Source of the DNA: Thermoproteota archaeon
GTDB lineage: Archaea; Korarchaeota; Korarchaeia; Korarchaeales; Korarchaeaceae
DNA: 64,000 nucleotides
NCBI GenBank assembly: GCA_027491915.1
Contig: JAOZGC010000003.1
Span: 1 to 64,000, forward strand
Reading direction: 5' to 3'
The position numbers and the translations under genes are program-made. The notes below the pieces were generated by a model, which was not told the origin of the DNA, made no database searches, and saw nothing but the letters and a program-made list of their open reading frames with translations. Each line of letters opens with the position of its first letter. The first letter of the stretch is position 1. Shown here in pieces: positions 1 to 64,000 of the stretch.

Positions 1-1
1 C

Positions 2-667
2 GGTCTGATACCCCACTTCTACCCGGGAGAGATGGAGGGCAGGGTGGAGGTGGACGGGGTCGACACGAGGGAGGTCCCGGTGTCGGAGATGGCCAGGAGG
101 GTGGGGTTGGTGTTCCAGAACCCGGAACGCATGTTCTTCTCGGACACGGTGTTAGAAGAGGTCAGGTTCGGCCCGGAGAACTTGGGTCTCCCCGACCCGG
201 CTGCGGCAGCCGTCGAGGCCATGGAGGAGGTTGGGGTCGCTCACCTCTCGGACAGGCCCCCATGGGGCCTCAGCGGGGGGGAGAAGAAGAGGGTGGCCAT
301 AGCGGCGGTGCTCGCCATGATGCCGGATTACCTGGCCCTGGACGAGCCCACCATCGGGCAGGATTGGGAGTCCAAGCTCAGGATAGCGGAGGTGTTGAGG
401 GACCTCGCGGGCCGCGGGAGGGGGGTCGTGGTCGTCACCCACGACGTGGAGTGGGTGGTGGACCTATCTCCCGATAGGATCCTGCTGCTATCCGAAGGGA
501 GGTTGATCGCCGAGGGGGGGGCCAGAGAGATCTTAACGGATGAGGGCCTGCTGGACGCGGCGGCCGTAACCCCTCCCGTCTCGTACAGGGTGTCCAAGCT
601 GGCCGAGATACCACCGTGCCTCTCCCCGGAGGAGGTGGCGAGAGAGGTCCTGAGGCGAGCGAGATGA
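2..667 (+). CDS. ECF transporter ATPase subunit EcfA (5' partial)
   Basis: ATP-binding subunit of an energy-coupling factor importer, which powers uptake of a vitamin or a metal such as cobalt or nickel at the cytoplasmic face of the membrane. The reading frame is already open at position 2 (GLIPHFYPGE, typical of EcfA just after Walker A), so Walker A lies upstream of the window. Visible motifs are the Q-loop VFQNPERMFF, the ABC signature LSGGEKKR, Walker B ALDEPT and the switch histidine in VVTHD. The stop codon overlaps the start of the permease gene by ATGA, so the two are translationally coupled. The substrate-binding S component is not visible, so the cargo is unknown. Confidence 0.93.
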   Translation, partial: GLIPHFYPGEMEGRVEVDGVDTREVPVSEMARRVGLVFQNPERMFFSDTVLEEVRFGPENLGLPDPAAAAVEAMEEVGVAHLSDRPPWGLSGGEKKRVAIAAVLAMMPDYLALDEPTIGQDWESKLRIAEVLRDLAGRGRGVVVVTHDVEWVVDLSPDRILLLSEGRLIAEGGAREILTDEGLLDAAAVTPPVSYRVSKLAEIPPCLSPEEVAREVLRRAR

Positions 668-1401
668 GCGATCCCTCCAAGATCCTGGCGGCCTTCAGAC
701 CGGGCGAGGGAGGGAGACTGGGCCGTCTCCACCCGGCGACCAAACTCTGGTTGCTGACAGCAATGGTCGCCACCCCCCTGCTAAGCCCCAGCGTGGCCTA
801 CGAGGCGGCCTGCCTCTTCCAGTCGATCCTGCTATCTGCGATCGCTGGATCCAGAGACAGGATTGGAGAGGCCCTGAGGGGGTCCTACTTCTTCATAGCC
901 CTGATATTCGTCATAAATTATGTCTTCTCCGGAGATCTGGGGCTGTCGGCTTCGATGGTCATCAGGTTCCTGTCCATGCTGGTGGTTTCCATAGCCCTGC
1001 TGACCTCCATGGATCCGGCGGAGTTGGGAGATCTGCTCGGCATGCTCCGCCTGCCGAAGTCGGTGACCTTCTCCCTCGTCATCGCGCTCAGGTTTATACC
1101 AGTCATGGCGGACGACATACAGACCATATCGGCTGCCCAGGCGAGCAGGGGCTATAGGGGGGACGTCGGTGGGCCGCTGGAGAGGATAAGGAGGTTCGCC
1201 CCCATCCTGTTGCCAGCCATAGTTTCGGCCGTGAGGCGCAGTCAAATCCTGGCCGAGGCGATGGAGAGCCGGTGCTTCGGATCCCCCGCCAGGAGGACCT
1301 CCCTCGTCTCGTACGAATTTGGGGTGGAGGACCTCCTCTGGGTGGCCTACCCGCTGGCCCCCCTGGCGGCCCTCGCGCTGGTCGGGTGGAACCCCACCTG
1401 A
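664..1401 (+). CDS. ECF transporter transmembrane subunit EcfT
   Basis: Membrane scaffold of the ECF importer, which links the ATPases to a substrate-binding S protein. The 245-residue protein has four to five hydrophobic segments (about residues 29-60, 74-90, 95-115, 222-240). A cytoplasmic region carries the two diagnostic Ala-Arg-Gly-like coupling motifs, ASRG at 160-163 and AMESR at 199-203, which dock on the ATPases. The ATG at 664 overlaps the ecfA stop codon (ATGA). A start at 616 would only extend it back inside ecfA. No S-component gene follows. The next 260 bp are non-coding and lead to orc1/cdc6. Confidence 0.93.
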   Translation: MSDPSKILAAFRPGEGGRLGRLHPATKLWLLTAMVATPLLSPSVAYEAACLFQSILLSAIAGSRDRIGEALRGSYFFIALIFVINYVFSGDLGLSASMVIRFLSMLVVSIALLTSMDPAELGDLLGMLRLPKSVTFSLVIALRFIPVMADDIQTISAAQASRGYRGDVGGPLERIRRFAPILLPAIVSAVRRSQILAEAMESRCFGSPARRTSLVSYEFGVEDLLWVAYPLAPLAALALVGWNPT

Positions 1402-1665
1402 GACACAGAGACCGGTCCTTCTCCTCCGTCATCTCGGCCCCTCCGCCGGAGAGGGCGAACCTCTGCTTCCACTCTGCTCCCCAGGAGATTAGAGGAGATG
1501 GAGAAGAAATCGCGCGGGGAGTGTCCCCCCAGCACGTCGGGTTAGACGCTGGTCGACCAGCGCTATTGGAGGAAGCGCTCGGGTGCTAGCGCTCTCTAGA
1601 GCTGCGGCTTCCCTTTTTTTTGATATGACCGGCTTATTACTGCGCACCCCCCCACTCCTTCCGGT
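1402..1665. other. Intergenic region upstream of orc1/cdc6, candidate replication origin
   Basis: These 264 bp hold no convincing gene. They contain a 16-bp perfect palindrome (1547-1562), two AGCGCT palindromes close by (about 1574 and 1588), a run of eight T (1614-1621) in a small AT-rich patch, and an 8-bp inverted repeat CCACTCCT / AGGAGTGG (1652-1659 and 1671-1678). Archaeal origins commonly lie next to orc1/cdc6 and combine inverted initiator-binding repeats with an AT-rich stretch. The origin call is an inference from location and repeats. I do not see a textbook ORB sequence. The T run could also end ecfT transcription. Confidence 0.4.
1547..1562. repeat. 16-bp perfect palindrome CGCTGGTCGACCAGCG
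   Basis: Perfect dyad centred between 1554 and 1555, about 110 bp before the earliest possible start of the orc1/cdc6 gene. It could be a binding site for the initiator or a dimeric regulator. That role is inferred from position only. Confidence 0.6.
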
Positions 1666-2949
1666 GTGGGAGGAGTGGTCACCTGGCGCCTCGCCCCCGG
1701 ATCGGATCCCTCCCGACCTAGCCCCTACATCTCGCCAAGGATCGGCAGGGGTAGAATCACCTCCCGACCTAGCCCCTACATCTCGCCAAGGATCGGCAGG
1801 GGTAGAATCATAAGGAACAGGAAAGTGCTCACGGACTCGTACCTCCCGCCTCACCTCCCGGGCCGGGACTTCCAGATAACCACCTTCGACGAGTACTTGG
1901 AGCCGCTCCTGTACGACGAACAGCCCTTCGACCTGGCATTCACAGGCAAGACCGGCACCGGAAAGACCGCCGTCGCTAGACACGTCCTGGTCAGGAAGAT
2001 GGAGGAGCTGGCCGGGGCACCGGTCAAGTTCCTCTACCTGAATTGTTCGCAGGCCAACACCGCTTATCGGGTCATGTACCACCTGAACAGGGCCTTCGGC
2101 ATACTCGTGCCCCCGAGCGGATACCCATTCGACGTCCTGTTCAACAACTTCAAGTCCGTCTTCGAGGGGGGCAGGCTCAGGGTAGTTCTGGTCTTGGATG
2201 AGCTGGACCTCTTGGTTAAGAGGGATGGGGGCAGGCTCCTGTATGGCCTCACGAGGCTCAACGGAGATCTGATAGAGAGATCGAGCTCGCTGACCATAGT
2301 GGGTATAGCCAACACCCCGGACTTCTTGGAGAGGCTGGAGGAGAGGACCAGAAGCTCGTTCAAGCCGAAGAGGATATACTTCCCACCGTACGGGGCCGGG
2401 GAACTCCTGGACATCCTGAGGGAGAGGGCCAAGCTTGGCCTCGTCGAGGGAACCTGGAGCGAGGAGGCCCTGTCTCACATAGCGGCCGCCGTGGCCAGGG
2501 AGAGCGGGGACGCCAGGAGGGCCATAGATCTACTTAGGCTGGCAGCAGAGCTGGCTGAGAAGGACGGATCCTCCGCGAGGTTGGAGGTGAGGCACGCCGA
2601 GGCCGCGCTCGACTACGTCGACGAGGGAGAGATAGAGATCGTGATCCGCACCCTGCCCTTCCACCACCGGCTGGTCCTCCAGGCCGCGGCGGAACTCCTG
2701 CACAGGGGGGATCCCCGCCCGGGGACCGGCGCCGTTTACTCGAGGTACTCGGCCCTGGCCCGCAGGTGGCAGATGAGGCCGCTCACCCTCAGGAGGGTGA
2801 GCGGCATCCTCAGGGAGCTTGAGTCTCAGGGCGTTATCTCACTGGAAATGAGCTATGGGGGGGCGAGGGGCAACACCAAGGTAGTCACGGGAATGGCCCT
2901 CCGCCCCGACAGGATGCTCGCGAAGCTCTCCAAGTTGGGGGTGAGGTGA
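1666..2949 (+). CDS. Orc1/Cdc6 replication initiator
   Basis: AAA+ protein that binds replication origins and loads the MCM helicase. Counting from GTG 1666 there are 427 residues: Walker A GKTGTGKT near 94-101, Walker B VLVLDELD near 174-181, an AAA+ lid, and a C-terminal winged helix (about 330-427). The stretch RNRKVLTDSYLPPHLPGRD matches the family N-terminus, which begins just before the ATPase core. Translation must therefore start upstream of GTG 1825. The only earlier canonical starts are GTG 1666 and GTG 1675, and either makes the 51-bp tandem repeat coding. The exact start is uncertain. The divergence from familiar Cdc6 sequences (PGRD for PHRE) is moderate. Confidence 0.92.
   Translation: MGGVVTWRLAPGSDPSRPSPYISPRIGRGRITSRPSPYISPRIGRGRIIRNRKVLTDSYLPPHLPGRDFQITTFDEYLEPLLYDEQPFDLAFTGKTGTGKTAVARHVLVRKMEELAGAPVKFLYLNCSQANTAYRVMYHLNRAFGILVPPSGYPFDVLFNNFKSVFEGGRLRVVLVLDELDLLVKRDGGRLLYGLTRLNGDLIERSSSLTIVGIANTPDFLERLEERTRSSFKPKRIYFPPYGAGELLDILRERAKLGLVEGTWSEEALSHIAAAVARESGDARRAIDLLRLAAELAEKDGSSARLEVRHAEAALDYVDEGEIEIVIRTLPFHHRLVLQAAAELLHRGDPRPGTGAVYSRYSALARRWQMRPLTLRRVSGILRELESQGVISLEMSYGGARGNTKVVTGMALRPDRMLAKLSKLGVR
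1709..1810 (+). repeat. Two perfect tandem copies of a 51-bp unit
   Basis: Unit 1 is 1709-1759 and unit 2 is 1760-1810, identical over 51 bp. The unit is 17 codons long, so the duplication stays in frame with orc1/cdc6 and would duplicate the peptide SRPSPYISPRIGRGRI. Perfect identity implies recent duplication or continuing selection. It lies beside the putative origin, so it may act at DNA level (binding site iteration), at protein level, or neither. Confidence 0.9.
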
Positions 2950-2950
2950 G

Positions 2951-4399
2951 TCACCCCCCAAACCTCAGGGTCCTGACCTCCAGCGTGTCCAGCCTGACCA
3001 CCGGCACGAGCCCCGGGGTTGGCTCTATCCCCAGCCCCCTTATGTAGGGGGTGGCCCCCTGGAACGTCCCGGAGTTCACCAACCTGACGTTCTTGTAGGT
3101 TCCCACCCCGTAGACGTGGACGTGGCCGGAGTGAACGACGTCCGGTACTCTCTCTATCACCATCAAGTCCTCGGGCCCGGGCATGAGCGGGTGCTCCCCG
3201 TAAACCGGGGCCAGGTGTCTCGATTTCAGGTATTCTGCCATCGCCCTGATCACGGAGTCTGCGGTCGGAGGCTGGAGTCCGGGCACGTACTTGAATATGG
3301 CGTTGAGGCTCCGCCCGTGATACAGCAGGAATCTGACTCCAGAGAGCCTCACGACCGCCGGGTTCCCCAAGACCGTGATCTTCGGGTGGGCTCTCACCAC
3401 CGGACCGAGGTACCTATCCGGGACCCTCGGTTGGGGCTCCGCCTGCCTGACCGGCTCGTGGTTCCCCGGGACGTACACGATCGAGACGTCGGGGGGAACC
3501 TTGCTCAAGAACTCCGAGGCCAGCTCGAACTGGGCGTATATGTCGGGCACGTCCAGCTCCTCCTCCTGGGAGGGGTACACCCCTATGCCGTCCACCAGAT
3601 CCCCGCAGACGACGAGGTATCTGACCCCCCTGGCCTCTCCAGACCTCAACCAGTCCAAGAACTCGTCCATGATCTCGGCCAAGAAGTACCTGCTTCCCGC
3701 GTGAACGTCCGATATCAACACCGCCGACTCTCCTTCCCGGGGGGAGAGGGAAGGCTCGCGCTCCCCCACGTCCGGTCGATAGATGGCCTCTGCCACCAGC
3801 GTCCCCCTCTGAGATAGGACTCCTCTGACGGCGACAACCTGATCCATCAGGAGTGAGCCGACGAGTCCCGTTAGCTGACGTCTGTCGGGGGGAACGTAGA
3901 CCGGTATCTGCCCCCCAGGATCTTCCAACACGAGGACGAACCCGTTCTTCGAACTCCTCTTCTTATCCCTAATCATCCCTATCAACGTGACTTCCTGTCC
4001 GTAGTCGGCCGACGTGATCTGAGACGGAACCCGGGCCGACGGACCCACCCTCTTCCTCAGGATGGGTGTCAGCTTCTCGAACCTGTTGACGAAGAGCGAG
4101 ACGAAGTCACCCACCTCGCCGCTGACCGGTTCCGCCACCGGATCGAACTCCACTATCACCTCCCCTCCTTCCCGCCCTCCCCCCGTCCCGATCCCCGGCC
4201 CCGACAGGTCGGCCACGATGGACCTGACCAGGGCCGCGGAGACCACGGTGGGCCTGGGATCCATCTCCTCCAGCCTACTCAGGATCTCCCCTCGATCGGC
4301 TCTGGAAATCAGGTCGAGGGCCTCCGGGGAAAGGAGGAACCCCCTCTCCCTGAACGCCTCTAAGATCTCCCTGATTCTCCCCTCTTCCTCTAACCTCAC
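2951..4399 (-). CDS. polB: DNA polymerase D small subunit DP1
   Basis: Proofreading exonuclease and scaffold subunit of the archaeal replicative polymerase PolD, which partners the catalytic DP2 (not in the window). The 482 residues begin with a helical region, then an OB fold (about 128-210). A calcineurin-like phosphoesterase domain follows with intact metal ligands: DVH (231-233), GDLVD (266-270), GNHE (312-315), HGRS (361-364) and HSGHVH (423-428). The stop is adjacent to the convergent orc1/cdc6 stop. PolD rules out a Crenarchaeota-type (Sulfolobus-like) replication machinery and fits Korarchaeota, Thaumarchaeota-related lineages or Euryarchaeota. Confidence 0.95.
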   Translation of the reverse strand: MRLEEEGRIREILEAFRERGFLLSPEALDLISRADRGEILSRLEEMDPRPTVVSAALVRSIVADLSGPGIGTGGGREGGEVIVEFDPVAEPVSGEVGDFVSLFVNRFEKLTPILRKRVGPSARVPSQITSADYGQEVTLIGMIRDKKRSSKNGFVLVLEDPGGQIPVYVPPDRRQLTGLVGSLLMDQVVAVRGVLSQRGTLVAEAIYRPDVGEREPSLSPREGESAVLISDVHAGSRYFLAEIMDEFLDWLRSGEARGVRYLVVCGDLVDGIGVYPSQEEELDVPDIYAQFELASEFLSKVPPDVSIVYVPGNHEPVRQAEPQPRVPDRYLGPVVRAHPKITVLGNPAVVRLSGVRFLLYHGRSLNAIFKYVPGLQPPTADSVIRAMAEYLKSRHLAPVYGEHPLMPGPEDLMVIERVPDVVHSGHVHVYGVGTYKNVRLVNSGTFQGATPYIRGLGIEPTPGLVPVVRLDTLEVRTLRFGG

Positions 4400-4417
4400 A
4401 GGATCTTCGGATCCCCC

Positions 4418-4987
4418 TCAACGATAAAAATTGGTCCGCTCCCCGCCCGCGATCTCGTCCAGGAGCTTCAAGACCAGGTTCCCATCCTCCGGGGAGGGGA
4501 GGATCATCTTCCTCCCCCACAGCCTGGCGCGGCCCATCGCAGCCAGAACCCCAACCAGGGCCGCCGTGAGCGCGTCCACCTCGTCCTCATTGGCCTCACC
4601 GCCAAGAGCGCCGGATATCTCATCTGGGCCGACCCCGAGCATCTTCCTCGCCGACGATGGATGGGTCTCCAGGGCCCGGATCCCCTCTTCCTCCAGCAGG
4701 GAGGATAGAGCTATACCCCTCATTCCCAGCAGCCTCATGGATCGCAGGTTCAGCGGCAGGGGGCGCAGCCCCGAGGACAGCATCTCCCTCTCCTCATCCC
4801 TCCAGGCCTCCCCCGGTGGGGGGAGGGAGAGGGGGGCGTCGACCACGACCAGTTCGGTCTCCGAGGATACCAGGACGTTGACTATATCGATCAGGCCCGC
4901 GGCCGCCGCGGTGGAGATTTCCCCCTCCCCGAGGACTGCGATCCAGGATCTCCTGCCGGGGCTGGCGGTCAGATCCACCCCGGCCAC
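4418..4987 (-). CDS. DUF429 family predicted RNase H-fold nuclease
   Basis: Protein of 189 residues of the DUF429 family, predicted to have an RNase H-like fold, with unknown substrate. Visible motifs are GVDLTA at the N-terminus, VVVDAPLSLP in the middle, ETHPSSA, and EDEVDALTAA near the C-terminus. The acidic residues of these blocks are the presumed metal ligands. The start chosen is GTG 4987, just past the GPN GTPase stop at 4990. The longer frame beginning at 5209 only reads the GTPase gene in another frame. It is probably co-transcribed with the GTPase and phosphomutase upstream. Confidence 0.8.
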   Translation of the reverse strand: MAGVDLTASPGRRSWIAVLGEGEISTAAAAGLIDIVNVLVSSETELVVVDAPLSLPPPGEAWRDEEREMLSSGLRPLPLNLRSMRLLGMRGIALSSLLEEEGIRALETHPSSARKMLGVGPDEISGALGGEANEDEVDALTAALVGVLAAMGRARLWGRKMILPSPEDGNLVLKLLDEIAGGERTNFYR

Positions 4988-4989
4988 GA

Positions 4990-5736
4990 TCAGGTCAGGT
5001 CCCCACAACTGCACCAGACCTCTCTCACGAGGTCGATCAACTCGTCCACCCCTTCGCCAGTCAGGGCCGACACTATCGGTATCCTGATGGGGGTTCTGAA
5101 ACTGGAGAGCGCCTTTATCATGTCGAGGAGGGCCTCCGAGGCCACGCCGCCCTCTAAAGAGAGCCCGGGTTCGACCTCTTCGATCTCCCCCCTCAAGACG
5201 GCCTCCCAAATCTTTCCTGCCTCCCCCGACCCGGCCAGATCCGCCTTATTCATGACCGGTATCACGGGAACGGAGAGCATCATCTCCACGACCTTGGCCA
5301 GCATGGCCGTCCCCACCGCGTCCGCGATGCTCCGGCCGGGGCCGTGGTCGCCCAAGAAGACCCCCACGGCCGCCGCCTCGGTCGATATCTCCCCGGTTAT
5401 CTTCCTCCCCTCGGGCCTGAAGGCGAAGACCTCCATCTGTCCCGGGGTGTCGATCAGGATCCTGTCGCACGGGCTGTCCCTGATCCAATCCACCAGTTCC
5501 TCCACCGAGGCGGCGGCGATCTCCATGGCCCTCATCAGGGCCCCGTTGGGGCCCAGCCCCTCCCTCTCCATGATCTCCCTCACGGTCACCCTATACCTTA
5601 TGTCGAACTCGGGCGAGTAGGGTATCGAGGAGACCCCTGGATCCAGGTTCGCGGCGCATACCCCGCCGGGCTCGCTCGCCAGGATCTCGACGAGCCTCGC
5701 GGTCAGCGTGGTCTTGCCGGCGCCCGCCAGCCCCAT
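4990..5736 (-). CDS. GPN-loop GTPase
   Basis: Small GTPase of the GPN family (eukaryotic GPN1-3 help assemble RNA polymerase II, while the archaeal role is unsettled). It shows P-loop GLAGAGKTT, the defining GPN insertion (GPNGA near residue 45), DTPGQ (G3) and NKADL (G4). From ATG 5736 the protein has 248 residues but lacks the usual first beta strand. In-frame upstream codons encode a good strand (ALLV) but no ATG, GTG or TTG precedes it before the phosphomutase stop. A CTG at 5760 overlapping that stop is the best alternative. The function call is firm and the N-terminus is uncertain. Confidence 0.9.
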   Translation of the reverse strand: MGLAGAGKTTLTARLVEILASEPGGVCAANLDPGVSSIPYSPEFDIRYRVTVREIMEREGLGPNGALMRAMEIAAASVEELVDWIRDSPCDRILIDTPGQMEVFAFRPEGRKITGEISTEAAAVGVFLGDHGPGRSIADAVGTAMLAKVVEMMLSVPVIPVMNKADLAGSGEAGKIWEAVLRGEIEEVEPGLSLEGGVASEALLDMIKALSSFRTPIRIPIVSALTGEGVDELIDLVREVWCSCGDLT

Positions 5737-5756
5737 GACTAGGAGCGCCTCTTTAG

Positions 5757-7106
5757 TCAGTCGCCCTCACCCCCCATCGCTGCCAGCACCGCCCCCCTCC
5801 CCATATCCGCGAGCTCGACCGCGCGCCGTCGGCTCTTAGATTCGGAGTACACCCTGACCTTCGGCTCCGTCCCGCTGTCCCTTATCAGGATCCAGCCGTC
5901 CCTCGTCAGCACCTTCGCGCCGTCCGTCCTGTCCACCCCCAGGACCAATTCTCCCAGCTCGGACGCGAGTCTGGCCGCGGCCCGCTCGGCCACCGGGCCG
6001 CCCACCCGGGGGATCGAGATCCTGACCTGGTGGTATTCCGGGACCCCCTCGAGCGCCTCCTCCAGGCCGCCGGCCCGCTCGATCTCGCCGGCGATCACCA
6101 GCGCGGCTGCCGCGCCGTCGAAGAAGGGCCCCCAGCTCGGCAGCATCACCTTCCAGGGCTCGACCACCAGGTCCGCCCTCCACCCGGAACCCTCTCTTCT
6201 CCTGAACTCGCTGGGGAGATCCCCTATCTTCCACTCCACCACCTCTCCCCCCCGGCCCCTGACCTCCTCCGCAAGTCCCTCTCCCACGTCCACCGATGAT
6301 ATCACCCGCTCGGCCCCGGCGGCCCGCGCCACCAAGATCGCCACCTTGTAGTGGGCGACGAAGTTTCCCCTATCGTCCACGACCGCCACCCTGTCGCCGT
6401 CCCCATCCCAAGCGAAGCCTGCATCCGCTCCAATCCTCCTCACCAGCGAAGACAGGAGGGACAGGTTCTCGGGGGACGGTTCAGGGGGGCGGCCCGGGAA
6501 CCGGCCGTCTGGGTGGCCATTGATCACGATCGTGGAGGCCCCTGCCCGGGAGAAAACCTCGTCCACCAGGCCGCACATAGCCCCGTTCGCCGGGTCCAGC
6601 ACGTAGGATCCTCGGAGCTGACGTCCAAACTTGCGAAGCAGATCCTCCACGTAACCCTCCTCGATCCCCCTGACTACCTCGAGGCCGCCGGGATCCCCTG
6701 AATAAACAACGCCGTCCAGGGCCAGCCTCTCAATCTCCACCTCGAGATCTCTGGGTATCTCTCCCCCGTCCGCCCATACGACCTTGAACCCGTTGTACTC
6801 CGGCGGGTTGTGGGAAGCCGTTACGTATATCCCGACCTTTCCCCGGTGGCGGCACGCCCAGCAGAACGCGGGCAGGGGGATGTTGCCGGCCCAACCTACG
6901 TCGGCCCCGGAGGCCATCGCCCCGGCGGCCGCGGCAGCGGCGAGGGACGGACCGCTGATCCTGTGATCCGCCCCCAGGAGGACGGCGCCTTCGGCCAGAC
7001 GGGCCACCGCCGACCCCAGCGCGGCGGCGTCGGCCAACCCTATCTCCGTCCCAAACCTGCCGCGGATGCCCGCCGTCCCGAACCTTATCCTCCCCATACC
7101 CGGCAT
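5757..7106 (-). CDS. Phosphoglucomutase/phosphomannomutase (GlmM/ManB family)
   Basis: Alpha-D-phosphohexomutase of 449 residues that interconverts sugar 1- and 6-phosphates, probably glucosamine, mannose or glucose phosphates feeding glycan and nucleotide-sugar synthesis. Diagnostic loops are present: RFGTAGIRG at the N-terminus, the catalytic phosphoserine loop TASHNPPEYNG, the metal loop DGDGDRV, and the phosphate-binding SGTEPKVRVY near the C-terminus. Substrate specificity cannot be read from these motifs. A TATA-like element 25-32 bp before ATG 7106 suggests a leaderless transcript. ATG 7097 is an alternative start. It is first in a probable operon with the GPN GTPase and DUF429 genes. 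Confidence 0.93.
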   Translation of the reverse strand: MPGMGRIRFGTAGIRGRFGTEIGLADAAALGSAVARLAEGAVLLGADHRISGPSLAAAAAAGAMASGADVGWAGNIPLPAFCWACRHRGKVGIYVTASHNPPEYNGFKVVWADGGEIPRDLEVEIERLALDGVVYSGDPGGLEVVRGIEEGYVEDLLRKFGRQLRGSYVLDPANGAMCGLVDEVFSRAGASTIVINGHPDGRFPGRPPEPSPENLSLLSSLVRRIGADAGFAWDGDGDRVAVVDDRGNFVAHYKVAILVARAAGAERVISSVDVGEGLAEEVRGRGGEVVEWKIGDLPSEFRRREGSGWRADLVVEPWKVMLPSWGPFFDGAAAALVIAGEIERAGGLEEALEGVPEYHQVRISIPRVGGPVAERAAARLASELGELVLGVDRTDGAKVLTRDGWILIRDSGTEPKVRVYSESKSRRRAVELADMGRGAVLAAMGGEGD

Positions 7107-7108
7107 CG

Positions 7109-7118
7109 TTATATAACC
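7109..7118 (+). promoter_or_regulatory. TATA box for tRNA-Ser(CGA)
   Basis: The TATATAA-type element lies about 28 bp before the tRNA-Ser 5' end, the normal archaeal distance. It sits only a few bases from the start codon of the divergent phosphomutase. Confidence 0.6.
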
Positions 7119-7130
7119 GAGCCTATAATG

Positions 7131-7139
7131 AATTTCTGG
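7131..7139 (-). promoter_or_regulatory. TATA box for the phosphomutase gene
   Basis: On the minus strand CATTATAGG lies 25-33 bp before ATG 7106, fitting transcription that begins at the start codon. It directly abuts the tRNA-Ser gene, so the two divergent promoters interleave within about 35 bp. Confidence 0.55.
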
Positions 7140-7140
7140 T

Positions 7141-7251
7141 GCCGGGGTACCCTAGCCAGAGGGCCTCCGGCCCGGCGAAGCCAAGGGGCCGGACTCGAGA
7201 TCCGGTGGCCCCGAGCGGGCCACGAGGGTTCGAATCCCTCCCCCGGCGCCA
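7141..7251 (+). tRNA. tRNA-Ser(CGA) with probable D-loop intron
   Basis: Acceptor stem GCCGGGG/CCCCGGC, anticodon stem-loop CCGGA-CTCGAGA-TCCGG giving anticodon CGA, a long class II variable arm, T-arm GAGGG-TTCGAAT-CCCTC and encoded CCA. The D-loop is about 20 nt too long. Removing 7160-7179 gives TAGCCAGGCCAA, like the D-loop of the tRNA-Leu in this window. The removed piece forms GGGCC-TCC-GGCCC flanked by 3-nt bulges, a near-BHB. The intron boundaries are inferred. Confidence 0.9.
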
Positions 7252-7271
7252 TCTCGGGGGCGGTGAACGGA

Positions 7272-8249
7272 TTGAGACCACCCTGCGAGGTGGTGACCAA
7301 ATACCTGCTTCCCTCCGTGAGGAGGAGGGTCGCCAGGGGGTTAAGCGAGAGGGGGGTCACCCAGAGGGATATAGCGGCCCTTTTGGGAGTTTCTCAACCG
7401 GTGGTGAGCGATCTCATAAGGGGAGATTCCTCTTCGAGCCCCCTGGATCGCGAAGCCGCCAGGATAGCCGAGGAGATACTCTCCATTCCCCTCTCTGGCG
7501 AGGGCCTGTTCACCGAGAGGGCCATCGAGGTGATATGCGCATCCTGCAAGGGCCTGAAGCTGTCGGGGAGACTGTGTCCCCCCCACAAATCCATCCTTCC
7601 GATCCTGCCCGACGTGTGCAGGGCCTGCTCCAGGACCGAGGTCGGCCCCTCCGCCGGCGAATTCACCTCCGCCGTGAACGACGTCAGAGACGCCGTATCC
7701 ATCCTGTCATCTTCCTCTAGGGACCTCCTCCCCTTCTACCCAGAGGTTGGAATCAACGTCGTGAGGGTCTTGGGGGGCGAAGACGGGGAGAAAGAGGAAG
7801 GAGGGGGGAGAGAGGATCTCATGGTGGGAATCCCCGGCAGGGTGGTGAGGTACAGGGACAGACTGGTCGCCTTCACGGAGCCGGAGGTCGGCAGCGGGTT
7901 CCACAACGGGGGGGTACTATCGGCGGCCAGGAGGGCCAGGGGGTATCTGCGGGCCATAATCAACCTGAGGTGGAGGGAGGAGCTGGGGCCCGCGCTTACG
8001 GGCCTCGGGGTGAGTCTCGCGGAGGCGGTCAGGGATCGTGATATTCCGATAGACGAGCGGGAGGCAGAGCTCCTCTCTCAGGTCGAATATCTGGTCTCAC
8101 GAGTACCTCCTGGGTCTAGAGCAGTCGCCCTGGTGGATCCGGGGGCCTTCGGCATAGAGCCAGCCATCTACATACTCGCATCGACCGCCTCCGAGGCCGC
8201 CAGGGTGGCCGCGGCGGCGGCCGAGTCGGCCCTGATCAGGACCCCCTGA
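7272..8249 (+). CDS. ThiR-type transcriptional regulator (HTH plus ThiN domain)
   Basis: Protein of about 325 residues resembling archaeal thiamine-pathway repressors. It has an N-terminal helix-turn-helix (about 28-52, TQRDIAALLGVSQPVVSDLI), a short cysteine cluster (CASC, CPPH, CRAC; about residues 83-120, possibly metal-binding), and a C-terminal ThiN-like domain (about 160-320) related to thiamine-phosphate synthase that would sense a thiamine phosphate. TTG 7272 gives the family-like start MRPPCEVVTKYLLP, and GTG 7263 is an alternative. It lies 20 bp after tRNA-Ser. The regulated genes are not visible, though the ECF importer at the window start is a possible partner of this pathway. Confidence 0.82.
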   Translation: MRPPCEVVTKYLLPSVRRRVARGLSERGVTQRDIAALLGVSQPVVSDLIRGDSSSSPLDREAARIAEEILSIPLSGEGLFTERAIEVICASCKGLKLSGRLCPPHKSILPILPDVCRACSRTEVGPSAGEFTSAVNDVRDAVSILSSSSRDLLPFYPEVGINVVRVLGGEDGEKEEGGGREDLMVGIPGRVVRYRDRLVAFTEPEVGSGFHNGGVLSAARRARGYLRAIINLRWREELGPALTGLGVSLAEAVRDRDIPIDEREAELLSQVEYLVSRVPPGSRAVALVDPGAFGIEPAIYILASTASEAARVAAAAAESALIRTP

Positions 8250-10584
8250 TCCTGTGCAGGGCGACCAGGTCCGCTCTGAACGGCTCCAACTCCCCCGGTA
8301 TTGGGTACTCTATTTCTGTCTTAAGCGAAATGCCCCTCTCCTTTTTAAATTTCCACACCTCACTGTTGAATTTCATTAGCCTCTGTCCCAGCCTCAGGTA
8401 TTCCGTGTCCCAGTCCGGGTTAGGGGTCGGCAGGGACTGAAGGTGGACGCTCTTCTCCCTCCCATAGATGGACCTCCAGATCACATCGGTTATGTGGGGC
8501 ACTATTGGCGCCGCCAGCCTGAGGACTCCCCTCAGCACGGTGTGGAGGGTCCACCAGGCGGCCCTCTGTCCCTCCCCCTCCACATCCCCGTAGGCCCTCG
8601 ACTTGACCAGCTCCACGTAGTGGGGGGCGAATACCTCCCAGACGAAGTGCCTGATCTCGCGCGCCGGCGGGAAGAAGTCGAAATCCTCGTATCCGCGGAG
8701 GGCCCTCTCGACGGCCCCGTTTAGCTCCCCCAAGATCCACAGATCTGTCGGGCGCAACTCTGGTCTCTCATCGGGCATTGGGAAGGAGGAGACAAACCTA
8801 GCAACGTTCCATAGCTTCTGGAGGAACTTGAAGGCCCCCTCTATCCTAGCCCCCGATATTCTGTAGTCCGACCCGTGGTGGGCCTCGGCCGCGCCGAACA
8901 TCCTGAGGGCGTCTGCCCCATACTTCTCGAATATGGGCCACGGGTATACGACGTTGCCGAGGGACTTGTGCATGGCCCTCCCCCTCTCGTCCAGTCCCAG
9001 GCCGGAGATCCATATGTGCCTGAAGGCCGGCTTTCCGAGGGCGTGCCACACCCTGAGCAAGGTGTAGAAGAGCCAGGTCCTCACTATATCCTTACCTTGG
9101 GGCCTTATGTCGCTGGTCCCCAGCGCCGAGTAGAGTTTCTCGTTCCACCCAAACCCGTTGTAGACCAGAGGGGAGATGCTGGAGTCCATCCAGGTGTCGA
9201 ACACCCTGGTCTCGCCGACGAAGCCCTCGGCTGATCCACAGTGGGGACACCGATCCACCGGCGGATCGTCCCTCCAGGGCCTGTAGTATTTGCCGGGCTC
9301 CGGGAGGACCGGCTTGCCGCAGGACTTGCAGTACCACACCGGTATCTCTGTGGCGTAGTACCTCCTCCTCGAGATCGGCCAGTCCGTCTCGATGGAATCT
9401 ATCCAGTCGAGCAGGTACCTTATCGCCCAATTCGGGTGGAACCTCACCTGCTCCTCGACGGCCTCCCTTATCGCGTCCTTGAAGTCCACCTGCCTGAGGT
9501 AGTACTCCCTCATTGGGACTATCTCTATCGGGGTCTTGCACCTCCAGCACACCGGAGTCCTGTGTACCAACCTCTCTATCCGGGCGACGGCCCCCATCTC
9601 CTCCAGATCCCTTATTATAACCTTCCTGGCCTCCTCAACGGTCATCCCGGCGTACTTCCCCGCGGCCTCGGTCATCTTCCCGTTCTCGTCGATGAGTATC
9701 GTCGGTTCGAGCTTCAGCTCCCTGAACAACCGAACGTCGGCCTTGTCCCCGTAGGAGCACACCATCACAAGACCTGTGCCGAACTCCGGATCGGCGTAGG
9801 GGTGCTCCGCAACCGGAATGACCCTCCCCAGAGGGGTCCTGACCCTCCTCCCCCTGAGCCAAGCGTGCCTCTCGTCCTCAGGGTTGAATATCACCGCGGC
9901 GCAGGCTGGCAGGAGCTCTGGCCTGGTGGTGGCCACCAGGACCTCCCTGCCGGACTCATCCTCCCTGAACCTCAGGTAGACCAGGAGGGTCTCCATGTCT
10001 CTGTACTCTATCTCGGCGTCCGCCAGGGTGGTGCCGCACCTCGGGCAGTAGTTGTTCGGTCTGTAGTCCTCGTAGACCAATCCCCTCCTCCAGGCTTCTA
10101 TGAAGGTCGCCTGGGTCTGGGTCCTCCACATCTCGCTGTCCGTCTGGAAGTAGTTCCTGAAGTCCGCGCTTATTCCGAGCCTCCTCCCTATCCCCAATAT
10201 GTCCTTCTCCGCCTCGTCCAGGAATTTCCTGCAGAGACCCAGGAACTCCTCTCTCGGATACTCGGACATCTTTATGCCGTACTTCTTCTCGGTCTCCACC
10301 TCGACGGGGAGGCCGTTCCTGTCCACGCCCCACGGGAAGTAGACCTCGTACCCCCTCATCCTCATGGTCCGGGCTATCATGTCTATCTGGGCGTAGTGGA
10401 TGACCGCCGCGGCGTGCCACTTTCCGCTGGCGTAGGGGGGAGGCGTGTCTATAGAGAACTTCGGCTTTTCGGAGTTCGGATCGAATCTGTAGAGATCCTC
10501 CTCCTCCCAAACCCTCTGAATCTCCAACTCCAGGCTCGGAGCCCAGTGTTTCTCGGAGATCTTCGGTCTCAACCCACGGGTCAA
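8236..10584 (-). CDS. valS: Valyl-tRNA synthetase
   Basis: Class Ia synthetase of 782 residues that charges tRNA-Val and edits mischarged threonine. It shows the N-terminal TPPPYASGKWH block holding the HIGH-equivalent, the CP1 editing domain, a zinc-type CPRC/CWRC/CKSC set, the KMSKS-equivalent MHKSLGN, and an anticodon-binding helical C-terminus. The HIGH motif reads HAAA, an unusual form, but the surrounding family-specific residues are intact. It lacks the long coiled-coil tail of bacterial ValRS. The 3' end overlaps the convergent ThiR-like gene by 14 bp, and PfkB kinase lies 6 bp upstream in the same direction. Confidence 0.93.
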   Translation of the reverse strand: MTRGLRPKISEKHWAPSLELEIQRVWEEEDLYRFDPNSEKPKFSIDTPPPYASGKWHAAAVIHYAQIDMIARTMRMRGYEVYFPWGVDRNGLPVEVETEKKYGIKMSEYPREEFLGLCRKFLDEAEKDILGIGRRLGISADFRNYFQTDSEMWRTQTQATFIEAWRRGLVYEDYRPNNYCPRCGTTLADAEIEYRDMETLLVYLRFREDESGREVLVATTRPELLPACAAVIFNPEDERHAWLRGRRVRTPLGRVIPVAEHPYADPEFGTGLVMVCSYGDKADVRLFRELKLEPTILIDENGKMTEAAGKYAGMTVEEARKVIIRDLEEMGAVARIERLVHRTPVCWRCKTPIEIVPMREYYLRQVDFKDAIREAVEEQVRFHPNWAIRYLLDWIDSIETDWPISRRRYYATEIPVWYCKSCGKPVLPEPGKYYRPWRDDPPVDRCPHCGSAEGFVGETRVFDTWMDSSISPLVYNGFGWNEKLYSALGTSDIRPQGKDIVRTWLFYTLLRVWHALGKPAFRHIWISGLGLDERGRAMHKSLGNVVYPWPIFEKYGADALRMFGAAEAHHGSDYRISGARIEGAFKFLQKLWNVARFVSSFPMPDERPELRPTDLWILGELNGAVERALRGYEDFDFFPPAREIRHFVWEVFAPHYVELVKSRAYGDVEGEGQRAAWWTLHTVLRGVLRLAAPIVPHITDVIWRSIYGREKSVHLQSLPTPNPDWDTEYLRLGQRLMKFNSEVWKFKKERGISLKTEIEYPIPGELEPFRADLVALHRIRGS

Positions 10585-10590
10585 CCCTCT

Positions 10591-11553
10591 TCACCCCACC
10601 GCATCGTCCAGCATCCCCCCCGAGAGATCCGCCGAGCCCGGACCCACCCTCTCTAAATAATCCTTGAGTCTGCTCAGGACATCGGCCCTTCTGGGCGCTC
10701 CCTCCGCGCCGAACGCCTCGTAGATGAAACTCGACGTGGCCGACGCAAACAGGGCCGACCACACGGCATCCCCCGTCCTGACGAACTCCACCAGGAAGGC
10801 CGCGGCGGAGGAGTCGCCGGCCCCGCCCGGGTCGACCACCCTCTCGGGGGGGATGACGGGGATCTCGGTGATCCTCCCCTCCCAGACCAGGAGGGATGAG
10901 GATGCGCCCCCCTCCCTGGTCATAAGGACCACCTCCGGACCCATGTCCCAGAGGTCCATCAGCATGGAGGCCACGTCCGACCCGCGATCGCCGGTCAGGT
11001 AGCGGATCTCCGGCCTGCTGGTGAACAGCACGCTCGTCATCCCGAGGAACTCTTCCGAATCCTCCCAATCTGAGAAGGATATGTGGCCCCCCTCCCCGGC
11101 CCGCCTGATGTACCCTTGGGGGTCCAGTCCCAAGAGCCCTACCCTCTTGACTATCTCCCTGAAGGTATCTGCCGGCACCTCGTCGTATATGGGCGACACT
11201 AGGGCCGCTTCAGCTCCGTCCAGGCGGGATATGACCTCTTCAGGAGTTATCCTGCGGCATGGCGACCTGAGAAAGAGTTCTCTGTCCTCGCCGGTGTAGT
11301 AGAGTTCATAGCTCGCGGTCTCCCCGTCGTCTATGATGAGCCCGCTCAGGTCTATCCCCTCCGCCCTGAGGGGTCTCAGCTCCTCCTCCCTGACATCTCT
11401 CCCAGCTTTGGCCAATACTCCAGCTGAAGAGCCCAACCTCGCGGCCACCATGGCCGCGTAGAAAGAGGAACCCGCCAGCCTCTCCGCGTAGCCAGCCGGC
11501 GTATGTATCTTGTCGCGGGACAGGTTGCCGGCCGCGAGCAGCCCGACCCTCAT
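10591..11553 (-). CDS. PfkB-family carbohydrate kinase
   Basis: Ribokinase-fold sugar or nucleoside kinase of 320 residues. The C-terminal signature DPGGAGDSSAAAFL (about 251-264) contains the anion hole GAGD with the catalytic Asp, and the N-terminal AAGNLSRD and GGSSFYAA-like regions shape the substrate site. The phosphoryl acceptor cannot be assigned. Archaeal PfkB proteins include ADP- or ATP-dependent sugar, ribose-1-phosphate and nucleoside kinases. The ATG at 11553 is clear. It is closely linked to valS (6 bp) and probably co-transcribed with it and DUF99. Confidence 0.88.
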   Translation of the reverse strand: MRVGLLAAGNLSRDKIHTPAGYAERLAGSSFYAAMVAARLGSSAGVLAKAGRDVREEELRPLRAEGIDLSGLIIDDGETASYELYYTGEDRELFLRSPCRRITPEEVISRLDGAEAALVSPIYDEVPADTFREIVKRVGLLGLDPQGYIRRAGEGGHISFSDWEDSEEFLGMTSVLFTSRPEIRYLTGDRGSDVASMLMDLWDMGPEVVLMTREGGASSSLLVWEGRITEIPVIPPERVVDPGGAGDSSAAAFLVEFVRTGDAVWSALFASATSSFIYEAFGAEGAPRRADVLSRLKDYLERVGPGSADLSGGMLDDAVG

Positions 11554-11574
11554 GCCGCCGACTCCGCCGACCCG

Positions 11575-12126
11575 TCAGGATATAAGGGGTCGCAGCAGCC
11601 GCGCCACCACGTGGGCCGCCCTGACCGGGTAGGGGAGGCGAGACTCCAAGCAGTACCTCTCTATTAGCCTCCTCACCCCCTCATCCCCCAGGCCCACCTC
11701 AGCGACGTACACCGGGCCGACCGGGGTTTGAAACGCCCTGTACTCCGGGTTGGACCTCGCCACCCCTATTCTATCCCCCAGCCCCGCCGCCTTGAGCGCC
11801 GACTCGACGGCCTCCCGGTCGGGCATCCTCTCCAAGAAGGAGGCGGCCGGTATACCCGCCTCGGATCTCAGCCTCCGGAGGTCCACCAGGTTGAAGCCGC
11901 CGAAGGTCGTGCCGTGCAGGAGCACCACCCTGGCCTCTCCCCTGGCCTCTTTCAACATAGAGAGGATCGCATCAGTCGAGTCAGATCCGTCCACAGCTAT
12001 CTTCTCCCTGTACGCCCCCTCCAGGTAGTTCCCCCTGAACAGGAGCCCGACCAGGTAGGTCTCGTCGTCTATCCCCCTCCTGAACGGGGAGTCGTCCACG
12101 CCCATCGCCCTGGCCCCGCCCTTCAC
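11575..12126 (-). CDS. DUF99 family protein (UPF0215)
   Basis: Member of the archaeal DUF99 family, about 183 residues, function unknown, sometimes proposed to be a nuclease of the endonuclease V type. The family signature GVDDSPFRRG is near the N-terminus, followed by LVGLLFRG, a VVLLHGTTFGGFNLVDL block and the C-terminal SNPEYRAF...PYPVRAAHVVARLL region. GTG 12126 is chosen, since it places the signature at the usual distance from the start, and upstream methionines run into the promoter of the divergent GGGP synthase gene. It lies 21 bp upstream of the PfkB gene and is probably the first gene of that operon. Confidence 0.8.
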   Translation of the reverse strand: MKGGARAMGVDDSPFRRGIDDETYLVGLLFRGNYLEGAYREKIAVDGSDSTDAILSMLKEARGEARVVLLHGTTFGGFNLVDLRRLRSEAGIPAASFLERMPDREAVESALKAAGLGDRIGVARSNPEYRAFQTPVGPVYVAEVGLGDEGVRRLIERYCLESRLPYPVRAAHVVARLLRPLIS

Positions 12127-12153
12127 CGGATCCCCGCGCACCGAGGGTGCATC

Positions 12154-12160
12154 CATATAT
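12154..12160 (+). promoter_or_regulatory. TATA box for the GGGP synthase gene
   Basis: CATATAT lies about 30 bp before ATG 12189, in the 62-bp gap between this gene and the divergent DUF99 gene. It implies a leaderless or very short-leader transcript. Confidence 0.6.
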
Positions 12161-12188
12161 CGATGTCGCGGCACCTCCCCCGGTACCC

Positions 12189-12929
12189 ATGGGGAGAGTG
12201 GAGGACCTGATGGGGGCCACCGGGGACAGGGCCCGGTTGGCCGTGTTGATAGATCCTTTCTCCACAGATCCGAGAGAGGCTGAGAGAACCGCTTTAGAGG
12301 CCAGGGAGGGCGGAGCAGATTTTATATTCATTGGGGGATCAATAGGAGCCGGATCTAGGCTAACCGCGGTCCTCTCCGCCGTTAAGAGGGGGGCAGACCT
12401 ACCCGTGGTCCTCTTCCCCGGCAACGTGGACGGGGTGGCCGAGGGGGCCGACGCCATACTCTTCATGTCCCTCCTCAACTCCTCCAATCCTTACTGGATA
12501 ATCCAGGCTCAGGCCCTAGCCGCCCCCCTGGTTCGGGCTTTGAGGTTGGAGGCCATCCCGACGGCCTACCTGATAGTCGAACCCGGGGGGTCCAGCGCCG
12601 CCGGGTGGGTGGGATCTGCCAGGGAGATACCCAGGGCCAAGCCCGAGATAGCCGCGGCCTACGCCATGGCGGCCGAGCTCTTGGGCATGAGGTGGATCTA
12701 CCTGGAGGCCGGGAGCGGCGCGGCGGACCCGGTTCCGGCCGAGCTCGTTAAGGCCGTCCGGAGATCGACGGATCTGGGGATCCTGGTTGGGGGAGGGATA
12801 AGATCTCCCGACGAGGTCGCCGAGAGGGTGGCGGCCGGGGCGGACGTGATCGTGGTGGGAACCTACCTCGAGGAGGGGGCGACCCGGGAGAGGGTGGCCT
12901 CCCTAACTCGCGGGCTTGCGCGCGGGTGA
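12189..12929 (+). CDS. Geranylgeranylglyceryl phosphate synthase
   Basis: First committed enzyme of archaeal ether lipid synthesis: it joins geranylgeranyl diphosphate to sn-glycerol-1-phosphate. The 246-residue TIM barrel shows LIDPFSTD near residue 20, GGSIG, FPGNVDGV, the AYLIVEPGGSS loop (about 131-141), YLEAGSGA and the phosphate-binding LVGGGIRSPD near the C-terminus. ATG 12189 fits the upstream TATA box; the longer frame from 12147 would start upstream of that TATA box. It is monocistronic, followed by a tRNA gene. Confidence 0.95.
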   Translation: MGRVEDLMGATGDRARLAVLIDPFSTDPREAERTALEAREGGADFIFIGGSIGAGSRLTAVLSAVKRGADLPVVLFPGNVDGVAEGADAILFMSLLNSSNPYWIIQAQALAAPLVRALRLEAIPTAYLIVEPGGSSAAGWVGSAREIPRAKPEIAAAYAMAAELLGMRWIYLEAGSGAADPVPAELVKAVRRSTDLGILVGGGIRSPDEVAERVAAGADVIVVGTYLEEGATRERVASLTRGLARG

Positions 12930-12966
12930 GTAACCCTTATTACCCCGGAGCCCCCCGGCCGCAGCC

Positions 12967-13077
12967 AGCCCCGTGGTGTAGCGGCCAAGCACGTCGGGTT
13001 TTGGCCCCGACGACCCCGGTTCGAATCTCGACAATCGGGTCGAGTCTGGTCGGGCGAGAGTCCGGGCGGGGCTACCA
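12967..13077 (+). tRNA. tRNA-Gln(TTG) with a 35-nt T-loop intron
   Basis: Acceptor AGCCCCG/CGGGGCT, anticodon stem-loop TCGGG-TTTTGGC-CCCGA with anticodon UUG, encoded CCA. The T-loop TTCGAA is interrupted at 13026-13060, after which T and the stem CCGGG resume. The junction folds as a canonical BHB: outer helix CCCGG/CCGGG, 4-bp helix TTCG/CGAG, bulges AAT and AGT, inner helix CTCGAC/GTCGGG. Cutting after the second base of each bulge gives a perfect TTCGAAT T-loop. Confidence 0.93.
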
Positions 13078-13252
13078 ACCCTCCACCGCGGGGCGTCTCC
13101 CCCCACAGGACAGGAGGATCAAGACGAAACGACCGGTGGCGGTCGATTCCGAACCTGCGTCTAGTCGAGACGCCAACGCCCCGGTAGGACGAAGGATCAC
13201 CAGATTGGTGTCGGACGTAGAACAAGGGAGAGCGAGGGCAGACGAGAAAGGG
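13078..13252. other. 175-bp gap between two convergent tRNA genes
   Basis: I see no open frame with family features. Two small perfect hairpins are present, GCGTCT/AGACGC (13157-13173) and CACCA/TGGTG (13198-13210). A structured RNA or simply tRNA trailer sequence are both possible, and I recognise neither. Confidence 0.3.
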
Positions 13253-13329
13253 TGGCGGGCCCGGAGGGCTTCGAACCCTCGACCTTCCGGTTAAGAGCCG
13301 GACGCTCTACCATTCTGAGCTACGGGCCC
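13253..13329 (-). tRNA. tRNA-Lys(CTT)
   Basis: Acceptor GGGCCCG/CGGGCCC, D-arm GCTC/GAGC, anticodon stem-loop TCCGG-CTCTTAA-CCGGA with anticodon CUU, T-arm GAGGG-TTCGAAG-CCCTC, discriminator G and encoded CCA (13253-13255). No intron. Confidence 0.96.
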
Positions 13330-13383
13330 GAACAGATCTGGGGGTTCCGCCTAGAAAAACGTTACGCCTCCGGGGGAAGCACC

Positions 13384-13390
13384 TTTATAT
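13384..13390 (+). promoter_or_regulatory. TATA box for tRNA-Phe
   Basis: TTTATAT centred about 27 bp before the tRNA-Phe 5' end at 13414, the standard archaeal spacing. Confidence 0.6.
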
Positions 13391-13413
13391 CGACGGCGCC
13401 TCCGATCCACCGG

Positions 13414-13502
13414 GCCGGGGTAGCTCAGTGGGAGAGCGCTCGGCTGAAGGCCGCCGGGCGGAGACCGAGCGGTCGTGGGTTCGAGTCCCACCCCCGGCAC
13501 CA
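13414..13502 (+). tRNA. tRNA-Phe(GAA) with a 14-nt anticodon-loop intron
   Basis: Acceptor GCCGGGG/CCCCGGC, D-arm GCTC/GAGC, anticodon stem CTCGG/CCGAG, T-arm GTGGG-TTCGAGT-CCCAC, encoded CCA. Between the stem halves there are 21 nt instead of 7. Removing 13450-13463 at the standard 37/38 site leaves CTGAAGA with anticodon GAA. The intron folds as CCGC-CGG-GCGG and ends in AG before A, with a relaxed rather than perfect BHB. Confidence 0.93.
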
Positions 13503-13510
13503 CCCATCGG

Positions 13511-14026
13511 GTGGCGTCCTTGATCCGCGTTGGTCCCGGGGTGTTCGTCAGCCTATTCGACCTGACCCTCCCCTCTCCGGTCACCGAGGATTCGCTCGGC
13601 GCGGGGGGCGTTGACGGCGTGTTGGCCGCCCTGCTGATCCCAAACCGGTCCGTGATCTCCGAGCGCCACGCCGCATCTGCGGTACTCAGGGCAATGCGGT
13701 CTTTCGATAGGGGAAACAACATCTCCCCGAGATTTGAGGTCGAAATCCTGCTGTGCCTCGCCGGGGAGAGGCAGGTGTCGGTCGCCCTGAAGAGGCTCAA
13801 TCCACTGGGTCTCCGCAGGGTCTCTCTCCTCCTGGTCCATCGCACGCGGGACGGCGCGGAACTCGCGGCCAGGTGCTTTCCCGGGGCGGAGATCCACCCC
13901 TTCACACCGCCGCGGGATGGGCTACTCTGGGATCTCCGCGGCGTGACCACGTGCACGGGCGATCTCGAGTCCCTCGCCATCGAGAACTCGGTCCGCATGG
14001 AGCTCGAGCGGCCGACTGGCATTTAA
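13511..14026 (+). CDS. cgi121: KEOPS complex subunit Cgi121
   Basis: Small subunit of KEOPS, which installs threonylcarbamoyl-adenosine at position 37 of ANN-decoding tRNAs. It binds the tRNA CCA tail and stimulates Bud32. The 171-residue protein has the family core: LLIPNRSVISERHAASAVLRA, the NNISPRFEVEILLCLAGERQVSVAL block and a C-terminal LVHRT region. GTG 13511 or TTG 13520 are the plausible starts, because the tRNA-Phe gene ends at 13502. Bud32, its direct partner, is at 16855-17490. Kae1 and Pcc1 are not in the window. Confidence 0.85.
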   Translation: MASLIRVGPGVFVSLFDLTLPSPVTEDSLGAGGVDGVLAALLIPNRSVISERHAASAVLRAMRSFDRGNNISPRFEVEILLCLAGERQVSVALKRLNPLGLRRVSLLLVHRTRDGAELAARCFPGAEIHPFTPPRDGLLWDLRGVTTCTGDLESLAIENSVRMELERPTGI

Positions 14027-14027
14027 G
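14022..14027 (+). promoter_or_regulatory. TATA-like element for the prefoldin beta gene
   Basis: TTTAAG lies about 28 bp before GTG 14053 and overlaps the cgi121 stop codon. It supports a leaderless prefoldin transcript. Confidence 0.45.
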
Positions 14028-14052
14028 TAAGGCCCGATCAAACTCGAGGAGG

Positions 14053-14415
14053 GTGATCCGCCTGCCCGAGGAAGATTACGCCTACGTCGAGGCGCGGTAC
14101 AGGGAGCTGTTGGAGAGGATCGAGAGCCTCAGAACTCAGATTTCCATACTCAGGGCCGAGATATCCTCGATGGAAGGGGCCTTGAAACGGCTCGAGGAGC
14201 TGGACGGGGTGGAGGTGGTCTACGAGAGGGCCGGCCACGTGTTCATTCCGAGAAGTCGCGAAGACGCCTTGAGCGATCTCAAGGACAACCTGCAGGCGAT
14301 GCGGGGATTCCTTGAGAGGTTGGAGAGGGAGGATAAGGAAGTGAGGGCCGAGCTGTCCAGATTGGTGGAATCTCTCAAGTCTAGGCTCTCAACCTCTCCC
14401 GCAGGAGCCGGATGA
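14053..14415 (+). CDS. pfdB: Prefoldin beta subunit
   Basis: Chaperone subunit of the hexameric prefoldin that passes unfolded proteins to the thermosome. About 120 residues: N-terminal coiled coil (ARYRELLERIESLRTQISIL), a central beta hairpin (VEVVYERAGHVFIPRSREDALSDL) and a C-terminal coiled coil (LERLEREDKEVRAELSRLVESL). The single hairpin identifies the beta rather than the alpha subunit. GTG 14053 agrees with the upstream TATA. Its last 35 bp overlap the convergent GAN nuclease gene. Confidence 0.85.
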   Translation: MIRLPEEDYAYVEARYRELLERIESLRTQISILRAEISSMEGALKRLEELDGVEVVYERAGHVFIPRSREDALSDLKDNLQAMRGFLERLEREDKEVRAELSRLVESLKSRLSTSPAGAG

Positions 14416-15787
14416 ACCGCTCCAACTCTCCCTCCGGCACGTACCCGCCGGCCGCCACCGGGTGTCCCCCTCCGGAACCGCCGACGGCCTCGGCAGCCGA
14501 CCTGACCGCCTCGTCCAAATTTATCCCGGAGGCGGCCCCCTCTCCAGTAAGTCGGGCCGACACCTTAAGGATCCCCGGGGACGCCTCGGCCCATCCCACC
14601 ACGGCGAGCGCCCCCGCGGCCGCAGACGACTTGGATATTATGGAGGTGACCGTGCCTATCGTGGTGTCCCGGAGCTTCCCCCTACCATCTATCAGCAGCA
14701 CGCCTCCGCCTCCGCCGCCGGAGCTCGTCCGCGAGAACTCTCCGACGAAGCGGGCCACCTCGCTCCTGTATTCGGCCAGCGCCTCCATGGCCTGCTCCAG
14801 GTACTTCCCCCTCAGGCCCAGGCAGAGGAGCACCCCAATCTCCGGCCTCCCCATCCTCCCACAGGCATTCAACACCGTTGCGAATGATCTGAGGTCGCGC
14901 AGGGGAGATCCCCTCGGCTCCCCCACCATCAGATAACTCTTCCCCATGACGCGCTCGGGATCGGCTTCGAGCCCGGCCGAGAGCATCCTCTTGACCACCT
15001 CGCTGGTCAGGGACCTCCTCTCCTCATCGCTCAGATCTGCCAATCTGGTCCAGTCATCCCCCTTCTTGGGCTCTATCCCCAGCCTCTCCAGGAGCTCCAG
15101 CGCCCCTCCCGAAGATCCGCTGACGCCCGGTATGTACGGATCGACGGTCCTCTCCAGGGCCAGCAGGAGGGGGTAATCGGGGCCGCCGAACAGTCTAAGA
15201 TCCGTCCTCTCTGCGATCATCCCCTCCCGAACGGCCAGATCCCTTATCTCGGCGTTCACCCCGGTGAAGCCTCCCACGTCCTGAAGATCCCCGACGGCCC
15301 CCACCAGCGCTATGGGAGCCATGTCCACCCTGCCCGTGAGTTCCCGGTAGAGCAGGAAGGCCACCCCGGAAGAGCTCACCTCGACCGTCCCGTCCAGGCC
15401 AACCAGGTGGGGATTCACCTCCACAACCTCTCCCGGACAGCTTCCGGCTGGCGAGTGGTGGTCCAAGATGATCATCTTCCTCCCCTCGCAGAGCGGAGAC
15501 AGGAGATCCTTGTGACCAGAGCCCAGGTCGGCCGAGATGAAGAAGCTGTACTCCGCCGCCGCCAGCCGCCCCACCACCGGCTCGAATAAACCCTTCTCTC
15601 CGGAGGAGTGAAAGGTGACGTCCATCCGCATTAGGGCGGCCGCCGCTATTGCCCCCGAGGCCAGCCCATCCGCGTCTATGTGGTGAAACAGCCTGACCGG
15701 AGATCCCCGGGCTTCTTCAATGATGAACTCGGCGGCCTCGCGGGCCAACGCGGTCAAGGCTTGAATCCCGCCGGAGTTCGGATCCAA
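14381..15787 (-). CDS. DHH-family single-strand nuclease, archaeal RecJ/GAN
   Basis: Archaeal RecJ homologue (GINS-associated nuclease, related to Cdc45) that degrades single-stranded DNA and associates with the replicative helicase complex. The 468 residues show motif I HIDADGLASG (about 37-46), SADLGSGH, the DHH motif LDHHSPAG (about 108-115), motif IV VGAVGDLQD, and a DHHA1 domain ending in GSGGGHPVAAGG. Metal ligands appear intact, so nuclease activity is expected. It is 10 bp downstream of rps15, a linkage seen in other archaea. Confidence 0.9.
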   Translation of the reverse strand: MDPNSGGIQALTALAREAAEFIIEEARGSPVRLFHHIDADGLASGAIAAAALMRMDVTFHSSGEKGLFEPVVGRLAAAEYSFFISADLGSGHKDLLSPLCEGRKMIILDHHSPAGSCPGEVVEVNPHLVGLDGTVEVSSSGVAFLLYRELTGRVDMAPIALVGAVGDLQDVGGFTGVNAEIRDLAVREGMIAERTDLRLFGGPDYPLLLALERTVDPYIPGVSGSSGGALELLERLGIEPKKGDDWTRLADLSDEERRSLTSEVVKRMLSAGLEADPERVMGKSYLMVGEPRGSPLRDLRSFATVLNACGRMGRPEIGVLLCLGLRGKYLEQAMEALAEYRSEVARFVGEFSRTSSGGGGGGVLLIDGRGKLRDTTIGTVTSIISKSSAAAGALAVVGWAEASPGILKVSARLTGEGAASGINLDEAVRSAAEAVGGSGGGHPVAAGGYVPEGELERFIRLLRERLRA

Positions 15788-15797
15788 CGACCCCCCC

Positions 15798-16253
15798 TCA
15801 ACCGGCTATCAACTCCGCCCTCCCGGGCTCGTACTTCCAGTCTGGAGGAAGCCTGCCAACCCTCTTATAGTATTTTACTAGCCTGTGTATTTTGGATTCC
15901 GTTCTCTGAAGTCCCTTCTTGGCCTGTAGGTCTTTCCTGTGGATCTCCAGATGCTTCCTTATTGTGTGGGCCTTCCTGATGAGGGACCTCAGATCTTCCG
16001 GGAGGGGGGGCTCCAATCCCTCCTCCCTCAGTATCTGGGTGATCTTCTTCCCAACGACCCTCTTTACCAGGGGAACCCCATAGGCGTCCCTGAGCTCGAT
16101 GCCTATCTGACTGGGCGGTACCCCCCTCTTGCCCATCTTCACTATGAGCTCCCTCACCTCCTCCGGCGAGAGCGGGACCCAATCTAGGGGGGCGCTCGCC
16201 GGGGGTCTGGTGGACTCGGATTTGCCCCTCTTCCTGCTGTGCATCCGCGCCAA
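15798..16253 (-). CDS. rps15: Ribosomal protein uS15 (S13e/S15)
   Basis: Small-subunit protein that binds the central domain of 16S rRNA. The 151 residues include the archaeal/eukaryotic N-terminal extension (MARMHSRKRGKS) and the core block PPSQIGIELRDAYGVPLVK, then RTESKIHRLVKYYKRVGRLPPDWKY at the C-terminus. ATG 16253 gives the usual N-terminus. It precedes the GAN nuclease gene by 10 bp, and the two are probably co-transcribed. Confidence 0.97.
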   Translation of the reverse strand: MARMHSRKRGKSESTRPPASAPLDWVPLSPEEVRELIVKMGKRGVPPSQIGIELRDAYGVPLVKRVVGKKITQILREEGLEPPLPEDLRSLIRKAHTIRKHLEIHRKDLQAKKGLQRTESKIHRLVKYYKRVGRLPPDWKYEPGRAELIAG

Positions 16254-16285
16254 GGGATCCCCTACCGGTGGGGCCGGCCCACCCC

Positions 16286-16849
16286 CTATTTAACGATTTT
16301 CGCGCCGAGTCTATCGGCCAGCAGCTCGAGCGCCCTCCTCCTGTGGGAGATCTCGTTCTTCCTCCTTCCCATCTCGGCGTAGGTGAGTCCCCCACCCCCC
16401 TCGGGAATGAATATCGGGTCGAAGCCCCACCCGATCCCCCGCGGCCTCTCGGCTATCCGGCCCGGGACGCCGGCCCCCATGACCTCCGCCTTCATCCCCC
16501 TCCCAGCCACCAATCCTATCACCGAGTAGAATTTGGCCCTCCTGTTTGATACGCCCTCCATCAGCCTTATTATCCCCTGGTTTCCTATAGTCCTGAAGAC
16601 GTAGGAGGAGTAAGGTCCTGGGAACCCGGACAGAGCGTCGATAAACATCCCCGCGTCCTCTATGAAGAAGGGCGTCTCGACGCGACCCGAGACCCACTCC
16701 AGAGAGAAGGATACTACCTCCTCAAGGGAATCGGCCTGTATCTCCGGATACTCCAGGTCGACCCACTCGACTTCTATCCCCCCAGATCTCAAGATCTCGG
16801 CGGCCTCCTCGGCCTTGTGTTCGTTCGACGTCACGAACCTGATCCTCAT
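16286..16849 (-). CDS. XTP/dITP diphosphatase (RdgB/HAM1)
   Basis: Nucleotide-pool sanitising enzyme that hydrolyses XTP, ITP and dITP to monophosphates. The 187 residues begin with RFVTSNEHKAEEA (SxNxxK motif), contain FIEDAGMFIDAL (conserved acidic metal ligand), FPGPYSSYV, GIGWGFDPIFIP and the SHRRRALELL signature. ATG 16849 is unambiguous. It lies 5 bp downstream of bud32, an arrangement common in archaea. Confidence 0.96.
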   Translation of the reverse strand: MRIRFVTSNEHKAEEAAEILRSGGIEVEWVDLEYPEIQADSLEEVVSFSLEWVSGRVETPFFIEDAGMFIDALSGFPGPYSSYVFRTIGNQGIIRLMEGVSNRRAKFYSVIGLVAGRGMKAEVMGAGVPGRIAERPRGIGWGFDPIFIPEGGGGLTYAEMGRRKNEISHRRRALELLADRLGAKIVK

Positions 16850-16854
16850 GTAAT

Positions 16855-17490
16855 CTACCCCCGCTTCGCCTGCCCCCTCTTGTACCTTCCCCTCCTCCTG
16901 ATATCTTCCACCCTGGATAGGACCGAGGCGGCGTCAGGAGCCTCTCTCGAGTAGGACGAGAAGAAGGTCGAGATGACCTCCGGGGCCGCCGACGGGGCCA
17001 GCCCGGTGACCGACTGCTCGAAGACGTGGAGGTCTACCGCCCTGTCCTCCACCGACCTGGAGTACCTGGCCAGCCCGAAGTCGATGAGGCACACCCTCTC
17101 TCCCTCGCCGAAGATCACATTCAGGGGGGTCAGGTCGTTGTGCACTATACCAGCCGCGTGGAGCTTGGCGACCACCCTGCCCAGCTCGTCCACGCCAACG
17201 GGGGACTCACCCCCCTCGAGCACGCTCGCCAACGTGGTGCCGCGTACCTCCTCCATGACTATGGTATCCCCCCACACGTCCAGGACCGCGGGGCAGGGCA
17301 CGCCCATCCTCTTCGCCTTGATAAGTATGCTCGCCTCGATCCTGGTTCTCCTGATCCTCAGGAGCCTATCAAGGCTGGGGTGTCTGTACCTCTTCTCGGG
17401 CCTGATCTTGATCACGGCTGGCTTCCCTAGGTACTCCCCCCTGTACACCTCAGCCTCGGCCCCTCTGGCCAGGAGCTCCATCACCTCCAT
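16855..17490 (-). CDS. bud32: KEOPS complex kinase/ATPase Bud32
   Basis: Atypical small protein kinase of 211 residues that powers t6A synthesis in the KEOPS complex. It has LARGAEAEVYRGE (compact P-loop), the catalytic lysine in AVIKIRPEKRYRHPSLD, the IVHNDLTPLNVI catalytic loop and LIDFGLA (DFG). The C-terminus ends in the basic RRRGRYKRGQAKRG tail typical of Bud32. Here it is a stand-alone gene, not fused to kae1. Its start overlaps the 3' end of the interrupted pcm gene by 10 bp. Confidence 0.95.
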   Translation of the reverse strand: MEVMELLARGAEAEVYRGEYLGKPAVIKIRPEKRYRHPSLDRLLRIRRTRIEASILIKAKRMGVPCPAVLDVWGDTIVMEEVRGTTLASVLEGGESPVGVDELGRVVAKLHAAGIVHNDLTPLNVIFGEGERVCLIDFGLARYSRSVEDRAVDLHVFEQSVTGLAPSAAPEVISTFFSSYSREAPDAASVLSRVEDIRRRGRYKRGQAKRG

Positions 17491-18187
17491 CCGAACCTCC
17501 CCCTCATCGGCACGAAGGCCACGTCTGTTATCTCTGCGGTCTCGTAACTCCCCTCATCCAACTTCCTCACCACGACGAGCCTCTGCCCGCCCCACCACGA
17601 GTGCGATCCCACGGGGAGCACCATCCTCCCCCCGGGCCTCAGCTGCCGCAGCAGGGGGGGAGGGGGGGCGGGCGCCGCGGCGGTGATCAGAATCCTGTCT
17701 GGTCTCCTGGAGATCGGTAAACCCCCGCTCCCGTCGCAGGCGAGCACGTGAACCCTGTCGGCGTAGCCAGCCTTCATCAGGTTTGCCCGCGCCCTCTTGG
17801 CGAGGCTCGGTATTATCTCAGAGGTGTACACCCTGCCGCCCCCCCTGGCGGTGGGTCCACCCGGGGAGACTATCTCCGCCAGCGTCGCGGCCTGGTACCC
17901 GCTGCCGGCGCCAACCTCGAAGACCACCATCCCCTCCTCCAGGGCGAGGAGCTCGTCCATCATGAACACCATGTCTCGCCCGGCCCGAGGCCGTGTGGCG
18001 CGCTGATGGTCTGCCCCTCGCCTATTGGAAGGGGAGTGTCCTCGTAGGCCGACGACCTGAGGTGTTCCGGGACGAACATCTCCCTGGGAACCCTCAGCGC
18101 CGCCCTCCTGACCCTATCCGATCTTATTATCCCCCTCATCTCGAGGCTGGCGACCAGATTCCTCCTGGCCTCCTCGAAGTTCGCCAT
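17481..18187 (-). CDS. pcm: Protein-L-isoaspartate O-methyltransferase, coding sequence split by a 20-nt insertion
   Basis: Repair enzyme that methylates isoaspartyl residues using S-adenosylmethionine. The first segment, 18187-17995, encodes [11 protein letters not shown] to [17 protein letters not shown]. The second, 17974-17481, encodes [29 protein letters not shown] (SAM motif I) through to the C-terminus. They lie in different frames. Removing 17975-17994 joins them as SAPH-MVFMM, exactly the family order, giving about 228 residues. The insertion folds into a BHB core that predicts exactly these cuts, so I read it as a spliced intron rather than a pseudogene. A frameshift error remains possible. 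ATG 18187 is chosen by family length, and ATG 18202 is possible. Confidence 0.85.
17975..17994 (-). other. Predicted 20-nt BHB intron inside pcm mRNA
   Basis: Reading the transcript: CGCC (18000-17997), bulge ACA (17996-17994), CGGCC (17993-17989), loop TCG, GGCCG (17985-17981), GGCG (17980-17977), bulge AGA (17976-17974). The 4-bp helix CGCC/GGCG and inner helix CGGCC/GGCCG are perfect. Cutting after the second base of each bulge releases 20 nt and restores the conserved reading frame. The outer helix is weak, so this is the relaxed class. Confidence 0.75.
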
Positions 18188-18215
18188 CTTCCAAAGGTTC
18201 ATTTATCCGAGGTGG

Positions 18216-18683
18216 ATGATATTAATCGTGGGTTCCCTAGAGATAAGGGCCTTCGGCCACCCCAACGTGACCGCCCGCCACAGGACCACGATGGAGCTCA
18301 CTAGAGAGCGGGAGATAACCCGCAGGGCCGACTGCGTCGTGGGCGTTAGGGCTTCTCACGGGGCCGCGAGCCTCCCAACTTGGCTGCGGCGTCACCTCCT
18401 CTCCGGAGGGTGGATCTCCCTCACCCTGTCGGTCGGAGGCATGGACTTCACCTTCTACGCCCGCGGAGACGGCAGGCTAACCCTCAGGAGCGAGGATGAG
18501 ATAGTCGTGAGGAGGTCCCTCTACGTAGACGACCGTACCGTAGCGGTTGAGGCGACTGCCTCCGCCGCCGACGTCCCCAGGCCCATGGTCAGGGCCCTCC
18601 GCCGGGGGTTACCCCTGATCCTGGTGATAAAACCTAAAGCAGGCCGCACTCCAGGGGATCCACCGGCTTCAACCATTCCCTGA
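18216..18683 (+). CDS. DUF371 family protein
   Basis: Archaeal protein of about 155 residues belonging to the uncharacterised DUF371 family. The N-terminal signature is FGHPNVTARHRTTMELTRE, followed by ADCVVGVRASHGAA, a beta-rich middle (LTLSVGGMDFTFYARGDGRLTLRSEDEIVVRRS) and the C-terminal RPMVRALRRGLPLILVI. Nothing in the sequence reveals a catalytic activity. ATG 18216 is used, and GTG 18228 is possible. It is divergent from pcm, with an AT-rich patch at 18201-18208 between them, and its 3' end overlaps truD by 50 bp on the other strand. Confidence 0.8.
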   Translation: MILIVGSLEIRAFGHPNVTARHRTTMELTREREITRRADCVVGVRASHGAASLPTWLRRHLLSGGWISLTLSVGGMDFTFYARGDGRLTLRSEDEIVVRRSLYVDDRTVAVEATASAADVPRPMVRALRRGLPLILVIKPKAGRTPGDPPASTIP

Positions 18684-19785
18684 TCATGGAAGTGGCGTAG
18701 ACCCCTCTCCTCAAGAAGAAGCGCACCACGAGATCGCCGCCGATCGTCCTGACCGATGCGGAGACGGGCTCCTCGAGGACTCTCCTGTAACCTCCCGGGG
18801 CCGCGGCCTCCGGCAGGCCCCTCACCACGAAGTCCTCCGTGGATATTCCCTCCTCCTCCAACAGCGACAGGAGATCCCTGGAGGCAGATCCCGGCGGCAG
18901 CCTGGTCGTGAAACCGGGAATCGGCAGGGTCAGCTTCCCCTCGGCCGGGTATGGGCGGAACGCGCCGCCCTCGATCTCGACCACGTCTCCCTCCTCCGGC
19001 TCCAACCTGCCCTCGAGAATTCTCCGGCTGAGGAGCCTGTTGAACAGGTAGGACTGATATGCGTGGACCATCATCCGGATGACCGTCCTGCCCAGCGATC
19101 TCAGGGCCCTCAGGGGGTCCGAGGGGACCTCCCTCAGCCTCAGGGCGAGCCTCTTCTCCTGCCAGCCCCCGCCACCCTCGGCCGCCTTCTCGGCCAGGGC
19201 CTCCGCCGCCTCGCCAAACCTCCCAGACACGATGAGCTTCCCCAGCTCGTGATTGTATGGCTTCCTGTCTCCGAACCTCTGATATCCGAAGAAGTTTGGG
19301 AATGGAAGGCCGATCTCCTTCAAAACCTCTTCCGCGCCCGACAGTCGCCTCACCCTGATTGAGAAGAGGTTTCCGTCGTTCTGCCCCCTCGCTATGGGCG
19401 ATTCCACCCTCCCGACGAGTGAGGCGTGAAATCGCGGTCCCCTGACCTCGGGGCGACCAGCGGGGGCCGCCATGTATTGGAAGACGACCGCCCTCTTGTC
19501 CTTCAACCCAGCGTAGGAGACGGCCGATTCCCTGATCCCGAGGCCGGAGGCCAGCCGCCCGGCAGCCTCGGGCGTGGTCATCCCCCTCCTAAGCACCGAG
19601 TACAGGTAGAGCCCGCCCCTATCCACACCCACCCACCTCCTCCTGGCCGCCGACGCGGGCAGGCCCCACATGACCTCATCCACCATGAAGTCCCCGGGTT
19701 CCTCCCTAATCCTGAAGGTCCGCGGCCTGCCCGGCCTCAGGTAGGCCTCCATCCCGAGATCCAGATCCACACTCGGCGGCCTCAT
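18634..19785 (-). CDS. truD: tRNA pseudouridine synthase TruD
   Basis: TruD-family pseudouridine synthase (position 13 of tRNA in bacteria, position 35 of pre-tRNA-Tyr in related Pus7 enzymes). The 383 residues contain the catalytic motif YAGLKDKRAVVFQYMA (about 91-106) with the nucleophilic Asp, the ARGQNDGNLFSIRVR motif, and FPNFFGYQRFG. An insertion domain lies in the second half, as in archaeal members. The start overlaps the pth2 stop by 4 bp (ATGA-type), so it is in the pth2-truD operon. Confidence 0.95.
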   Translation of the reverse strand: MRPPSVDLDLGMEAYLRPGRPRTFRIREEPGDFMVDEVMWGLPASAARRRWVGVDRGGLYLYSVLRRGMTTPEAAGRLASGLGIRESAVSYAGLKDKRAVVFQYMAAPAGRPEVRGPRFHASLVGRVESPIARGQNDGNLFSIRVRRLSGAEEVLKEIGLPFPNFFGYQRFGDRKPYNHELGKLIVSGRFGEAAEALAEKAAEGGGGWQEKRLALRLREVPSDPLRALRSLGRTVIRMMVHAYQSYLFNRLLSRRILEGRLEPEEGDVVEIEGGAFRPYPAEGKLTLPIPGFTTRLPPGSASRDLLSLLEEEGISTEDFVVRGLPEAAAPGGYRRVLEEPVSASVRTIGGDLVVRFFLRRGVYATSMIREWLKPVDPLECGLL

Positions 19786-20141
19786 CTCAGAAGCCTCAAC
19801 CCTCCCGTAACCTCATCTACCTTCTCCTCCGGGGCTGGTCCGACGGCCGCCGCGGTCAGAGTTCCCGGGGGGAGCTCGGTGAGGCCAGCGTCCCTTATCA
19901 GGGCCCTGGGGAGCCCCCTCCTGCCGGCCTCCTCGTAGACTTCCAGGAGCTCTTCCTCGGACTCCACGGAGACCACGACCTTCTTTGCTCCCTCCTCCCT
20001 CCACCTCCTCCAGTACTGAGGTCTCTCCTCCCTCGCTCTTTCCGACGCCTCGCATGCCGCATGAGCGGCCTGGGCGGCCAGCTTGCCCCTACTCATTCTC
20101 AAGTCCACCCTGACGACTATGACCTGCTTGTAACCCATCAT
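19782..20141 (-). CDS. pth2: Peptidyl-tRNA hydrolase, Pth2 type
   Basis: Recycles peptidyl-tRNA released by stalled ribosomes. The 119 residues have the Pth2 signature: VIVVRVDLRMSRGKLAAQAAHAA at the N-terminus, KKVVVSVESEEELLEVYEEA in the middle and LIRDAGLTELPPGTLTAAAVGP near the C-terminus. ATG 20141 shares its A with the TGA stop of the upstream glycosyltransferase (TGATG), so translation is coupled. A longer frame from 20195 would overlap that gene and is not needed. Confidence 0.95.
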   Translation of the reverse strand: MMGYKQVIVVRVDLRMSRGKLAAQAAHAACEASERAREERPQYWRRWREEGAKKVVVSVESEEELLEVYEEAGRRGLPRALIRDAGLTELPPGTLTAAAVGPAPEEKVDEVTGGLRLLR

Positions 20142-21229
20142 CAGTCCGCCGTCCCCCCGTACAGCCTCAGGTACTCCCCGACCACGTCCGACCAAGATCG
20201 CCCCATCGCCCTCCGCATCCCCTCTCGGGCCATCGCCAGCCTCAGATCCTCGTCCCCCAAGAGCCTCTCTACGGCAGACGCCAACTCCCTCGGATCTCTC
20301 CCCGTCAGGAGGCCGGTCACCCCGTCCTCCACGACTTCCCCAATGGCCCCCACATCCACGGCCACGGGCGGGGTGCCCGCCGCCATGGACTCCAGTATGG
20401 CGAGCCCCTGGCCCTCGAACCTCGGGGTGTGTATCGACACGTCCGCCGCCCTGAGGTAGAGCGGGACCTCCGCGCGCGGCACCCTGCCGACGGCCAGGAG
20501 CCTGCCCCCCATACCCAGCTCCGCGGCCAGCCTCTCCACTTCCCCCCGCAGGGGTCCGTCCCCCACGATCAGCATGGCGACTCCCTCGACCATGGAGACG
20601 GCCCTGACCGCGGTCAGGGGATCCCTCACCTCGACCAGCGAACCGACGAACGCCACGACCCTGGAGTCCTCCGGTATCCCGACGATCCTCCTACACTCCT
20701 CCCTCTCCGGAAGTGAGCCGAAGACTTCTCTGTCCACAGCCCCGGGGATGATCGTGGGCTCCACCCCGCACCTCTCTCTCACCCTGGACGAGAGGAAGCG
20801 GCTGACCGCGGTCACCGCCGAGGCTCCCCTGGCCACGGCGCAAGTTGCCGCGCGGTCGATCCGCCCCTCGAGGGCGGCGTCGGTCCCGTGGAATGTCAGG
20901 ACGAATCTGGGCCCGCCCAACCTCGCGGAGATCCACGCGGCAGCTCCAGACGTCCGCGCGTAGTGGGCGTGGACGACGTCGAATCTCCACCCCCTCAACC
21001 TCAGCCAGCTCGACGCCTCCAGTATGAAGGACGGGCCCCTGAGGCCGCCGAGCGGGATCGTGGGCAGGGCGACGACCCTTTCTCCTCCGGCTCTTTCTCC
21101 CCCTCCCTCCCTGTAGGTCAGCACGGTCACCCTGTGCCCGAGCCTCTCGAGCTCCCGCGCCAGGGCGCCCATGTGCGCCTGAACCCCCCCGGAGGACGGG
21201 GGATAGGGGCCGACCAGGAGGACCTCCAT
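20141..21229 (-). CDS. Glycosyltransferase family 4 protein
   Basis: GT-B fold glycosyltransferase of 362 residues, probably acting in protein N-glycosylation or surface glycan assembly from a nucleotide sugar donor. The N-terminus MEVLLVGPYPPSSGGVQAHM is typical of GT4 acceptor domains. The C-terminal donor domain carries VAFVGSLVEVRDP, LIVGDGPLRGEVE and the EX7E motif in FEGQGLAILESMAAGTPPVAVD. There is no signal peptide and no membrane span, so it acts at the cytoplasmic face. Donor and acceptor cannot be told. It is translationally coupled to pth2. Confidence 0.9.
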   Translation of the reverse strand: MEVLLVGPYPPSSGGVQAHMGALARELERLGHRVTVLTYREGGGERAGGERVVALPTIPLGGLRGPSFILEASSWLRLRGWRFDVVHAHYARTSGAAAWISARLGGPRFVLTFHGTDAALEGRIDRAATCAVARGASAVTAVSRFLSSRVRERCGVEPTIIPGAVDREVFGSLPEREECRRIVGIPEDSRVVAFVGSLVEVRDPLTAVRAVSMVEGVAMLIVGDGPLRGEVERLAAELGMGGRLLAVGRVPRAEVPLYLRAADVSIHTPRFEGQGLAILESMAAGTPPVAVDVGAIGEVVEDGVTGLLTGRDPRELASAVERLLGDEDLRLAMAREGMRRAMGRSWSDVVGEYLRLYGGTAD

Positions 21230-21290
21230 CCGGCCGCCCGGGGACGCCGCGATTTAATCTGACCGCCGGGCGCGCGCCCCGGCGACCCTC

Positions 21291-22319
21291 ATGGGGGTCA
21301 AGTTGAGAGGGATAGTGCCCGCCCATCCCATCGACCTGGTGGACCTGACCGGGAGGAAGATCGCCCTCGACGCTTACAACGCGATGTACCAATTCATGGC
21401 CAAGATAAGGCAGCCGGACGGTTCTCCGCTCATGACCACGTGGGGAGAGATAACCTCGGTCCACTCCGGCATATTCTACAGGACGGCCAACCTGCTGGCG
21501 ATCGGCATGATCCCAGTTTACGTCTTCGACGGCGAGCCCCCGGCATTCAAATCTGCTACCATAGCCGAGAGGGAGGAGAGGAGGAGGGAGGCCAGAGAAC
21601 TGTGGCTGGAGGCCCGGGAGGCTGGCAACCTGGAGGAAGCCAGAAAGTACGCCCAGCAGGCGGGCTGGCTCACCGAGGACATGGTCGCCGACGCCAAGGA
21701 GATACTGAGGCTCATGGGGGTCCCTGTGGTCCAGGCCCCGAGCGAGGGGGAGGCCCAGGCCGCCCATATGGCCGATAGGGGAGACGTGTGGGCCGCCGGC
21801 TCGCAAGATTACGACTCCCTCCTCTTCGGCGCCCCTCGACTGGTGAGGAACCTGACCCTCAGCGGGCGGAGGAAGCTCCCCGGGAGGAAGGAGTACGCCG
21901 AGATCAGTCCGGAGGTGATCGAGCTCGGTGAGGTCCTCTCCTCCCTCGGGATCACCAGGGAGCAGCTCGTCGTGGTGGGACTCCTGGTAGGGACGGACTA
22001 CAATCCAGGGGGGATAAAGGGGATAGGGCCGAAGAGAGCCGTTCAGCTGGTTAAGAGGGCTGGCACGCTGGAGGGCGTATTGAGGGAGGTGGGTTGGCCG
22101 TTCGACGTGGATCCGACCGAGCTGCTCGAGTTTTTCCTCAACCCACCCGTGACGGACGACTACGAGGTGGGCCTCTCTCCCCCCTCAGAGGAGGACCTTT
22201 TGAAATTCATGGTGGAGGGCCATCAGTTCTCCGAATCCAGGGTCTCCAAGACCTTAGCCATGGTGAGGGAAGCCTACAAGAGGCTCAGGTCGGCCGGCGG
22301 CCTCGAGGAGTGGCTGTGA
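21291..22319 (+). CDS. fen: Flap endonuclease FEN1
   Basis: Structure-specific nuclease that removes RNA-DNA flaps during Okazaki fragment maturation and repair. The 342 residues begin MGVKLRGI and contain the N-domain acidic ligands (ALDAYNAMYQF, YVFDGEPP), the I-domain QAPSEGEAQAAHMA and GSQDYDSLLFG, the helix-hairpin-helix region GTDYNPGGIKGIGPKRAV and a C-terminal tail. The tail normally carries a PCNA-binding QxxLxxFF box. Here it ends GGLEEWL, a much reduced version. ATG 21291 follows an AT-rich element (TTTAAT, 21253-21258). Confidence 0.96.
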   Translation: MGVKLRGIVPAHPIDLVDLTGRKIALDAYNAMYQFMAKIRQPDGSPLMTTWGEITSVHSGIFYRTANLLAIGMIPVYVFDGEPPAFKSATIAEREERRREARELWLEAREAGNLEEARKYAQQAGWLTEDMVADAKEILRLMGVPVVQAPSEGEAQAAHMADRGDVWAAGSQDYDSLLFGAPRLVRNLTLSGRRKLPGRKEYAEISPEVIELGEVLSSLGITREQLVVVGLLVGTDYNPGGIKGIGPKRAVQLVKRAGTLEGVLREVGWPFDVDPTELLEFFLNPPVTDDYEVGLSPPSEEDLLKFMVEGHQFSESRVSKTLAMVREAYKRLRSAGGLEEWL

Positions 22320-22568
22320 TCACTCCTCGTCCGGCAGCGGGAACTCCCTCGAGCCCTCGGCCAGCTCGACCAGCAGCCCCTCCTTGGACCCCCCGTAGAC
22401 CCTGATCAATCCCAGAACCTCCAGCTTGAGGAGGGCCTCTTCCAGCTGGGGGAGTGACACCCAGGGGTTGTTCGACTTCAGCTCCTCGAATATCTCCCTG
22501 TCGGAGAGCGTCCTCTTCAATTTCACCAGGAGCGAGTACACCAGGTACTCCATCGGCAGGTGCGACAT
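22320..22568 (-). CDS. Small winged-helix protein, conserved in archaea
   Basis: Protein of 82 residues predicted to form one winged helix (LSDREIFEELKSNNPWVSLPQLEEALLKLEVLGLIRVYG), with an acidic C-terminus. It is the third gene of a cluster behind a zinc-ribbon protein and aEF1B, separated from aEF1B by 6 bp, which suggests a role linked to translation or general gene regulation. I cannot name a specific family. Its stop abuts the convergent fen stop. Confidence 0.75.
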   Translation of the reverse strand: MSHLPMEYLVYSLLVKLKRTLSDREIFEELKSNNPWVSLPQLEEALLKLEVLGLIRVYGGSKEGLLVELAEGSREFPLPDEE

Positions 22569-22574
22569 ATCGGA

Positions 22575-22844
22575 TCAGCCAGCCCTCGTGACCCTGAGGA
22601 TCTCCACCGAGCTGACCCCCTCTATCTCGGATAGGGCCCGGGCCAGCCTCTCCGTTATGCCCTCTTCTTCTGGGGCCGCCACCACTATCCTCAGGCTCGT
22701 TATCCCGAACGCCAGGGGGGCGGCCTCGGTCCCCATCAACTCGCCGCCGACCCGGCGGATCGAGTCTCCCACCGCCCCCTCTATGGAATTCACCTCCACC
22801 TCTGGGTCCGCCAGCACCCGGAACTCCGCGATCACCCTTCCCAT
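22575..22844 (-). CDS. ef1b: Translation elongation factor aEF-1 beta
   Basis: Guanine nucleotide exchange factor for aEF-1 alpha, 89 residues. It has the typical ferredoxin-like fold signature: an N-terminal RVIAEFRVLADPEVEVNSIE strand-turn, the APLAFGITSLRIVVAAPEEEG core, and the EIEGVSSVEILRVTRAG C-terminus. The invariant hydrophobic-Phe-Gly (AFG) motif that contacts aEF-1 alpha is present. It sits 10 bp after the zinc-ribbon gene, a conserved archaeal pairing. Confidence 0.93.
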   Translation of the reverse strand: MGRVIAEFRVLADPEVEVNSIEGAVGDSIRRVGGELMGTEAAPLAFGITSLRIVVAAPEEEGITERLARALSEIEGVSSVEILRVTRAG

Positions 22845-22854
22845 GAGGATCGCC

Positions 22855-23058
22855 TCAGGGACCGGTGAATCCGCAGTTGGGGCAGGTGTACTCGTGGGCG
22901 TGCTTCCTGCATATCCTGCACCTCACGATCAGCTGTTCTCCGCAGTTGGGACAGAGGAACTTCACTATCCCCCTCTCGTAGGTTACCCTCCTGCCGCAGG
23001 ATGTGCAGAAGAGTTCCCGCGGAGGCGACAGCCTAGGCTGCTCGAGATCTTGGCTCAT
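22855..23058 (-). CDS. Zn-ribbon RNA-binding protein (COG2888 type)
   Basis: Small protein of 67 residues with four CxxC pairs (CTSC, CPNC, CRIC, CPNC) building two zinc ribbons. This family is commonly encoded immediately before aEF-1 beta and is predicted to bind RNA in translation. The genetic linkage is preserved here. ATG 23058 is clear, and the upstream membrane-HTH gene ends 20 bp away. Confidence 0.88.
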   Translation of the reverse strand: MSQDLEQPRLSPPRELFCTSCGRRVTYERGIVKFLCPNCGEQLIVRCRICRKHAHEYTCPNCGFTGP

Positions 23059-23078
23059 GCGAATCGGACCGAACCGGG

Positions 23079-24110
23079 TTATCGGGCTTTAAAAATCTTG
23101 GCTGGCCTGAGGACGTAGGTTTTTCCCCTCCTCTCCCTCATCACGAGGCCCCTGTCTATTAGATCCTGTACCAGCTTGCTCACCTTCGCCTTGGAGAAGC
23201 CCGTCCTCGCCGGCAGGGAATCCTGAGTCACCTCGCCTTCGGCCAATATCATCCCCACCACCAACCTCTCGTCCGGCATGAGGACGCTGAGCAGCCTATC
23301 CTCAGACCTCCTGCCTACCCGCCTGGCGGCCATAAGGTATCCGACGATGCCCCCTACTAGGATTCCGGCGCCCAGCTTAACGGTCAGTATCTCCCTCGCG
23401 GCTTGGGAGAGCCAGTCTCGGCCGAACCCAATATGAACTCCCGCCTCCTCCGGCTCTATCTCGACGATCTCCACCCCCCTCTCCCTGAGCGCCTCCGCCT
23501 CCGCCCCGGATAGAGAGCCGTCGAGCACGTAAACCTCCCCCAGTCTCGTGAGGTGGGTGTCGAGCGCCCCCCAAAAAGACGATGGAAGCTCTCCGGACGT
23601 GGAAAACAGTATGGGCGCGTTCAACTCCCTCGACAGGAGCAGCGCCGGCATGTACATTCCCGTATCCGAACCGTTGACGACGACCACCCTCTCGCAGTCC
23701 ATCCAGAGCTGGGTCACCACGTTGACTGCCGTATCCGCCCTGGTCGGGCCGCCCACCCTGTCTACGGTCACCCCGAGGGATCTGACCCTCCTCACGAAGT
23801 CCTCCGGCACGGCCAGCCTGTCTCCAATCACCAGAATCCGTGGCCTCTCCTCGTAGGCCGTGAGGCCGGCCAACAGACCGATTACCTCCGGATCGTTCAC
23901 CCCGGGCAGCAGGGTGACGACGGGGGCCCCCACCCTGACCCCGTAAGAGGCGGCCACGACCCAGTCGGCGTATACGTCGCCCCTGACCACTATGGCCCCG
24001 TACCCGTCGACCTCGCCCCGCCCCACCATCGGGAGTAGGGCCTGCAAGGCTATGAGTGAGATGGCGATCAGGTACGACGGTGACCCCATGAGACCGCCTC
24101 TCCGACGCAT
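23079..24110 (-). CDS. Membrane-anchored regulator: putative cell-wall-binding-2-like ectodomain, TM, winged helix
   Basis: Protein of 343 residues with an unusual architecture. Residues 1-32 look like a signal peptide or N-terminal anchor. Residues about 33-235 form an outside domain with the pattern GGPTRADTAVNV and repeated alpha/beta units reminiscent of the putative cell-wall-binding repeat 2 (PF04122). A hydrophobic segment (about 244-264, GAGILVGGIVGYLMA) follows, then a cytoplasmic winged helix (about 270-340; LVVGMILAEGEVTQDSLPARTGFSKAKVSKLVQDLI). It is probably a transmembrane one-component regulator. Target and signal are unknown. ATG 24089, preceded by a Shine-Dalgarno-like GGAGAGG, is an alternative start. 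Confidence 0.72.
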   Translation of the reverse strand: MRRRGGLMGSPSYLIAISLIALQALLPMVGRGEVDGYGAIVVRGDVYADWVVAASYGVRVGAPVVTLLPGVNDPEVIGLLAGLTAYEERPRILVIGDRLAVPEDFVRRVRSLGVTVDRVGGPTRADTAVNVVTQLWMDCERVVVVNGSDTGMYMPALLLSRELNAPILFSTSGELPSSFWGALDTHLTRLGEVYVLDGSLSGAEAEALRERGVEIVEIEPEEAGVHIGFGRDWLSQAAREILTVKLGAGILVGGIVGYLMAARRVGRRSEDRLLSVLMPDERLVVGMILAEGEVTQDSLPARTGFSKAKVSKLVQDLIDRGLVMRERRGKTYVLRPAKIFKAR

Positions 24111-24115
24111 CAGGG

Positions 24116-24194
24116 TGGCGGGCCCGGCGGGACTCGAACCCGCGACCTGCGGCTTAGGAGGCCGCCGCTCTGATCCATGCTGAGCTACGGGCCC
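24116..24194 (-). tRNA. tRNA-Arg(CCT)
   Basis: Acceptor GGGCCCG/CGGGCCC, D-arm GCTC/GAGC, anticodon stem-loop GCGGC-CTCCTAA-GCCGC with anticodon CCU, T-arm GCGGG-TTCGAGT-CCCGC, discriminator G, encoded CCA. No intron. Confidence 0.96.
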
Positions 24195-24215
24195 GCCGAA
24201 CCAACGGCCGAAGCG

Positions 24216-24223
24216 TTATATAA
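24216..24223 (+). promoter_or_regulatory. TATA box for hisS
   Basis: TTATATAA lies about 26 bp before ATG 24245, pointing to a leaderless hisS transcript and supporting that start over GTG 24233. Confidence 0.65.
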
Positions 24224-24244
24224 GATTATTCCGTGCCGCGCCGG

Positions 24245-25546
24245 ATGGATATAGGGCCGCCTAGGGGATTTCGAGATCTGCTTCCCGAGACCCTGAGGAT
24301 CTACAGGTGGGTCGAGGGCAGGTTCAGGAGGGTGATCTCCTCCTACGGCTTCGAGGAGATCCTAACCCCGACCCTGGAGAGGTTCGAACTGTTCGAGAGG
24401 AAGGCCGGGGAGGAGATAGAGAGGTCCCTCTTCGTGCTGGTGGACAAGTCCGGGAGGAAACTGGTGCTGAGGCCGGAGCTTACCGCCCCCGTCGCGAGGG
24501 TATACGCCTCTGCGCCGGCCAGGTTCCCACTCCCGCTGAAGCTGTTCTACTTGGCGAACGTCTTCAGATACGAGGAGCCTCAGAAGATGAGGTACAGGGA
24601 ATTCTGGCAGGCTGGCGCCGAGATAATAGGTTCAGCCGCTCCTGAGGCCGACGCTGAGATATTGGCGCTCGTCTCCGCCTGCATGGAGTCTGTCGGACTA
24701 AGAGAGGTGACTTTCAAGGTTGGAGACGTCAGGATCATAAGGAGCGTGCTTTCATCGGCGGGACTCGTCGGGTGGGAGGATCAGAACAGGGTCATGCAGG
24801 CCTTGGACAAGCGTGGGAAGCTGCCGCGCGAGACCTTTGAATCAGGGGTGCTGGCGTCGACCGGCGGAGACCGGGAGCTCTCCGGCAGGCTGCTGAACCT
24901 GGTGGACCTCGAGGGTCGAGATCCGTCCGAAGTCACGGATCTTCTCGCTGACGTAGCGGAAGCCGCTTCGGCAGCCGAGAGGGTGGCCCTCGTCATGGAC
25001 CTGGCTAAGTCCCTAGGTCTCAGATCCAACCTAGTCTTCTCTCCCGGTCTGGCCAGGGGGCTCGTGTACTACACCGGCTTCGTGTTCGAGGTCTACCTCC
25101 CCGACCTTCCATACGCCTTGGGAGGGGGGGGAAGGTACGATGAGCTCATCTCCCTCTACGGCGGTCCGAGCACCCCGGCGACGGGCGTTTCCGTGGGCAT
25201 AGACAGGGTGGTCGACGCGGTTCGGGAGAGGGGTCTCGTCCCACGACTCGGTAGAAGTGGGATCTTTGTCGTCAGGGCTCCCGGGGCGGAGCCAACCGAC
25301 GTCGCTTCCATCGCGGCGGCCCTGCGGGCCAGGGGAATAAGGACCGACCTAGATCTCCGGGGCGGGAGGAGCGTCTCCAAGCAGCTGGAGCACGCAGATA
25401 GGATGGACTACGCCTACGCCGCGATCTTCGGCTCCAGGGAGAAGAAGAGAGGGGTGGTCACGTTGCGCAACCTGGAGGATGGGTCGGAGCGGGAGGTCCC
25501 CATCGAATCGCTGCCCGACCTCATGGTCGGGGGCCGCGATCCTTAA
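24245..25546 (+). CDS. hisS: Histidyl-tRNA synthetase
   Basis: Class II synthetase of about 433 residues. Motif 1 region is PPRGFRDLLPE, motif 2 is FRYEEPQKMRYREFWQAGAEIIG, and the histidine-specific HisA and HisB blocks are present as SPGLARGLVYYTGFVFEVY and ALGGGGRYDEL. Motif 3 follows in TGVSVGIDRVV. The C-terminal Rossmann-like anticodon-binding domain spans about 340-433. ATG 24245 is preferred because of the TATA spacing. It stands between tRNA-Arg and tRNA-Cys and is probably monocistronic. Confidence 0.96.
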   Translation: MDIGPPRGFRDLLPETLRIYRWVEGRFRRVISSYGFEEILTPTLERFELFERKAGEEIERSLFVLVDKSGRKLVLRPELTAPVARVYASAPARFPLPLKLFYLANVFRYEEPQKMRYREFWQAGAEIIGSAAPEADAEILALVSACMESVGLREVTFKVGDVRIIRSVLSSAGLVGWEDQNRVMQALDKRGKLPRETFESGVLASTGGDRELSGRLLNLVDLEGRDPSEVTDLLADVAEAASAAERVALVMDLAKSLGLRSNLVFSPGLARGLVYYTGFVFEVYLPDLPYALGGGGRYDELISLYGGPSTPATGVSVGIDRVVDAVRERGLVPRLGRSGIFVVRAPGAEPTDVASIAAALRARGIRTDLDLRGGRSVSKQLEHADRMDYAYAAIFGSREKKRGVVTLRNLEDGSEREVPIESLPDLMVGGRDP

Positions 25547-25572
25547 ATTGACAGAGCGGCCCGGCGCCCTGG

Positions 25573-25647
25573 GCCGGGATGGCCGAGCGGTTCAGGCAGC
25601 GGGCTGCAGACCCGCGTACGGGGGTTCGAATCCCCCTCCCGGCTCCA
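25573..25647 (+). tRNA. tRNA-Cys(GCA)
   Basis: Acceptor GCCGGGA/TCCCGGC, anticodon stem-loop GCGGG-CTGCAGA-CCCGC with anticodon GCA, T-arm GGGGG-TTCGAAT-CCCCC, discriminator U (a cysteine identity element) and encoded CCA. No intron. Confidence 0.96.
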
Positions 25648-25669
25648 AGATCCCCGCGCGTAGGCGCGA

Positions 25670-26932
25670 TCACCCAAACCTTACCCTTCTCCTCGAGACC
25701 CCCGCGGAGATCCTCTCCTCAGAGGTCTCCTCGAATAACCTCGCGAGTGCCTCTTCTTCCCCCTTGGACGGCTCGACCCCCCTCCTGGCCGCCATCCTCC
25801 TGTATGTCCTGATGACCGATTCGAGCTCCACCTCGGCCAGCCCCCAGCCGAGGGTCCGGGCGTACAGGGTGAAGGGAGGAACCCTCTCCGTCACGAAACC
25901 GTGGAGTTGGGCCGCCGCGCCGATCTGAAGCCCGGTGTATATCATGGTCCCTATGGAGCTCTTGGTGTGATCGCCCAAGGCGGCGCCGAGCTTTATCAGA
26001 CCCGTTCTCTCCCTCCCGCCCTTCGCAACCCGGACTCGAATCTCCCCGTACGTGTTCTTGAGGTTGGAGGTCACCGTGCCGGCGCCGAGGTTGACCCAGG
26101 ATCCAACGTAGCTGTGCCCGAGGAAGCCGAAGTGGGCCTTATTTGAGTAGGGGGACACCACAGACGAGAAGACCTCCCCCCCCACCCTCGCCTCTTCTCC
26201 TATGAAGGACCCGGAGATGTGGGAGCAGGGCGAGATCTTGGCCCCCCTCCCAATCAGCAGCGGTCCTCTCAGGGTTGAGCCCGCCCCCACCACGCTGCCC
26301 CTCTCCAAGAGGACCGGTCCCCCCCTGACGTCCACCGTGACCGACCCTTCAACCTCGGCTCCGGGGGATATCATCGCCAGCGCACCATCCCCGAGGACCC
26401 TGTCGGCCCACTCCCCCGACTCCACATCCTCCCGGGCCGCGGCCCGCAGGATCACCGGTTTCAGCTCGGATAAACCCGCCGGACAGATCTCCCATGTCCT
26501 ATTGACGGTCCGGACCGGGGATTCGAGGGTCGATTCCGCCGCCGCCAGGATCTCGGAGTTGACGGTCCTGGCGTCGTACCCCTCCACCACCCCAGCCGCG
26601 GCCTCCCTCCCCAGCCTGGCCACCACCACCCTGCCGTCCTCGGTCAGCGCGGCGCCGCGGCGGAGGCCGCAGATCTCCTCCACCACCCCGGGCGGGGCGG
26701 CCGAGTTGACGAAGACGACCTCGTCGTCCAGGTCGGACGGGTCGATCGTCGGCGCACCGAGTTCCTCAGACTTCCGGCGAACGCGCCGCCTAACCAGGGA
26801 TCTAACATCCCCCTTCCCCTTCGCGCGGTCTATCAGGCGCTCTCCCCCGAACCACAGCGAGAAGGCGGGATTCAGCTCCGTGAGGGGTCTGAGCCCGCTC
26901 ACCAGATCGTCTTCGTAAAGTATAAGGAGCAT
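25670..26932 (-). CDS. GlmU-like putative sugar nucleotidyltransferase with left-handed beta-helix
   Basis: Protein of 420 residues. The N-terminal half is a diverged nucleotidyltransferase-like domain (NTP_transf_4 type) without an obvious GxGTRM signature. The second half (about 190-360) shows hexapeptide-repeat beta-helix features such as ISPGAEVEGSV, VVGAGSTLRGPLLIGRGAKI and GSFIGEEARVGGEVF, and resembles the acyltransferase half of GlmU, including the NKAHFGFLGHSYVGSWVNLGAGT block. It probably makes or acylates a nucleotide sugar for glycan synthesis. The substrate cannot be read. ATG 26932 gives a compact start, divergent from aRF1. Confidence 0.82.
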   Translation of the reverse strand: MLLILYEDDLVSGLRPLTELNPAFSLWFGGERLIDRAKGKGDVRSLVRRRVRRKSEELGAPTIDPSDLDDEVVFVNSAAPPGVVEEICGLRRGAALTEDGRVVVARLGREAAAGVVEGYDARTVNSEILAAAESTLESPVRTVNRTWEICPAGLSELKPVILRAAAREDVESGEWADRVLGDGALAMISPGAEVEGSVTVDVRGGPVLLERGSVVGAGSTLRGPLLIGRGAKISPCSHISGSFIGEEARVGGEVFSSVVSPYSNKAHFGFLGHSYVGSWVNLGAGTVTSNLKNTYGEIRVRVAKGGRERTGLIKLGAALGDHTKSSIGTMIYTGLQIGAAAQLHGFVTERVPPFTLYARTLGWGLAEVELESVIRTYRRMAARRGVEPSKGEEEALARLFEETSEERISAGVSRRRVRFG

Positions 26933-26983
26933 TGCGCCGGGCCGGTCGAGGCGACCCTAAAAATTGTGGCGGGGGGGTTCGGC

Positions 26984-28201
26984 TTGGGCCGTTCTTTCAG
27001 GGAATACGAGTTCAAGAAGTTGCTGAGAGAGCTGGGAAGTAAGAAGGGCAGGGGAACCGAGCTGATATCCCTCTACGTCCCACCGGGGAGGAACGTGTAC
27101 GACGTGGTAAAGTACCTGAGGCAAGAGTACGACCAGGCCGGGAACATAAAGGACAAGCTGACCAGGAAGAACGTCCAGGGGGCCATAGAGAGCATAATAC
27201 AGAGGCTAAAACTCTACCGAAAGACCCCCCCAAACGGCCTAGTCGTGTTCTGCGGGGCCATACCGCGGGGGGCTGACCGCGGGACAGAGAAGATAGAGAT
27301 ATACGTCATAGAGCCGCCCGAGCCAGTCCCCTTCTTCAAATACGTCTGCGATCACGAGTTCTTCTTGGATCCCCTGGAGGATATGGTCAGGGAGAAGGCG
27401 GCCTACGGCCTCATAGTGATGGACAGAGGGGGGGCCGTCCTGGCCGTCCTGAGGGGGGCCAACTACAAGATAGTGGACAGGGTTGGCTCCGACATCCCCC
27501 CTAAACACAGCGCGGGCGGGCAGTCTCAGAGGAGATTTGAGAGGATAAGGGAGGAGAGGGTCCACGACTTCTTCAAGAGGCTGGGGGCCAGGGCGACCAA
27601 GGCCTTCCTGCCCCTCATGCCGGAGCTGAGGGGCATAATAATAGGAGGTCCCGGAGACGCCAGGGAGAGGTTCCAGGAGGGGAACTTCCTGCACTACGAG
27701 CTTCAGAAGAAGGTGATAGCCAACGTCCCCCTTTCATACACCGAGGAGCAGGGGGTAAGAGAGCTGATCATGAGGGCCCAGGACCTTCTGAGGGAGGTCT
27801 CCCTCTTCGAGGAGAGGGAGGCGGTCGGCGAGGTCTTCTCCCTGCTGGCCAAGAATCCGGACATGGTGGTCTACGGTATCGGGGAGGTCCACCGGGCGCT
27901 CGTCGCCGGGACTGTGGCCAAACTCCTGATGCTCGAGGACATGGACGAGCGCTACACCCTCAGGAGGTGCTCCTCCTGTGGCCGAGGGTACCTGCTCAGG
28001 GAGGCCCCCCCCGAGTGGACCTGTCCCGATTGCGGCTCCAGCGATTACTCTGACGAGGAGGTTTCCCTGATAGACTACCTGGGAGAGTTGGCCGAACGGA
28101 CCGGGACAGACGTCCTTATACTCACGCCGGGGACCGAGTGGGGCGAGCAGCTGAGGGCGCTGGGCGGGATCGTGGGCATCCTCAGGTACAGGAGCTATTA
28201 G
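26984..28201 (+). CDS. prf1: Peptide chain release factor aRF1
   Basis: Recognises all three stop codons and triggers peptide release. About 405 residues: domain 1 with the stop-codon region, domain 2 with KHSAGGQSQRRFER (intact GGQ), and domain 3, which includes a zinc-binding CSSCGRGY...CPDCGS. YVCDHEF (the YxCxxxF motif) is intact, but the NIKS motif reads NIKD (QAGNIKDKLTRKNV). TAA, TAG and TGA all end genes here, so decoding of all three is expected. TTG 26984 lies about 24 bp after CTAAAAAT (26957-26964). GTG 26966 is an alternative start. Confidence 0.95.
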   Translation: MGRSFREYEFKKLLRELGSKKGRGTELISLYVPPGRNVYDVVKYLRQEYDQAGNIKDKLTRKNVQGAIESIIQRLKLYRKTPPNGLVVFCGAIPRGADRGTEKIEIYVIEPPEPVPFFKYVCDHEFFLDPLEDMVREKAAYGLIVMDRGGAVLAVLRGANYKIVDRVGSDIPPKHSAGGQSQRRFERIREERVHDFFKRLGARATKAFLPLMPELRGIIIGGPGDARERFQEGNFLHYELQKKVIANVPLSYTEEQGVRELIMRAQDLLREVSLFEEREAVGEVFSLLAKNPDMVVYGIGEVHRALVAGTVAKLLMLEDMDERYTLRRCSSCGRGYLLREAPPEWTCPDCGSSDYSDEEVSLIDYLGELAERTGTDVLILTPGTEWGEQLRALGGIVGILRYRSY

Positions 28202-28250
28202 CCCCCGGGACCAGAAACTAGATTTTTATGCCAGTCCGTCCGTTGGGCGC

Positions 28251-28343
28251 GGGCCGGTAGCGCAGCCGGTAGTCGGTCCAGGTCCGGCCGAACGCGCCCG
28301 CCTCGCACGCGGGAGGTCGGGGGTTCGAGTCCCCCCCGGTCCA
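28251..28343 (+). tRNA. tRNA-Ala(CGC) with a 20-nt D-arm intron
   Basis: Acceptor GGGCCGG/CCGGTCC contains the G3-U70 pair that specifies alanine. Anticodon stem-loop is CCCGC-CTCGCAC-GCGGG with anticodon CGC, and T-arm is GGGGG-TTCGAGT-CCCCC. No CCA is encoded. The D-arm holds 20 extra bases, 28273-28292. Removal restores GCGC-loop-GCGC as in tRNA-Ala(GGC). BHB: helix CGGT/GCCG, bulges AGT and AAC, inner helix CGG/CCG. Confidence 0.93.
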
Positions 28344-28381
28344 TCTCCGAAAAATCTATAATGGCCTAGTCCCACGTGCGT

Positions 28382-28476
28382 GGGCCCGTAGCTCAGCCTG
28401 GTTGGAGCGCCCGGCTGATAGCGGTCTCTGGCCGGTGGAGACCGGGAGGTCCCGGGTTCAAGTCCCGGCGGGCCCA
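28382..28476 (+). tRNA. tRNA-Ile(GAT) with a 20-nt anticodon-loop intron
   Basis: Acceptor GGGCCCG/CGGGCCC, D-arm GCTC/GAGC, anticodon stem CCCGG/CCGGG with 27 nt between. Removing 20 nt after CTGATA leaves CTGATAA with anticodon GAU. The intron folds through CGGTC-TCT-GGCCG and ends GGAG before A. T-arm is CCGGG-TTCAAGT-CCCGG. No CCA is encoded. The TATA-like CTATAATGG lies about 20-27 bp upstream. Confidence 0.94.
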
Positions 28477-28496
28477 TGGGATCCGAGGGTCGGGCC

Positions 28497-28880
28497 ATGA
28501 GAAAGATAATCTTGGACACCTCTTTCCTGTTGGCTTCGCTGGAGAAACCCGGCCCCGTGAGCTTCCGGGACCTGGAGGAGATCAGACCGGGATTTTCCCT
28601 CGTCATGCCAGCAGAGTGCTACGAGGAGCTGGTCGCCAAGGTAGGCAGCGCCAAGGCCTCGGATTTGATATCCAAACTATCCATTGAGGTGATCGAGGTG
28701 GGCGCCCAGACCTCCCCGGACGACGCCGTCGTCGCCCTGGCGCGCCGCACCCCGGGGGCCGCGGTCGCCACGCTCGACGTTGAGTTAAAAAACAGGCTCA
28801 GATCCGAGGGAATCCCGGTGATCTACCTGAGGTCCGGCAAGAGGCTGGAGACGGAGGGGCTGTTCCCATACGGGAGGTAG
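28497..28880 (+). CDS. PIN-domain protein (Fcf1/VapC9-like)
   Basis: Predicted PIN-fold ribonuclease of 127 residues. Acidic residues typical of the active site are seen in ILDTSFLL at the N-terminus, ECYEEL in the middle, SPDDAVVALA and ATLDVELKNRLR, followed by the archaeal signature GIPVIYLRSGKRLE. It is encoded directly before rpoE, a conserved archaeal linkage (PIN, rpoE, spt4, S24e, S27ae) that hints at rRNA processing rather than a toxin-antitoxin role. No antitoxin gene is nearby. It starts 20 bp after the tRNA-Ile gene. Confidence 0.85.
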   Translation: MRKIILDTSFLLASLEKPGPVSFRDLEEIRPGFSLVMPAECYEELVAKVGSAKASDLISKLSIEVIEVGAQTSPDDAVVALARRTPGAAVATLDVELKNRLRSEGIPVIYLRSGKRLETEGLFPYGR

Positions 28881-28886
28881 TGAGCG

Positions 28887-29465
28887 TTGTACTACGTGGT
28901 GGAGATGAGCGACGTGGCCAGGCTCCCGCCTCAGATGATAGGCAGGGATCCCGCCGAAGTCGCGGAGGAGCAGATGAGGTCGAAGTACGTGGGTAGGTAC
29001 CTGGAGGACGCTGGCCTCGTGCTGGAGGTACTGGGGGTGAAGAGCCTCAGCCCCGGGCGAGTCATAATATCCAGCCCCTCCATATACTACAGGGTTGACT
29101 TCGAGGCCCTGACCTTCCTCCCAAAGAGAGAGGAGGTTATAGAGGGCGAGATAAAGGCCGTCTTGGACTACGGGGCGATGGTCACCATAGGTCCAATAGA
29201 CGGCTTCATCCACATCTCCCAGCTGGGGGACGACGTTTTCGTCTTGAGGAGCGGCGTCCTCCAAGGGCGGCGCACCAAGATGACCTTCAGGAGGGGCGAC
29301 GTCGTTAGGGCTAAGGTTAGCTCCGTCAGCGGGCCGAGACCGGCCGGGGTCCTCAGGGGAGAGCCCATAGTGAAGGTTGCCCTCAACTGCAGGACGCCAG
29401 GATTGGGCAAGGTTGGAGAGGGGGGACTGGAAGGTGCCGAGGCTAAAGGCGTGCAAGAGATGTAA
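28887..29465 (+). CDS. rpoE: RNA polymerase subunit RpoE (E', Rpb7 homologue)
   Basis: Stalk subunit of archaeal RNA polymerase that pairs with RpoF (Rpb4), contacts RNA and aids open-complex formation. The 192 residues start MYYVVEMSDVARLPP, followed by the tip domain, then an S1 RNA-binding domain (VIEGEIKAVLDYGAMVTIGPIDGFIHISQLGDD). TTG 28887 is 6 bp after the PIN gene stop. Its 3' end overlaps the spt4 gene by 32 bp. Confidence 0.95.
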   Translation: MYYVVEMSDVARLPPQMIGRDPAEVAEEQMRSKYVGRYLEDAGLVLEVLGVKSLSPGRVIISSPSIYYRVDFEALTFLPKREEVIEGEIKAVLDYGAMVTIGPIDGFIHISQLGDDVFVLRSGVLQGRRTKMTFRRGDVVRAKVSSVSGPRPAGVLRGEPIVKVALNCRTPGLGKVGEGGLEGAEAKGVQEM

Positions 29466-29625
29466 GGCTCTGACTTCGAAGGAGGTCTGCCCCGTCTGTG
29501 GGTCTAGAGACCTCACCATCAACTGGGAGGGCCTGGTGGCCATAGTGGATCCCGTCAGATCGGAGCTGGCGAAGAGGTTGGGGATAGAGAGCTCCGGTCT
29601 CTACGCGCTCAGGGTCATGGAGTAG
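29434..29625 (+). CDS. spt4: Transcription elongation factor Spt4 (RpoE2)
   Basis: Zinc-ribbon partner of Spt5, forming the clamp-closing processivity factor of RNA polymerase. The 63-residue protein starts at GTG 29434 (VPRLKACKRC) and carries CKRC and CPVC zinc ligands, followed by INWEGLVAIVDPVRSELAKRLGI. The overlap with rpoE and the order rpoE-spt4 are typical for archaea. The longer frame from 29377 only reads rpoE out of frame. Spt5 is encoded at 32058-32585. Confidence 0.93.
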   Translation: MPRLKACKRCKALTSKEVCPVCGSRDLTINWEGLVAIVDPVRSELAKRLGIESSGLYALRVME

Positions 29626-29644
29626 GGTGGGCGGTAGACGCACG

Positions 29645-29653
29645 TTTTATAAT
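29645..29653 (+). promoter_or_regulatory. TATA box upstream of rps24e
   Basis: TTTTATAAT in the 60-bp gap between spt4 and rps24e, placed to start transcription about 10 bp before the S24e start codon. Confidence 0.5.
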
Positions 29654-29685
29654 CCGGGTCTCGGTCGGATGGGCTGGTGGGGGAT

Positions 29686-29997
29686 TTGAGCCCGAAGCTC
29701 ACGATAATCGAGCAGAAACCCAATGCCCTTCTGGGCAGGACGGAGGTGAAGGCCTCCCTGGAATACGAGGCTGGCACTCCCACCAGGGCCGAGGTCAGGA
29801 GGATGCTGGCGGGTATCCTTAACTGCGGCGAATCCCTGGTATTCGTGAGGAAGATCTCACCCGATTATGGGAGGAGGGCGGCTAAGGTCTTTGCGGTCGT
29901 CTACTCAAGCAGGGCGAGGGCCCTTGAGATCGAACCGGATCACATAATCGCCAGGAACGAGGGGGTGAGGGATGTTGGGGAAGCACAAGGTGGTTAG
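29686..29997 (+). CDS. rps24e: Ribosomal protein eS24
   Basis: Small-subunit protein shared by archaea and eukaryotes. About 103 residues containing [21 protein letters not shown], the [18 protein letters not shown] block and [25 protein letters not shown], all typical of eS24. TTG 29686 has the Shine-Dalgarno-like GGTGGGGG just before it, and GTG 29677 is an alternative. The last 26 bp overlap the eS27/S27ae gene. Confidence 0.93.
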
Positions 29998-30139
29998 GGT
30001 GTCCGACTACTACGAGATATCGGAGGGGAAGATCGTCAGGAAGAAGAGGATATGTCCCAGGTGCGGAGCCTTCATGGCGGACCATCGGGACCGGTGGTCC
30101 TGCGGCAGGTGCGGCTACACCGAATTTAAGAAGGGCTAG
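29972..30139 (+). CDS. rps27ae: Ribosomal protein eS31 (S27ae)
   Basis: Short zinc-binding small-subunit protein (55 residues), [20 protein letters not shown] at the start, then CPRCG and CGRCGYTEF zinc ligands. Here it is the stand-alone archaeal form without a ubiquitin fusion. It overlaps the end of rps24e by 26 bp, the usual archaeal arrangement. Confidence 0.93.
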
Positions 30140-30156
30140 GGGGTCCTCCTCACGGT

Positions 30157-30232
30157 GGGCCCGTAGCTCAGCACGGATCAGAGCGGCGGCCTCCGGAGCC
30201 GCAGGTCGCGGGTTCGAATCCCGCCGGGCCCG
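30157..30232 (+). tRNA. tRNA-Arg(CCG)
   Basis: Acceptor GGGCCCG/CGGGCCC, D-arm GCTC/GAGC, anticodon stem-loop GCGGC-CTCCGGA-GCCGC with anticodon CCG, T-arm GCGGG-TTCGAAT-CCCGC. No CCA encoded, no intron. Confidence 0.96.
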
Positions 30233-30233
30233 C

Positions 30234-30238
30234 TTTTT
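30234..30238 (+). terminator. T-run after tRNA-Arg(CCG)
   Basis: Five T directly after the tRNA, the sort of oligo-T that ends archaeal tRNA transcripts. Confidence 0.4.
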
Positions 30239-30308
30239 GGCGGCCCAATCCCGCTGGCCGAGCATAGCGCCACAACGGTTATTAATGGCGTCCGTCAACT
30301 GTGGACGC

Positions 30309-30385
30309 GCGGCCGTGGTCTAGCCTGGACAGGATGGGGGCCCCCCAAGCCCCAGACCCGGGTTCAAGTCCCGGCGGCCGCACCA
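30309..30385 (+). tRNA. tRNA-Gly(CCC)
   Basis: Acceptor GCGGCCG/CGGCCGC, anticodon stem-loop GGGGC-CCCCCAA-GCCCC with anticodon CCC, T-arm CCGGG-TTCAAGT-CCCGG, encoded CCA. No intron. Confidence 0.94.
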
Positions 30386-30389
30386 CATC

Positions 30390-30464
30390 GGCCGGGGTGG
30401 GGTAGCGGCATCCTGGGGGCCTGTGGAGCCCTCGTCGCGGGTTCGAATCCCGCCCCCGGCCCCA
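30390..30464 (+). tRNA. tRNA-His(GTG)
   Basis: Extra G at -1 (30390) facing discriminator C, the histidine hallmark. Acceptor GCCGGGG/CCCCGGC, anticodon stem-loop GGGGC-CTGTGGA-GCCCT with anticodon GUG, T-arm GCGGG-TTCGAAT-CCCGC, encoded CCA. It follows tRNA-Gly by 4 bp and is probably co-transcribed. Confidence 0.94.
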
Positions 30465-30505
30465 CCCTCCTTTTGGGATGGCGTCTTACTTCCTCCTTCT
30501 GCCTT

Positions 30506-30581
30506 TGGTGGACCCGGCGGGACTCGAACCCGCGGCCTCCGGCTTGCAAAGCCGGCGCTCCACCACCTGAGCTACGGGCCC
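30506..30581 (-). tRNA. tRNA-Ala(TGC)
   Basis: Acceptor GGGCCCG/CGGGTCC with the alanine G3-U70 pair, anticodon stem-loop CCGGC-TTTGCAA-GCCGG with anticodon UGC, T-arm GCGGG-TTCGAGT-CCCGC, encoded CCA. No intron. Confidence 0.96.
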
Positions 30582-30621
30582 ACGTCTAATTTAGTGAGGC
30601 GCATCGTCGCCCGCGACATCC

Positions 30622-30633
30622 TATATTAATATA
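30622..30633 (+). promoter_or_regulatory. TATA-rich element upstream of ftsZ
   Basis: TATATTAATATA lies about 45-55 bp before the ftsZ GTG, implying a leader of about 20-25 nt that can hold a ribosome-binding site. It is the only AT-rich patch before the ftsZ-secE-spt5-L11-L1-L10 series. Confidence 0.5.
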
Positions 30634-30676
30634 CACGGGTAGATGTGGGGCCGCGAGTCCACGGGGTGATATCGGG

Positions 30677-31870
30677 GTGAAGTCTCTGATCAGGAAGGCG
30701 GCGGTGGAGCCGGCCGAGGGGACCCCCAGTAAGGTGGCCCCCGAGGATGAGACGCTGAAGGAGCTGATAGAGGAGGTAAAAGCCAAGATAATGATAATGG
30801 GAGTGGGAGGCGCCGGAAGCAATACGGTGACGAGGCTCAACGCCCTTGGCATAGAGGACGTCGTCACCGTGGCCGCGAACACCGACGGTCAACACCTACT
30901 GGAGTCCGTGGCCGACAGGAAGATCCTTTTGGGCAGGGAACTGTGCGGCGGAAACGGCGCCGGCGGCGACCCGAAGATAGGACAAGAGGCCGCCAAGGAG
31001 AGCGAGAACGAGCTGAGGGAACTGCTCGAAGGAACTGACATACTCTTCCTCATGGCGGGCCTGGGCGGCGGGACGGGGACCGGGGGCGCCCCGGTCATTG
31101 CTAACCTGGCTAGGGAAATGGGGGCGGTGGTCGTCTCCATAGTGACCCTCCCGTTCTCCGCAGAAGGCCGGAGGAAGAAGGAGATAGCCGAGTCAGGTCT
31201 GGAGGAGCTGTCCAACTCCTCCGACACGATCGTCGTGATAAACAACGACAGGATACTTGAGGTGGCCAGTGATCTCCCTCTGCATCAGGCCTTCCTCGTC
31301 TCGGACGAGGTTATGGCGAGGGCGGTCAAGGGGATAGTTGAGCTGGTGACCAAGCCTGGACTGATAAACGTCGATCTGGCAGACCTGCGGTCGGTGCTGG
31401 AGAGGGGAGGCCCGGCCATCATAGCCTTCGGAGAGAGCGATGGGGAGAACAGGGCCACCGAGGCCGTGGAGGACGCCCTGGGGAATCCCCTATTGGAGGC
31501 CGACATATCCGGGGGGACCGCGGCCGTGGTCAACATCTCGTGCGGCTCGGATTTCTCCCTGCATGAGATGGAGCAGGTGGTAGAGACGGTGGTCGGCGTT
31601 CTGGAGCCGGACGCCAACGTCATATGGGGGGCAAGGATAGACGAGGATCTCAGGGGAACCGTCCAGGTCCTTCTTGTGATAACCGGCGTGTCAAGTCCAT
31701 ATCTCCCCGGGATCGAGAGGGCTCCCAAGGCCGCGCCGGCCGTCGAGACGGCAAAACCCATAGCGATCGAGAGATCGGTCAGGCCGACCCTCAGGCGGAG
31801 GGAGAGGGGGGCCGCGAGGTCCCCGTCCGGCGAGGACATCTTGGGAGAGCTGGGCATAGAGGGGCTGTGA
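30677..31870 (+). CDS. ftsZ: Cell division protein FtsZ
   Basis: Tubulin-like GTPase that forms the division ring. The 397 residues hold GVGGAGSNTV (about 42-51), the GTP-binding tubulin signature GLGGGTGTGGAP, the NNDRIL block, and the T7-loop region GLINVDLADLRSVL, whose Asp completes the GTPase of the neighbouring subunit. The C-terminal tail is variable and ends GEDILGELGIEGL, probably the site that binds SepF. It heads an operon-like row with secE, spt5 and ribosomal genes. Its presence argues for FtsZ/SepF division rather than Cdv only. Confidence 0.97.
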   Translation: MKSLIRKAAVEPAEGTPSKVAPEDETLKELIEEVKAKIMIMGVGGAGSNTVTRLNALGIEDVVTVAANTDGQHLLESVADRKILLGRELCGGNGAGGDPKIGQEAAKESENELRELLEGTDILFLMAGLGGGTGTGGAPVIANLAREMGAVVVSIVTLPFSAEGRRKKEIAESGLEELSNSSDTIVVINNDRILEVASDLPLHQAFLVSDEVMARAVKGIVELVTKPGLINVDLADLRSVLERGGPAIIAFGESDGENRATEAVEDALGNPLLEADISGGTAAVVNISCGSDFSLHEMEQVVETVVGVLEPDANVIWGARIDEDLRGTVQVLLVITGVSSPYLPGIERAPKAAPAVETAKPIAIERSVRPTLRRRERGAARSPSGEDILGELGIEGL

Positions 31871-31873
31871 GGG

Positions 31874-32053
31874 GTGTCCGCCTTGGACCTTGGGGGGTGG
31901 GTGGAGGACCTCAAGAGGACGCTGAAGGTCGCCAGGAAGCCGGGATGGGAAGACCTCTGGACTACCTTCAAGATAACCTTCCTGGGCTTCTCCGTGGTCG
32001 GCCTGGTGGGTTTCGTCATACAGCTGATCGCGGCGGTGATTCCCAGGGGGTGA
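31874..32053 (+). CDS. secE: Preprotein translocase subunit SecE (Sec61 gamma)
   Basis: Single-span clamp subunit of the Sec translocon, 59 residues from GTG 31874. An amphipathic N-terminal helix (WVEDLKRTLKVARKPGWEDL) is followed by one transmembrane helix (FLGFSVVGLVGFVIQLIAAVI), the standard layout of archaeal SecE. It lies 3 bp after ftsZ and directly before spt5, the usual archaeal order. Confidence 0.93.
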   Translation: MSALDLGGWVEDLKRTLKVARKPGWEDLWTTFKITFLGFSVVGLVGFVIQLIAAVIPRG

Positions 32054-32057
32054 TCTC

Positions 32058-32585
32058 ACGTCGAAGCCGAGGTCCGCCATCTTCTTCACCGTAAAGGTCC
32101 CAGCGGGGCAGGAGTTCGGCATCACGAGGCTCTTGGTGAAGAGGGCCGAGTACGAGGGGCTCGGGATAAAATCGATAATATCCGTGCCCAGCGTGAGGGG
32201 CTACCTCTTCGTCGAGGCCGACAGGGAATTCGACGTTCGCCGCCTCGTTTCGGCCGTTTCCAGGGCCAAGCTCCTACCGGGAAGTCCGGTTTCAATGGAG
32301 GACATAGAGACCATGCTCAGGAGGGAGCCGGAGAAGATAGAGCTCGAGACCGGGGACATAGTGAAGATTATAAAAGGGAATTTCAAGGGCTACCGGGCCC
32401 TGGTGGTGTCTCCCCCGACCGGGGGGAAGGGCTTCGTCACGGCGAAGCTGCTGGACATAAACAGGGACTGGGAGGTTAGATTACCCGTGGACAGCATACA
32501 GCTGGAGAAGAAGGCCGGGGAGGTAGAAGGAGAGGAAGAGTCGGAGGAAGAGGTGTGGTACTCTGGACTGGGAGAGTCGGCTTGA
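32058..32585 (+). CDS. spt5: Transcription elongation factor Spt5 (NusG), non-canonical start
   Basis: NusG/Spt5 processivity factor with an NGN domain (IFFTVKVPAGQEFGITRLLVKRA, then VPSVRGYLFVEAD) and a KOW domain (ELETGDIVKIIKGNFKGYRALVV). The NGN domain needs residues encoded from about 32060, but there is no in-frame ATG, GTG or TTG between the stop at 32037 and TTG 32130. I place the start at ACG 32058, 3 nt after GGTGAT (32049-32054), by exclusion. Starting at 32130 or 32133 would delete the first NGN strand. The acidic C-terminal tail (EGEEESEEEV) is unusual but not unprecedented. Confidence 0.88.
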   Translation, partial: TSKPRSAIFFTVKVPAGQEFGITRLLVKRAEYEGLGIKSIISVPSVRGYLFVEADREFDVRRLVSAVSRAKLLPGSPVSMEDIETMLRREPEKIELETGDIVKIIKGNFKGYRALVVSPPTGGKGFVTAKLLDINRDWEVRLPVDSIQLEKKAGEVEGEEESEEEVWYSGLGESA

Positions 32586-32605
32586 TCTGAGGGAGGGCTC
32601 CGGAG

Positions 32606-33085
32606 GTGGCGAAGAAGATCGTCAAGGTGTTGGTCGTCGGAGGCCGAGCTAATCCGGGTCCCCCACTGGGGCCTGCACTGGGGGGGCTCGGGCTGGACCT
32701 GGGGAGGGTGGTCGGCGAGATAAACAAGAAGACCGCGGACTACGAGGGGATGAAGGTCCCGGTCGAGATCGAGGTCGACCTGTCCACCAGGGAGTACGAA
32801 ATAAGGGTTGGACTCCCGCCGACCTCGATGCTCCTGGTAAAGGAGGCTATGGCAGAGAAGGGATCCGGCGAGCCGGGAACCAAGTCGGTCGGAGACGTCA
32901 GCATGGAGAAGGTGGTCGAGATAGCGAGGCGGAAGTTGGAGTCCATGAACACCACGAGCCTCAAGTCGGCGGTTAAGTCGATCTTGGGTACTGCCGTCAG
33001 CGCGGGGATCACCGTGGAGGGCAGGAACCCCAGAGAGATCATGGCCGAGGTGGACGAGGGCTGGTGGGACGATCTCCTGAGGTGA
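32606..33085 (+). CDS. rpl11: Ribosomal protein uL11
   Basis: Large-subunit stalk-base protein that binds the GTPase-associated centre of 23S rRNA. The 159 residues include the N-terminal GRANPGPPLGPALGGLGLDLG motif and the C-terminal RNA-binding block around SLKSAVKSILGTAVSAGITVEG. It starts at GTG 32606, which lies inside its own GGAGGTG ribosome-binding-like sequence. It is followed 5 bp later by rpl1. Confidence 0.96.
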   Translation: MAKKIVKVLVVGGRANPGPPLGPALGGLGLDLGRVVGEINKKTADYEGMKVPVEIEVDLSTREYEIRVGLPPTSMLLVKEAMAEKGSGEPGTKSVGDVSMEKVVEIARRKLESMNTTSLKSAVKSILGTAVSAGITVEGRNPREIMAEVDEGWWDDLLR

Positions 33086-33090
33086 TATCC

Positions 33091-33789
33091 TTGTCGGCCA
33101 GGGCCAAGACGACTTTCGAGAAGGGCCTGATCGAGGCTGTCAGAGAGGCGATCGAGTCGGCTCCCAAGAGGAGATTCGTCGAGTCTGTCGACCTGACCGT
33201 CGTGCTCCGGAACGTGGATCTGAAGAGGAACCCCAACCTGAAACTGAATGAAGTCGTGACGCTTCCCAACCCGCCCAAGAATAAGGCGCCCAAGGTGGCG
33301 GTCATTGGGAGGGGGGACTTCTCCTTGAAGGCCAGGGAAGCCGGGGCGGACATCGTGTTGGAGCCGGAGGATGTGGAGAGGATCGCGAAGGATAAGAGGG
33401 AGCTCAAGAAACTCGCCTCCAGGTTCGACTTCTTCGTGAGCCAGGCGGACCTGATACCCAGGCTGGCCAGGTTCCTGGGGCCCGTCCTCGGTCCCAGAAA
33501 CAAGATGCCAATGCCTCTACCGGCTAATCAAGTAGACCGTCTCCCTGAGATCATATCTAAACTCAGGAGATCTGTTAGGATAAGGATGAGGGATCAGCCC
33601 ATGTTCCACGTCAAGGTGGGATCCGCGGACATGACCCCCGAGGAGATTGCTGAAAATGCCGAGGCCGTGATCTCGGCAGTCGAGAAGAAATACGGCGACC
33701 TGAACTACATCGAGAGCATTTATGTGAAGACCACCATGGGACCGGCCGTGAGCGTCCGGTTCACGCCGGGGGCGAGGCGCGGGAGGTGA
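33091..33789 (+). CDS. rpl1: Ribosomal protein uL1
   Basis: Protein of the L1 stalk, 232 residues. Typical blocks are VDLTVVLRNVDLKRNPNLKLNEVVTLP, VLEPEDVERIAKD and FLGPVLGPRNKMPMPLP. In methanogens and other archaea L1 also represses its own operon by binding its mRNA. I see no obvious mimic site. TTG 33091 follows GAGGTGAT by 4-5 nt, a good ribosome-binding site. Confidence 0.96.
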   Translation: MSARAKTTFEKGLIEAVREAIESAPKRRFVESVDLTVVLRNVDLKRNPNLKLNEVVTLPNPPKNKAPKVAVIGRGDFSLKAREAGADIVLEPEDVERIAKDKRELKKLASRFDFFVSQADLIPRLARFLGPVLGPRNKMPMPLPANQVDRLPEIISKLRRSVRIRMRDQPMFHVKVGSADMTPEEIAENAEAVISAVEKKYGDLNYIESIYVKTTMGPAVSVRFTPGARRGR

Positions 33790-33794
33790 CTCCA

Positions 33795-34595
33795 TTGCCC
33801 GAGGTGGTGAGGACCGTCCGGGAAACCCCCAGACAGAGAAAGGCCAGGATAATAGGGAGAATAAGGGAGCTCGCTGGGAAATATCCCGTCATAATGTTTG
33901 CAGACTTTGGGGGGATGCCATCTTCTGACTTCCAGAGGCTAAGGAAGCTCTTGGCCGGCCGAGCCAAGATCATGGTCGCCAAGAAGAGGATAGCCAGGGT
34001 GGCCCTCTCGGAGATGGACCGCCCAGGAATGGACAGACTGCTGGACGCGATTCCCGGTCAGCTGGCCATAATATTCACGGAAGAACCGCCTGGGCGGATA
34101 TTCAGGGTGGTCTCTAACTTTCACGCGGAGGTTCCCATAAAGCCCGGCCAGGAGGCCCAGGAGGACGTGGTCATACCAGCTGGGCCGACCGACCTGCCGC
34201 CCGGCCCAGCCCTGTCGGACCTCAAGGCCCTGGACATCCCCACCAAGATCCAGGGCGGAAAGATAGCTGTGACCAAGAGGATAACCATCCTAAAAAAGGG
34301 AGAGAAGGCCTCTCAGCAGGTGGCCGACGTCCTGAAACTCCTGGGAATAAGGCCAATTCGGGTGAGCTTGAGGGTGACCGGGGCCCTGGACGGGACTGGC
34401 CTGTTCTACTCTCCAGAAATCTTAGCGATAGGCCCCGAGGAGGTATCCAAGTGGATCTCGCAGGCCGCGGCCTCGGCGTTGAGACTGGCCGTCGAGGCGG
34501 CCTTCGTGACCCCGGAGACCGTGGGACTCCTGCTGGCCCTCGCCAGGGCCAGGGCCTCAGCCCTGGCGGGGGCGGCCGGCTTCAATAAAACTTGA
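33795..34595 (+). CDS. rpl10: Ribosomal protein uL10 (P0) without the acidic tail
   Basis: Stalk scaffold that anchors L12 dimers. About 266 residues with VRTVRETPRQRKARIIGRIRELA, IMFADFGGMPSSDFQRLRKLL, FTEEPPGRIFR and the C-terminal helical L12-binding region (LRLAVEAAFVTPETVGLLLALARARASALAG). Archaeal L10 normally ends in a charged tail shared with L12. Here the protein stops at GFNKT, and no rpl12 follows, since the next gene is convergent. TTG 33795 is 5 nt after GGAGGTGA. GTG 33786 is less likely. Confidence 0.93.
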   Translation: MPEVVRTVRETPRQRKARIIGRIRELAGKYPVIMFADFGGMPSSDFQRLRKLLAGRAKIMVAKKRIARVALSEMDRPGMDRLLDAIPGQLAIIFTEEPPGRIFRVVSNFHAEVPIKPGQEAQEDVVIPAGPTDLPPGPALSDLKALDIPTKIQGGKIAVTKRITILKKGEKASQQVADVLKLLGIRPIRVSLRVTGALDGTGLFYSPEILAIGPEEVSKWISQAAASALRLAVEAAFVTPETVGLLLALARARASALAGAAGFNKT

Positions 34596-34597
34596 GC

Positions 34598-36133
34598 TCA
34601 ACCGAGGATCTCCCTCAGGACTCTGGGGATCATCTTCAAGACGTCTGAGGCGGTCATGGAGTAAGAGAGCTCAGCCAGGGCCAGGTCTCCAGCCCGCCCA
34701 ACCAAGAAGGCCCCCGCCGCCGACGCGCGAATTGGATCTCCGCACTGGGCCATCAGACCGGCCACCGCTCCGGCCAAGACGTCGCCCGTTCCCCCAACCG
34801 TCATTCCTGGATTCCCGGTCAAGTTGAGCCTAGGCCATTCTTCCGGTCCCGGGGGGCACACCACGTCCACGTGACCCTTCAGCAGGACCGTGGCACCCAG
34901 CTCCCGGGCGCCCCTTAAGCAGACTCCCGCCCTCTCCCAGACGTCCTCCGGCGGCGTCGGGCCAAACATCCTGGAGAACTCGCCGGAGTGGGGTGTGACT
35001 ACCAGCTCTGGCCATCCCCCCACCCTGCCAACCTGCCTGAGCCCGTCCGCATCCACGACAGTCAATTTCCTTGCTTCTTTCAACATTTTAAGCAGCGCCC
35101 GGACCGCCCTCCCGGTTTCCTCGCGCGCCCCGAGTCCGGGTCCGACCACCACGGCGTCGGCCCTCTCAACCTCGGGTATCAACTCGTCCAGGTGGTCCGG
35201 GGTCAGGACTCCCCCGGGCAGGGGGAGGACTATCAGGTTTGGGTCCAGGGACTTCGCGGCGGCCGCCGCCGGGGACGGCGTTGCGAGGATCGCCAGGTCG
35301 GCGCCGGAGGCCAGCGCCGCCTTGGAAGCCAACGTCGGCGCGCCAGAGTACCTCTCGCTGCCGGCTATGATGAGAACCCTGCCGAAATCTCCCTTGTGAG
35401 ACCAGGGCTTCCTCTCGCCGAGCGCTACCCTCAGGTCCCCGGGGCCCGCCACGAACAGGGACTCCGGTGGGGCCCCGACATCGGCCACCACGACCTCTCC
35501 CGCCTCTCTCCTCTCGAGCCCCGACTTCGGACAGTGGAACGTTACGGTGACGTCCGCTCTGACGGCCTCGCCCAGGACCTCTCCGCTGAACGCATCTATC
35601 CCGGTTGGGACGTCGACCGCCACGATCTTGGTGCTGAAGTCGCGAAGTGAATTCAATATTTTTACTGCCTCGAGCACCCTCCCTCTGAGCCTCCCCAAGG
35701 CCCCCGTCCCGAGGAGGGCGTCCACCGCCAGATCCCACCCCAGATCCGGGTCGAAGGACGAGAGATCCTTCACCTCGACCGTCAGCATTCTCCTGAGCCT
35801 GGACAGGTTCTCGGCTGCCTCGGGGGTCTTAGGCTCCCCTATCAGAAAGACGTGGACGTCGGCTCCCAGGGCCGCCAGCCTCCTGGCGGCCACGAATCCG
35901 TCCCCTCCATTGTTTCCCCTTCCTGCAAACACGGCTATTCTCTTTTCGCGCGGATCCCCTCCGAGGAGGCGAACGACCTCTCCCGCCACCGCTCCCCCAG
36001 CGTTCTCCATGAGGGTCAGCCTGTCGATCCCCAGCCACTCGGAATTGTACTCGAGGGCCGTCAGGTCCTCTCTGCTCAGCCCTCGAGAGAACCTCCCAAG
36101 TAATGGGAGTAAGACACCATGGCGTCCCTCCAC
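34598..36133 (-). CDS. nnr: Bifunctional NAD(P)H-hydrate repair enzyme Nnr (epimerase/dehydratase)
   Basis: Repairs hydrated NADH and NADPH. The N-terminal epimerase (YjeF-N-like, about 20-230) shows FAGRGNNGGDGFVAARRL and AVDVPTGIDA. The C-terminal ADP-dependent dehydratase (about 240-511, ribokinase fold) shows SGAPTLASKAAL, VVTPHSGEFSRMFG and NPGMTVGGTGDVLAG. The two halves are fused, the common archaeal and bacterial form. GTG 36133 overlaps the end of tyrS by 58 bp. No other standard start precedes the conserved region. It is convergent with rpl10, and the stop codons are almost adjacent. Confidence 0.95.
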   Translation of the reverse strand: MEGRHGVLLPLLGRFSRGLSREDLTALEYNSEWLGIDRLTLMENAGGAVAGEVVRLLGGDPREKRIAVFAGRGNNGGDGFVAARRLAALGADVHVFLIGEPKTPEAAENLSRLRRMLTVEVKDLSSFDPDLGWDLAVDALLGTGALGRLRGRVLEAVKILNSLRDFSTKIVAVDVPTGIDAFSGEVLGEAVRADVTVTFHCPKSGLERREAGEVVVADVGAPPESLFVAGPGDLRVALGERKPWSHKGDFGRVLIIAGSERYSGAPTLASKAALASGADLAILATPSPAAAAAKSLDPNLIVLPLPGGVLTPDHLDELIPEVERADAVVVGPGLGAREETGRAVRALLKMLKEARKLTVVDADGLRQVGRVGGWPELVVTPHSGEFSRMFGPTPPEDVWERAGVCLRGARELGATVLLKGHVDVVCPPGPEEWPRLNLTGNPGMTVGGTGDVLAGAVAGLMAQCGDPIRASAAGAFLVGRAGDLALAELSYSMTASDVLKMIPRVLREILG

Positions 36134-37227
36134 TCCGCCTCACCCATGAGCCCCCTTTCCATCTGCCACTTCTGCAGCCTGTAGAGCGGCTCCAGAAGGG
36201 AGGGGTCTGCCTCCAGCCTGTCCCTGATTGGCTTAAATCGGTTCGTCAGGTACTCGGCCACGAAGTTCTTCAGGTCCTGGGGGTGCACCAGCCCATTAAC
36301 GTACGCGCTCTCCAAATCGCGGTAGCTGCCGATCTTCAGGTCCCCCCCTCCGGCTGCCTTGGATCTGGGCAGGCTCACCTCACCGAGATCGTGGAGTATG
36401 AAGTACTTGAAGGCCGCCAGGATGGGATTAATCAGCCTTCCGGCCTCGTCGTACTGAGGGGCACCGCCGGGCGGACAGAACGCCATCCGGATCTTTCTTC
36501 TTATCACTTCCGGAGGATCGTGGATGGCAATGTGCGATTTGGGTATCGAGCTGCTCATCTTGCCACCCTCGATCAGCCCCGGGATTAGGGGGGTATGGAG
36601 CGCGACCGGAACCCACTTCTCATGCCTCAGTCGGACCGGCGACGAGAAGAGCTCCCTCGCGAGTGCGTGAATCTTCCTCTGATCCGTTCCGCCTATCGCC
36701 ACGTCGCATCCCAGGTATAATATATCCAGCGCCTGCATTATCGGATAAATGTGCTGTCCCACGGTGGGGTGCTTGGTTTCCCTGGCTATCATGTCCATGG
36801 CCCTCCACGCCCTGGCGGTCGTCACCCTCTGTGAGAGGACCAGGAGATCCATTATGTAGTCGGGCGAGAGCTCGAACTCGCTCCCCAAAACGATCTCGAT
36901 GGACGGGGAACCGAGGGTGCGGAAGGTCTCGGCCCAGTATGTCTCGGACACCTCCTCCAACAATTCCCTCGGTCCCTTCTTGTTGAGGAAGCCGTGAATG
37001 TCGGCCATGAGGGCCTTCGACCTGAATCCAATCTCGGTCAGCTCTGCCAGCTTCTCTATGGTCAGCAGGGTCCCCAGGTGGATCGGCCCCGAGGGCTCGT
37101 ATCCTATGTAGACGGTCGGGTGCTCAACCTCGGTTAGGACCCTCTCGAGATCCGGGAGGGTCATCACGAACTCGTCCAGCGGTTCGGCCACGTTTCTCAG
37201 AACCTTCTGCAGCCTTGATCCGCCCAA
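36076..37227 (-). CDS. tyrS: Tyrosyl-tRNA synthetase
   Basis: Class Ic synthetase of 383 residues, archaeal/eukaryotic type. It has the tyrosine pocket and HIGH-equivalent YIGYEPSGPIHLGT (about 40-53), MDMIARETKHPTVGQHIYPIMQALD, GGTDQRKIHALARE and the KMSKS-equivalent GKMSSSIP. The C-terminal helical domain replaces the bacterial S4-like domain. The GGTDQR signature separates TyrRS from TrpRS. Its stop lies inside the nnr start region, so the two are translationally linked. Confidence 0.94.
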   Translation of the reverse strand: MGGSRLQKVLRNVAEPLDEFVMTLPDLERVLTEVEHPTVYIGYEPSGPIHLGTLLTIEKLAELTEIGFRSKALMADIHGFLNKKGPRELLEEVSETYWAETFRTLGSPSIEIVLGSEFELSPDYIMDLLVLSQRVTTARAWRAMDMIARETKHPTVGQHIYPIMQALDILYLGCDVAIGGTDQRKIHALARELFSSPVRLRHEKWVPVALHTPLIPGLIEGGKMSSSIPKSHIAIHDPPEVIRRKIRMAFCPPGGAPQYDEAGRLINPILAAFKYFILHDLGEVSLPRSKAAGGGDLKIGSYRDLESAYVNGLVHPQDLKNFVAEYLTNRFKPIRDRLEADPSLLEPLYRLQKWQMERGLMGEAEWRDAMVSYSHYLGGSLEG

Positions 37228-37325
37228 CTGGCCTCCGGCGATCCCTCACCCGAAGTTATTAACGATGTCGCCGGGCGCCGACACCGTTAATTTATTGCCG
37301 GTCTCCCTCCGGGCGGTGGCGGCCC

Positions 37326-38786
37326 ATGCTGACCGTCAGCGACACGTTGACCGGTGACAAGAGACCCTTCGAGCCTCTGAACCCGCCGGAGGTCAAGATG
37401 TACGTCTGCGGCCCAACGGTCTACGACTCGCCCCACCTGGGACACGCTAGGGTCGCCGTCTTCTTCGACGTGGTGACCAGGTACCTCTCCCTGTTGGGCT
37501 ACAGGGTTCGTTACGTGTCAAACGTGACCGACGTGGAGGACAAGATAATCAAGAGGGCATCAGAGGAGGGAACTGACTTTTTAGAGGTCGCCCGCAGGTA
37601 CGAGAGGGAGTATTTCGCTGCCATGGCCTCGCTGGGGGTGGCCCCCCCTCTGATAGTGCCCCGGGCCACCGAGTACGTTGAGGACATGGTGGATTTCATA
37701 TCGGGCCTGGTGGAGAAGGGTCACGCGTACGTCTCCGACGGTGACGTCTACTTCGACGTCTCATCCTTTCCGGAGTACGGGAAGCTCTCTAAAGTGAGCG
37801 TAGAGGATCTGGTGGCGGGCGCCAGAGTCGAGCCGGGTGGGGGCAAGAGGAGTCCTGAGGACTTCGCCCTCTGGAAGGCGGCAAAGCCGGGGGAACCAAG
37901 TTGGCCGAGCCCGTGGGGTCCAGGAAGGCCGGGATGGCACATAGAATGCTCTGTAATGATAAACAAGACGCTCGGAGATCAGATAGACATTCACGGAGGA
38001 GGGAGCGATTTGATCTTTCCCCATCACGAGAACGAGATAGCCCAGAGCGAGGCCTACACCGGCAAATCGCCCTACGTGAGGTACTGGATGCACGTGGGCC
38101 TCGTGAGGGTGGCAGGGGAGAAGATGGCCAAATCCCTGAGGAATTACTTCCTCGTTTCCGAGGCCGTGAGGAGATGGGGGGCCGGGGGGGTGAGGCTGTG
38201 GCTCCTCTCCGCCCACTACAGATCTCCCTTAGACTTCGAAGAGTCGGCACTCGACTCTGCGGCCGCCAGGTTCGCCAGACTGAGGTCTGCGGTCCTTAGG
38301 GCCGCAGCCTACGCCGCGAGGCGCCCTCTCCCGGGGAGACTCTCACCAAGAGACGAGGCCGCCATGGCGAGGGTCTGGGAGCTGAGGGACGACTTCCACC
38401 GCGCCATGTTGGACGACTTCGGGACGCCGAGGGCGCTGGCCTCCCTGGACGGGCTGGCTGGGGTGGTCGCCGAGGCGGTTTCGGGGCGGGGGTCCCCCAC
38501 GATCGCCGCGGCGGCCGGATCCGAGCTCGTCCGCCTAGCTTCCATACTCGGCCTCGACCTGACCGCGGCCGAGGTCGGTTCTGTTTCCGGGGAGGCGCCC
38601 GTGGAACTGCTGATCAAGGTTAGGACCGAACTCAGAAAGAGGAAGATGTGGGACTTGGCTGACGAGATAAGAGAGAGGCTCGCTGAGATCGGGGTAAAGA
38701 TCGAGGACGTTGGAGAGGAGACCGTCTGGTGGTTCGAAGGCGGCGGAGGGAAGAAGTTCCCTGAGAGATCCGATCCGGGAGGTTAG
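37326..38786 (+). CDS. cysS: Cysteinyl-tRNA synthetase
   Basis: Class Ia synthetase of 486 residues that charges tRNA-Cys. It contains the zinc ligand Cys in CGPTVYDSPHLGHARVAVFFD (HIGH-like HLGH), the editing-free connective domain, WHIECSVM (second zinc ligand), HHENEIAQSEA and the KMSKS-equivalent GEKMAKSLRNYF. The presence of CysRS means the SepRS/SepCysS route is not required. A TATA-like TTAATTTATT at about 37287-37296 lies 30 bp before ATG 37326. Confidence 0.95.
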   Translation: MLTVSDTLTGDKRPFEPLNPPEVKMYVCGPTVYDSPHLGHARVAVFFDVVTRYLSLLGYRVRYVSNVTDVEDKIIKRASEEGTDFLEVARRYEREYFAAMASLGVAPPLIVPRATEYVEDMVDFISGLVEKGHAYVSDGDVYFDVSSFPEYGKLSKVSVEDLVAGARVEPGGGKRSPEDFALWKAAKPGEPSWPSPWGPGRPGWHIECSVMINKTLGDQIDIHGGGSDLIFPHHENEIAQSEAYTGKSPYVRYWMHVGLVRVAGEKMAKSLRNYFLVSEAVRRWGAGGVRLWLLSAHYRSPLDFEESALDSAAARFARLRSAVLRAAAYAARRPLPGRLSPRDEAAMARVWELRDDFHRAMLDDFGTPRALASLDGLAGVVAEAVSGRGSPTIAAAAGSELVRLASILGLDLTAAEVGSVSGEAPVELLIKVRTELRKRKMWDLADEIRERLAEIGVKIEDVGEETVWWFEGGGGKKFPERSDPGG

Positions 38787-39000
38787 ATCGGCCGCCGAGG
38801 CGGGGCTCGGGCGAGGCTTGGTCGCCAGAGGTGATCTATCTCCATCCTCGCGAGGCTGGCCCTTTTCCCCGCCGATCGTCGGCCGATCTCGGCCGCCTCT
38901 CTCAACCATTTTGGAGTCGAGGAGAACCCTCTCAGGTGGGCCTCAGGCTAGGTCAGTGATCTCATGGCGGATCGTCGCCGTCACCAATCATCATCGGCCT
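38787..39000. other. Intergenic gap between convergent genes
   Basis: About 214 bp between the cysS stop and the 3' end of the Mut7-C gene. I find no frame with family features and no tRNA fold. It has short inverted stretches around GGCCGATCGTCGG, but nothing I can name. Confidence 0.3.
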
Positions 39001-39540
39001 TCACACGCCCCCGTCGCCAATTTTTAACGATTCTGCGATCTCAGCCGCCCGACTCAACGTCTCCCTCATGTTGGCAGTTTGTCTTCCCTCCCAGTAGGCC
39101 TTGCCGCATGATCTACAGACGTACACTTTCCTGTCCCTGGGGGCGCCCGGAGGAACCGTCCGAGCGCCGCCCGCGACCTCAAGCTCCCCCCCGCATTCTG
39201 GGCACCTGGATCTGTCTGGGTCGAACTCGAGCCTCACGCCAGCCTCTGCAGACAGCCAAGCGAGTACCCTCTCTATCCTATCCTGGGGGACCAGCAAGAC
39301 CTTAACCCCCCTCTTTAGCGCCCTGGCCGCCAGCTCCCTGTCCCGAGTCAGCAGGGTGTAATTCCCCTCGGCGCAGGCCTCGACTACGTCTAGGTCTCCC
39401 CTCAGCCCCATCTGCCGCGGTTCGTGGGCCTCAAACCCCAGGATCCTCAGCCACCTGAGCACATCCCCCAGCATAGAATCGCACAGGAAACTCTCCAACT
39501 CTCCGTACCCCTGGCGCACTGCCCAAGGCGGTCTATCCAT
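39001..39540 (-). CDS. Mut7-C RNase-domain protein
   Basis: Protein of 179 residues with a Mut7-C (PIN-like) RNase domain (SFLCDSMLGDVLRWLRILGFEA, then YTLLTRDRELAARALKRGVKVLLV) and a C-terminal zinc ribbon (CPECGGEL, CRSCGKAYWEG). Conserved Asp residues of the PIN-like fold are present (LCD, TRDREL). The biological substrate is unknown, and these proteins are common in archaea and bacteria. ATG 39540 gives a sensible N-terminus. It is transcribed toward cysS. Confidence 0.88.
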   Translation of the reverse strand: MDRPPWAVRQGYGELESFLCDSMLGDVLRWLRILGFEAHEPRQMGLRGDLDVVEACAEGNYTLLTRDRELAARALKRGVKVLLVPQDRIERVLAWLSAEAGVRLEFDPDRSRCPECGGELEVAGGARTVPPGAPRDRKVYVCRSCGKAYWEGRQTANMRETLSRAAEIAESLKIGDGGV

Positions 39541-39725
39541 CTAAAATTCGTCGCGGAGCTACCTGACCGAGTCCACCCGCGCGGGTTCTCCGGACAACCT
39601 CCGGACAGCCCAGCGGGGGCCTCCTCTCCGGGCAGGTTGACTTGACCGGTCTGGAGTCGCGGCAGCCCCGCGGTGCGGCCGGGGGATATCCCGGCCCAAT
39701 CGGGACTCCCCCGGTAAGCTCAGCG
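39541..39725. other. Intergenic gap downstream of tRNA-Gln(CTG)
   Basis: 185 bp with several GC-rich inverted repeats, for example CCGGGGGATATCCCGG-like around 39684. No gene recognised. It may be the promoter and leader of the Mut7-C gene. Confidence 0.3.
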
Positions 39726-39827
39726 TGGTAGCCCCGCCCGGATTCTCGCCCGATCCGATCGATCGGGATTCGAACCGGGGTCCCCAGGTCCAGAGCCTGG
39801 TGTGCTTGGCCGCTACACCACGGGGCT
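39726..39827 (-). tRNA. tRNA-Gln(CTG) with a 26-nt T-loop intron
   Basis: Acceptor AGCCCCG/CGGGGCT, anticodon stem-loop CCAGG-CTCTGGA-CCTGG with anticodon CUG, encoded CCA. The T-loop is interrupted at 39743-39768, at exactly the site used in tRNA-Gln(TTG). The BHB is canonical: outer CCCGG/CCGGG, helix TTCG/CGAG, bulges AAT and AAT, inner helix CCCGATC/GATCGGG. Confidence 0.93.
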
Positions 39828-39896
39828 GTGGTGGCGATGTCTCCGTCGGATAAAAATGTTGCCCCGCTCGCCCACGCCTCCCTCGCCCCAGATCTC

Positions 39897-41069
39897 TCAT
39901 CCCCGGCCGGGATCCACCGACGTTTCGGTCCCCCGCCGAGTCCCGGCTATGGCAGACCTGACCGCCTCTACCGGATCCTCAAACACCGTCAGCCCAGCCT
40001 CCCTCAAGATCCTTCTCCCCTCCTCTGCCGCGTTGCCTGACAGCCTGACGTACAACCTGTTACTGCTCAATCCGACGGACTCCACCGCCTCGACTATCCC
40101 CCGGGCGACCTCCTCTCCCGAGGTTATGCCGCAGAGGGCGTTGACCACAACATTCCGGACCCGAGGATTTGACGTTATGATCTCCATGGCGGCGGCCACC
40201 CGGTCGGCCGACGCCCCCCCACCGACGTCGCAGAAGTTCGCGGGTCGCCCGCCCATGAGGCTCACCAGGTCCATCGTCGCCATCGCCAGGCCAGCCCCGT
40301 TGGCGACGGTCCCCACATCCCCGTCCAGCTCGACGTACGCCAATCCAGCCTCCTCGGCCTTCGCCTCCCGTGGATTAGCCCTGACGGAAGGTCTCCTCCC
40401 AAATTCTTTGTGCCTGAAGAGCGCGTTGTCGTCCACCTCCAGGTGGGCGTCCAGGGCCACGGCCGTCCCATCTCCGAGCAGGCCGAGCGGGTTAACCTCG
40501 AGCAGCAGCGCGTCTGTGTCCACGATCAGCCTCCAGAGGGATGATATGACGTCGGCCACGGCCCGGGCGGCAGCCCTCCCCCCATCGCCGACCGCGTTGG
40601 CCGCCAACCTCCTGGCCTGATGGGGCAGCAGGCCCAGGAGGGGATCCACCTCCTCCCTCAGGAGATCGTCTGGGTACCTGCGCGCGGCCTCCTCTATGTC
40701 CATTCCCCCGTGGGGGGTCGTAACGAAGACCATCGACCTGGAGGATCTGTCCAGGACGCACCCCGCGTACACCTCATCCTCGACGTCGATGAACTCCTCC
40801 ACCAGCAGGCCCTCCGGCCTGTGCCCCGAGAACTCTCTGGATAGGAGATCGCGGGCCGTCCTCTCCGCCTCTTCCTCATCCCGCACGATCACCACCCCGC
40901 CGGCCTTCCCCCTGCCTCCCACTGGGACCTGAACCTTGAGGACCGCCGGCCACCCCACCTCGTCCGCCGAGCGAGCGGCTCCCTCTGGATCGGCGGCGAA
41001 CCGGTACCTTGGAGTCGGCACCCCGGCCGCCCTGAGTAGATCCTTGGCCTCCCTCTCCAGCAGCCTCAT
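39897..41069 (-). CDS. sucC: Succinyl-CoA synthetase (ADP/GDP-forming) beta subunit
   Basis: ATP-grasp beta subunit of succinyl-CoA ligase, which interconverts succinyl-CoA and succinate with substrate-level phosphorylation. The 390 residues show LKVQVPVGGRGKAGGV, LLLEVNPLGLL (metal ligand), VELDGDVGTVANGAGLAMATMDL and GGRPANFCDVGGGASADRV. Two related families (e.g. malate-CoA ligase) share these motifs. The alpha subunit is encoded divergently 53 bp away, not in the same operon. Confidence 0.93.
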   Translation of the reverse strand: MRLLEREAKDLLRAAGVPTPRYRFAADPEGAARSADEVGWPAVLKVQVPVGGRGKAGGVVIVRDEEEAERTARDLLSREFSGHRPEGLLVEEFIDVEDEVYAGCVLDRSSRSMVFVTTPHGGMDIEEAARRYPDDLLREEVDPLLGLLPHQARRLAANAVGDGGRAAARAVADVISSLWRLIVDTDALLLEVNPLGLLGDGTAVALDAHLEVDDNALFRHKEFGRRPSVRANPREAKAEEAGLAYVELDGDVGTVANGAGLAMATMDLVSLMGGRPANFCDVGGGASADRVAAAMEIITSNPRVRNVVVNALCGITSGEEVARGIVEAVESVGLSSNRLYVRLSGNAAEEGRRILREAGLTVFEDPVEAVRSAIAGTRRGTETSVDPGRG

Positions 41070-41095
41070 CCGGCCGCGCCGCCCTGAGAAACCGA

Positions 41096-41100
41096 TTTAA
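41096..41100. promoter_or_regulatory. Central TATA element shared by sucC and sucD
   Basis: TTTAA, readable as TTAAA on the other strand, is the only AT-rich site in the 53-bp gap. It is about 25 bp from the sucD ATG and about 29 bp from the sucC ATG, so one near-symmetric box may drive both leaderless genes. Confidence 0.5.
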
Positions 41101-41122
41101 CCTTGAACCGCCGCCCGGCTGG

Positions 41123-41995
41123 ATGCCGGCGATCCTGAGGGGGAACTTGCCCACCCTGGTCCAGGGCATAACCGGAAGGCAGGGGCGGCTCCACACCAGG
41201 CTGATGCTGGACTACGGCACAGAGATCGTCGCGGGGGTCACCCCGGGGAGGGGGGGCTCCAAGGTGGAGGGGGTCCCGGTGTTCGACTCGGTTGCCGAGG
41301 CCCTGGATGAGGTCGGCCCGATCGAGGCCTCCGTAATATTCGTCCCGGCTCCCCACGCCTACGACGCCGTCTTGGAGGCGATCAGATCTGGGATAGGTCT
41401 CGTCGTGGTGATAACCGAGCACATCCCCGTCCATGACGCTATGAGGTTCATCAGGTACGCCAGGCTAGTCGGCGCCACGGTGATCGGACCGAACACCCCG
41501 GGCCTGATAGCCCCCTCCCTGGGGGTCAAGCTGGGGATAGCCCCTTCGTCCGCCTTCTCCCCCGGATCAACGGCCATAATATCCAGGAGCGGGACCTTGA
41601 CCTACGAGGTCTCCCTCTCCCTCTCATCCGCGGGCTACGGCACTTCCATAACCATCGGCCTGGGGGGCGATCCGGTCACCGGATTGGACTTCGTGGACGT
41701 GCTGGAGGAGGTCAGGTGCGATCCAGACACGGACTCCGTAGTCTTGGTGGGTGAGATAGGAGGGACTGCTGAAGAGGAGGCGGCCGAATACCTCTCTAGG
41801 GGATACCCCAAGCCGGTGGTAGCCTACGTGGCCGGGAGGACCGCCCCCCCGGGGAGGACCATGGGGCACGCCGGGGCGATAATCTCCGGGGGGCGGGGCA
41901 CCGCCGAGAGCAAGATCAGGGCCCTAGAGGCCGCCGGAGTCCCCGTCGCCGAGACCCCCTTCGACATCCCCAGGCTGCTCTCCGGCCTCCGCTGA
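41123..41995 (+). CDS. sucD: Succinyl-CoA synthetase alpha subunit
   Basis: CoA-binding and phosphohistidine subunit, 290 residues. It has the N-terminal CoA-binding Rossmann domain (VQGITGRQGRLHTRLMLDYGTEIVAGVTPG), the RSGTLTYEVSLSLSSAGYG block, IGLGGDPVTGLDFVDVLE and the phosphorylated histidine in MGHAGAIISGGRGTAESK. It partners the divergent sucC product. The 3' end overlaps a small regulator gene on the opposite strand by 72 bp. Confidence 0.95.
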   Translation: MPAILRGNLPTLVQGITGRQGRLHTRLMLDYGTEIVAGVTPGRGGSKVEGVPVFDSVAEALDEVGPIEASVIFVPAPHAYDAVLEAIRSGIGLVVVITEHIPVHDAMRFIRYARLVGATVIGPNTPGLIAPSLGVKLGIAPSSAFSPGSTAIISRSGTLTYEVSLSLSSAGYGTSITIGLGGDPVTGLDFVDVLEEVRCDPDTDSVVLVGEIGGTAEEEAAEYLSRGYPKPVVAYVAGRTAPPGRTMGHAGAIISGGRGTAESKIRALEAAGVPVAETPFDIPRLLSGLR

Positions 41996-42268
41996 CTCAC
42001 CGGCCTCCTCCCGAGATTGAGGCCCGCGAACCCCCAGCGGCGGTATGGACACCTCGGCCCTGGACGCCTCCCTCTCTCCCTCCTCCGTCAGAGAGAAGAA
42101 GCTGTATCCTCCGTGCCTGAAGGATCTGATGAGTCCCCTCTTCTCCAGTTCGTCGATCGCCCGCAGGATCCTCCCCACGGAGATGCCCGTCTCCCTGACG
42201 AGCTCCCTCATGTGGACGGTCGTCTTACCCCTGAGCGCCCTAAGCACTGCCTTCTCGACGTCCCCCAT
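41924..42268 (-). CDS. Winged-helix transcriptional regulator
   Basis: Protein of 114 residues starting at ATG 42268, with one winged helix (VEKAVLRALRGKTTVHMRELVRETGISVGRILRAIDELEKRGLIRSFRHGGYSFFSLTEEGE, about 4-65) and a low-complexity, acidic and glycine-rich tail (about 75-114). The tail is encoded opposite the end of sucD, so it may be an accident of the overlap. The family is not recognised precisely. It may regulate neighbouring genes. Confidence 0.7.
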   Translation of the reverse strand: MGDVEKAVLRALRGKTTVHMRELVRETGISVGRILRAIDELEKRGLIRSFRHGGYSFFSLTEEGEREASRAEVSIPPLGVRGPQSREEAGESAEAGEQPGDVEGGLGDGDSGGL

Positions 42269-42363
42269 ATCAGAGGGCACGGGCGAAGCGGCGCCCCGGG
42301 ATAATATAAGATGCGGGCGCAACTTTATGAATGCGCCAGTGAGCCCGGACCGGGGTGAACCCG

Positions 42364-42528
42364 ATGCCGATAGAGGATCCCGTCAAGAGGAGGATAGCGG
42401 CCAAGGCCCTCCTCGAGTACAAGATATGCAGGAAATGCGGCGCGAAGAATCCCATTGGGGCCACCAAGTGCAGGAGGTGCAGGAGCAAGAATCTCAGACT
42501 CAAGAGAACTAAACTCAGCAGGAGGTGA
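42364..42528 (+). CDS. rpl40e: Ribosomal protein eL40
   Basis: Short zinc-binding large-subunit protein, 54 residues from ATG 42364: MPIEDPVKRRIAAKAL, then the ligands CRKCG and CRRC, and a basic tail. It is the archaeal stand-alone form without the ubiquitin fusion seen in eukaryotes. It is followed by tRNA-Arg(GCG). Confidence 0.93.
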   Translation: MPIEDPVKRRIAAKALLEYKICRKCGAKNPIGATKCRRCRSKNLRLKRTKLSRR

Positions 42529-42546
42529 GGTTCACCCTCGTGTTGC

Positions 42547-42622
42547 GGGCCCGTAGCTCAGCACGGATCAGAGCGCCGGCCTGCGGAGCCGGAGGCCGCG
42601 GGTTCGAGTCCCGCCGGGCCCG
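42547..42622 (+). tRNA. tRNA-Arg(GCG)
   Basis: Acceptor GGGCCCG/CGGGCCC, D-arm GCTC/GAGC, anticodon stem-loop CCGGC-CTGCGGA-GCCGG with anticodon GCG, T-arm GCGGG-TTCGAGT-CCCGC. No CCA encoded, no intron. Confidence 0.96.
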
Positions 42623-42715
42623 CTCTCAGGATGGTCGGCGGGCGCAGTTTTAATCTCCCCCGGGGCCGAATTCGGGGTGTGAGCTCTGTCGGAGTCAGAG
42701 CCGGGACGAGGTTCC

Positions 42716-42898
42716 GTGGAACTAGGAGAGTGCTCTGTGATCGGGTGCGGAGAGCCCGCCGTTAAGGTGGTCGGGAGGAGGTACCTGCCGGCCCTGCAGG
42801 CCCTGAAGCTGAGGGTGAACCCCAGGGTCAGGGAGTTTCCGCTCTGCAAGAAGCACTACAAGATGGCCAGGGAGGCCCTCAAGGAGCTCTCCAGGTGA
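42716..42898 (+). CDS. Small conserved zinc-type protein, unknown function
   Basis: Protein of 60 residues from GTG 42716 with CSVIGC (Cys-x4-Cys) near the start and CKKHY near the end, a pattern expected of a small zinc-stabilised fold. The C-terminus is a basic helix (KMAREALKELSR). I do not recognise the family. Upstream in-frame sequence contains a stop at 42680, so GTG 42716 is the first canonical start. It overlaps the 3' end of the methyltransferase on the other strand by 20 bp. Confidence 0.6.
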   Translation: MELGECSVIGCGEPAVKVVGRRYLPALQALKLRVNPRVREFPLCKKHYKMAREALKELSR

Positions 42899-43499
42899 TC
42901 TCCCACACCACCAACTCTTCGAACCTGAGGGCCCTCCTTCCCACGATCCGTCCGGTCAGGCCGATAGACGCGATCTCCTCTATGGTCTCTCTGATTCCGT
43001 TCCTCACCGACTGGAGGATCAGGGCCCTCCCGGCGGGAGAGAGGACTTCGGGCAGGCCGCGCAGGAGCCTGTCCAGGAAGGCCCGGCCCCGCGGGAGTCC
43101 CCCGGCCCACGCGGCCGACTCAACGTCTCTCGGCTCCTCGGCCAGGTATGGCGGGTTTGATATCACCAGGTCGAACTTTTCATCCCTGATCGGGGAGAAC
43201 AAATCCCCCAGACGGGCCTCGAACGATCCGTCCAGCCCGGCCGCTTCTGCGTTTTCCCTGGCGGCCGCCACCGCCGAAGGATTCACGTCCACTCCGACGA
43301 CCATAGCCGCCCCGCGGGCTGACGCCAGTATGCCCAAGATCCCGCATCCGGTGCCCACGTCCAGGACCCTGAGGCCTGAGACCTCCTCACCGAGGAGTAC
43401 CTCCGCCAGGAGCTCCGTGTCCTCGGCTGGCGGATAAACCCCAGGGGGAACTCGGAACCGGAGCCGTCCGAGTTTGAACAGCCTATTCGGCCCGCTCAC
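42879..43499 (-). CDS. HemK/Mtq2-like N5-glutamine methyltransferase
   Basis: SAM-dependent methyltransferase of 206 residues. It has the PPAEDTELLAEVL entry block, the SAM motif VLDVGTGCGILGI, acidic loop VGVDVNPSAVAAARENA and catalytic NPPY in LVISNPPYLAEEP. Archaeal/eukaryotic Mtq2 with this compact form methylates the Gln of the GGQ loop in aRF1, which is encoded at 26984-28201, so this is the likely target. GTG 43499 overlaps the rsmA stop by 4 bp (GTGA). Confidence 0.9.
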   Translation of the reverse strand: MSGPNRLFKLGRLRFRVPPGVYPPAEDTELLAEVLLGEEVSGLRVLDVGTGCGILGILASARGAAMVVGVDVNPSAVAAARENAEAAGLDGSFEARLGDLFSPIRDEKFDLVISNPPYLAEEPRDVESAAWAGGLPRGRAFLDRLLRGLPEVLSPAGRALILQSVRNGIRETIEEIASIGLTGRIVGRRALRFEELVVWEITWRAP

Positions 43500-44350
43500 C
43501 CGACCACCTCCAGGAGATATTCCGCGAGCCTGAGATAATCCCCCGGCGTGAGCTCGTACGCCCTGGACCCCAGGTCCACCGGGGCCATCTCGGCGTCCAA
43601 CTCCGGGTCGCGGCTTCCCATCCTCCTCAACCACGATATCAGGGGGGTCCTGATGAGCCTTCTCTTTTTGAAGAAGACGTGGGGAAGAAACTGCTTCAAC
43701 ACCAGCAGCCTGGGGTCTGAGGGGGGGACCTCCGGCCTCGGCCTCATGCTCAGCACGGCCGCCTCGACGCTGGGCCTGGGATAGAAGACCTGAGGCGCCA
43801 GTATGGCCCTGACCTTCACCTCGAACCTCGCCTGAGTCAACACGCTGAGGCTGCCGTAGTTACCCTCGCCCGGCATCGCGATCAGCCTATGAGCGAATTC
43901 CCTCTGGAGGGACAGACCTATCGACTTAACCTCCCTGAAGATCAGGTGAAGGATCAACCTCGAGGATATCCCGAAGGGAGGATTGGACGCGACCGAATCG
44001 AATTCCAGCCGCCTCAAAACCCGGGGCGCCTCTCCCACGACGACCTCCACTGGTCTGCCGGCGAACCTCTCTCTCAAGCGGGCTCCCAACCTGGGATCCA
44101 CCTCGACGGCAACCACAGAGTCGGCTCCCGCCGCCAGTATGGCCTCGGTCAGGTTCCCCGCCCCGGCGCCCACCTCTAGGACCTTAAGCCCGCGCACGCC
44201 CCCCGCCTCGACTATGATCTCCAGCGCCCTCCTGGATATCAGGTGGTGCTGCCCCAGTTCCCTGGACGGCCTCGCCAGGGTCTCTCTCAGCAGGTCAGTC
44301 ACCTCTTTCCGGAGGTCGGGATCCCACCGCCTCACGTACTCGGGGGGCAC
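43496..44350 (-). CDS. ksgA: 16S rRNA dimethyladenosine methyltransferase (KsgA/Dim1)
   Basis: Makes the two adjacent dimethyladenosines near the 3' end of 16S rRNA, a quality step in small-subunit assembly. The 284 residues have GQHHLISRRALEIIVE (GQNFL region), SAM motif KVLEVGAGAGNLTEAIL, the catalytic VASNPPFGISSRLI, and the C-terminal RNA-binding FFKKRRLIRTPLISWL. The NPPF replaces the usual NIPY/NLPY. It is upstream of and overlapping the Mtq2-like gene, and divergent from rtcB. Confidence 0.95.
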   Translation of the reverse strand: MPPEYVRRWDPDLRKEVTDLLRETLARPSRELGQHHLISRRALEIIVEAGGVRGLKVLEVGAGAGNLTEAILAAGADSVVAVEVDPRLGARLRERFAGRPVEVVVGEAPRVLRRLEFDSVASNPPFGISSRLILHLIFREVKSIGLSLQREFAHRLIAMPGEGNYGSLSVLTQARFEVKVRAILAPQVFYPRPSVEAAVLSMRPRPEVPPSDPRLLVLKQFLPHVFFKKRRLIRTPLISWLRRMGSRDPELDAEMAPVDLGSRAYELTPGDYLRLAEYLLEVVG

Positions 44351-44411
44351 GCGACGCCGGCCGCCGCTGCCTATTTATCCCCCTCCCGAGGGAGGGGCGG
44401 GAGGTGCTCGC

Positions 44412-45863
44412 ATGTCGGCGGCCTCCGTCTTGGAGAGGATCGACGAGGTAAGGTGGATGCTGCCTCGGTCTTACAAGAGCGGGATGAGGGTGCCGGGACT
44501 GGTCATCGCGACGGAGAAGCTCTTGCGCCACATAGAGAGAAAGTCCCTGGACCAGCTGGCCAACGTGGCCTCCCTGCCCGGAATATACAGGTACTCCATG
44601 GCCATGCCCGACGTGCACACCGGGTACGGCTTTCCGATAGGGGGCGTCGCGGCGTTCGACGCCTACGACGGTGTGATCAGTCCCGGAGGGGTCGGCTTCG
44701 ACATAAATTGCGGCGTCAGGGTTCTAAGAACAGATCTCCGTGAGGAGGATGTCAGACCACTCCTGTCTCGACTCGTGGAGACGATCTTCTCCATGGTCCC
44801 GTCTGGGCTTGGAAGCAGGGGGAGACTCAGGCTGAGCGAGCCCCAGATAGACGAGGTATTGATGAGAGGGGCAAGGTGGGCGGTCGATCAGGGATACGGG
44901 TGGGATCAGGACCTGGCCCACACCGAGGAGGGCGGATGCATGGAGGGCGCCGATCCCTCTGTCGTGAGCAGCAGGGCCAAGAGGAGGGGGGCTCCTCAGC
45001 TGGGGACGCTGGGAAGCGGAAACCACTTCTTGGAGGTCCAGGTGGTGGATAAGATATACGATGAGGCCGCAGCGCGGGCTCTGGGGATAGAGGGTCCCGG
45101 CCAGGTTACCGTCATGATCCACACCGGCAGCAGGGGGCTTGGCCACCAGGTGGCCTCCGACTTCCTGGAGGAGATGCTCTCCAGGGCCGGTCAACTCGAT
45201 TTCCGGCTCCCCGACAGGCAGCTGATATGCGCCTACGCCGGGACCAAGACCGCGGAGCGGTACTTCGCGGCCATGCGTGGGGCGGCCAACTACGCGTGGG
45301 CCAACCGGCAGATCATAATGCACTGGGTCAGGCAGGCCTTCGAGAGGGTGCTCGGCAGGAGCCCCGAGGACCTCGGCATGAGGTTGATCTACGACGTGGC
45401 CCACAACATAGCCAAGCTCGAGGAGCACGAGGTGGACGGCAGGACGGTTAGAGTTTACGTTCACAGGAAGGGGGCGACCAGAGCCTTCCCCCCAGGGAGA
45501 CCGGAGCTGCCTCCAGACTACAGGGAGGTGGGCCAGCCCGTCTTGATACCGGGATCCGAGGGGACCGCCTCCTACATCCTGATCGGAACTCGGAGGGCCA
45601 TGGAGGAGACCTTCGGCTCCGCGGCCCACGGGGCTGGCAGGATGATGAGCCGCTCGGCAGCCAAGAGGACCTACCGGGGAAGGCAGATAGTGGAGCAGCT
45701 GGCCAGCCGGGGGATAATAGTGAAACCGGCATCCTTCGCGGTGGCTGCCGAGGAGGCTCCCGGGGCCTACAAAGACGTGGACGAGGTCGCCTTGGCCACC
45801 CACAAGGCGGGCATAGCCAGGCTGGTCGTCAGGATGAGACCGATGGGAGTGGTCAAGGGTTGA
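44412..45863 (+). CDS. rtcB: RNA-splicing ligase RtcB
   Basis: GTP- and Mn-dependent ligase that joins tRNA exons after intron excision. The 483 residues show DVHTGYGFPIGGVAAFD, VGFDINCGVRVLRTDL (metal Cys), LGTLGSGNHFLEVQ (metal His), HTGSRGLGHQVASDF and AAHGAGRMMSRSAAKR with the guanylylated His. No intein is present, unlike some archaeal RtcB genes. Its presence fits the many spliced tRNAs and the proposed pcm intron. ATG 44412 follows GGGAGGTG. Confidence 0.97.
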   Translation: MSAASVLERIDEVRWMLPRSYKSGMRVPGLVIATEKLLRHIERKSLDQLANVASLPGIYRYSMAMPDVHTGYGFPIGGVAAFDAYDGVISPGGVGFDINCGVRVLRTDLREEDVRPLLSRLVETIFSMVPSGLGSRGRLRLSEPQIDEVLMRGARWAVDQGYGWDQDLAHTEEGGCMEGADPSVVSSRAKRRGAPQLGTLGSGNHFLEVQVVDKIYDEAAARALGIEGPGQVTVMIHTGSRGLGHQVASDFLEEMLSRAGQLDFRLPDRQLICAYAGTKTAERYFAAMRGAANYAWANRQIIMHWVRQAFERVLGRSPEDLGMRLIYDVAHNIAKLEEHEVDGRTVRVYVHRKGATRAFPPGRPELPPDYREVGQPVLIPGSEGTASYILIGTRRAMEETFGSAAHGAGRMMSRSAAKRTYRGRQIVEQLASRGIIVKPASFAVAAEEAPGAYKDVDEVALATHKAGIARLVVRMRPMGVVKG

Positions 45864-45915
45864 GGCGGACCGAGCCTTAATAAACGGGCCGCGTGTCGCG
45901 GGTGGGTGCCCCGGC

Positions 45916-46716
45916 TTGGCCAGGGAAGCGAGGGATGGGGACTTCGTGCTCGTCCACCTCAGCCTGTGGGATGCAGACGGGGGGGATCTGATCTACACCA
46001 CCGACGAGGCGGTGGCGCGGGAGTCCGGCGACTACGACGAGGACAGGATCTACGAGCCGGTACTGATAATCCTCGGAAGGGGGAAATTCTTTCCTGAATT
46101 AGAGTCTCAAATCGTAGGGATGAAACCTGGGGACACTAAAGAGATAATCTTAGAGCCGAGAGAGGCCTTCGGTGAGAGGGACGAATCCAAGGTGAGGACG
46201 ATCCCGCTAGGCAGGCTGAAGAGAGCCGGGCTAGGGGACGTCTTCCCCGGGGACAGGATAAAGATGGGGGGCGAGACAGGCACGATCCTCTCGATAAGCG
46301 GGGGAAGGGTCAAGGTGGATTTCAATCATCCCCTGGCCGGCCGAAGGATAAGGGCGAGGGTGACCCTGCTGTCAGTGCTCGAGGATACCGGGGAGAAGGT
46401 CAGGGCGCTGACCGCCGACGTCTTCGGCGTCCCGATCGACAGGGTGACGGCCGAGTTCTTGGATGGGACGGCCGTGGTGGAGATACCCCCTGCCGCCTAC
46501 ATGAGGCGAGACGCGCTGGACAGGAAGATAAGGATCGCTTCCGTGATGATGAACAGGCTCAAGGAGGTGGAAAAGCTCAGGTTCGTCGAGACCTTTCAAC
46601 TCCCAGGCGAGGGATCGGAAGTGGAGGACGCCGGTTCGGGAGAGGAACCGAGCGGTGGAACCGAGACGGGGGCGGAGGAACGGGGGGGTGGAGGAGAGTC
46701 CCAGCCTTCAGATTAG
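45916..46716 (+). CDS. FKBP-type peptidyl-prolyl isomerase (SlyD-like)
   Basis: Isomerase and chaperone of 266 residues. The FKBP core is split by an insert-in-flap domain, as in archaeal SlyD-like FKBPs: VHLSLWDADGGDLIYTTDE, LGRGKFFPELESQIVGMKPGD, then the insertion (SKVRTIPLGRLKRAGLGDVFPGD) and VKVDFNHPLAGRRIRARVTLL. A C-terminal extension (about 150-240) and an acidic, glycine-rich tail follow. TTG 45916 is supported by the N-terminus MAREARDGDFVLVHLSL. The tail overlaps the UPF0179 gene by 9 bp. Confidence 0.92.
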   Translation: MAREARDGDFVLVHLSLWDADGGDLIYTTDEAVARESGDYDEDRIYEPVLIILGRGKFFPELESQIVGMKPGDTKEIILEPREAFGERDESKVRTIPLGRLKRAGLGDVFPGDRIKMGGETGTILSISGGRVKVDFNHPLAGRRIRARVTLLSVLEDTGEKVRALTADVFGVPIDRVTAEFLDGTAVVEIPPAAYMRRDALDRKIRIASVMMNRLKEVEKLRFVETFQLPGEGSEVEDAGSGEEPSGGTETGAEERGGGGESQPSD

Positions 46717-47157
46717 GAGCCTCACCCTGCAGAGCCTGCGATCCTCCCGAGGACAGTCGATCCTCCCTCCGACGGAGATGACCATGATCCTGTCCCCGGC
46801 CAGGAGGCCGGAAGGCCTGCACTCGTCGACCAGATCGCACTCTCCCTCTCGGCACCTGGGGGGCTCGTACTTCACTATCTCCCCCTCCCTGGCCAGCCTG
46901 ACCGGGAGGGCAACCTCCAACTCCGCCAGCTTGACCCTAGCCGGGACGACTACCCCGTGAACCTCGCACGGGAACCTCTTCTTCGCCGCCCTGGAAACCA
47001 CCTCATAGAGCCTGCCCTCCATCAAGCTTCCTGTACAAACAGACCTGAATTTGCAGGACGAGCAGGCGTCCGCTTCCCCGATGAAGAGGAACCTGGCCCC
47101 TCTCTCAATCATGTAGTCGGGAAGCAGGGTAACGATCTCTCTCTCGGGGTGTTCCAC
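46708..47157 (-). CDS. UPF0179 family protein
   Basis: Archaeal protein of 149 residues in the uncharacterised UPF0179 family. It has repeated cysteine motifs: CSSCKFRSVC near residue 32, CEVHG, CREGECDLVDEC and CPREDRRLC. Together these look like zinc or iron-sulphur ligands. No enzymatic function is known. It is convergent with the FKBP gene. ATG 47157 is used. Confidence 0.82.
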   Translation of the reverse strand: MEHPEREIVTLLPDYMIERGARFLFIGEADACSSCKFRSVCTGSLMEGRLYEVVSRAAKKRFPCEVHGVVVPARVKLAELEVALPVRLAREGEIVKYEPPRCREGECDLVDECRPSGLLAGDRIMVISVGGRIDCPREDRRLCRVRLLI

Positions 47158-47184
47158 CGTCGCCCGGGATCACCACCGGCATGG

Positions 47185-47192
47185 TTTTAAAA
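47185..47192 (+). promoter_or_regulatory. TATA box upstream of psmB
   Basis: TTTTAAAA is placed to start transcription near 47213, right at a strong hairpin, giving a leader of about 50 nt for psmB. Confidence 0.5.
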
Positions 47193-47214
47193 TCCTGGCC
47201 GCCCGCAGCCTCGT

Positions 47215-47232
47215 CGCGGGTTCGAACCCGCG
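47215..47232 (+). other. tRNA T-arm-like hairpin in the psmB leader
   Basis: CGCGGG-TTCGAA-CCCGCG, a perfect 6-bp stem. Together with flanking AGCCTCGTC and TCCACC it closely resembles the 3' part of tRNA genes in this window (tRNA-His, tRNA-Ala), but the loop is one base short and no 5' half is present. Probable tRNA remnant or leader hairpin. Confidence 0.6.
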
Positions 47233-47261
47233 TCCACCTTGGATAAAAGGGGTAGATCCGA

Positions 47262-47939
47262 TTGAGACCGGAGGAACTAGCCGGCGGCCCGCCGAGGCTC
47301 AGAGAGGAGGTAGAGAGGCTGGCCCTGAAGGGGACGACCACCGTGGGGATAAAGGTGGCCGACGGCGTCGTGTTGGCTGCCGACAAGAGGGCCTCATCTC
47401 AGACCTTCGTGGCCAGCAAAAAGGCCAGGAAGATACTGAAGGTCGATGACAAGACGGCCGTCACGATCTCTGGGGTGGTGGCAGATGCGCAGTTTCTCGT
47501 CAACAACCTGAAGGCCTTCTCCGACATTTACAGGGTGGAGCACGGGAGGCCCATGGCTGTCGGGGGGAAGGCCAGGTACCTGTCCCTCCTGCTGAGGTCC
47601 TACGGCAGGCTGTTCCTGATAGCTCACATGCTGGTCGGCGGGATAGACGACGGGGGACCGGCCCTCTTTGGGGTGGATTTCTTTGGCACGGTCTCGGAGG
47701 AGGTATACACCGCGGCCGGATCCGGCTCACCGGTCGCCCTGGCCGTTATAGAGGAGAGGTACGATCCGGCGATGACCCTGGACGAGGCCGAGTTCCTCGC
47801 GCTGGACGCTATGGCCGCAGCCCTGTCCAGGGATACGGCCACCGGGGACGGCATAGACGTCGCCGAGATAAGCGGCTCTGGCCTCCGCCTCCTCTCTCCG
47901 GCCCAGATAGAATCCATTCTGAGATCCCTCAAAAGGTGA
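47262..47939 (+). CDS. psmB: Proteasome beta subunit
   Basis: Catalytic subunit of the 20S proteasome. The 225-residue precursor has a propeptide of about 23 residues followed by the processing site LKG-TTTVGIK, so the mature N-terminal Thr is the nucleophile. The catalytic Lys in LAADKRAS and AGSGSPVAL (SGS) are present. TTG 47262 gives a propeptide of ordinary length. It lies 4 bp before the aCPSF1 gene, an arrangement often seen in archaea. Confidence 0.96.
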   Translation: MRPEELAGGPPRLREEVERLALKGTTTVGIKVADGVVLAADKRASSQTFVASKKARKILKVDDKTAVTISGVVADAQFLVNNLKAFSDIYRVEHGRPMAVGGKARYLSLLLRSYGRLFLIAHMLVGGIDDGGPALFGVDFFGTVSEEVYTAAGSGSPVALAVIEERYDPAMTLDEAEFLALDAMAAALSRDTATGDGIDVAEISGSGLRLLSPAQIESILRSLKR

Positions 47940-47943
47940 CCCC

Positions 47944-49860
47944 ATGGTTCAGAAGACTGCGGCCTTTTTGTCGGCCGATAAGCTGAAGCGTGAGGTCAGG
48001 GAGAGCCTCTCAAAGATAGGAAGCGTATCCAAGGTAGATCTGGAGGGCCCCTTCGTCGTGGTATATGTGGATGATCCGGCGGAGTTCTTGAACGGGGACG
48101 GCGGCCTGGCCGAGGTGGCCAAGAGCCTGAAGAAGAGGATAATCTTGATGTCCAAGGAACCGAAGAAGAATCAGGAAGAGGCACTGAAGATAATTAAAGC
48201 GGTGATTCCGGAGAGGGCCGAGCTAGTCGACGCAATATTCGTTAAGGAGACGAGAGAGGTATACATCATAGCGAAGAGGACCGGATACGTGGTTGGCAAG
48301 GCCGGGTCCAACATAGCCGCCGTTTTGAGGGCCACCGGGTGGCGACCCATAGTGATAAGGGCCCCGGCCCTGAGGTCGCCCTTCTTGGATACCCTCCAGA
48401 GGCTTATAGTGGACGGCGCGGTTGAGAGGAAGAGGAACCTGAAGCGAATCGCGAAGAGGATCTACAGGAAACCCATGGGGGTGAAAAGGGGGGTGTACGC
48501 CTCATTCCTCGGCGGCGCCAGGGAGGTCGGTAGGAGCAGCATACTCCTCCACACGGACGAGAGCTCCGTCCTCCTGGACGCCGGAATAGGGGTTGGGGGA
48601 GGGGGTTTCTTCCCCCGGTACGACTCGCCCGACTTCCACCTGGACGAACTGGACGCCGTCATCGTCACCCACGCCCACCTGGATCACTCCGGCGCCCTCC
48701 CCCTCCTGGCCAAGTACGGGTACAGGGGGCCCATATATGTCACCAAGCCGACCAGGGACCTAGTGGCGCTCCTCCTATACGACTACATCAACCTGAGCGC
48801 CAGGATAGGATCGACCCCCTTCTTCTCGGAGAGGGACGTTAGGACCATAATGAACCACATGGTCACCCTGGATTACGGGGAAACCGTCGACATATCGCCC
48901 GACATAAAGCTCACCCTCTACAAAGCGGGGCACATCCTGGGATCGGCCATGGCCCACCTGAACATAGTCGGGGCCAGGCACAACATCCTCTACACGGGGG
49001 ACTTCAGGTTCAGGGACAGCAAGCTCCTGGATCGGGCCGACAGCAGATTCCCCAGACTGGAGACCCTCATAATGGAGTGCACCTATGGTGGGGAGAAGGA
49101 CGTGCTCCCTCCTCCCTCGGACGCCGAGGCCCAGCTGCTATCCATAATCAACGAGACGATAGAGAGGGGGGGCAAGGTTCTGATACCGGCCCTGTCCGTC
49201 GGCAGGGCCCAGGAGATAATGCTAGTCTTGGTCGAGGCCTTCAACAGGGGGGAGCTCCCCGACGTCCCGGTCTACATAGACGGCATGGCCTACGACGCGA
49301 CGGCGATCCACACGGCCTACCCGGACTACCTGTCCGGCTACGTGCGCAACAAGGTTTTCAAGGAGGATTCCGATCCATTCACCGATCCTCACATATCGGC
49401 AGTAAACAGCCAGGACGACCGCGAATCGGTGATTCAGGGTGGGCCAAGCGTAATAATCTCCCCGTCCGGCATGTTGGCCGGAGGTCCCAGCGTGGAGTAC
49501 TTCAGGGCCCTGGCCGGGCGGCCCGAGAACGCGGTGATACTGGTGAGCTATCAGCCCCAGGGCACCCTGGGTAGGAGGCTCAGGGACGGGGCCAAGGAGG
49601 TTACCATCAGGGACGGGACTTCGGTTGAGAGGATCAAGGTCCAAGCTTGTGTCTGCTCGGTGGAGGGTTTCTCAGCCCACGCGGACAAGGTCCAGCTCCT
49701 GAGCTTCATAACCTCCATATCCCCCAAGCCGAAGAACATATTCCTGGTCCACGGTGAGGAGAGGAAGATGCACTCCTTCAGGCGGCTGGTCTCAAAGGCC
49801 GCCACTAAGCTGTCCCGGCTGGGAATGCCGAGCATCATGGAGAGGGTGAGGATCGTCTGA
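47944..49860 (+). CDS. aCPSF1/FttA transcription termination ribonuclease
   Basis: Archaeal homologue of the cleavage and polyadenylation nuclease CPSF73, which ends transcription by cutting nascent RNA. The 638 residues carry two N-terminal KH domains (about 1-145), then a metallo-beta-lactamase domain with VIVTHAHLDHSGALP, GHILGSAMA and YTGDFRFRDSK, a beta-CASP domain and the C-terminal SYQPQGTLG, GFSAHADK and VHGEE motifs. Metal ligands are intact. It is tightly linked to psmB. Confidence 0.97.
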   Translation: MVQKTAAFLSADKLKREVRESLSKIGSVSKVDLEGPFVVVYVDDPAEFLNGDGGLAEVAKSLKKRIILMSKEPKKNQEEALKIIKAVIPERAELVDAIFVKETREVYIIAKRTGYVVGKAGSNIAAVLRATGWRPIVIRAPALRSPFLDTLQRLIVDGAVERKRNLKRIAKRIYRKPMGVKRGVYASFLGGAREVGRSSILLHTDESSVLLDAGIGVGGGGFFPRYDSPDFHLDELDAVIVTHAHLDHSGALPLLAKYGYRGPIYVTKPTRDLVALLLYDYINLSARIGSTPFFSERDVRTIMNHMVTLDYGETVDISPDIKLTLYKAGHILGSAMAHLNIVGARHNILYTGDFRFRDSKLLDRADSRFPRLETLIMECTYGGEKDVLPPPSDAEAQLLSIINETIERGGKVLIPALSVGRAQEIMLVLVEAFNRGELPDVPVYIDGMAYDATAIHTAYPDYLSGYVRNKVFKEDSDPFTDPHISAVNSQDDRESVIQGGPSVIISPSGMLAGGPSVEYFRALAGRPENAVILVSYQPQGTLGRRLRDGAKEVTIRDGTSVERIKVQACVCSVEGFSAHADKVQLLSFITSISPKPKNIFLVHGEERKMHSFRRLVSKAATKLSRLGMPSIMERVRIV

Positions 49861-49872
49861 CCGTCCGAGATC

Positions 49873-50304
49873 TCAGTCTTCGGGTCTCTTCCAGACTGCC
49901 ACAAACCTGGGTACGACCAGCAGAGGGGGAAAGGTCTCCGTTCTCACCACGACGACCTCTCCTCCAACCTCTTGGACCCGATCCTTGAGCTGCCTCAGCG
50001 CGAGTCTGAGCTCCTCCTCGCTCTTGTCCACCAGGTCGTCGTACCTCACTATGACTATATTGTTCTCGTTTATCTCCGTCAGGACCTGACCTATATCGGA
50101 CACGTCTCTCAGGTAGACCGGCTTCACGGCTATTGGTTTTTCCATGATGTCCGGTCCGTACTCCTCTCCTGGGACCGGCTCGTAGTACTCTTCTCCCTCT
50201 CCGTACTCCTCGTACTCCTCGTACTCCTCCTCACCGCCCCTACCCAAGATCCTCCTGAAGAAGCCCAAACCGCAACCCTCCTTTTCTCGACCCCGATCGG
50301 CCAC
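49873..50304 (-). CDS. sepF: SepF, FtsZ membrane anchor
   Basis: Archaeal SepF of 143 residues. The N-terminus has an amphipathic membrane-targeting segment (GLGFFRRILG) and an acidic linker (EEYEEYEEYGEGEEYYE). The SepF core follows (IAVKPVYLRDVSDIGQVLTEINENNIVIVRYDDL, then VGGEVVVVRTETFPPLLVVP), a DUF552 fold that dimerises and binds the C-terminal peptide of FtsZ. Partner FtsZ is at 30677-31870. Presence of both supports FtsZ/SepF-based division. Confidence 0.92.
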   Translation of the reverse strand: MADRGREKEGCGLGFFRRILGRGGEEEYEEYEEYGEGEEYYEPVPGEEYGPDIMEKPIAVKPVYLRDVSDIGQVLTEINENNIVIVRYDDLVDKSEEELRLALRQLKDRVQEVGGEVVVVRTETFPPLLVVPRFVAVWKRPED

Positions 50305-50356
50305 CCTATTTAAAGCATATCAGGCGTCGGTCTTACCGGGCGGCCGCGTCCCCAAC

Positions 50357-50364
50357 GTTTAATT
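50357..50364 (+). promoter_or_regulatory. TATA box for the LSm gene
   Basis: TTTAATTA overlaps the region just before ATG 50365, so transcription should begin near 50388. This argues for translation from ATG 50404. Confidence 0.55.
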
Positions 50365-50403
50365 ATGAAGGCGTGGGATACGGAGGGGCCCGAGGCGGTG
50401 GAG

Positions 50404-50649
50404 ATGAGCAACGCCATGGGTTACCTGAACAAGAATGTCGACGAAAATGTGCTCGTCTCCCTCAAGAACGGCTCTTGGGTCAGGGGGGTACTCAGGGCGT
50501 TTGACAGGCACCTCAACCTCATAGTAGACAACGCCGAGGAGATGATGCCCGGTCAGGGCGACCCAGTCGGCAGCGTGATAAGGCTCGGGAAGAGGGTACT
50601 GATAAGGGGCGACACGGTTGTGGCAATATCCGCCCCCAAATCGAGGTGA
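50404..50649 (+). CDS. LSm (Sm-like) RNA-binding protein
   Basis: Sm-fold protein of 81 residues that forms rings on U-rich RNA. Sm1 is seen in VLVSLKNGSWVRGVLRAFDRHLNLIVDNAEE and Sm2 in VLIRGDTVVAIS (IRG replaces the usual IRGxNV). Starting at ATG 50404 gives MSNAMGYLNKNVDENVLV, like other archaeal LSm proteins. ATG 50365 lies on the TATA box. It is followed by rpl37e, the usual archaeal pair. Confidence 0.92.
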   Translation: MSNAMGYLNKNVDENVLVSLKNGSWVRGVLRAFDRHLNLIVDNAEEMMPGQGDPVGSVIRLGKRVLIRGDTVVAISAPKSR

Positions 50650-50694
50650 GTCGGACTTCCGCCCGGGAGATGAGACGGGGGAGGTGAGGGTGAC

Positions 50695-50886
50695 TTGGTC
50701 AAGGGGACTCCCTCCATGGGCAAGAGGGGCCGAGGAAAAACTCACGTGAGATGTAGGAGATGCGGCAGGCACTCTTTCAACGTTAAGAAGGGATATTGCG
50801 CCGCCTGCGGCTTCGGCAGGAGCAGGAGGATTAGGAGGTACTCCTGGCAGAACAAGAAGCCCGTGACCAGGGCGAGGCTGGTCTGA
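50695..50886 (+). CDS. rpl37e: Ribosomal protein eL37
   Basis: Zinc-binding large-subunit protein of 63 residues: [41 protein letters not shown], with ligands CRRC and CAAC, and a basic tail. TTG 50695 is the start. It lies downstream of the LSm gene, with which it is usually co-transcribed in archaea. Confidence 0.95.
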
Positions 50887-50897
50887 GGACCCTCCCC

Positions 50898-50997
50898 GCC
50901 GAATTCCCATATTTTAATTAATGATTGAAAATAACAGTGGAATAATTCCAAAATCTTTTTAAGTATTTGCCCGGCCTAAAATTAGAGGTTTTTCTTT
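50898..50997. other. AT-rich intergenic island before the flavoprotein gene
   Basis: About 100 bp rich in A and T within GC-rich surroundings, with TATTTTAATTAATG and CTTTTTAAGTATTTG. It probably carries the flavoprotein promoter (AAGTATTT region about 30-40 bp before the start), rpl37e termination (T-runs), or both. No gene is seen. Confidence 0.5.
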
Positions 50998-52305
50998 TTG
51001 TCTCTAAACCATGCGGGAGAGGTCGTTGTGGTGGGTACTGGCCCCGGAGGAGCCACGGTCGCGCGGGAGCTGGCCTCTCGGGGGGTGAGGGTGACGATCT
51101 TGGAGAGCGGCAGACCGGGCGTCAAGTTCGGCACGGAGATGGGGGCGCTCGGTTTCTACGACGGCCGAACCTTCGGGGCAGGCCGCCTGTCCGAGGGCAG
51201 AGAGGTCGAGTTCTTCAGGGCCAAGGTGCTCGGGGGCACGGCCACCGTCTCTCTAGGCTGCGCCCTGTCCCCGCCGGGCGGCCGGCCGAGGGGTATGGGG
51301 TTCGATCTTGGGGGGAACCTATCCGAAGCCCGGAGGGACATGAAGGTAGTTACAACACCGGAGGAGTTCATTGGACCGAGATCCTCCCTGATCCGGCGCG
51401 CGGGGGAGGAGCTCGGCTACGAGTTCAGACCCATGCCCAAATCGGTCAAATTCGACCGATGCACGGGATGCGGGAACTGCGTCTTGGGCTGCGTCGAGGG
51501 GGCCAAGTGGACGCCAGTGAGATACCTGGCCGAGGCCGCCAGGGCGGGCGCGAGGATCATGACGGGTTATTCGGTGACCAGGGTGGCGTCGAAGTCGGGC
51601 GAGGTGACCTCAGTAGCCGCCCGGGGGCCGACCGGCGGGATCAACATCCCGGCGAGCGTCGTGGTGCTGGCGGCCGGGGCCCTGGAAACTCCGGTAATCC
51701 TCCAGAACTCCGGGGTGGATGCAGGCGGCTCCCTGTCGGGCGACCTGTTCGTAAACTGCTACGGTATGATCGACGGCAGGGGCATGGGAGACGAGATGGG
51801 GATGACGACGCTCATGGACGGGATGCTGGATAGGGGCTTCCTACTATCCCCCATCCTGGATACCCCCCTGGACATGTTCCTCTACTTTCCGACGCTCAAG
51901 AAGCTCAGGTCCCTCAGGAGATCGAAGATGATCGGCCTGATGGTCAAGACCTCGGACGACGTCGTTGGAGGGGTTACCAGAGACGGTAGAATAAGAAAGA
52001 CCATAACCCGAAACGACGAGAGGAGGCTTAGGGAGGGAGAAAAGATCGCCAGGGCCGTGCTCGAGGCCGCCGGCTGTAACCCCGGATCGATCATGACCGG
52101 GAGGGTGAGGGCGGCCCACCCGGCATGCACAGCCCCCGTGGGAGAGGTGGTCGACCGAGAGCAGGAGACCGAGATATCAGGCCTCTTCGTCGGGGACGCC
52201 AGCGCCTTTCCGGCGGCCCCTGGGATTCCCCCAATAGTCACGATAGTCGCCATGTCCAAGCGGCTCGGGAGGATCTTGACCGACGACCGACTGAACCCTT
52301 CCTAG
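50998..52305 (+). CDS. GMC-like FAD-dependent oxidoreductase with a ferredoxin-type Cys motif
   Basis: Flavoprotein of 435 residues. The N-terminus has the FAD dinucleotide-binding motif VVVGTGPGGATVARELASRG, followed by GGTATVSLGCAL typical of GMC oxidoreductases. The C-terminus has GLFVGDASAFPAAPGIPPIVTIVA, matching the GMC family end. An insertion, CTGCGNCVLGC (Cys155, 158, 161, 165), has the spacing of a [4Fe-4S] ferredoxin site. Substrate unknown. TTG 50998 is preceded by TAGAGGTTT. The unusually AT-rich upstream region contrasts with neighbours. Confidence 0.85.
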   Translation: MSLNHAGEVVVVGTGPGGATVARELASRGVRVTILESGRPGVKFGTEMGALGFYDGRTFGAGRLSEGREVEFFRAKVLGGTATVSLGCALSPPGGRPRGMGFDLGGNLSEARRDMKVVTTPEEFIGPRSSLIRRAGEELGYEFRPMPKSVKFDRCTGCGNCVLGCVEGAKWTPVRYLAEAARAGARIMTGYSVTRVASKSGEVTSVAARGPTGGINIPASVVVLAAGALETPVILQNSGVDAGGSLSGDLFVNCYGMIDGRGMGDEMGMTTLMDGMLDRGFLLSPILDTPLDMFLYFPTLKKLRSLRRSKMIGLMVKTSDDVVGGVTRDGRIRKTITRNDERRLREGEKIARAVLEAAGCNPGSIMTGRVRAAHPACTAPVGEVVDREQETEISGLFVGDASAFPAAPGIPPIVTIVAMSKRLGRILTDDRLNPS

Positions 52306-52407
52306 GTCGTCGGGCGGCGACACCTCGGATGATCAGGGAGGTTGCGGGTCGGCACCCTCCCCGACCCCCCACGAGTAATCTTTAATTTCCGGTGGTGTGC
52401 GGGAGCT

Positions 52408-52508
52408 GGGCCGGTGGCGCAGTCTGGTAGCGCGCCCGCTTGGCAAGCGGCGTCCGAATCGCCCAGAGTGCGGGAGGTTCGCGGGTTCGAATCCCGCCCG
52501 GTCCACCA
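52408..52508 (+). tRNA. tRNA-Ala(GGC) with a 23-nt anticodon-loop intron
   Basis: Acceptor GGGCCGG/CCGGTCC with the alanine G3-U70 pair, D-arm GCGC/GCGC, anticodon stem CCCGC/GCGGG, T-arm GCGGG-TTCGAAT-CCCGC, encoded CCA. Thirty nt separate the anticodon stem halves. BHB: helix TTGG/CCAG, bulges CAA and AGT, inner helix GCG/CGC. Cutting removes 23 nt and leaves TTGGCAT with anticodon GGC. Confidence 0.94.
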
Positions 52509-52560
52509 GATCTATCTTCTCTTCAACGTCCTCAAAGGATCTGATCGAGGGAGAACCATC

Positions 52561-53130
52561 GTGTTCCGAGATTCGAGGTCGTCCCTATCCGGAGAGAGGC
52601 TTCCGAACTACGTCGAGGAGGTCAGGCTGACCCCCCTCATCCCCCTGTTTCTTCTCCTGCCCATGATCGTCATGGCCCCCCTGATCCTCTATCTGGCCCT
52701 CTCCAGGCCGGCCGTTCAACCCCTCCTTCCGGGGGCGGTGGCGATCGCGCTCATACTATCCCTCGTATACTATCTAATCAGGATCTACGGGAAGCTCAGG
52801 TTGGAGGTCTTCGAGGGGGCCATCAGGATCAAGTTCGGCCGATCCGAACTCACCATCCCGGCCGCATCCGTGTCGGCCATAAGCCTGACCAGGGCCGGCG
52901 CCCTGTCCCTCTGGTCCGGGCCCCAGGTCTGGAGGGGGTCCCTAAAATTCCTGCTGCGCGGGGGCGCGGCGGTGGTCTTCCACCTGTCTCGCCCCCAGAG
53001 AGACGTCGCTGGGGAGATCAGGCGGGTATGGGTGTCCACCTCAAATCCAGATGGCCTGGTGGCGGCCCTGATCGGGGCGGGATTTCCCCCTCCCTCCAGA
53101 CCTCCGGAGGGGGACAAATACAGCCTGTAA
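52561..53130 (+). CDS. Membrane protein with PH-like domain
   Basis: Protein of 189 residues from GTG 52561. Two transmembrane helices are evident (about 22-44, LTPLIPLFLLLPMIVMAPLILYLA, and about 50-72, LLPGAVAIALILSLVYYLIRIYG). A beta-rich domain (KLRLEVFEGAIRIKFGRSELTIPAASVSAISLT...) follows, resembling bacterial PH-like membrane domains. Function unknown. It lies between tRNA genes, without obvious operon partners. Confidence 0.7.
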   Translation: MFRDSRSSLSGERLPNYVEEVRLTPLIPLFLLLPMIVMAPLILYLALSRPAVQPLLPGAVAIALILSLVYYLIRIYGKLRLEVFEGAIRIKFGRSELTIPAASVSAISLTRAGALSLWSGPQVWRGSLKFLLRGGAAVVFHLSRPQRDVAGEIRRVWVSTSNPDGLVAALIGAGFPPPSRPPEGDKYSL

Positions 53131-53146
53131 TTCGGCGGCGCGGGAG

Positions 53147-53235
53147 TGGTGCGGGGGGAGGGATTTGAACCCTCGCGGGCCTGCGCCCACTCGGTCCTGA
53201 GCCGAGCGCCTTGGACCTGGCTTGGCTACCCCCGC
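53147..53235 (-). tRNA. tRNA-Leu(CAG)
   Basis: Acceptor GCGGGGG/CCCCCGC, anticodon stem-loop CTCGG-CTCAGGA-CCGAG with anticodon CAG, long variable arm TGGGCGCAGGCCCGC, T-arm GAGGG-TTCAAAT-CCCTC, encoded CCA. No intron, so a good reference for a normal D-loop in class II tRNAs here. Confidence 0.95.
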
Positions 53236-53302
53236 GGGGAGGAAGACCCCTCCCGTCGATATAAAGATTGCAGGCGGGACCCCCTCGCCCCTATCTAAAG
53301 AT

Positions 53303-53380
53303 TGGTGCTCCGGCCGGGATTTGAACCCGGGTCTGGGGCTCGAAAGGCCCCTATGCTTAACCTGGCTACACCACCGGAGC
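53303..53380 (-). tRNA. tRNA-Glu(TTC)
   Basis: Acceptor GCTCCGG/CCGGAGC, anticodon stem-loop GGGGC-CTTTCGA-GCCCC with anticodon UUC, T-arm CCGGG-TTCAAAT-CCCGG, encoded CCA. No intron. Confidence 0.95.
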
Positions 53381-53419
53381 CCGGGGACCGGTCTACCCCT
53401 CCTCTTATAAAATCAGCAC

Positions 53420-54529
53420 CTATATGGCGATTCCCAGATTCTCGTCCAGCTTCTGCCTCAGGTACTCCACGAAGAGGCCCTTGAGCTCCCTGGCCGACGG
53501 ACTCATCGCCTTGAATATCTCCAACTCCGCCTTCTTCTTTTTCTCTAGAAACCACCTGTTCTCCTCCTGCCAGAACGGATGCTGGAGATTGGGCAGCCTC
53601 ATGTTGTCCTGGGCCGCCTTGAGGTCCATCTGGGTGAGGGGCTCCAGGGCGAACCGGTAGTCAGAGAAGAAACCAGTCTCCACGTCTCCGGTGGTTATTC
53701 CTATGAATCTGGCCTCTGGGGCGGCCAATCCGGGAATGTGAGCCGAGCTTATGCTGTTGTAAACCACGGTGGCGGCTATCCTTATGGACCACGGGGACAG
53801 GTCCGTTAGGATGGCCACCGGCACTCCCTTGTCGCTCAACATCCTCAGGAACCTGCGCATGCTCCTGGAGGCCTGCCCCTTCAGGATGGCCACCGCTATC
53901 CCGTGCTCCTCCGGTATCCCCAACTCTATCATGTTCTTGGCCGGGCCGACCTTCTCCACGGCAACGACCGCCTTGACGCCTATCCTCCCGAATTTTATGT
54001 TCTCTGGCCTCGGGGGAACCGAGTAACCCATCTCCCCGACTTGATCAGCCCTTATCGTCCTTCCCGACCTGTCTGTGAGCTCTATGTCTCCGTATATCCA
54101 CCCCCTGGGGTCGCTCGTTATTGATATGGCCTCGCGCGGCAGTCCAAGCACCAGCTCCATCAAGACGATCCTTGAGTCAGTCTCTCGCTGATCTTTGGGG
54201 AACAGCGTACCCTTGAGCCTCTCTATTTTGTGGATGTAGTAGAAATCCCTCTTGGTCATGGTCAGTCCGTTCTCCAGGTGATCGAGCGCCTTGTCCATTC
54301 CATAGAGTATCCCGGCGAGCGTCTTCAGGCTCTTCAGCCTGGACCCCCTTATCTCGCTGTACACCCTAGGGGAGAAGACGTATCCCTCCTCCTCGCTGAA
54401 CTCTATGTTGCCCGAGGTGTTGGGGGGGTATCTTATCTTCGGGAACCTCCCCATCTCCATATCCCTCTTGATCTTCAGGGCTATCTCCCTTATCCTCTTC
54501 TTGACCTCAACCGCCTCCTCATGAGCCAT
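53420..54529 (-). CDS. top6A: DNA topoisomerase VI subunit A (Spo11 homologue)
   Basis: DNA-cleaving subunit of the type IIB topoisomerase, related to Spo11. The 369 residues have the catalytic Tyr in MTKRDFYYIHKI (about 91-102) and a Toprim domain. The Toprim Glu is in AVEKVGPAK, but the acidic pair, usually DxD as in TDADPYG, reads TDLSPWS, so the second Asp is a Ser. The rest of the Toprim and C-terminal region is conserved. The start overlaps the end of top6B by 11 bp. Confidence 0.95.
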   Translation of the reverse strand: MAHEEAVEVKKRIREIALKIKRDMEMGRFPKIRYPPNTSGNIEFSEEEGYVFSPRVYSEIRGSRLKSLKTLAGILYGMDKALDHLENGLTMTKRDFYYIHKIERLKGTLFPKDQRETDSRIVLMELVLGLPREAISITSDPRGWIYGDIELTDRSGRTIRADQVGEMGYSVPPRPENIKFGRIGVKAVVAVEKVGPAKNMIELGIPEEHGIAVAILKGQASRSMRRFLRMLSDKGVPVAILTDLSPWSIRIAATVVYNSISSAHIPGLAAPEARFIGITTGDVETGFFSDYRFALEPLTQMDLKAAQDNMRLPNLQHPFWQEENRWFLEKKKKAELEIFKAMSPSARELKGLFVEYLRQKLDENLGIAI

Positions 54530-56063
54530 TCTTCTTCACCCCCGCGGGCGGGCGAACCTTGGACAGTATCTTCTCCACCGGCGGCCTCTCGCCGGTTAGG
54601 TCCTCTACCACCTCGGATATCAACTCGTAATATCTGGCAAACGCTTCGTACCTGGCCCTGGCCATCTCGGCCCTCCTCTTCCTGTGGAGGAAAGACTTCA
54701 ACTCCCTGGCGCAGATCCTCAACCCAAGCTCGATCTCCCTGGCTATCTCCGGTTTGTTTGCTATGAACTCCTTACCCACGGTCTTAAAGGGTATCTTGGT
54801 GGACACTATGTGCACGAACAGGGCCACGGGTTCTTCCTCCAGCGATCTCAACCCGTAGTTCCCCCAGTCTATCCTCCTAGCCACCGCGTACGAAACGTCG
54901 CTGGAGACATCGTAGAGGAGGGGTATCCGGTTGGCGAACCTGTAGAGCTGGATCTCCCCGGTCGGTCTCAGCTCTCCCCCATAGGCCAGGGCCGTTTCAA
55001 CTATGAACGGGTGGGCCTCGAACACGCTCGGCGGCCTCTGGACTGCCTTGACGAATTCCGGTCTGAGCTCCTTCTTTATTCCCTCCTCCAACAACTCCGG
55101 CGACAGGGGCGACAGGATCGAGGCGTCGGGCGGCAGGAACCGTGGATAGCTTCTCAATGCCCTGAAGAGGGCCCTAATCTCCTCGTCGGTCAGGTTTCTC
55201 GGCCTCTTGATCGGATCGAGCCCGGCCAGCCTCACCACTTCCCTCGCGGTCTTGGATCCCACCCTCTGGAAGTGGGTGGTGAGGAAGGTCACCAGAGTCC
55301 TGGTCTTGGTGGTGGATATGAGCCTCATCAGTATCTCCAGGTCCACCCCTTTGGGGTGGAACTTGGCCTCCCTGGGCAGCGGGGGGATCACGTCGGTGCT
55401 CCTCACGAAAAGGTAGGGGACCCCGTCCGGATCCACGAACAGCATGTCCGCGTATGGGGTGACGATCGCGGTCTGCCTCAGGTACTCAACTATCTTTCTC
55501 CTGGCCTTCCCGTAGCTCCCCTCGAAGTGCATCTCAACCCTGGTGAACGACTCGTCGCACGCGTCCGCCAGCCTCCTCCTCTTCAATACAATCGGTTCAT
55601 TCCTCTTGATGTCTATCTTCATTTCGAACTCCTCCACAGGACCCCCGTCCCGCGCGGTGGTCACCTTGAAGGGCATGTTGGTCGTTATCTGTCCGTAGAG
55701 GAGGGCCATAGTCCCGCCCAATCCGAACGTCCCCCTGCTCTGCATCAACCTGTACTTGGAACTCACGAACACCTTGCCGAAGGCCGCAGGAACGTCGCTC
55801 GGATCCAGACCGATGCCGTTGTCAGACACGGTAAGCCTGTAGATGGTCCCTCTCCCGTCCACCCTCTCTTCAGATCTGGTCATGAAGACCGTTATCCTCG
55901 GCGGCCTCCTGGCCAGCTCGCAGGCGTCCAGCGCGTTCTCGACGAGCTCCCTCACTATGGTGTAGGTGGCCCTAACCGGGTTGTCGAAGCCGGCCAGGGC
56001 CTTGTTCCGGTAGAAGAAGTCCGCCGCGCTTATCTGCTCCAGCTGAACCTCTCTCTCGGCCAT
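54519..56063 (-). CDS. top6B: DNA topoisomerase VI subunit B
   Basis: GHKL ATPase subunit of topoisomerase VI, 514 residues. The Bergerat fold motifs are intact: RELVENALDACE (N-box), TVSDNGIGLDP (G1), and GTFGLGGTMALLYGQ (G2). A helix-two-turn-helix and a transducer domain (LALAYGGELRPTGEIQLYRFANRIPLLYD) follow. It is upstream of and overlapping top6A, the classic operon. Confidence 0.97.
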   Translation of the reverse strand: MAEREVQLEQISAADFFYRNKALAGFDNPVRATYTIVRELVENALDACELARRPPRITVFMTRSEERVDGRGTIYRLTVSDNGIGLDPSDVPAAFGKVFVSSKYRLMQSRGTFGLGGTMALLYGQITTNMPFKVTTARDGGPVEEFEMKIDIKRNEPIVLKRRRLADACDESFTRVEMHFEGSYGKARRKIVEYLRQTAIVTPYADMLFVDPDGVPYLFVRSTDVIPPLPREAKFHPKGVDLEILMRLISTTKTRTLVTFLTTHFQRVGSKTAREVVRLAGLDPIKRPRNLTDEEIRALFRALRSYPRFLPPDASILSPLSPELLEEGIKKELRPEFVKAVQRPPSVFEAHPFIVETALAYGGELRPTGEIQLYRFANRIPLLYDVSSDVSYAVARRIDWGNYGLRSLEEEPVALFVHIVSTKIPFKTVGKEFIANKPEIAREIELGLRICARELKSFLHRKRRAEMARARYEAFARYYELISEVVEDLTGERPPVEKILSKVRPPAGVKKNGS

Positions 56064-56117
56064 CCCTCTCGGGGCCCCCGCCCGGCCCCCGTTTAAAATA
56101 TTGATCGACGCCCATCT

Positions 56118-56702
56118 TTATTCTCCTGTCTCTTTTGAGGCCAATCTCCTCTCTAAGTTCTCTATCTCTCTCATTTCCGCCAGCTTCTTCTCCATAATTC
56201 GATAAGCTGTTGAATGTCGGGCTCCCTTGAGGAGGGCAATCACCGCTTCCTTGGCCGGGATGACCCCGTAGTGCCTTCCTATTATCGACACAGTGTGGCC
56301 ATAGACGGATATGCTGGTCCCCGTCCTCCCCTCTATGTAGGCCCTGGCCCTTCCCCTCTCACCTATCAACCTGCCCCTGATCCTTATGAGGGCGTTCTTC
56401 CTGTCCCCCACGTAGTTCCTCAGGTCTATGACCTCGAGCACGTATTCGTCGTCCAAGAGGTTGAACGCCTTCTCCGGACTGAAGCCCCTCGATATCGCCC
56501 TTATGACGGAGACCAACTTGCTCGGCATGAGGGGATCTCCCGGGGGGGAATCGAACCTTATCGTGACCTCGCCAGTCCGACTGTCCACCGACAACCTGGC
56601 CCCGGTCAGAGACTCCAGCCTCCTCCTGACGGCCCCGCCTTTGCCTATCAAAACCCCTATCCTGGCCCGGGGCATCTTAATCTTGGCCTGGTAGAAGGTC
56701 AT
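56118..56702 (-). CDS. KH-domain ribosome assembly factor Dim2/Pno1
   Basis: RNA-binding protein of 194 residues with two KH domains: ARIGVLIGKGGAVRRRLESLTGARLSVD (about 13-40, GKGG loop) and LIGERGRARAYIEGRTGTSISVYGHTVSIIG. It binds the 3' end of 16S rRNA and helps the endonuclease Nob1 and aIF2alpha. It sits 3 bp downstream of the Rio1 kinase gene. In archaea these two with aIF1A form a conserved cluster. Confidence 0.92.
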   Translation of the reverse strand: MTFYQAKIKMPRARIGVLIGKGGAVRRRLESLTGARLSVDSRTGEVTIRFDSPPGDPLMPSKLVSVIRAISRGFSPEKAFNLLDDEYVLEVIDLRNYVGDRKNALIRIRGRLIGERGRARAYIEGRTGTSISVYGHTVSIIGRHYGVIPAKEAVIALLKGARHSTAYRIMEKKLAEMREIENLERRLASKETGE

Positions 56703-56705
56703 TCC

Positions 56706-57506
56706 TCACCCCTCCATGAGGTCCTCCGCCAACCTCTCCGGATCCGGGGTCGCCAGTCCGTACCTGCGCCTAAAGAACCTCGTGATGACCCTCAGGTCCC
56801 TCTCCAAGAGCTCTCGGGCCATCGGATGTGCCAACAGTACGGATTGTGAGCAATCAATTATCCAAGGTAAGTCTTTCCAATACATTATGTTGTACTCAGA
56901 TAGGTCCCCGTGAACCAGATTCGCGCCACGGACGATCCTTCCGACGTCCTCCAGTATGAGCTCCATCGTGCGCCTGGGATCGGGCAGGTCGGTCACCTGC
57001 CTCAGGAGGGGCGCAGGGAACCCCCCCTCCCCTATGAACTCCATCACCAGCACGTTTCCGGCCAGGCCAAGCGGCTCGGGAACCCGAGCGTCCGCCTCCC
57101 TCATTCTGCCCAGGTTCTGGAATTCTTTCCGCGCCCAGGCCATCACCAACTTCGTCTTCCCGCGGGGCGGCCTGAATCGCGGGTCGCCGATCATGTAGTC
57201 CAGGTACCTGGAGAAGTCGGCCGTATCTATCCTGTACACCTTTATTGCCACCTCCCCCCGGGCTCCCTCGCCGGACATGACCAGGGACTCCTTCCCGGCG
57301 CTCACCACCCAGTTGAAGTCCCTTATCACTCCGGCGTTGAACAGTCTGACCAGGGACCTCACGGTCCTCTGATCGAATATCAGGTGCCTTATCTTGTAGT
57401 AATCTCTGTCCTTTATCTTACCCCTCTCGGCCTCCCTGGCCGCCAATCTGTCCAGGCGCTCCTCTATCTCTTCGAACCTCTCCGACCCGGGCGGGTCAGG
57501 AGACAT
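56706..57506 (-). CDS. rio1: RIO1 family protein kinase/ATPase
   Basis: Small-subunit maturation kinase of 266 residues. It shows the ATP-binding block VVSAGKESLVMSGE, catalytic lysine in GEVAIKVYRID, the catalytic loop LVHGDLSEYNIMY and the metal-binding IIDCSQSV (Asp replaces DFG). The flexible loop and N-terminal helices are as in Rio1. It overlaps the end of the aIF1A gene by 11 bp. Confidence 0.95.
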   Translation of the reverse strand: MSPDPPGSERFEEIEERLDRLAAREAERGKIKDRDYYKIRHLIFDQRTVRSLVRLFNAGVIRDFNWVVSAGKESLVMSGEGARGEVAIKVYRIDTADFSRYLDYMIGDPRFRPPRGKTKLVMAWARKEFQNLGRMREADARVPEPLGLAGNVLVMEFIGEGGFPAPLLRQVTDLPDPRRTMELILEDVGRIVRGANLVHGDLSEYNIMYWKDLPWIIDCSQSVLLAHPMARELLERDLRVITRFFRRRYGLATPDPERLAEDLMEG

Positions 57507-57906
57507 CTCCCATCATCGCCCACTCCTCGTCCAAGTACCCCTTCTTGATGAGCCACTCCACCTGCTGTCTCCTGTACCTCACAACCACGTCGCCGCGGTC
57601 TCTCTGGAACGGCCAGATGGATACCAGTACTATGTCCCCCCTTCTTATCCAGTGTCTCTTCCCCCTGAGCTTCCCCCTGACCCTGACCACCCTGACCTGC
57701 CCGTCGGCGCACTCCACCCGGAATTTCCCCTTGCCCAGCGGATCTAACACTCTGCCGAAGACCTCCAGCTCTGGATCGGCTGGCAGGAGGTCCTCCATCT
57801 CTGCGTCCAGGGAGGATTCAATGCCCTGATCACCCCTCTTCCCCTTGGGCACCTTCTTTCCACCTCCCCTCCTCTTCCTCCTCTTTCCCCCCCTCCTTCT
57901 AACCAA
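57496..57906 (-). CDS. Translation initiation factor aIF-1A
   Basis: OB-fold factor of 136 residues that helps prepare the 30S subunit for initiator tRNA. Basic N-terminal tail (RRRGGKRRKRRGGGKK), then VFGRVLDPLGKGKFRVECADGQVRVVRVRGKLRGKRHWIRRGDIVLV. Acidic C-terminal end as usual (EEWAMM). TTG 57906 is the start. It is upstream of rio1 and downstream of the aIF2beta gene. Confidence 0.95.
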   Translation of the reverse strand: MVRRRGGKRRKRRGGGKKVPKGKRGDQGIESSLDAEMEDLLPADPELEVFGRVLDPLGKGKFRVECADGQVRVVRVRGKLRGKRHWIRRGDIVLVSIWPFQRDRGDVVVRYRRQQVEWLIKKGYLDEEWAMMGDVS

Positions 57907-57933
57907 ACTTTAACACAACTCCCCCCATTCACA

Positions 57934-58356
57934 TTAGATCTTTGGAACCGGGCTCGTCGCGCCGCAGGCCTCGCACTTGAGGGCCCACCCCCTCCTCACC
58001 TTTACTATCCTGGTGTCCGGCCTGCCGCAAACCGGGCAAAGGACGTACCTCTCTATGAACTTCCTCAGCCTGGCCTCGACCAGCTGGGGATCTATCCTCC
58101 TGCTGAGTATGAGCTTCTTACTCTCTTCGGTTATGAAGTAGGGGCTGCCGAGCTCCTTGGACAGGAACCTGGCCAACAGGTGGGGATCCCTGTTCAGGCC
58201 GCTGGCTATCTCCCTGAAATTCGATATGTGCGTCTGCCTCCCTATGATGACTATGATCGGTCTAGGGGGCCGGAACCTCTCGCCGCTGGCGACGACCGGT
58301 GGTGCCTCCTTCCTGGCCGCCGCCAGCATCTCAAGGTACTCCTCCTCGGAAGCCAA
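57934..58356 (-). CDS. Translation initiation factor aIF-2 beta
   Basis: Subunit of aIF2, which delivers initiator tRNA. The 140 residues have the alpha-beta core (RPIIVIIGRQTHISNFREIASGLNRDPHLLARFLSKELG) and a C-terminal zinc ribbon with CPVCGRPDT and CEACGATS. The N-terminal gamma-binding helix is short, as in archaea. It lies 5 bp downstream of the OB-fold gene. Confidence 0.95.
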   Translation of the reverse strand: MASEEEYLEMLAAARKEAPPVVASGERFRPPRPIIVIIGRQTHISNFREIASGLNRDPHLLARFLSKELGSPYFITEESKKLILSRRIDPQLVEARLRKFIERYVLCPVCGRPDTRIVKVRRGWALKCEACGATSPVPKI

Positions 58357-58361
58357 TCAAT

Positions 58362-59009
58362 TTACACCTCCGACCCGCCCGTATCACCCAGCGCGTACCT
58401 CCCCTCCTCATCCACGTATATTAATCCTTCCGAGAGCATCTCGTTTAGCGCCGTCAGCACGTCGTCCGGATCCCCGCCCATCCTGGCCAGGATCTCCTCC
58501 TCCCTCATGGGACCTTCCTCCCTGAGTAGCGATAGGATCCTGTCCTCCACACCCCCGCCCGGCAGGGCGGCCGCCCTCCTGAACCATGATCTCAGTATCT
58601 CCAGTTCCCTGAGCAATATGACGTTTGGATCCTCCACTCGAATGACTATCATCGGCTGGACGTACTTCTCCCCCCTCCACTCTCGGGGCTTCCCCACGAC
58701 GTCCACCACGGTCCCCCTGGGGAGGGGCGACCTGGTGTCCCCGTCCACCAGCAGCTGGACTCCCTCCTCCCAGGCCCTGAGGGATATGGGCCCGGTCCCG
58801 TCGTCCACCGACAGCCTGGCGTGGCCGCCATCCTCGGCCAGGTACCCGTCTATCACGACCCCCATTATCCTGACCTTGGCCACGCTCCTCCCCGACGCCA
58901 GCCTGAAGTACCTGTAACCTCCGGCCGTCAGCTCCTCGAACTCCCCCCCCAATATATCCCCAATCAGGACCTTGACGGCCGGCTGGTACCTCAGCCACCC
59001 GAACGACAC
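58362..59009 (-). CDS. RPA32/Stn1-like OB-fold protein with winged helix
   Basis: Protein of 215 residues with an N-terminal OB fold (VAKVRIMGVVIDGYLAEDGGHARLSVDDGTGPISLRAW, then GTVVDVVGKPREWRGEKYVQPMIVIRVEDPN) and a C-terminal winged helix (VEDRILSLLREEGPMREEEILARMGGDPDDVLTALNEMLSEGLIYVDEEGRYAL). This is the arrangement of RPA32 and Stn1, so it is probably a single-stranded DNA-binding replication protein. It is first in a row with aIF2beta, aIF1A and Rio1. The upstream TATA-like TTTATAATTT lies about 20-30 bp before ATG 59009. Confidence 0.82.
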   Translation of the reverse strand: MSFGWLRYQPAVKVLIGDILGGEFEELTAGGYRYFRLASGRSVAKVRIMGVVIDGYLAEDGGHARLSVDDGTGPISLRAWEEGVQLLVDGDTRSPLPRGTVVDVVGKPREWRGEKYVQPMIVIRVEDPNVILLRELEILRSWFRRAAALPGGGVEDRILSLLREEGPMREEEILARMGGDPDDVLTALNEMLSEGLIYVDEEGRYALGDTGGSEV

Positions 59010-59058
59010 GGCGCCCCACCCCTCGGCAGATTTATAATTTGGTGCGGCCCCAGGGTCC

Positions 59059-59162
59059 GGGCCCGTGGCTCAGCCTGGAAGAGCGCCCGCCTTATATGGC
59101 GGCTCCCGCCACAAAGCCAGAGGAGAAGCGGGAGGTCCCGGGTTCAAACCCCGGCGGGCCCA
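59059..59162 (+). tRNA. tRNA-Ile(TAT) with a 30-nt anticodon-loop intron
   Basis: Acceptor GGGCCCG/CGGGCCC, D-arm GCTC/GAGC, anticodon stem CCCGC/GCGGG with 37 nt between. Removing 30 nt after CTTATA leaves CTTATAA with anticodon UAU, which reads AUA. The intron contains the hairpin TGGCGG-CTC-CCGCCA. T-arm is CCGGG-TTCAAAC-CCCGG. No CCA encoded. Most archaea use a modified CAU anticodon for AUA. Confidence 0.93.
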
Positions 59163-59191
59163 CTCCCCCCCGCGGGAGAGGTGGGAACCTC

Positions 59192-60271
59192 TTGAGGCTC
59201 TGGATAGACGTCGTCAACGCGCCTCACGTCAGACTCTTCGCGAGGATCGTTGGGATTCTGGGGGAGGCCGTCGAGGACCTCTTGACAACAACGAGATCGT
59301 ACGGATATCTGGAGGAGATGGCCGCGGAGATGTTGAGCTTCCCGGGCTCGGCCCCGATTTCGGTGGGTCAGAGGGCCGGAGGCCGGCTGGAGAAGCTCAT
59401 GGCTCACCTGGACAGGGTGAGGACCCTGGCCGAGATCGTTCACAGGTGGCGGCCGACCGTGGCGGCCGCCAAGGCCTCACCCGAGCTCTCCAGGGTGGCC
59501 TTCGGCCTCGGGATCCCGGCGGTGATAATCAACGACAACGACAAAAGCTATCACGTCAGCAAACTCACCTTCCCCCTGGCCTCGGCCGTCGTCGTTCCAG
59601 AGGCCTTCGGCCGGGAGAGGGCGATCGAGTTGGGGGCAGACCCAGATGCCGTCGTCACCTTCCGCGGGGTCTGCGAGGTGGCCCACGTGTTGGACTACTT
59701 GGAGGGAAGGAGGTGGGGCGACCCGCTCGGCGACCTCGGACTGGAGCCAGGCGGCTACGTGGTGGTCAGGCCGGAGCCCAAGATGGTCGCCTACGGGTCG
59801 TGGAAAGGAGAATCTTCCTCCCTCACGCTGATCAGGTCGATCCGTCGCGGGATCGGAGATCTCAAGTTGGTCGTCTTCCCCAGAGATCAAGATGAGGCCA
59901 AGGCCATGTCGGCGGAGGGCGCAATCGTTCCAGGCGGAGCAGTCGACGCCCTTCAGATCTTAGCGAACTCTACCGCCTTCATCGGGGCGGGCGGGACCAT
60001 GACCAGGGAGGCCGCCCTGCTCGGGGTCAGAACCGTGTCCCTATATCCGGGAGAGGACCTCGCCGTAGACAGAGAGCTGGAGGAGGCTGGGCTCATTAGG
60101 AGACTCCGGGACGTCGCCGCGCTCGGGGAGAAAATCGAAGAGGTTCTGGAGTCACCTCCCCCCCGCTCGGAGGCCGACCTCTATCTCAGGAGGGTAGATG
60201 ATCCCGCCAAGGTCATGGCGAACGTTGTCAGGGAGATCTCGCGGCCTTCAATCTCACGGCGATCCTCTTGA
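59192..60271 (+). CDS. DUF354 family protein (GT-B-like)
   Basis: Protein of 359 residues of the DUF354 family, with a predicted GT-B (UDP-GlcNAc 2-epimerase-like) fold. It shows WIDVVNAPHVRLFARIVG near the start, VGQRAGGRLEKLMAHLDR, KASPELSRVAFGLGIPAVIINDNDKS, YVVVRPEPKMVAY and the IGAGGTMTREAALLGVRTVSLYPG block typical of the C-terminal domain. Probably a nucleotide-sugar-dependent enzyme in glycan synthesis. Its substrate is unknown. TTG 59192 follows GAGAGGTGGG. Lipid-linked glycan genes lie downstream. Confidence 0.85.
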   Translation: MRLWIDVVNAPHVRLFARIVGILGEAVEDLLTTTRSYGYLEEMAAEMLSFPGSAPISVGQRAGGRLEKLMAHLDRVRTLAEIVHRWRPTVAAAKASPELSRVAFGLGIPAVIINDNDKSYHVSKLTFPLASAVVVPEAFGRERAIELGADPDAVVTFRGVCEVAHVLDYLEGRRWGDPLGDLGLEPGGYVVVRPEPKMVAYGSWKGESSSLTLIRSIRRGIGDLKLVVFPRDQDEAKAMSAEGAIVPGGAVDALQILANSTAFIGAGGTMTREAALLGVRTVSLYPGEDLAVDRELEEAGLIRRLRDVAALGEKIEEVLESPPPRSEADLYLRRVDDPAKVMANVVREISRPSISRRSS

Positions 60272-60473
60272 CGGCCTCAAACCAGAGAACTAGGAGGCCG
60301 ATTAAAACGACGGTTCCCATAGATAGCTTCAGGACCTCCAGGGTTATCTCCCTCGGCCTGGTAGTCAGCCACGCGGTAAACTCGCCAGCCAGCCAGAATC
60401 CGAGCATCATGAGAAGCCAGCCGACGAGCACGGACGCGAGGGCCAGGGCGCTGCCCCTGTCCAAGCCGGTCAC
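60228..60473 (-). CDS. Small membrane protein, two transmembrane helices
   Basis: Protein of 81 residues with two clear hydrophobic segments (about 8-30, LALASVLVGWLLMMLGFWLAG, and about 49-66, LSMGTVVLIGLLVLWF) and a basic C-terminus. Its start overlaps the end of the phospho-sugar transferase by 4 bp, so it may be a small partner of that enzyme. The family is not recognised. The 3' end overlaps the DUF354 gene by 44 bp. Confidence 0.65.
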   Translation of the reverse strand: MTGLDRGSALALASVLVGWLLMMLGFWLAGEFTAWLTTRPREITLEVLKLSMGTVVLIGLLVLWFEAVKRIAVRLKAARSP

Positions 60474-61468
60474 CTCGCTGGCGTCGGCGTGAGGACCAGC
60501 AGGGAGATCGTCCCGAGAGCGGAGGAGACGACGGTCAGGGCTATTATCTCCGCGACTATCCTCCTCTCGGTCTTCGCCCTGTCAAGGGCTATCACCGGGA
60601 TGAGGGTTATCGGCGCCCTGGGGTCTGGATTGGCCCTGATCCTGTCCCCCTCCTCAAGTACCGTCGCCTTGACCTCTATCTCCGTGCGGCTCTTCAGGCC
60701 CCGGATGCTGACTATGGTCATGTAACCGGAGACTATCATGGGGAGAGCCGATATCAGCAGGAGGGACTCCAGGCCGTCGAAGGTCGAGGCAGATCCCAGG
60801 GCGGCCCCCAGGGCGAAGGATCCCACGTTGCCGGAGAACACCTCTGCCGGGAACCTGTTGTGCCTGTAGTACGCCGCGCACGCCGCCGCCGACACGGCGG
60901 ACAGCGCAGCCGTGGCCTCCATCCCCATCCAGGCGCCGACAGCCGCCATGGTGGCGGAGATCACCGCGGCCGATCCGACGAGCAGTCCGTTTAGGGCGTC
61001 TATCATGTTGGCGGAGTTCACGATCACCGAGATGAACGCCGGTATGAGGGCTATCAGGGCCAGGTGCATCCTCGCCCTCCCTACCAGGGGGAGGAAGGGT
61101 CTAGGGGAGGCTATCCCGGGCGCCAGCAGCGGGAGGGCTATGAGCGCGGCGCCCAGGGCTTTTTGGAGTGCGTTCAGATCTACTAGATCGTCCACCGCCC
61201 CGATAACAGAGGCTACGCCCACGGCGGCCGAGAAGGCCAGCGCCCGCGGGGTCAGGCTCTGGTCGGCCCACCCGAGGATCGATGCGCCGATCATCATGCC
61301 GAGGGCGAGGGCGGCCCCGACCATCTCCGGCACCTCCGGTCTCCCCGACTTGTGCACGTCCACCCCGGTCACCCCGACCCTCCGGAGCCTGTCGGCCAGG
61401 TGCCTCGTGAGCAGTTCGGTTGCCACCGCGGCGGCGGCAGCGGCCGTCAGGACAGCCCAGATCTCCAC
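60470..61468 (-). CDS. UDP-GlcNAc: prenyl-phosphate phospho-sugar transferase (MraY/Alg7/AglH-like)
   Basis: Integral membrane enzyme of 332 residues, about ten transmembrane helices, which moves a sugar-1-phosphate from UDP-sugar to dolichyl phosphate in glycan assembly. Conserved motifs: VHKSGRPEVPEMVGAA (substrate loop), GAVDDLVDL (Asp-Asp metal site), NSANMIDALNGL and the late RFPAEVFSGNVGSFALGA. The motif set fits archaeal AglH and eukaryotic Alg7 more than bacterial MraY. It heads a two-gene unit with the small membrane protein. Confidence 0.88.
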   Translation of the reverse strand: MEIWAVLTAAAAAAVATELLTRHLADRLRRVGVTGVDVHKSGRPEVPEMVGAALALGMMIGASILGWADQSLTPRALAFSAAVGVASVIGAVDDLVDLNALQKALGAALIALPLLAPGIASPRPFLPLVGRARMHLALIALIPAFISVIVNSANMIDALNGLLVGSAAVISATMAAVGAWMGMEATAALSAVSAAACAAYYRHNRFPAEVFSGNVGSFALGAALGSASTFDGLESLLLISALPMIVSGYMTIVSIRGLKSRTEIEVKATVLEEGDRIRANPDPRAPITLIPVIALDRAKTERRIVAEIIALTVVSSALGTISLLVLTPTPAR

Positions 61469-61528
61469 CTTGAGTCCGGTACCGGGTTCGCCGGACAGTT
61501 AAAAAAGGGGATCCACCGAGGGCCACGG

Positions 61529-62452
61529 ATGTCCCCGGAGGCGGTCGCCCCCCTGATAGCCGCGGCGCTATCCGCCCTGGGCATGGGGAGATGGATCTCC
61601 GCCGCGGAGAGGGCCGGATTAATTTCCCTCGACGTCCACAAGAAGAATCGCGTTGAATGCGTTAAGATAGGTGCTCTGCCCGCGGTAGCCGCCTCTTGGA
61701 TGGGCATACTAATCTCCACCAGGATTGACCTCGCGGTGCTGTCCGCCGCCGCGGCGGCCGCGGCCATCGGCCTGATGGACGACGTGGCTTCCCTGAGGAA
61801 CGCCGCCAAGGTGGTGCTGCCAATGATCTTCTTCCTCCCAATGAGATCTCCGTGGAGGGTCGTCCTCGGGGTCCGCGTGCCAGCCTGGCTCTCCTGGATG
61901 TGGGCCCCCCTGATCGGTTCCTACGTGGTCAACGGGGTCAACATATACGCCGGATTCAACGGACTAGAGTCGGGATCCGTTCTGATCATGTCCACCGTGA
62001 TGGCGGCCCACGCCGCCGCGGCGGGCGACCAGGCGGCCGCCGCCGGCTTTCTCTCCCTGGCAGCCGCTTACGCCGCCTTCCTCCCGCTCAATTGGTACCC
62101 GGCCAGGGCCTTCCCGGGGAACGTGTCCACCTTCTTCTCCGGCGCGGCCCTGGCCGCCCTGGCCCTGAAGGAGGGGCTGGAGTGGCCACTGTTGGTGACG
62201 TCCATCCCCCTCCTGGTCGATTTCGTGCTCAAGGTGGGGACGTGGTCCAGGGCCAGGGGCAAGGGGCGGTCGAGGCCCGGCCCCGACGGGAGACTGCTCC
62301 CTCCACCTCACCTGTCGGTCGCCAGCCTGATCCTCAGGGTGAAGCCCATGGGGGAGAGAGATCTGGTCTTGACGATGCTGACCCTCGTCGCCCTATCCGG
62401 GGCCTCGTCCTTCTTCCTCCCTCCTCTTATTCTCGTACATCCTCCAGCTTAG
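61529..62452 (+). CDS. Second phospho-sugar transferase paralogue (MraY/Alg7-like)
   Basis: Paralogue of the preceding enzyme, 307 residues, with several predicted membrane helices. It shows SLDVHKKNRVECVKIG (diverged substrate loop), GLMDDVASL (Asp-Asp site), NGVNIYAGFNGLESG and the late ARAFPGNVSTFFSG. The NGVN and GFNGLE pattern fits the archaeal AglH branch. Divergently arranged, with about 60 bp between the start codons. Probably a distinct sugar specificity. The 3' end overlaps the gcvPB gene by 60 bp. Confidence 0.86.
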   Translation: MSPEAVAPLIAAALSALGMGRWISAAERAGLISLDVHKKNRVECVKIGALPAVAASWMGILISTRIDLAVLSAAAAAAAIGLMDDVASLRNAAKVVLPMIFFLPMRSPWRVVLGVRVPAWLSWMWAPLIGSYVVNGVNIYAGFNGLESGSVLIMSTVMAAHAAAAGDQAAAAGFLSLAAAYAAFLPLNWYPARAFPGNVSTFFSGAALAALALKEGLEWPLLVTSIPLLVDFVLKVGTWSRARGKGRSRPGPDGRLLPPPHLSVASLILRVKPMGERDLVLTMLTLVALSGASSFFLPPLILVHPPA

Positions 62453-63949
62453 GATGGGCCTCTTAGTGGCCAGGGCCTCATCCAACCTACCTATGGCGGT
62501 CCTGCTCGGAGCCGACTTGACGGACTCCGGGTTCTCCGCGGCCTCCTCAAGTATCTCCTCCATGGCCCTGACGTAGTCTTCTATCTCGTCCAGTCCATCC
62601 GACTCGGTCGGCTCCATCATGAAAGCCTCCCTCACGATCGGCGGGAAGTAGATGGTCGGCGGGTGCACGCCGTAGTCCATCAGCCTCTTGGCCACATCCA
62701 GCGCCCTCACCCCCGTCTCCCTCTTCAGAGGTTCCAGACTCAGCACGAACTCGTGCTTGCACGGCTCGCCCCGACCGTATGGGACCTCCACCCCAGGCAA
62801 ACCCTCCAGCCTACTCTTGGCGTAGTTGGCGTTTAGCACGGCCACCCCAGACACAGTTCTCAACCCCTCGGATCCAAGCATCTTCAGATAGGCCCACGCC
62901 TTGACGAGGACGGCGAAGTTCCCGTAGAACGACCTTATCCGTCCGACCGTCTTCGGAACCGAGTAGTCCAGCACGTAGCGATCACCCTCCCTCCTGACCA
63001 CCGGCACGGGGAGGTAGTCCTGGAGTCCCTCCCTCACGCCTACGGCGCCGGCCCCCGGACCGCCGGTGCCGTGAGGGGTTGAGAAGGTCTTGTGGAGGTT
63101 GAGGTGGGCGACGTCGACCCCCATGGAGGACAGCAGCACCCTGCCGAGTATGGCGTTCAGGTTGGCCCCGTCGTAGTACAGGAGCCCTCCGGCCGAGTGG
63201 ACGACCTCGGCCACCTCCAGTATGCCATCCTCGAACAGCCCCAGCGTGTTGGGATTCGTGGTCATGAGTCCAGCCGTCCTCTCCCCCGCGGCAGCCCTGA
63301 GGGCGCCGAGGTCTATCCGGCCCCGACCGTCCGCCGGTATCTTGACGACCTTGAACCCGGCCATCGCGGCGCTCGCGAAGTTGGACCCGTGGGCAGACAC
63401 CGGTATGAGCATCTCGTCTCTCCTCCCCTCTCCCAACTCCTCCAGGTGCCTCCTGATTATCAGGGCCCCGAGGAATTCCCCGTGGGCGCCGGCCGCAGGC
63501 TGGAGCGAGAAGTGCGGGAGACCCGTGATCTCGGCCAGCATCTCCGACAGCTCGAACATGATCTTGAGGGCCCCCTGAACCGTCGACTCGGGTTGATACG
63601 GGTGGATCCGGCTTACCTGGGGTAGAGAGGCTATCTTCTCTGAGATCTTTGGATTGTACTTCATGGTGCACGATCCCAGCCAGTAGGGCCCGCTCTCCAC
63701 CCCATAATTCATTTGGGAGAGCCTGACGAAGTGCCTCGCAACCCTCGGCTCGGTCAGCGAGGGGAGGCCCACCTCGTCCCTCCTCAGGTCCGGGGGGATC
63801 AGCTGCCACGGATCGGACACCCCGAGGTAATCCAAGATCCCCTCCTCTATCCTAAACTTGTAACTCCCCCCTCCTCCCTTCATCTCGAACACCAGCGGCT
63901 CGAGGAAGTCCTCCCCCAAGCGCCACCTGGCCTGCCTGTAATCCCTCAA
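62393..63949 (-). CDS. gcvPB: Glycine dehydrogenase (decarboxylating) subunit 2
   Basis: PLP subunit of the glycine cleavage P-protein in its two-subunit archaeal form, 518 residues. It decarboxylates glycine and passes the aminomethyl group to the H-protein. Visible: GSCTMKYNPKISE near the start, FSLQPAAGAHGEF, VSAHGSNFASAAMAGF and the PLP lysine block NLHKTFSTPHGTGGPGAGAVG. TTG 63949 overlaps the stop codon of gcvPA (TTGA). The C-terminal end overlaps the convergent transferase gene. Confidence 0.96.
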   Translation of the reverse strand: MRDYRQARWRLGEDFLEPLVFEMKGGGGSYKFRIEEGILDYLGVSDPWQLIPPDLRRDEVGLPSLTEPRVARHFVRLSQMNYGVESGPYWLGSCTMKYNPKISEKIASLPQVSRIHPYQPESTVQGALKIMFELSEMLAEITGLPHFSLQPAAGAHGEFLGALIIRRHLEELGEGRRDEMLIPVSAHGSNFASAAMAGFKVVKIPADGRGRIDLGALRAAAGERTAGLMTTNPNTLGLFEDGILEVAEVVHSAGGLLYYDGANLNAILGRVLLSSMGVDVAHLNLHKTFSTPHGTGGPGAGAVGVREGLQDYLPVPVVRREGDRYVLDYSVPKTVGRIRSFYGNFAVLVKAWAYLKMLGSEGLRTVSGVAVLNANYAKSRLEGLPGVEVPYGRGEPCKHEFVLSLEPLKRETGVRALDVAKRLMDYGVHPPTIYFPPIVREAFMMEPTESDGLDEIEDYVRAMEEILEEAAENPESVKSAPSRTAIGRLDEALATKRPILSWRMYENKRREEEGRGPG

Positions 63950-64000
63950 GGTCTCACCCCCTCACCGAGGGCGTCCGCGAACGAGTCCATGTCTTCCTTG
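63946..64000 (-). CDS. gcvPA: Glycine dehydrogenase subunit 1 (C-terminal end only)
   Basis: Last 17 residues (KEDMDSFADALGEGVRP) and stop of a gene running off the window, directly before gcvPB with a 4-bp overlap. The pairing with gcvPB and the acidic helix ending resemble GcvPA C-termini. Identification rests mainly on context. Confidence 0.6.
   Translation of the reverse strand, partial: KEDMDSFADALGEGVRP

Follow-up and report, generated by a model that had tools for sequence, protein, structure and literature searches.

A probable bulge-helix-bulge intron within the coding sequence of an archaeal pcm gene

The pcm gene, which encodes protein-L-isoaspartate methyltransferase, is interrupted in the 64,000-nt stretch of archaeal DNA analysed here (the window). 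The locus raises the question of whether the interruption is an intron, a site of unusual decoding, a boundary between two genes, or an error. We consider it very probable from sequence comparison that the 20 interrupting nucleotides are an archaeal bulge-helix-bulge (BHB) intron of the pre-mRNA. Cutting, ligation and the need of splicing for an active protein are inferred.

The interrupted pcm gene and its fold

The pcm gene lies at 18202-17481 on the minus strand and is broken by 20 nt at 17994-17975. A 208-nt frame from the ATG at 18202 (minus strand) ends in SAPH and runs into a short non-homologous tail, and a second, shifted frame begins with MVFMM at 17972 (minus strand). The upstream frame (18202-17960, minus strand) matches PF01135 positions 3-60 (E 9e-15); positions 61-207 are matched by the downstream frame (17972-17481, minus strand; E 4.5e-32). 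The two parts abut exactly with 0 residues lost or duplicated, and thus nothing is missing or repeated in the protein after removal of the 20 nt. The features of the locus are as follows.

17995..18202, minus strand: pcm exon 1 (ATG at 18202, another in-frame ATG at 18187; ends ...GCG CCA C; PF01135 3-60)
17997..18000, minus strand: 5' strand CGCC of the central 4-bp helix, within exon 1
17994..17996, minus strand: 5' bulge ACA, predicted cut after 17995; invariant in 14 of 14 sequences
17975..17994, minus strand: predicted 20-nt bulge-helix-bulge intron ACGGCCTCGGGCCGGGCGAG, from the fold and comparison with relatives
17989..17993, minus strand: 5' strand CGGCC of the inner helix, co-varying with 17981-17985
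17981..17985, minus strand: 3' strand GGCCG of the inner helix, co-varying with 17989-17993
17977..17980, minus strand: 3' strand GGCG of the central helix, supported by covariation
17974..17976, minus strand: 3' bulge AGA (ANA in all sequences), predicted cut after 17975
17481..17974, minus strand: pcm exon 2 (begins AC ATG GTG TTC, runs to the stop; PF01135 61-207)
16855..17490, minus strand: downstream kinase gene (RIO/Bud32-like), overlapping pcm

The first-pass annotation had placed the pcm halves in different frames with 20 nt between them and had drawn the helix, and the exact PF01135 join and inspection of the sequence, base for base, agree with it. The inner-helix strands enclose a TCG loop. 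Cutting after the second base of both bulges, as had been proposed, excises exactly the 20 nt at 17994-17975 and joins SAPH to MV. The predicted spliced protein would yield a junction-spanning tryptic peptide containing ...ISAPHMVFMMDE...

The strict hBHBh' motif is absent, since no stacked outer helix lies beside the pcm bulge. The outer helix had been described as weak; it is missing altogether as a stacked helix, and what survives of that description is a possible distal 5-bp pairing (ACCAU/AUGGU). The pcm motif is therefore a relaxed HBh' form, a type that is accepted as belonging to the BHB class (PMC6379350, PMC12397907). Single-sequence folding of the pcm region was no better than that of shuffled sequences (z -0.5 to 0.3), and such folding is uninformative in DNA of 65% GC. 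For this reason the fold of this sequence alone could not prove the motif, whereas comparison with other genomes does. We counted three observations against splicing of pcm, namely the lack of a contiguous outer helix, the unexceptional fold of the sequence itself, and an Ile for Met replacement in one relative (G001).

Inserts at the same site in two phyla

In six relatives, a whole-genome search found the SAPH/MV junction likewise broken, by inserts of 20, 23, 23, 28, 29 and 29 nt. The pattern of invariant parts occurs in 7 of the 29 genomes of this phylum, by inference the Korarchaeota, with one match each, always in pcm and nowhere else in those genomes. SAPHMV is uninterrupted in species of genus g4, in three of genus g5 and in three deeper genomes of the phylum. 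One genome in the set (G007) we take to be Ca. Korarchaeum cryptofilum OPF8. All seven korarchaeal inserts read CGCC-(ACA)-inner helix-loop-inner helix-GGCG-(ANA)-CAT, with inner helices of 5-9 bp that differ in sequence. Every cell of the korarchaeal alignment is paired, and three pairs show compensatory change. Between G001 and G005, whose exons are 96% identical, most loop bases differ and 0 stem bases do. Aligning the pcm genes of relatives had been suggested as a check, and it puts the gap at one and the same codon, with lengths and sequences that vary but the same bulges and co-varying helices.

The coding strand of the central helix shows a further constraint. The Ala-Pro-His codons are GCG-CCA-CAC in 7/7 intron-bearing korarchaeal pcm genes, and CCA encodes this proline in 0/21 of the intronless genes and accounts for 9% of proline codons in this genome. 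The restriction of CCA to intron-bearing genes points to selection on the RNA, and not on the protein alone, at this strand.

When 217 archaeal genomes were searched with the joined protein, nearly all other pcm genes listed were intact, and in one distant genome (G136) the gene was broken at precisely this junction. The G136 DNA reads GCACCACA TAGTTAGCCCG TGG CGGGCTAACTA GGTGACACATGG; the insert matches the korarchaeal ones in site and type of bulge, its inner helix is 11 bp long, and CACC/GGTG stands in place of CGCC/GGCG. This replacement is found in two pcm genes of the second phylum. A pattern search of 228 genomes located pcm introns in families f64, f101, f110 and f120 of that phylum, each lying between both pcm exon matches; the search required ACA/ANA bulges and a CNCC/GGNG helix, so that unlike cases could be missed. 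Several other matches to the pattern in this phylum fell outside pcm and were set aside as chance. The gene is also split in G299, G300 and G301 (the last of family f111), which are candidate further cases. A stricter pattern, applied to 394 genomes across the domain, matched only the korarchaea and G136. The second phylum is probably Asgard/Promethearchaeota, a naming based on strong Ras-type GTPase genes, which number 6-38 per genome in the 11 second-phylum genomes tested versus 1-2 in two korarchaea.

Some further pcm copies in these searches deserve mention. G389 carries two with different introns (CACC/GGTG and CGCC/GGCG) on contigs C132 and C172; the bin is reported to be 12% contaminated, and the copies probably represent two strains. 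The pcm matches of G443 (C126:4766-5443) and G188 (C63, at a contig end) each contain one in-frame stop, possibly marking further introns.

In the joint alignment of 14 insert sequences, seven of them from the second phylum, all 126 of 126 base-pair cells are paired, with compensatory changes at 6 of 9 pairs. Both bases are changed in 22 cells, where shuffles give 5.6 +/- 1.9; slid controls reach at most 43% pairing. Two 3-nt bulges flank a 4-bp central helix in 14/14 sequences. Insert lengths range from 20 to 32 nt and include every remainder modulo 3. With excision at bulge position 2, PF01135 is restored here and so is the sequence of the orthologues, and precise excision restores the family sequence in every insert that could be read. 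The covariation together with the mixed lengths rules out both a sequencing error and a fixed frameshift and leaves bypassing very improbable.

These data bear on three other explanations. That the sequencing or the assembly is wrong here, or that pcm is dead, is scarcely credible. The assembly does contain other single-base frame breaks, in mobile-element genes and homopolymers, but 14 inserts of all different sequence share one site in independent genomes; against a dead gene, both exons are conserved and silent codon changes exceed replacements (14 versus 10 and 80 versus 40).

It is also highly improbable that the ribosome frameshifts at or bypasses the pcm hairpin while the RNA stays uncut. 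A stable hairpin directly follows the His codon, and in 8/14 sequences translation would resume right after a CAC codon, as a His hop needs; the landing codons are GAC, TAC or AAC in the other 6/14. The helix moreover pairs bases 5' of the take-off codon and the exact 3-nt bulges are kept, neither of which bypassing needs. With three length classes modulo 3, no single shift fits, and across the 14 inserts we found neither a constant shift nor matching take-off and landing codons.

The third explanation, which we likewise regard as most unlikely, is that each half is translated on its own, exon 2 from the ATG at 17972, and that the two chains then assemble. An ATG opens exon 2 in most cases, although G001 has ATT at this position and accordingly Ile instead of the conserved Met right after the junction. 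Separate chains would not need the residue-exact join and would leave the conserved, co-varying BHB unexplained. We thus retain the BHB intron as the reading of the pcm interruption.

Splicing enzymes and other introns of the genome

The genome encodes both a splicing endonuclease (EndA) and an RtcB ligase.

44412..45863, plus strand: RtcB RNA ligase, the expected exon joiner (PF01139, E 4e-178)
L125:3985-5085, minus strand: EndA, single-chain splicing endonuclease (two PF01974 and two PF02778 stretches)

The C-terminal half of EndA has the A. pernix catalytic subunit as its closest PDB entry. Relaxed motifs are cut by endonucleases with a Lys-bearing auxiliary loop, CSL or ASL; in the CSL (crenarchaea-specific loop), Lys is followed by Pro or Val and a basic residue (PMC6379350, PMC12397907). 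Grafting the CSL on the two-unit A. fulgidus enzyme conferred broad specificity, and the P45A and R46A mutations in A. pernix drastically reduced cleavage (PMC6379350, PMC12397907). Following the definition of PMC12397907 (loop Lys, then Pro/Val, then Lys/Arg, near the active site), the EndA of this genome carries the motif as VEKPK, and by sequence alignment the loop would lie near the active site. Without a contiguous outer helix at pcm, a narrowly specific enzyme would leave the RNA uncut. In the proposed mechanism, the pcm pre-mRNA would fold as a relaxed HBh' in which exon 1 and the intron form the 4-bp central helix, and a 3-nt bulge on each side plus the inner intron helix complete the BHB. 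The single-chain endonuclease, aided by its CSL-type loop, would cut each bulge 3' of its second base, and RtcB would then join the exons into one continuous isoaspartate methyltransferase frame.

Six tRNA genes in the window have introns, including a tRNA-Ile(GAT) intron of about 20 nt by length and the following.

7141-7251: tRNA-Ser(CGA), intron of about 20 nt, apparently in the D-arm at a non-canonical position (by inspection)
28251-28343: tRNA-Ala(CGC), intron of about 20 nt, apparently in the D-arm at a non-canonical position (by inspection)
13414-13502, 52408-52508 and 59059-59163: tRNA genes whose anticodon loops carry insertions of, by length, about 14, 23 and 30 nt

The first-pass annotation had grouped four introns (Ser, Ala, Ile and pcm) as each 20 nt long. 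The lengths hold approximately, and the implied size class does not, since the other tRNA inserts of about 14, 23 and 30 nt show that 20 nt is not a class.

The cbf5 gene of this genome also has an insert, of 16 nt between GTL and D, the crenarchaeal position.

G000:C4:150428-150445 (L120): cbf5 intron, 16 nt, with almost no inner helix

Korarchaeal cbf5 introns at this position were found at L109, L111, L114-L116 and L118-L122, in korarchaeal lineages other than Korarchaeum (g4) and g5, which lack them; some, such as L116, have a full outer helix (GGGA/TCCC). The cbf5 of K. cryptofilum is listed as intronless (PMC2738675), in agreement with G007 here. In the second phylum, cbf5 is split at about position 70 in families f110, f111 and f120, and f64 and f101 have the pcm intron with cbf5 intact.

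Screening this genome by tblastn with all K. cryptofilum ORFs gave clean inserts in only pcm and cbf5 among 942 proteins with a clear homologue here (E < 1e-10). This homology screen replaced a whole-genome scan for BHB motifs and coding frames without homology, which had returned 334 noisy candidates. Other frame breaks were rejected as not being clean inserts: a transposase (C3:76.4k), a resolvase (C3:77.3k), a G8 run (C4:398155) and two adjacent ABC genes (C4:549.7k). The TnpB-like transposase and the adjacent serine-resolvase-like gene (G000 C3:76112-77797), which lie outside the window and are both frame-broken without a BHB, are probably a decaying IS607-type element. A HEPN-like gene (G000 C4:612042-612451) has a -1 frame break (C4:612152) at GAGGGGGCCCC, which is either a sequencing error or a real frameshift.

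Origin and significance

Comparison of EndA loci (L075-L094, L260-L269) relates the introns to the endonuclease loop. KP[KR] is present in 9/9 intron-bearing korarchaeal genomes in which EndA was found. In intronless g4, EndA has KPE or KPD in 15/16 genomes, G017 alone keeping KPR, and the g5 enzymes have KPQ, KPQ and KVP. Loss of the pcm and cbf5 introns in g4 and g5 thus accompanies decay of the CSL KP[KR] in 18/19 genomes. We rejected treating this association as statistically independent events, because only one or two independent pairs exist. On a tree of pcm and EndA built with the CSL columns removed, pcm changes state three times, cbf5 twice and the CSL twice. The simplest reading is that both introns were present in the class ancestor and lost in g4 and g5, and the data suggest that the introns were lost first and the loop decayed afterwards.

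A single clade of the intron-bearing pcm proteins from both phyla is rejected (AU p 0.0009), with G214 forming a long branch, so that the shared site is either ancient with many losses or a favoured site of repeated insertion. Independent gain by the two phyla is a serious candidate, with almost even prospects. The absence of a clade and of the insert from most archaeal pcm genes speaks for it, and with half of the motif (GCNCCACA) supplied by exon 1 this may be a proto-splice site. Against it, codon, phase, ACA/ANA bulges and CNCC/GGNG helix are the same in both phyla, and cbf5 introns too occupy one site across phyla; the pattern search presupposed these bulges and this helix, but G136 came from the protein search. 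A more tentative reading, somewhat less probable, is that the pcm intron was already in the common ancestor of the Korarchaeota and the Asgard-like phylum and was lost often, in korarchaea together with the cbf5 intron and followed by loop decay.

The nearest known system is the cbf5 pre-mRNA intron of Desulfurococcales and Sulfolobales (PMC2738675), likewise a short coding-sequence BHB intron (16-44 nt there) with an often relaxed motif, repeated loss and a predicted cut between bulge bases 2 and 3. The pcm intron differs in gene and site, occurs in two other phyla, and belongs to a lineage with a single-chain endonuclease instead of the heterotetramer of the cbf5 system (PMC2738675). Archaeal tRNA BHB introns share its motif, size range and presumed enzymes, whereas pcm is an mRNA in which one helix strand is also coding. 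The HVO_1309 intron of Haloferax volcanii is, like pcm, an mRNA substrate of the splicing endonuclease, but it lies in the untranslated 5' leader (PMC7714728) and the pcm intron interrupts a reading frame. As of 2020, cbf5 in Crenarchaeota was the only additional BHB intron reported besides the HVO_1309 leader (PMC7714728). That source names cbf5 alone, as the first-pass annotation had done in calling protein-coding BHB introns rare. We found no report of a pcm intron in the literature searched, which covers few subscription papers. The pcm gene would apparently be the second archaeal protein gene known to be spliced by the tRNA-splicing enzyme.

For more than 20 years cbf5 was the sole known spliced archaeal coding sequence, and pcm indicates that it is no freak. 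Coding-sequence BHB introns would have a wider range than expected, reaching beyond Crenarchaeota, apparently to the archaeal phylum closest to eukaryotes. Their presence at one codon in two phyla offers a natural comparison of gains and losses, and the tie between intron retention and a specific loop of the splicing enzyme is testable by single-residue mutation. In many such genomes, pcm and cbf5 may be annotated as pseudogenes or split genes.
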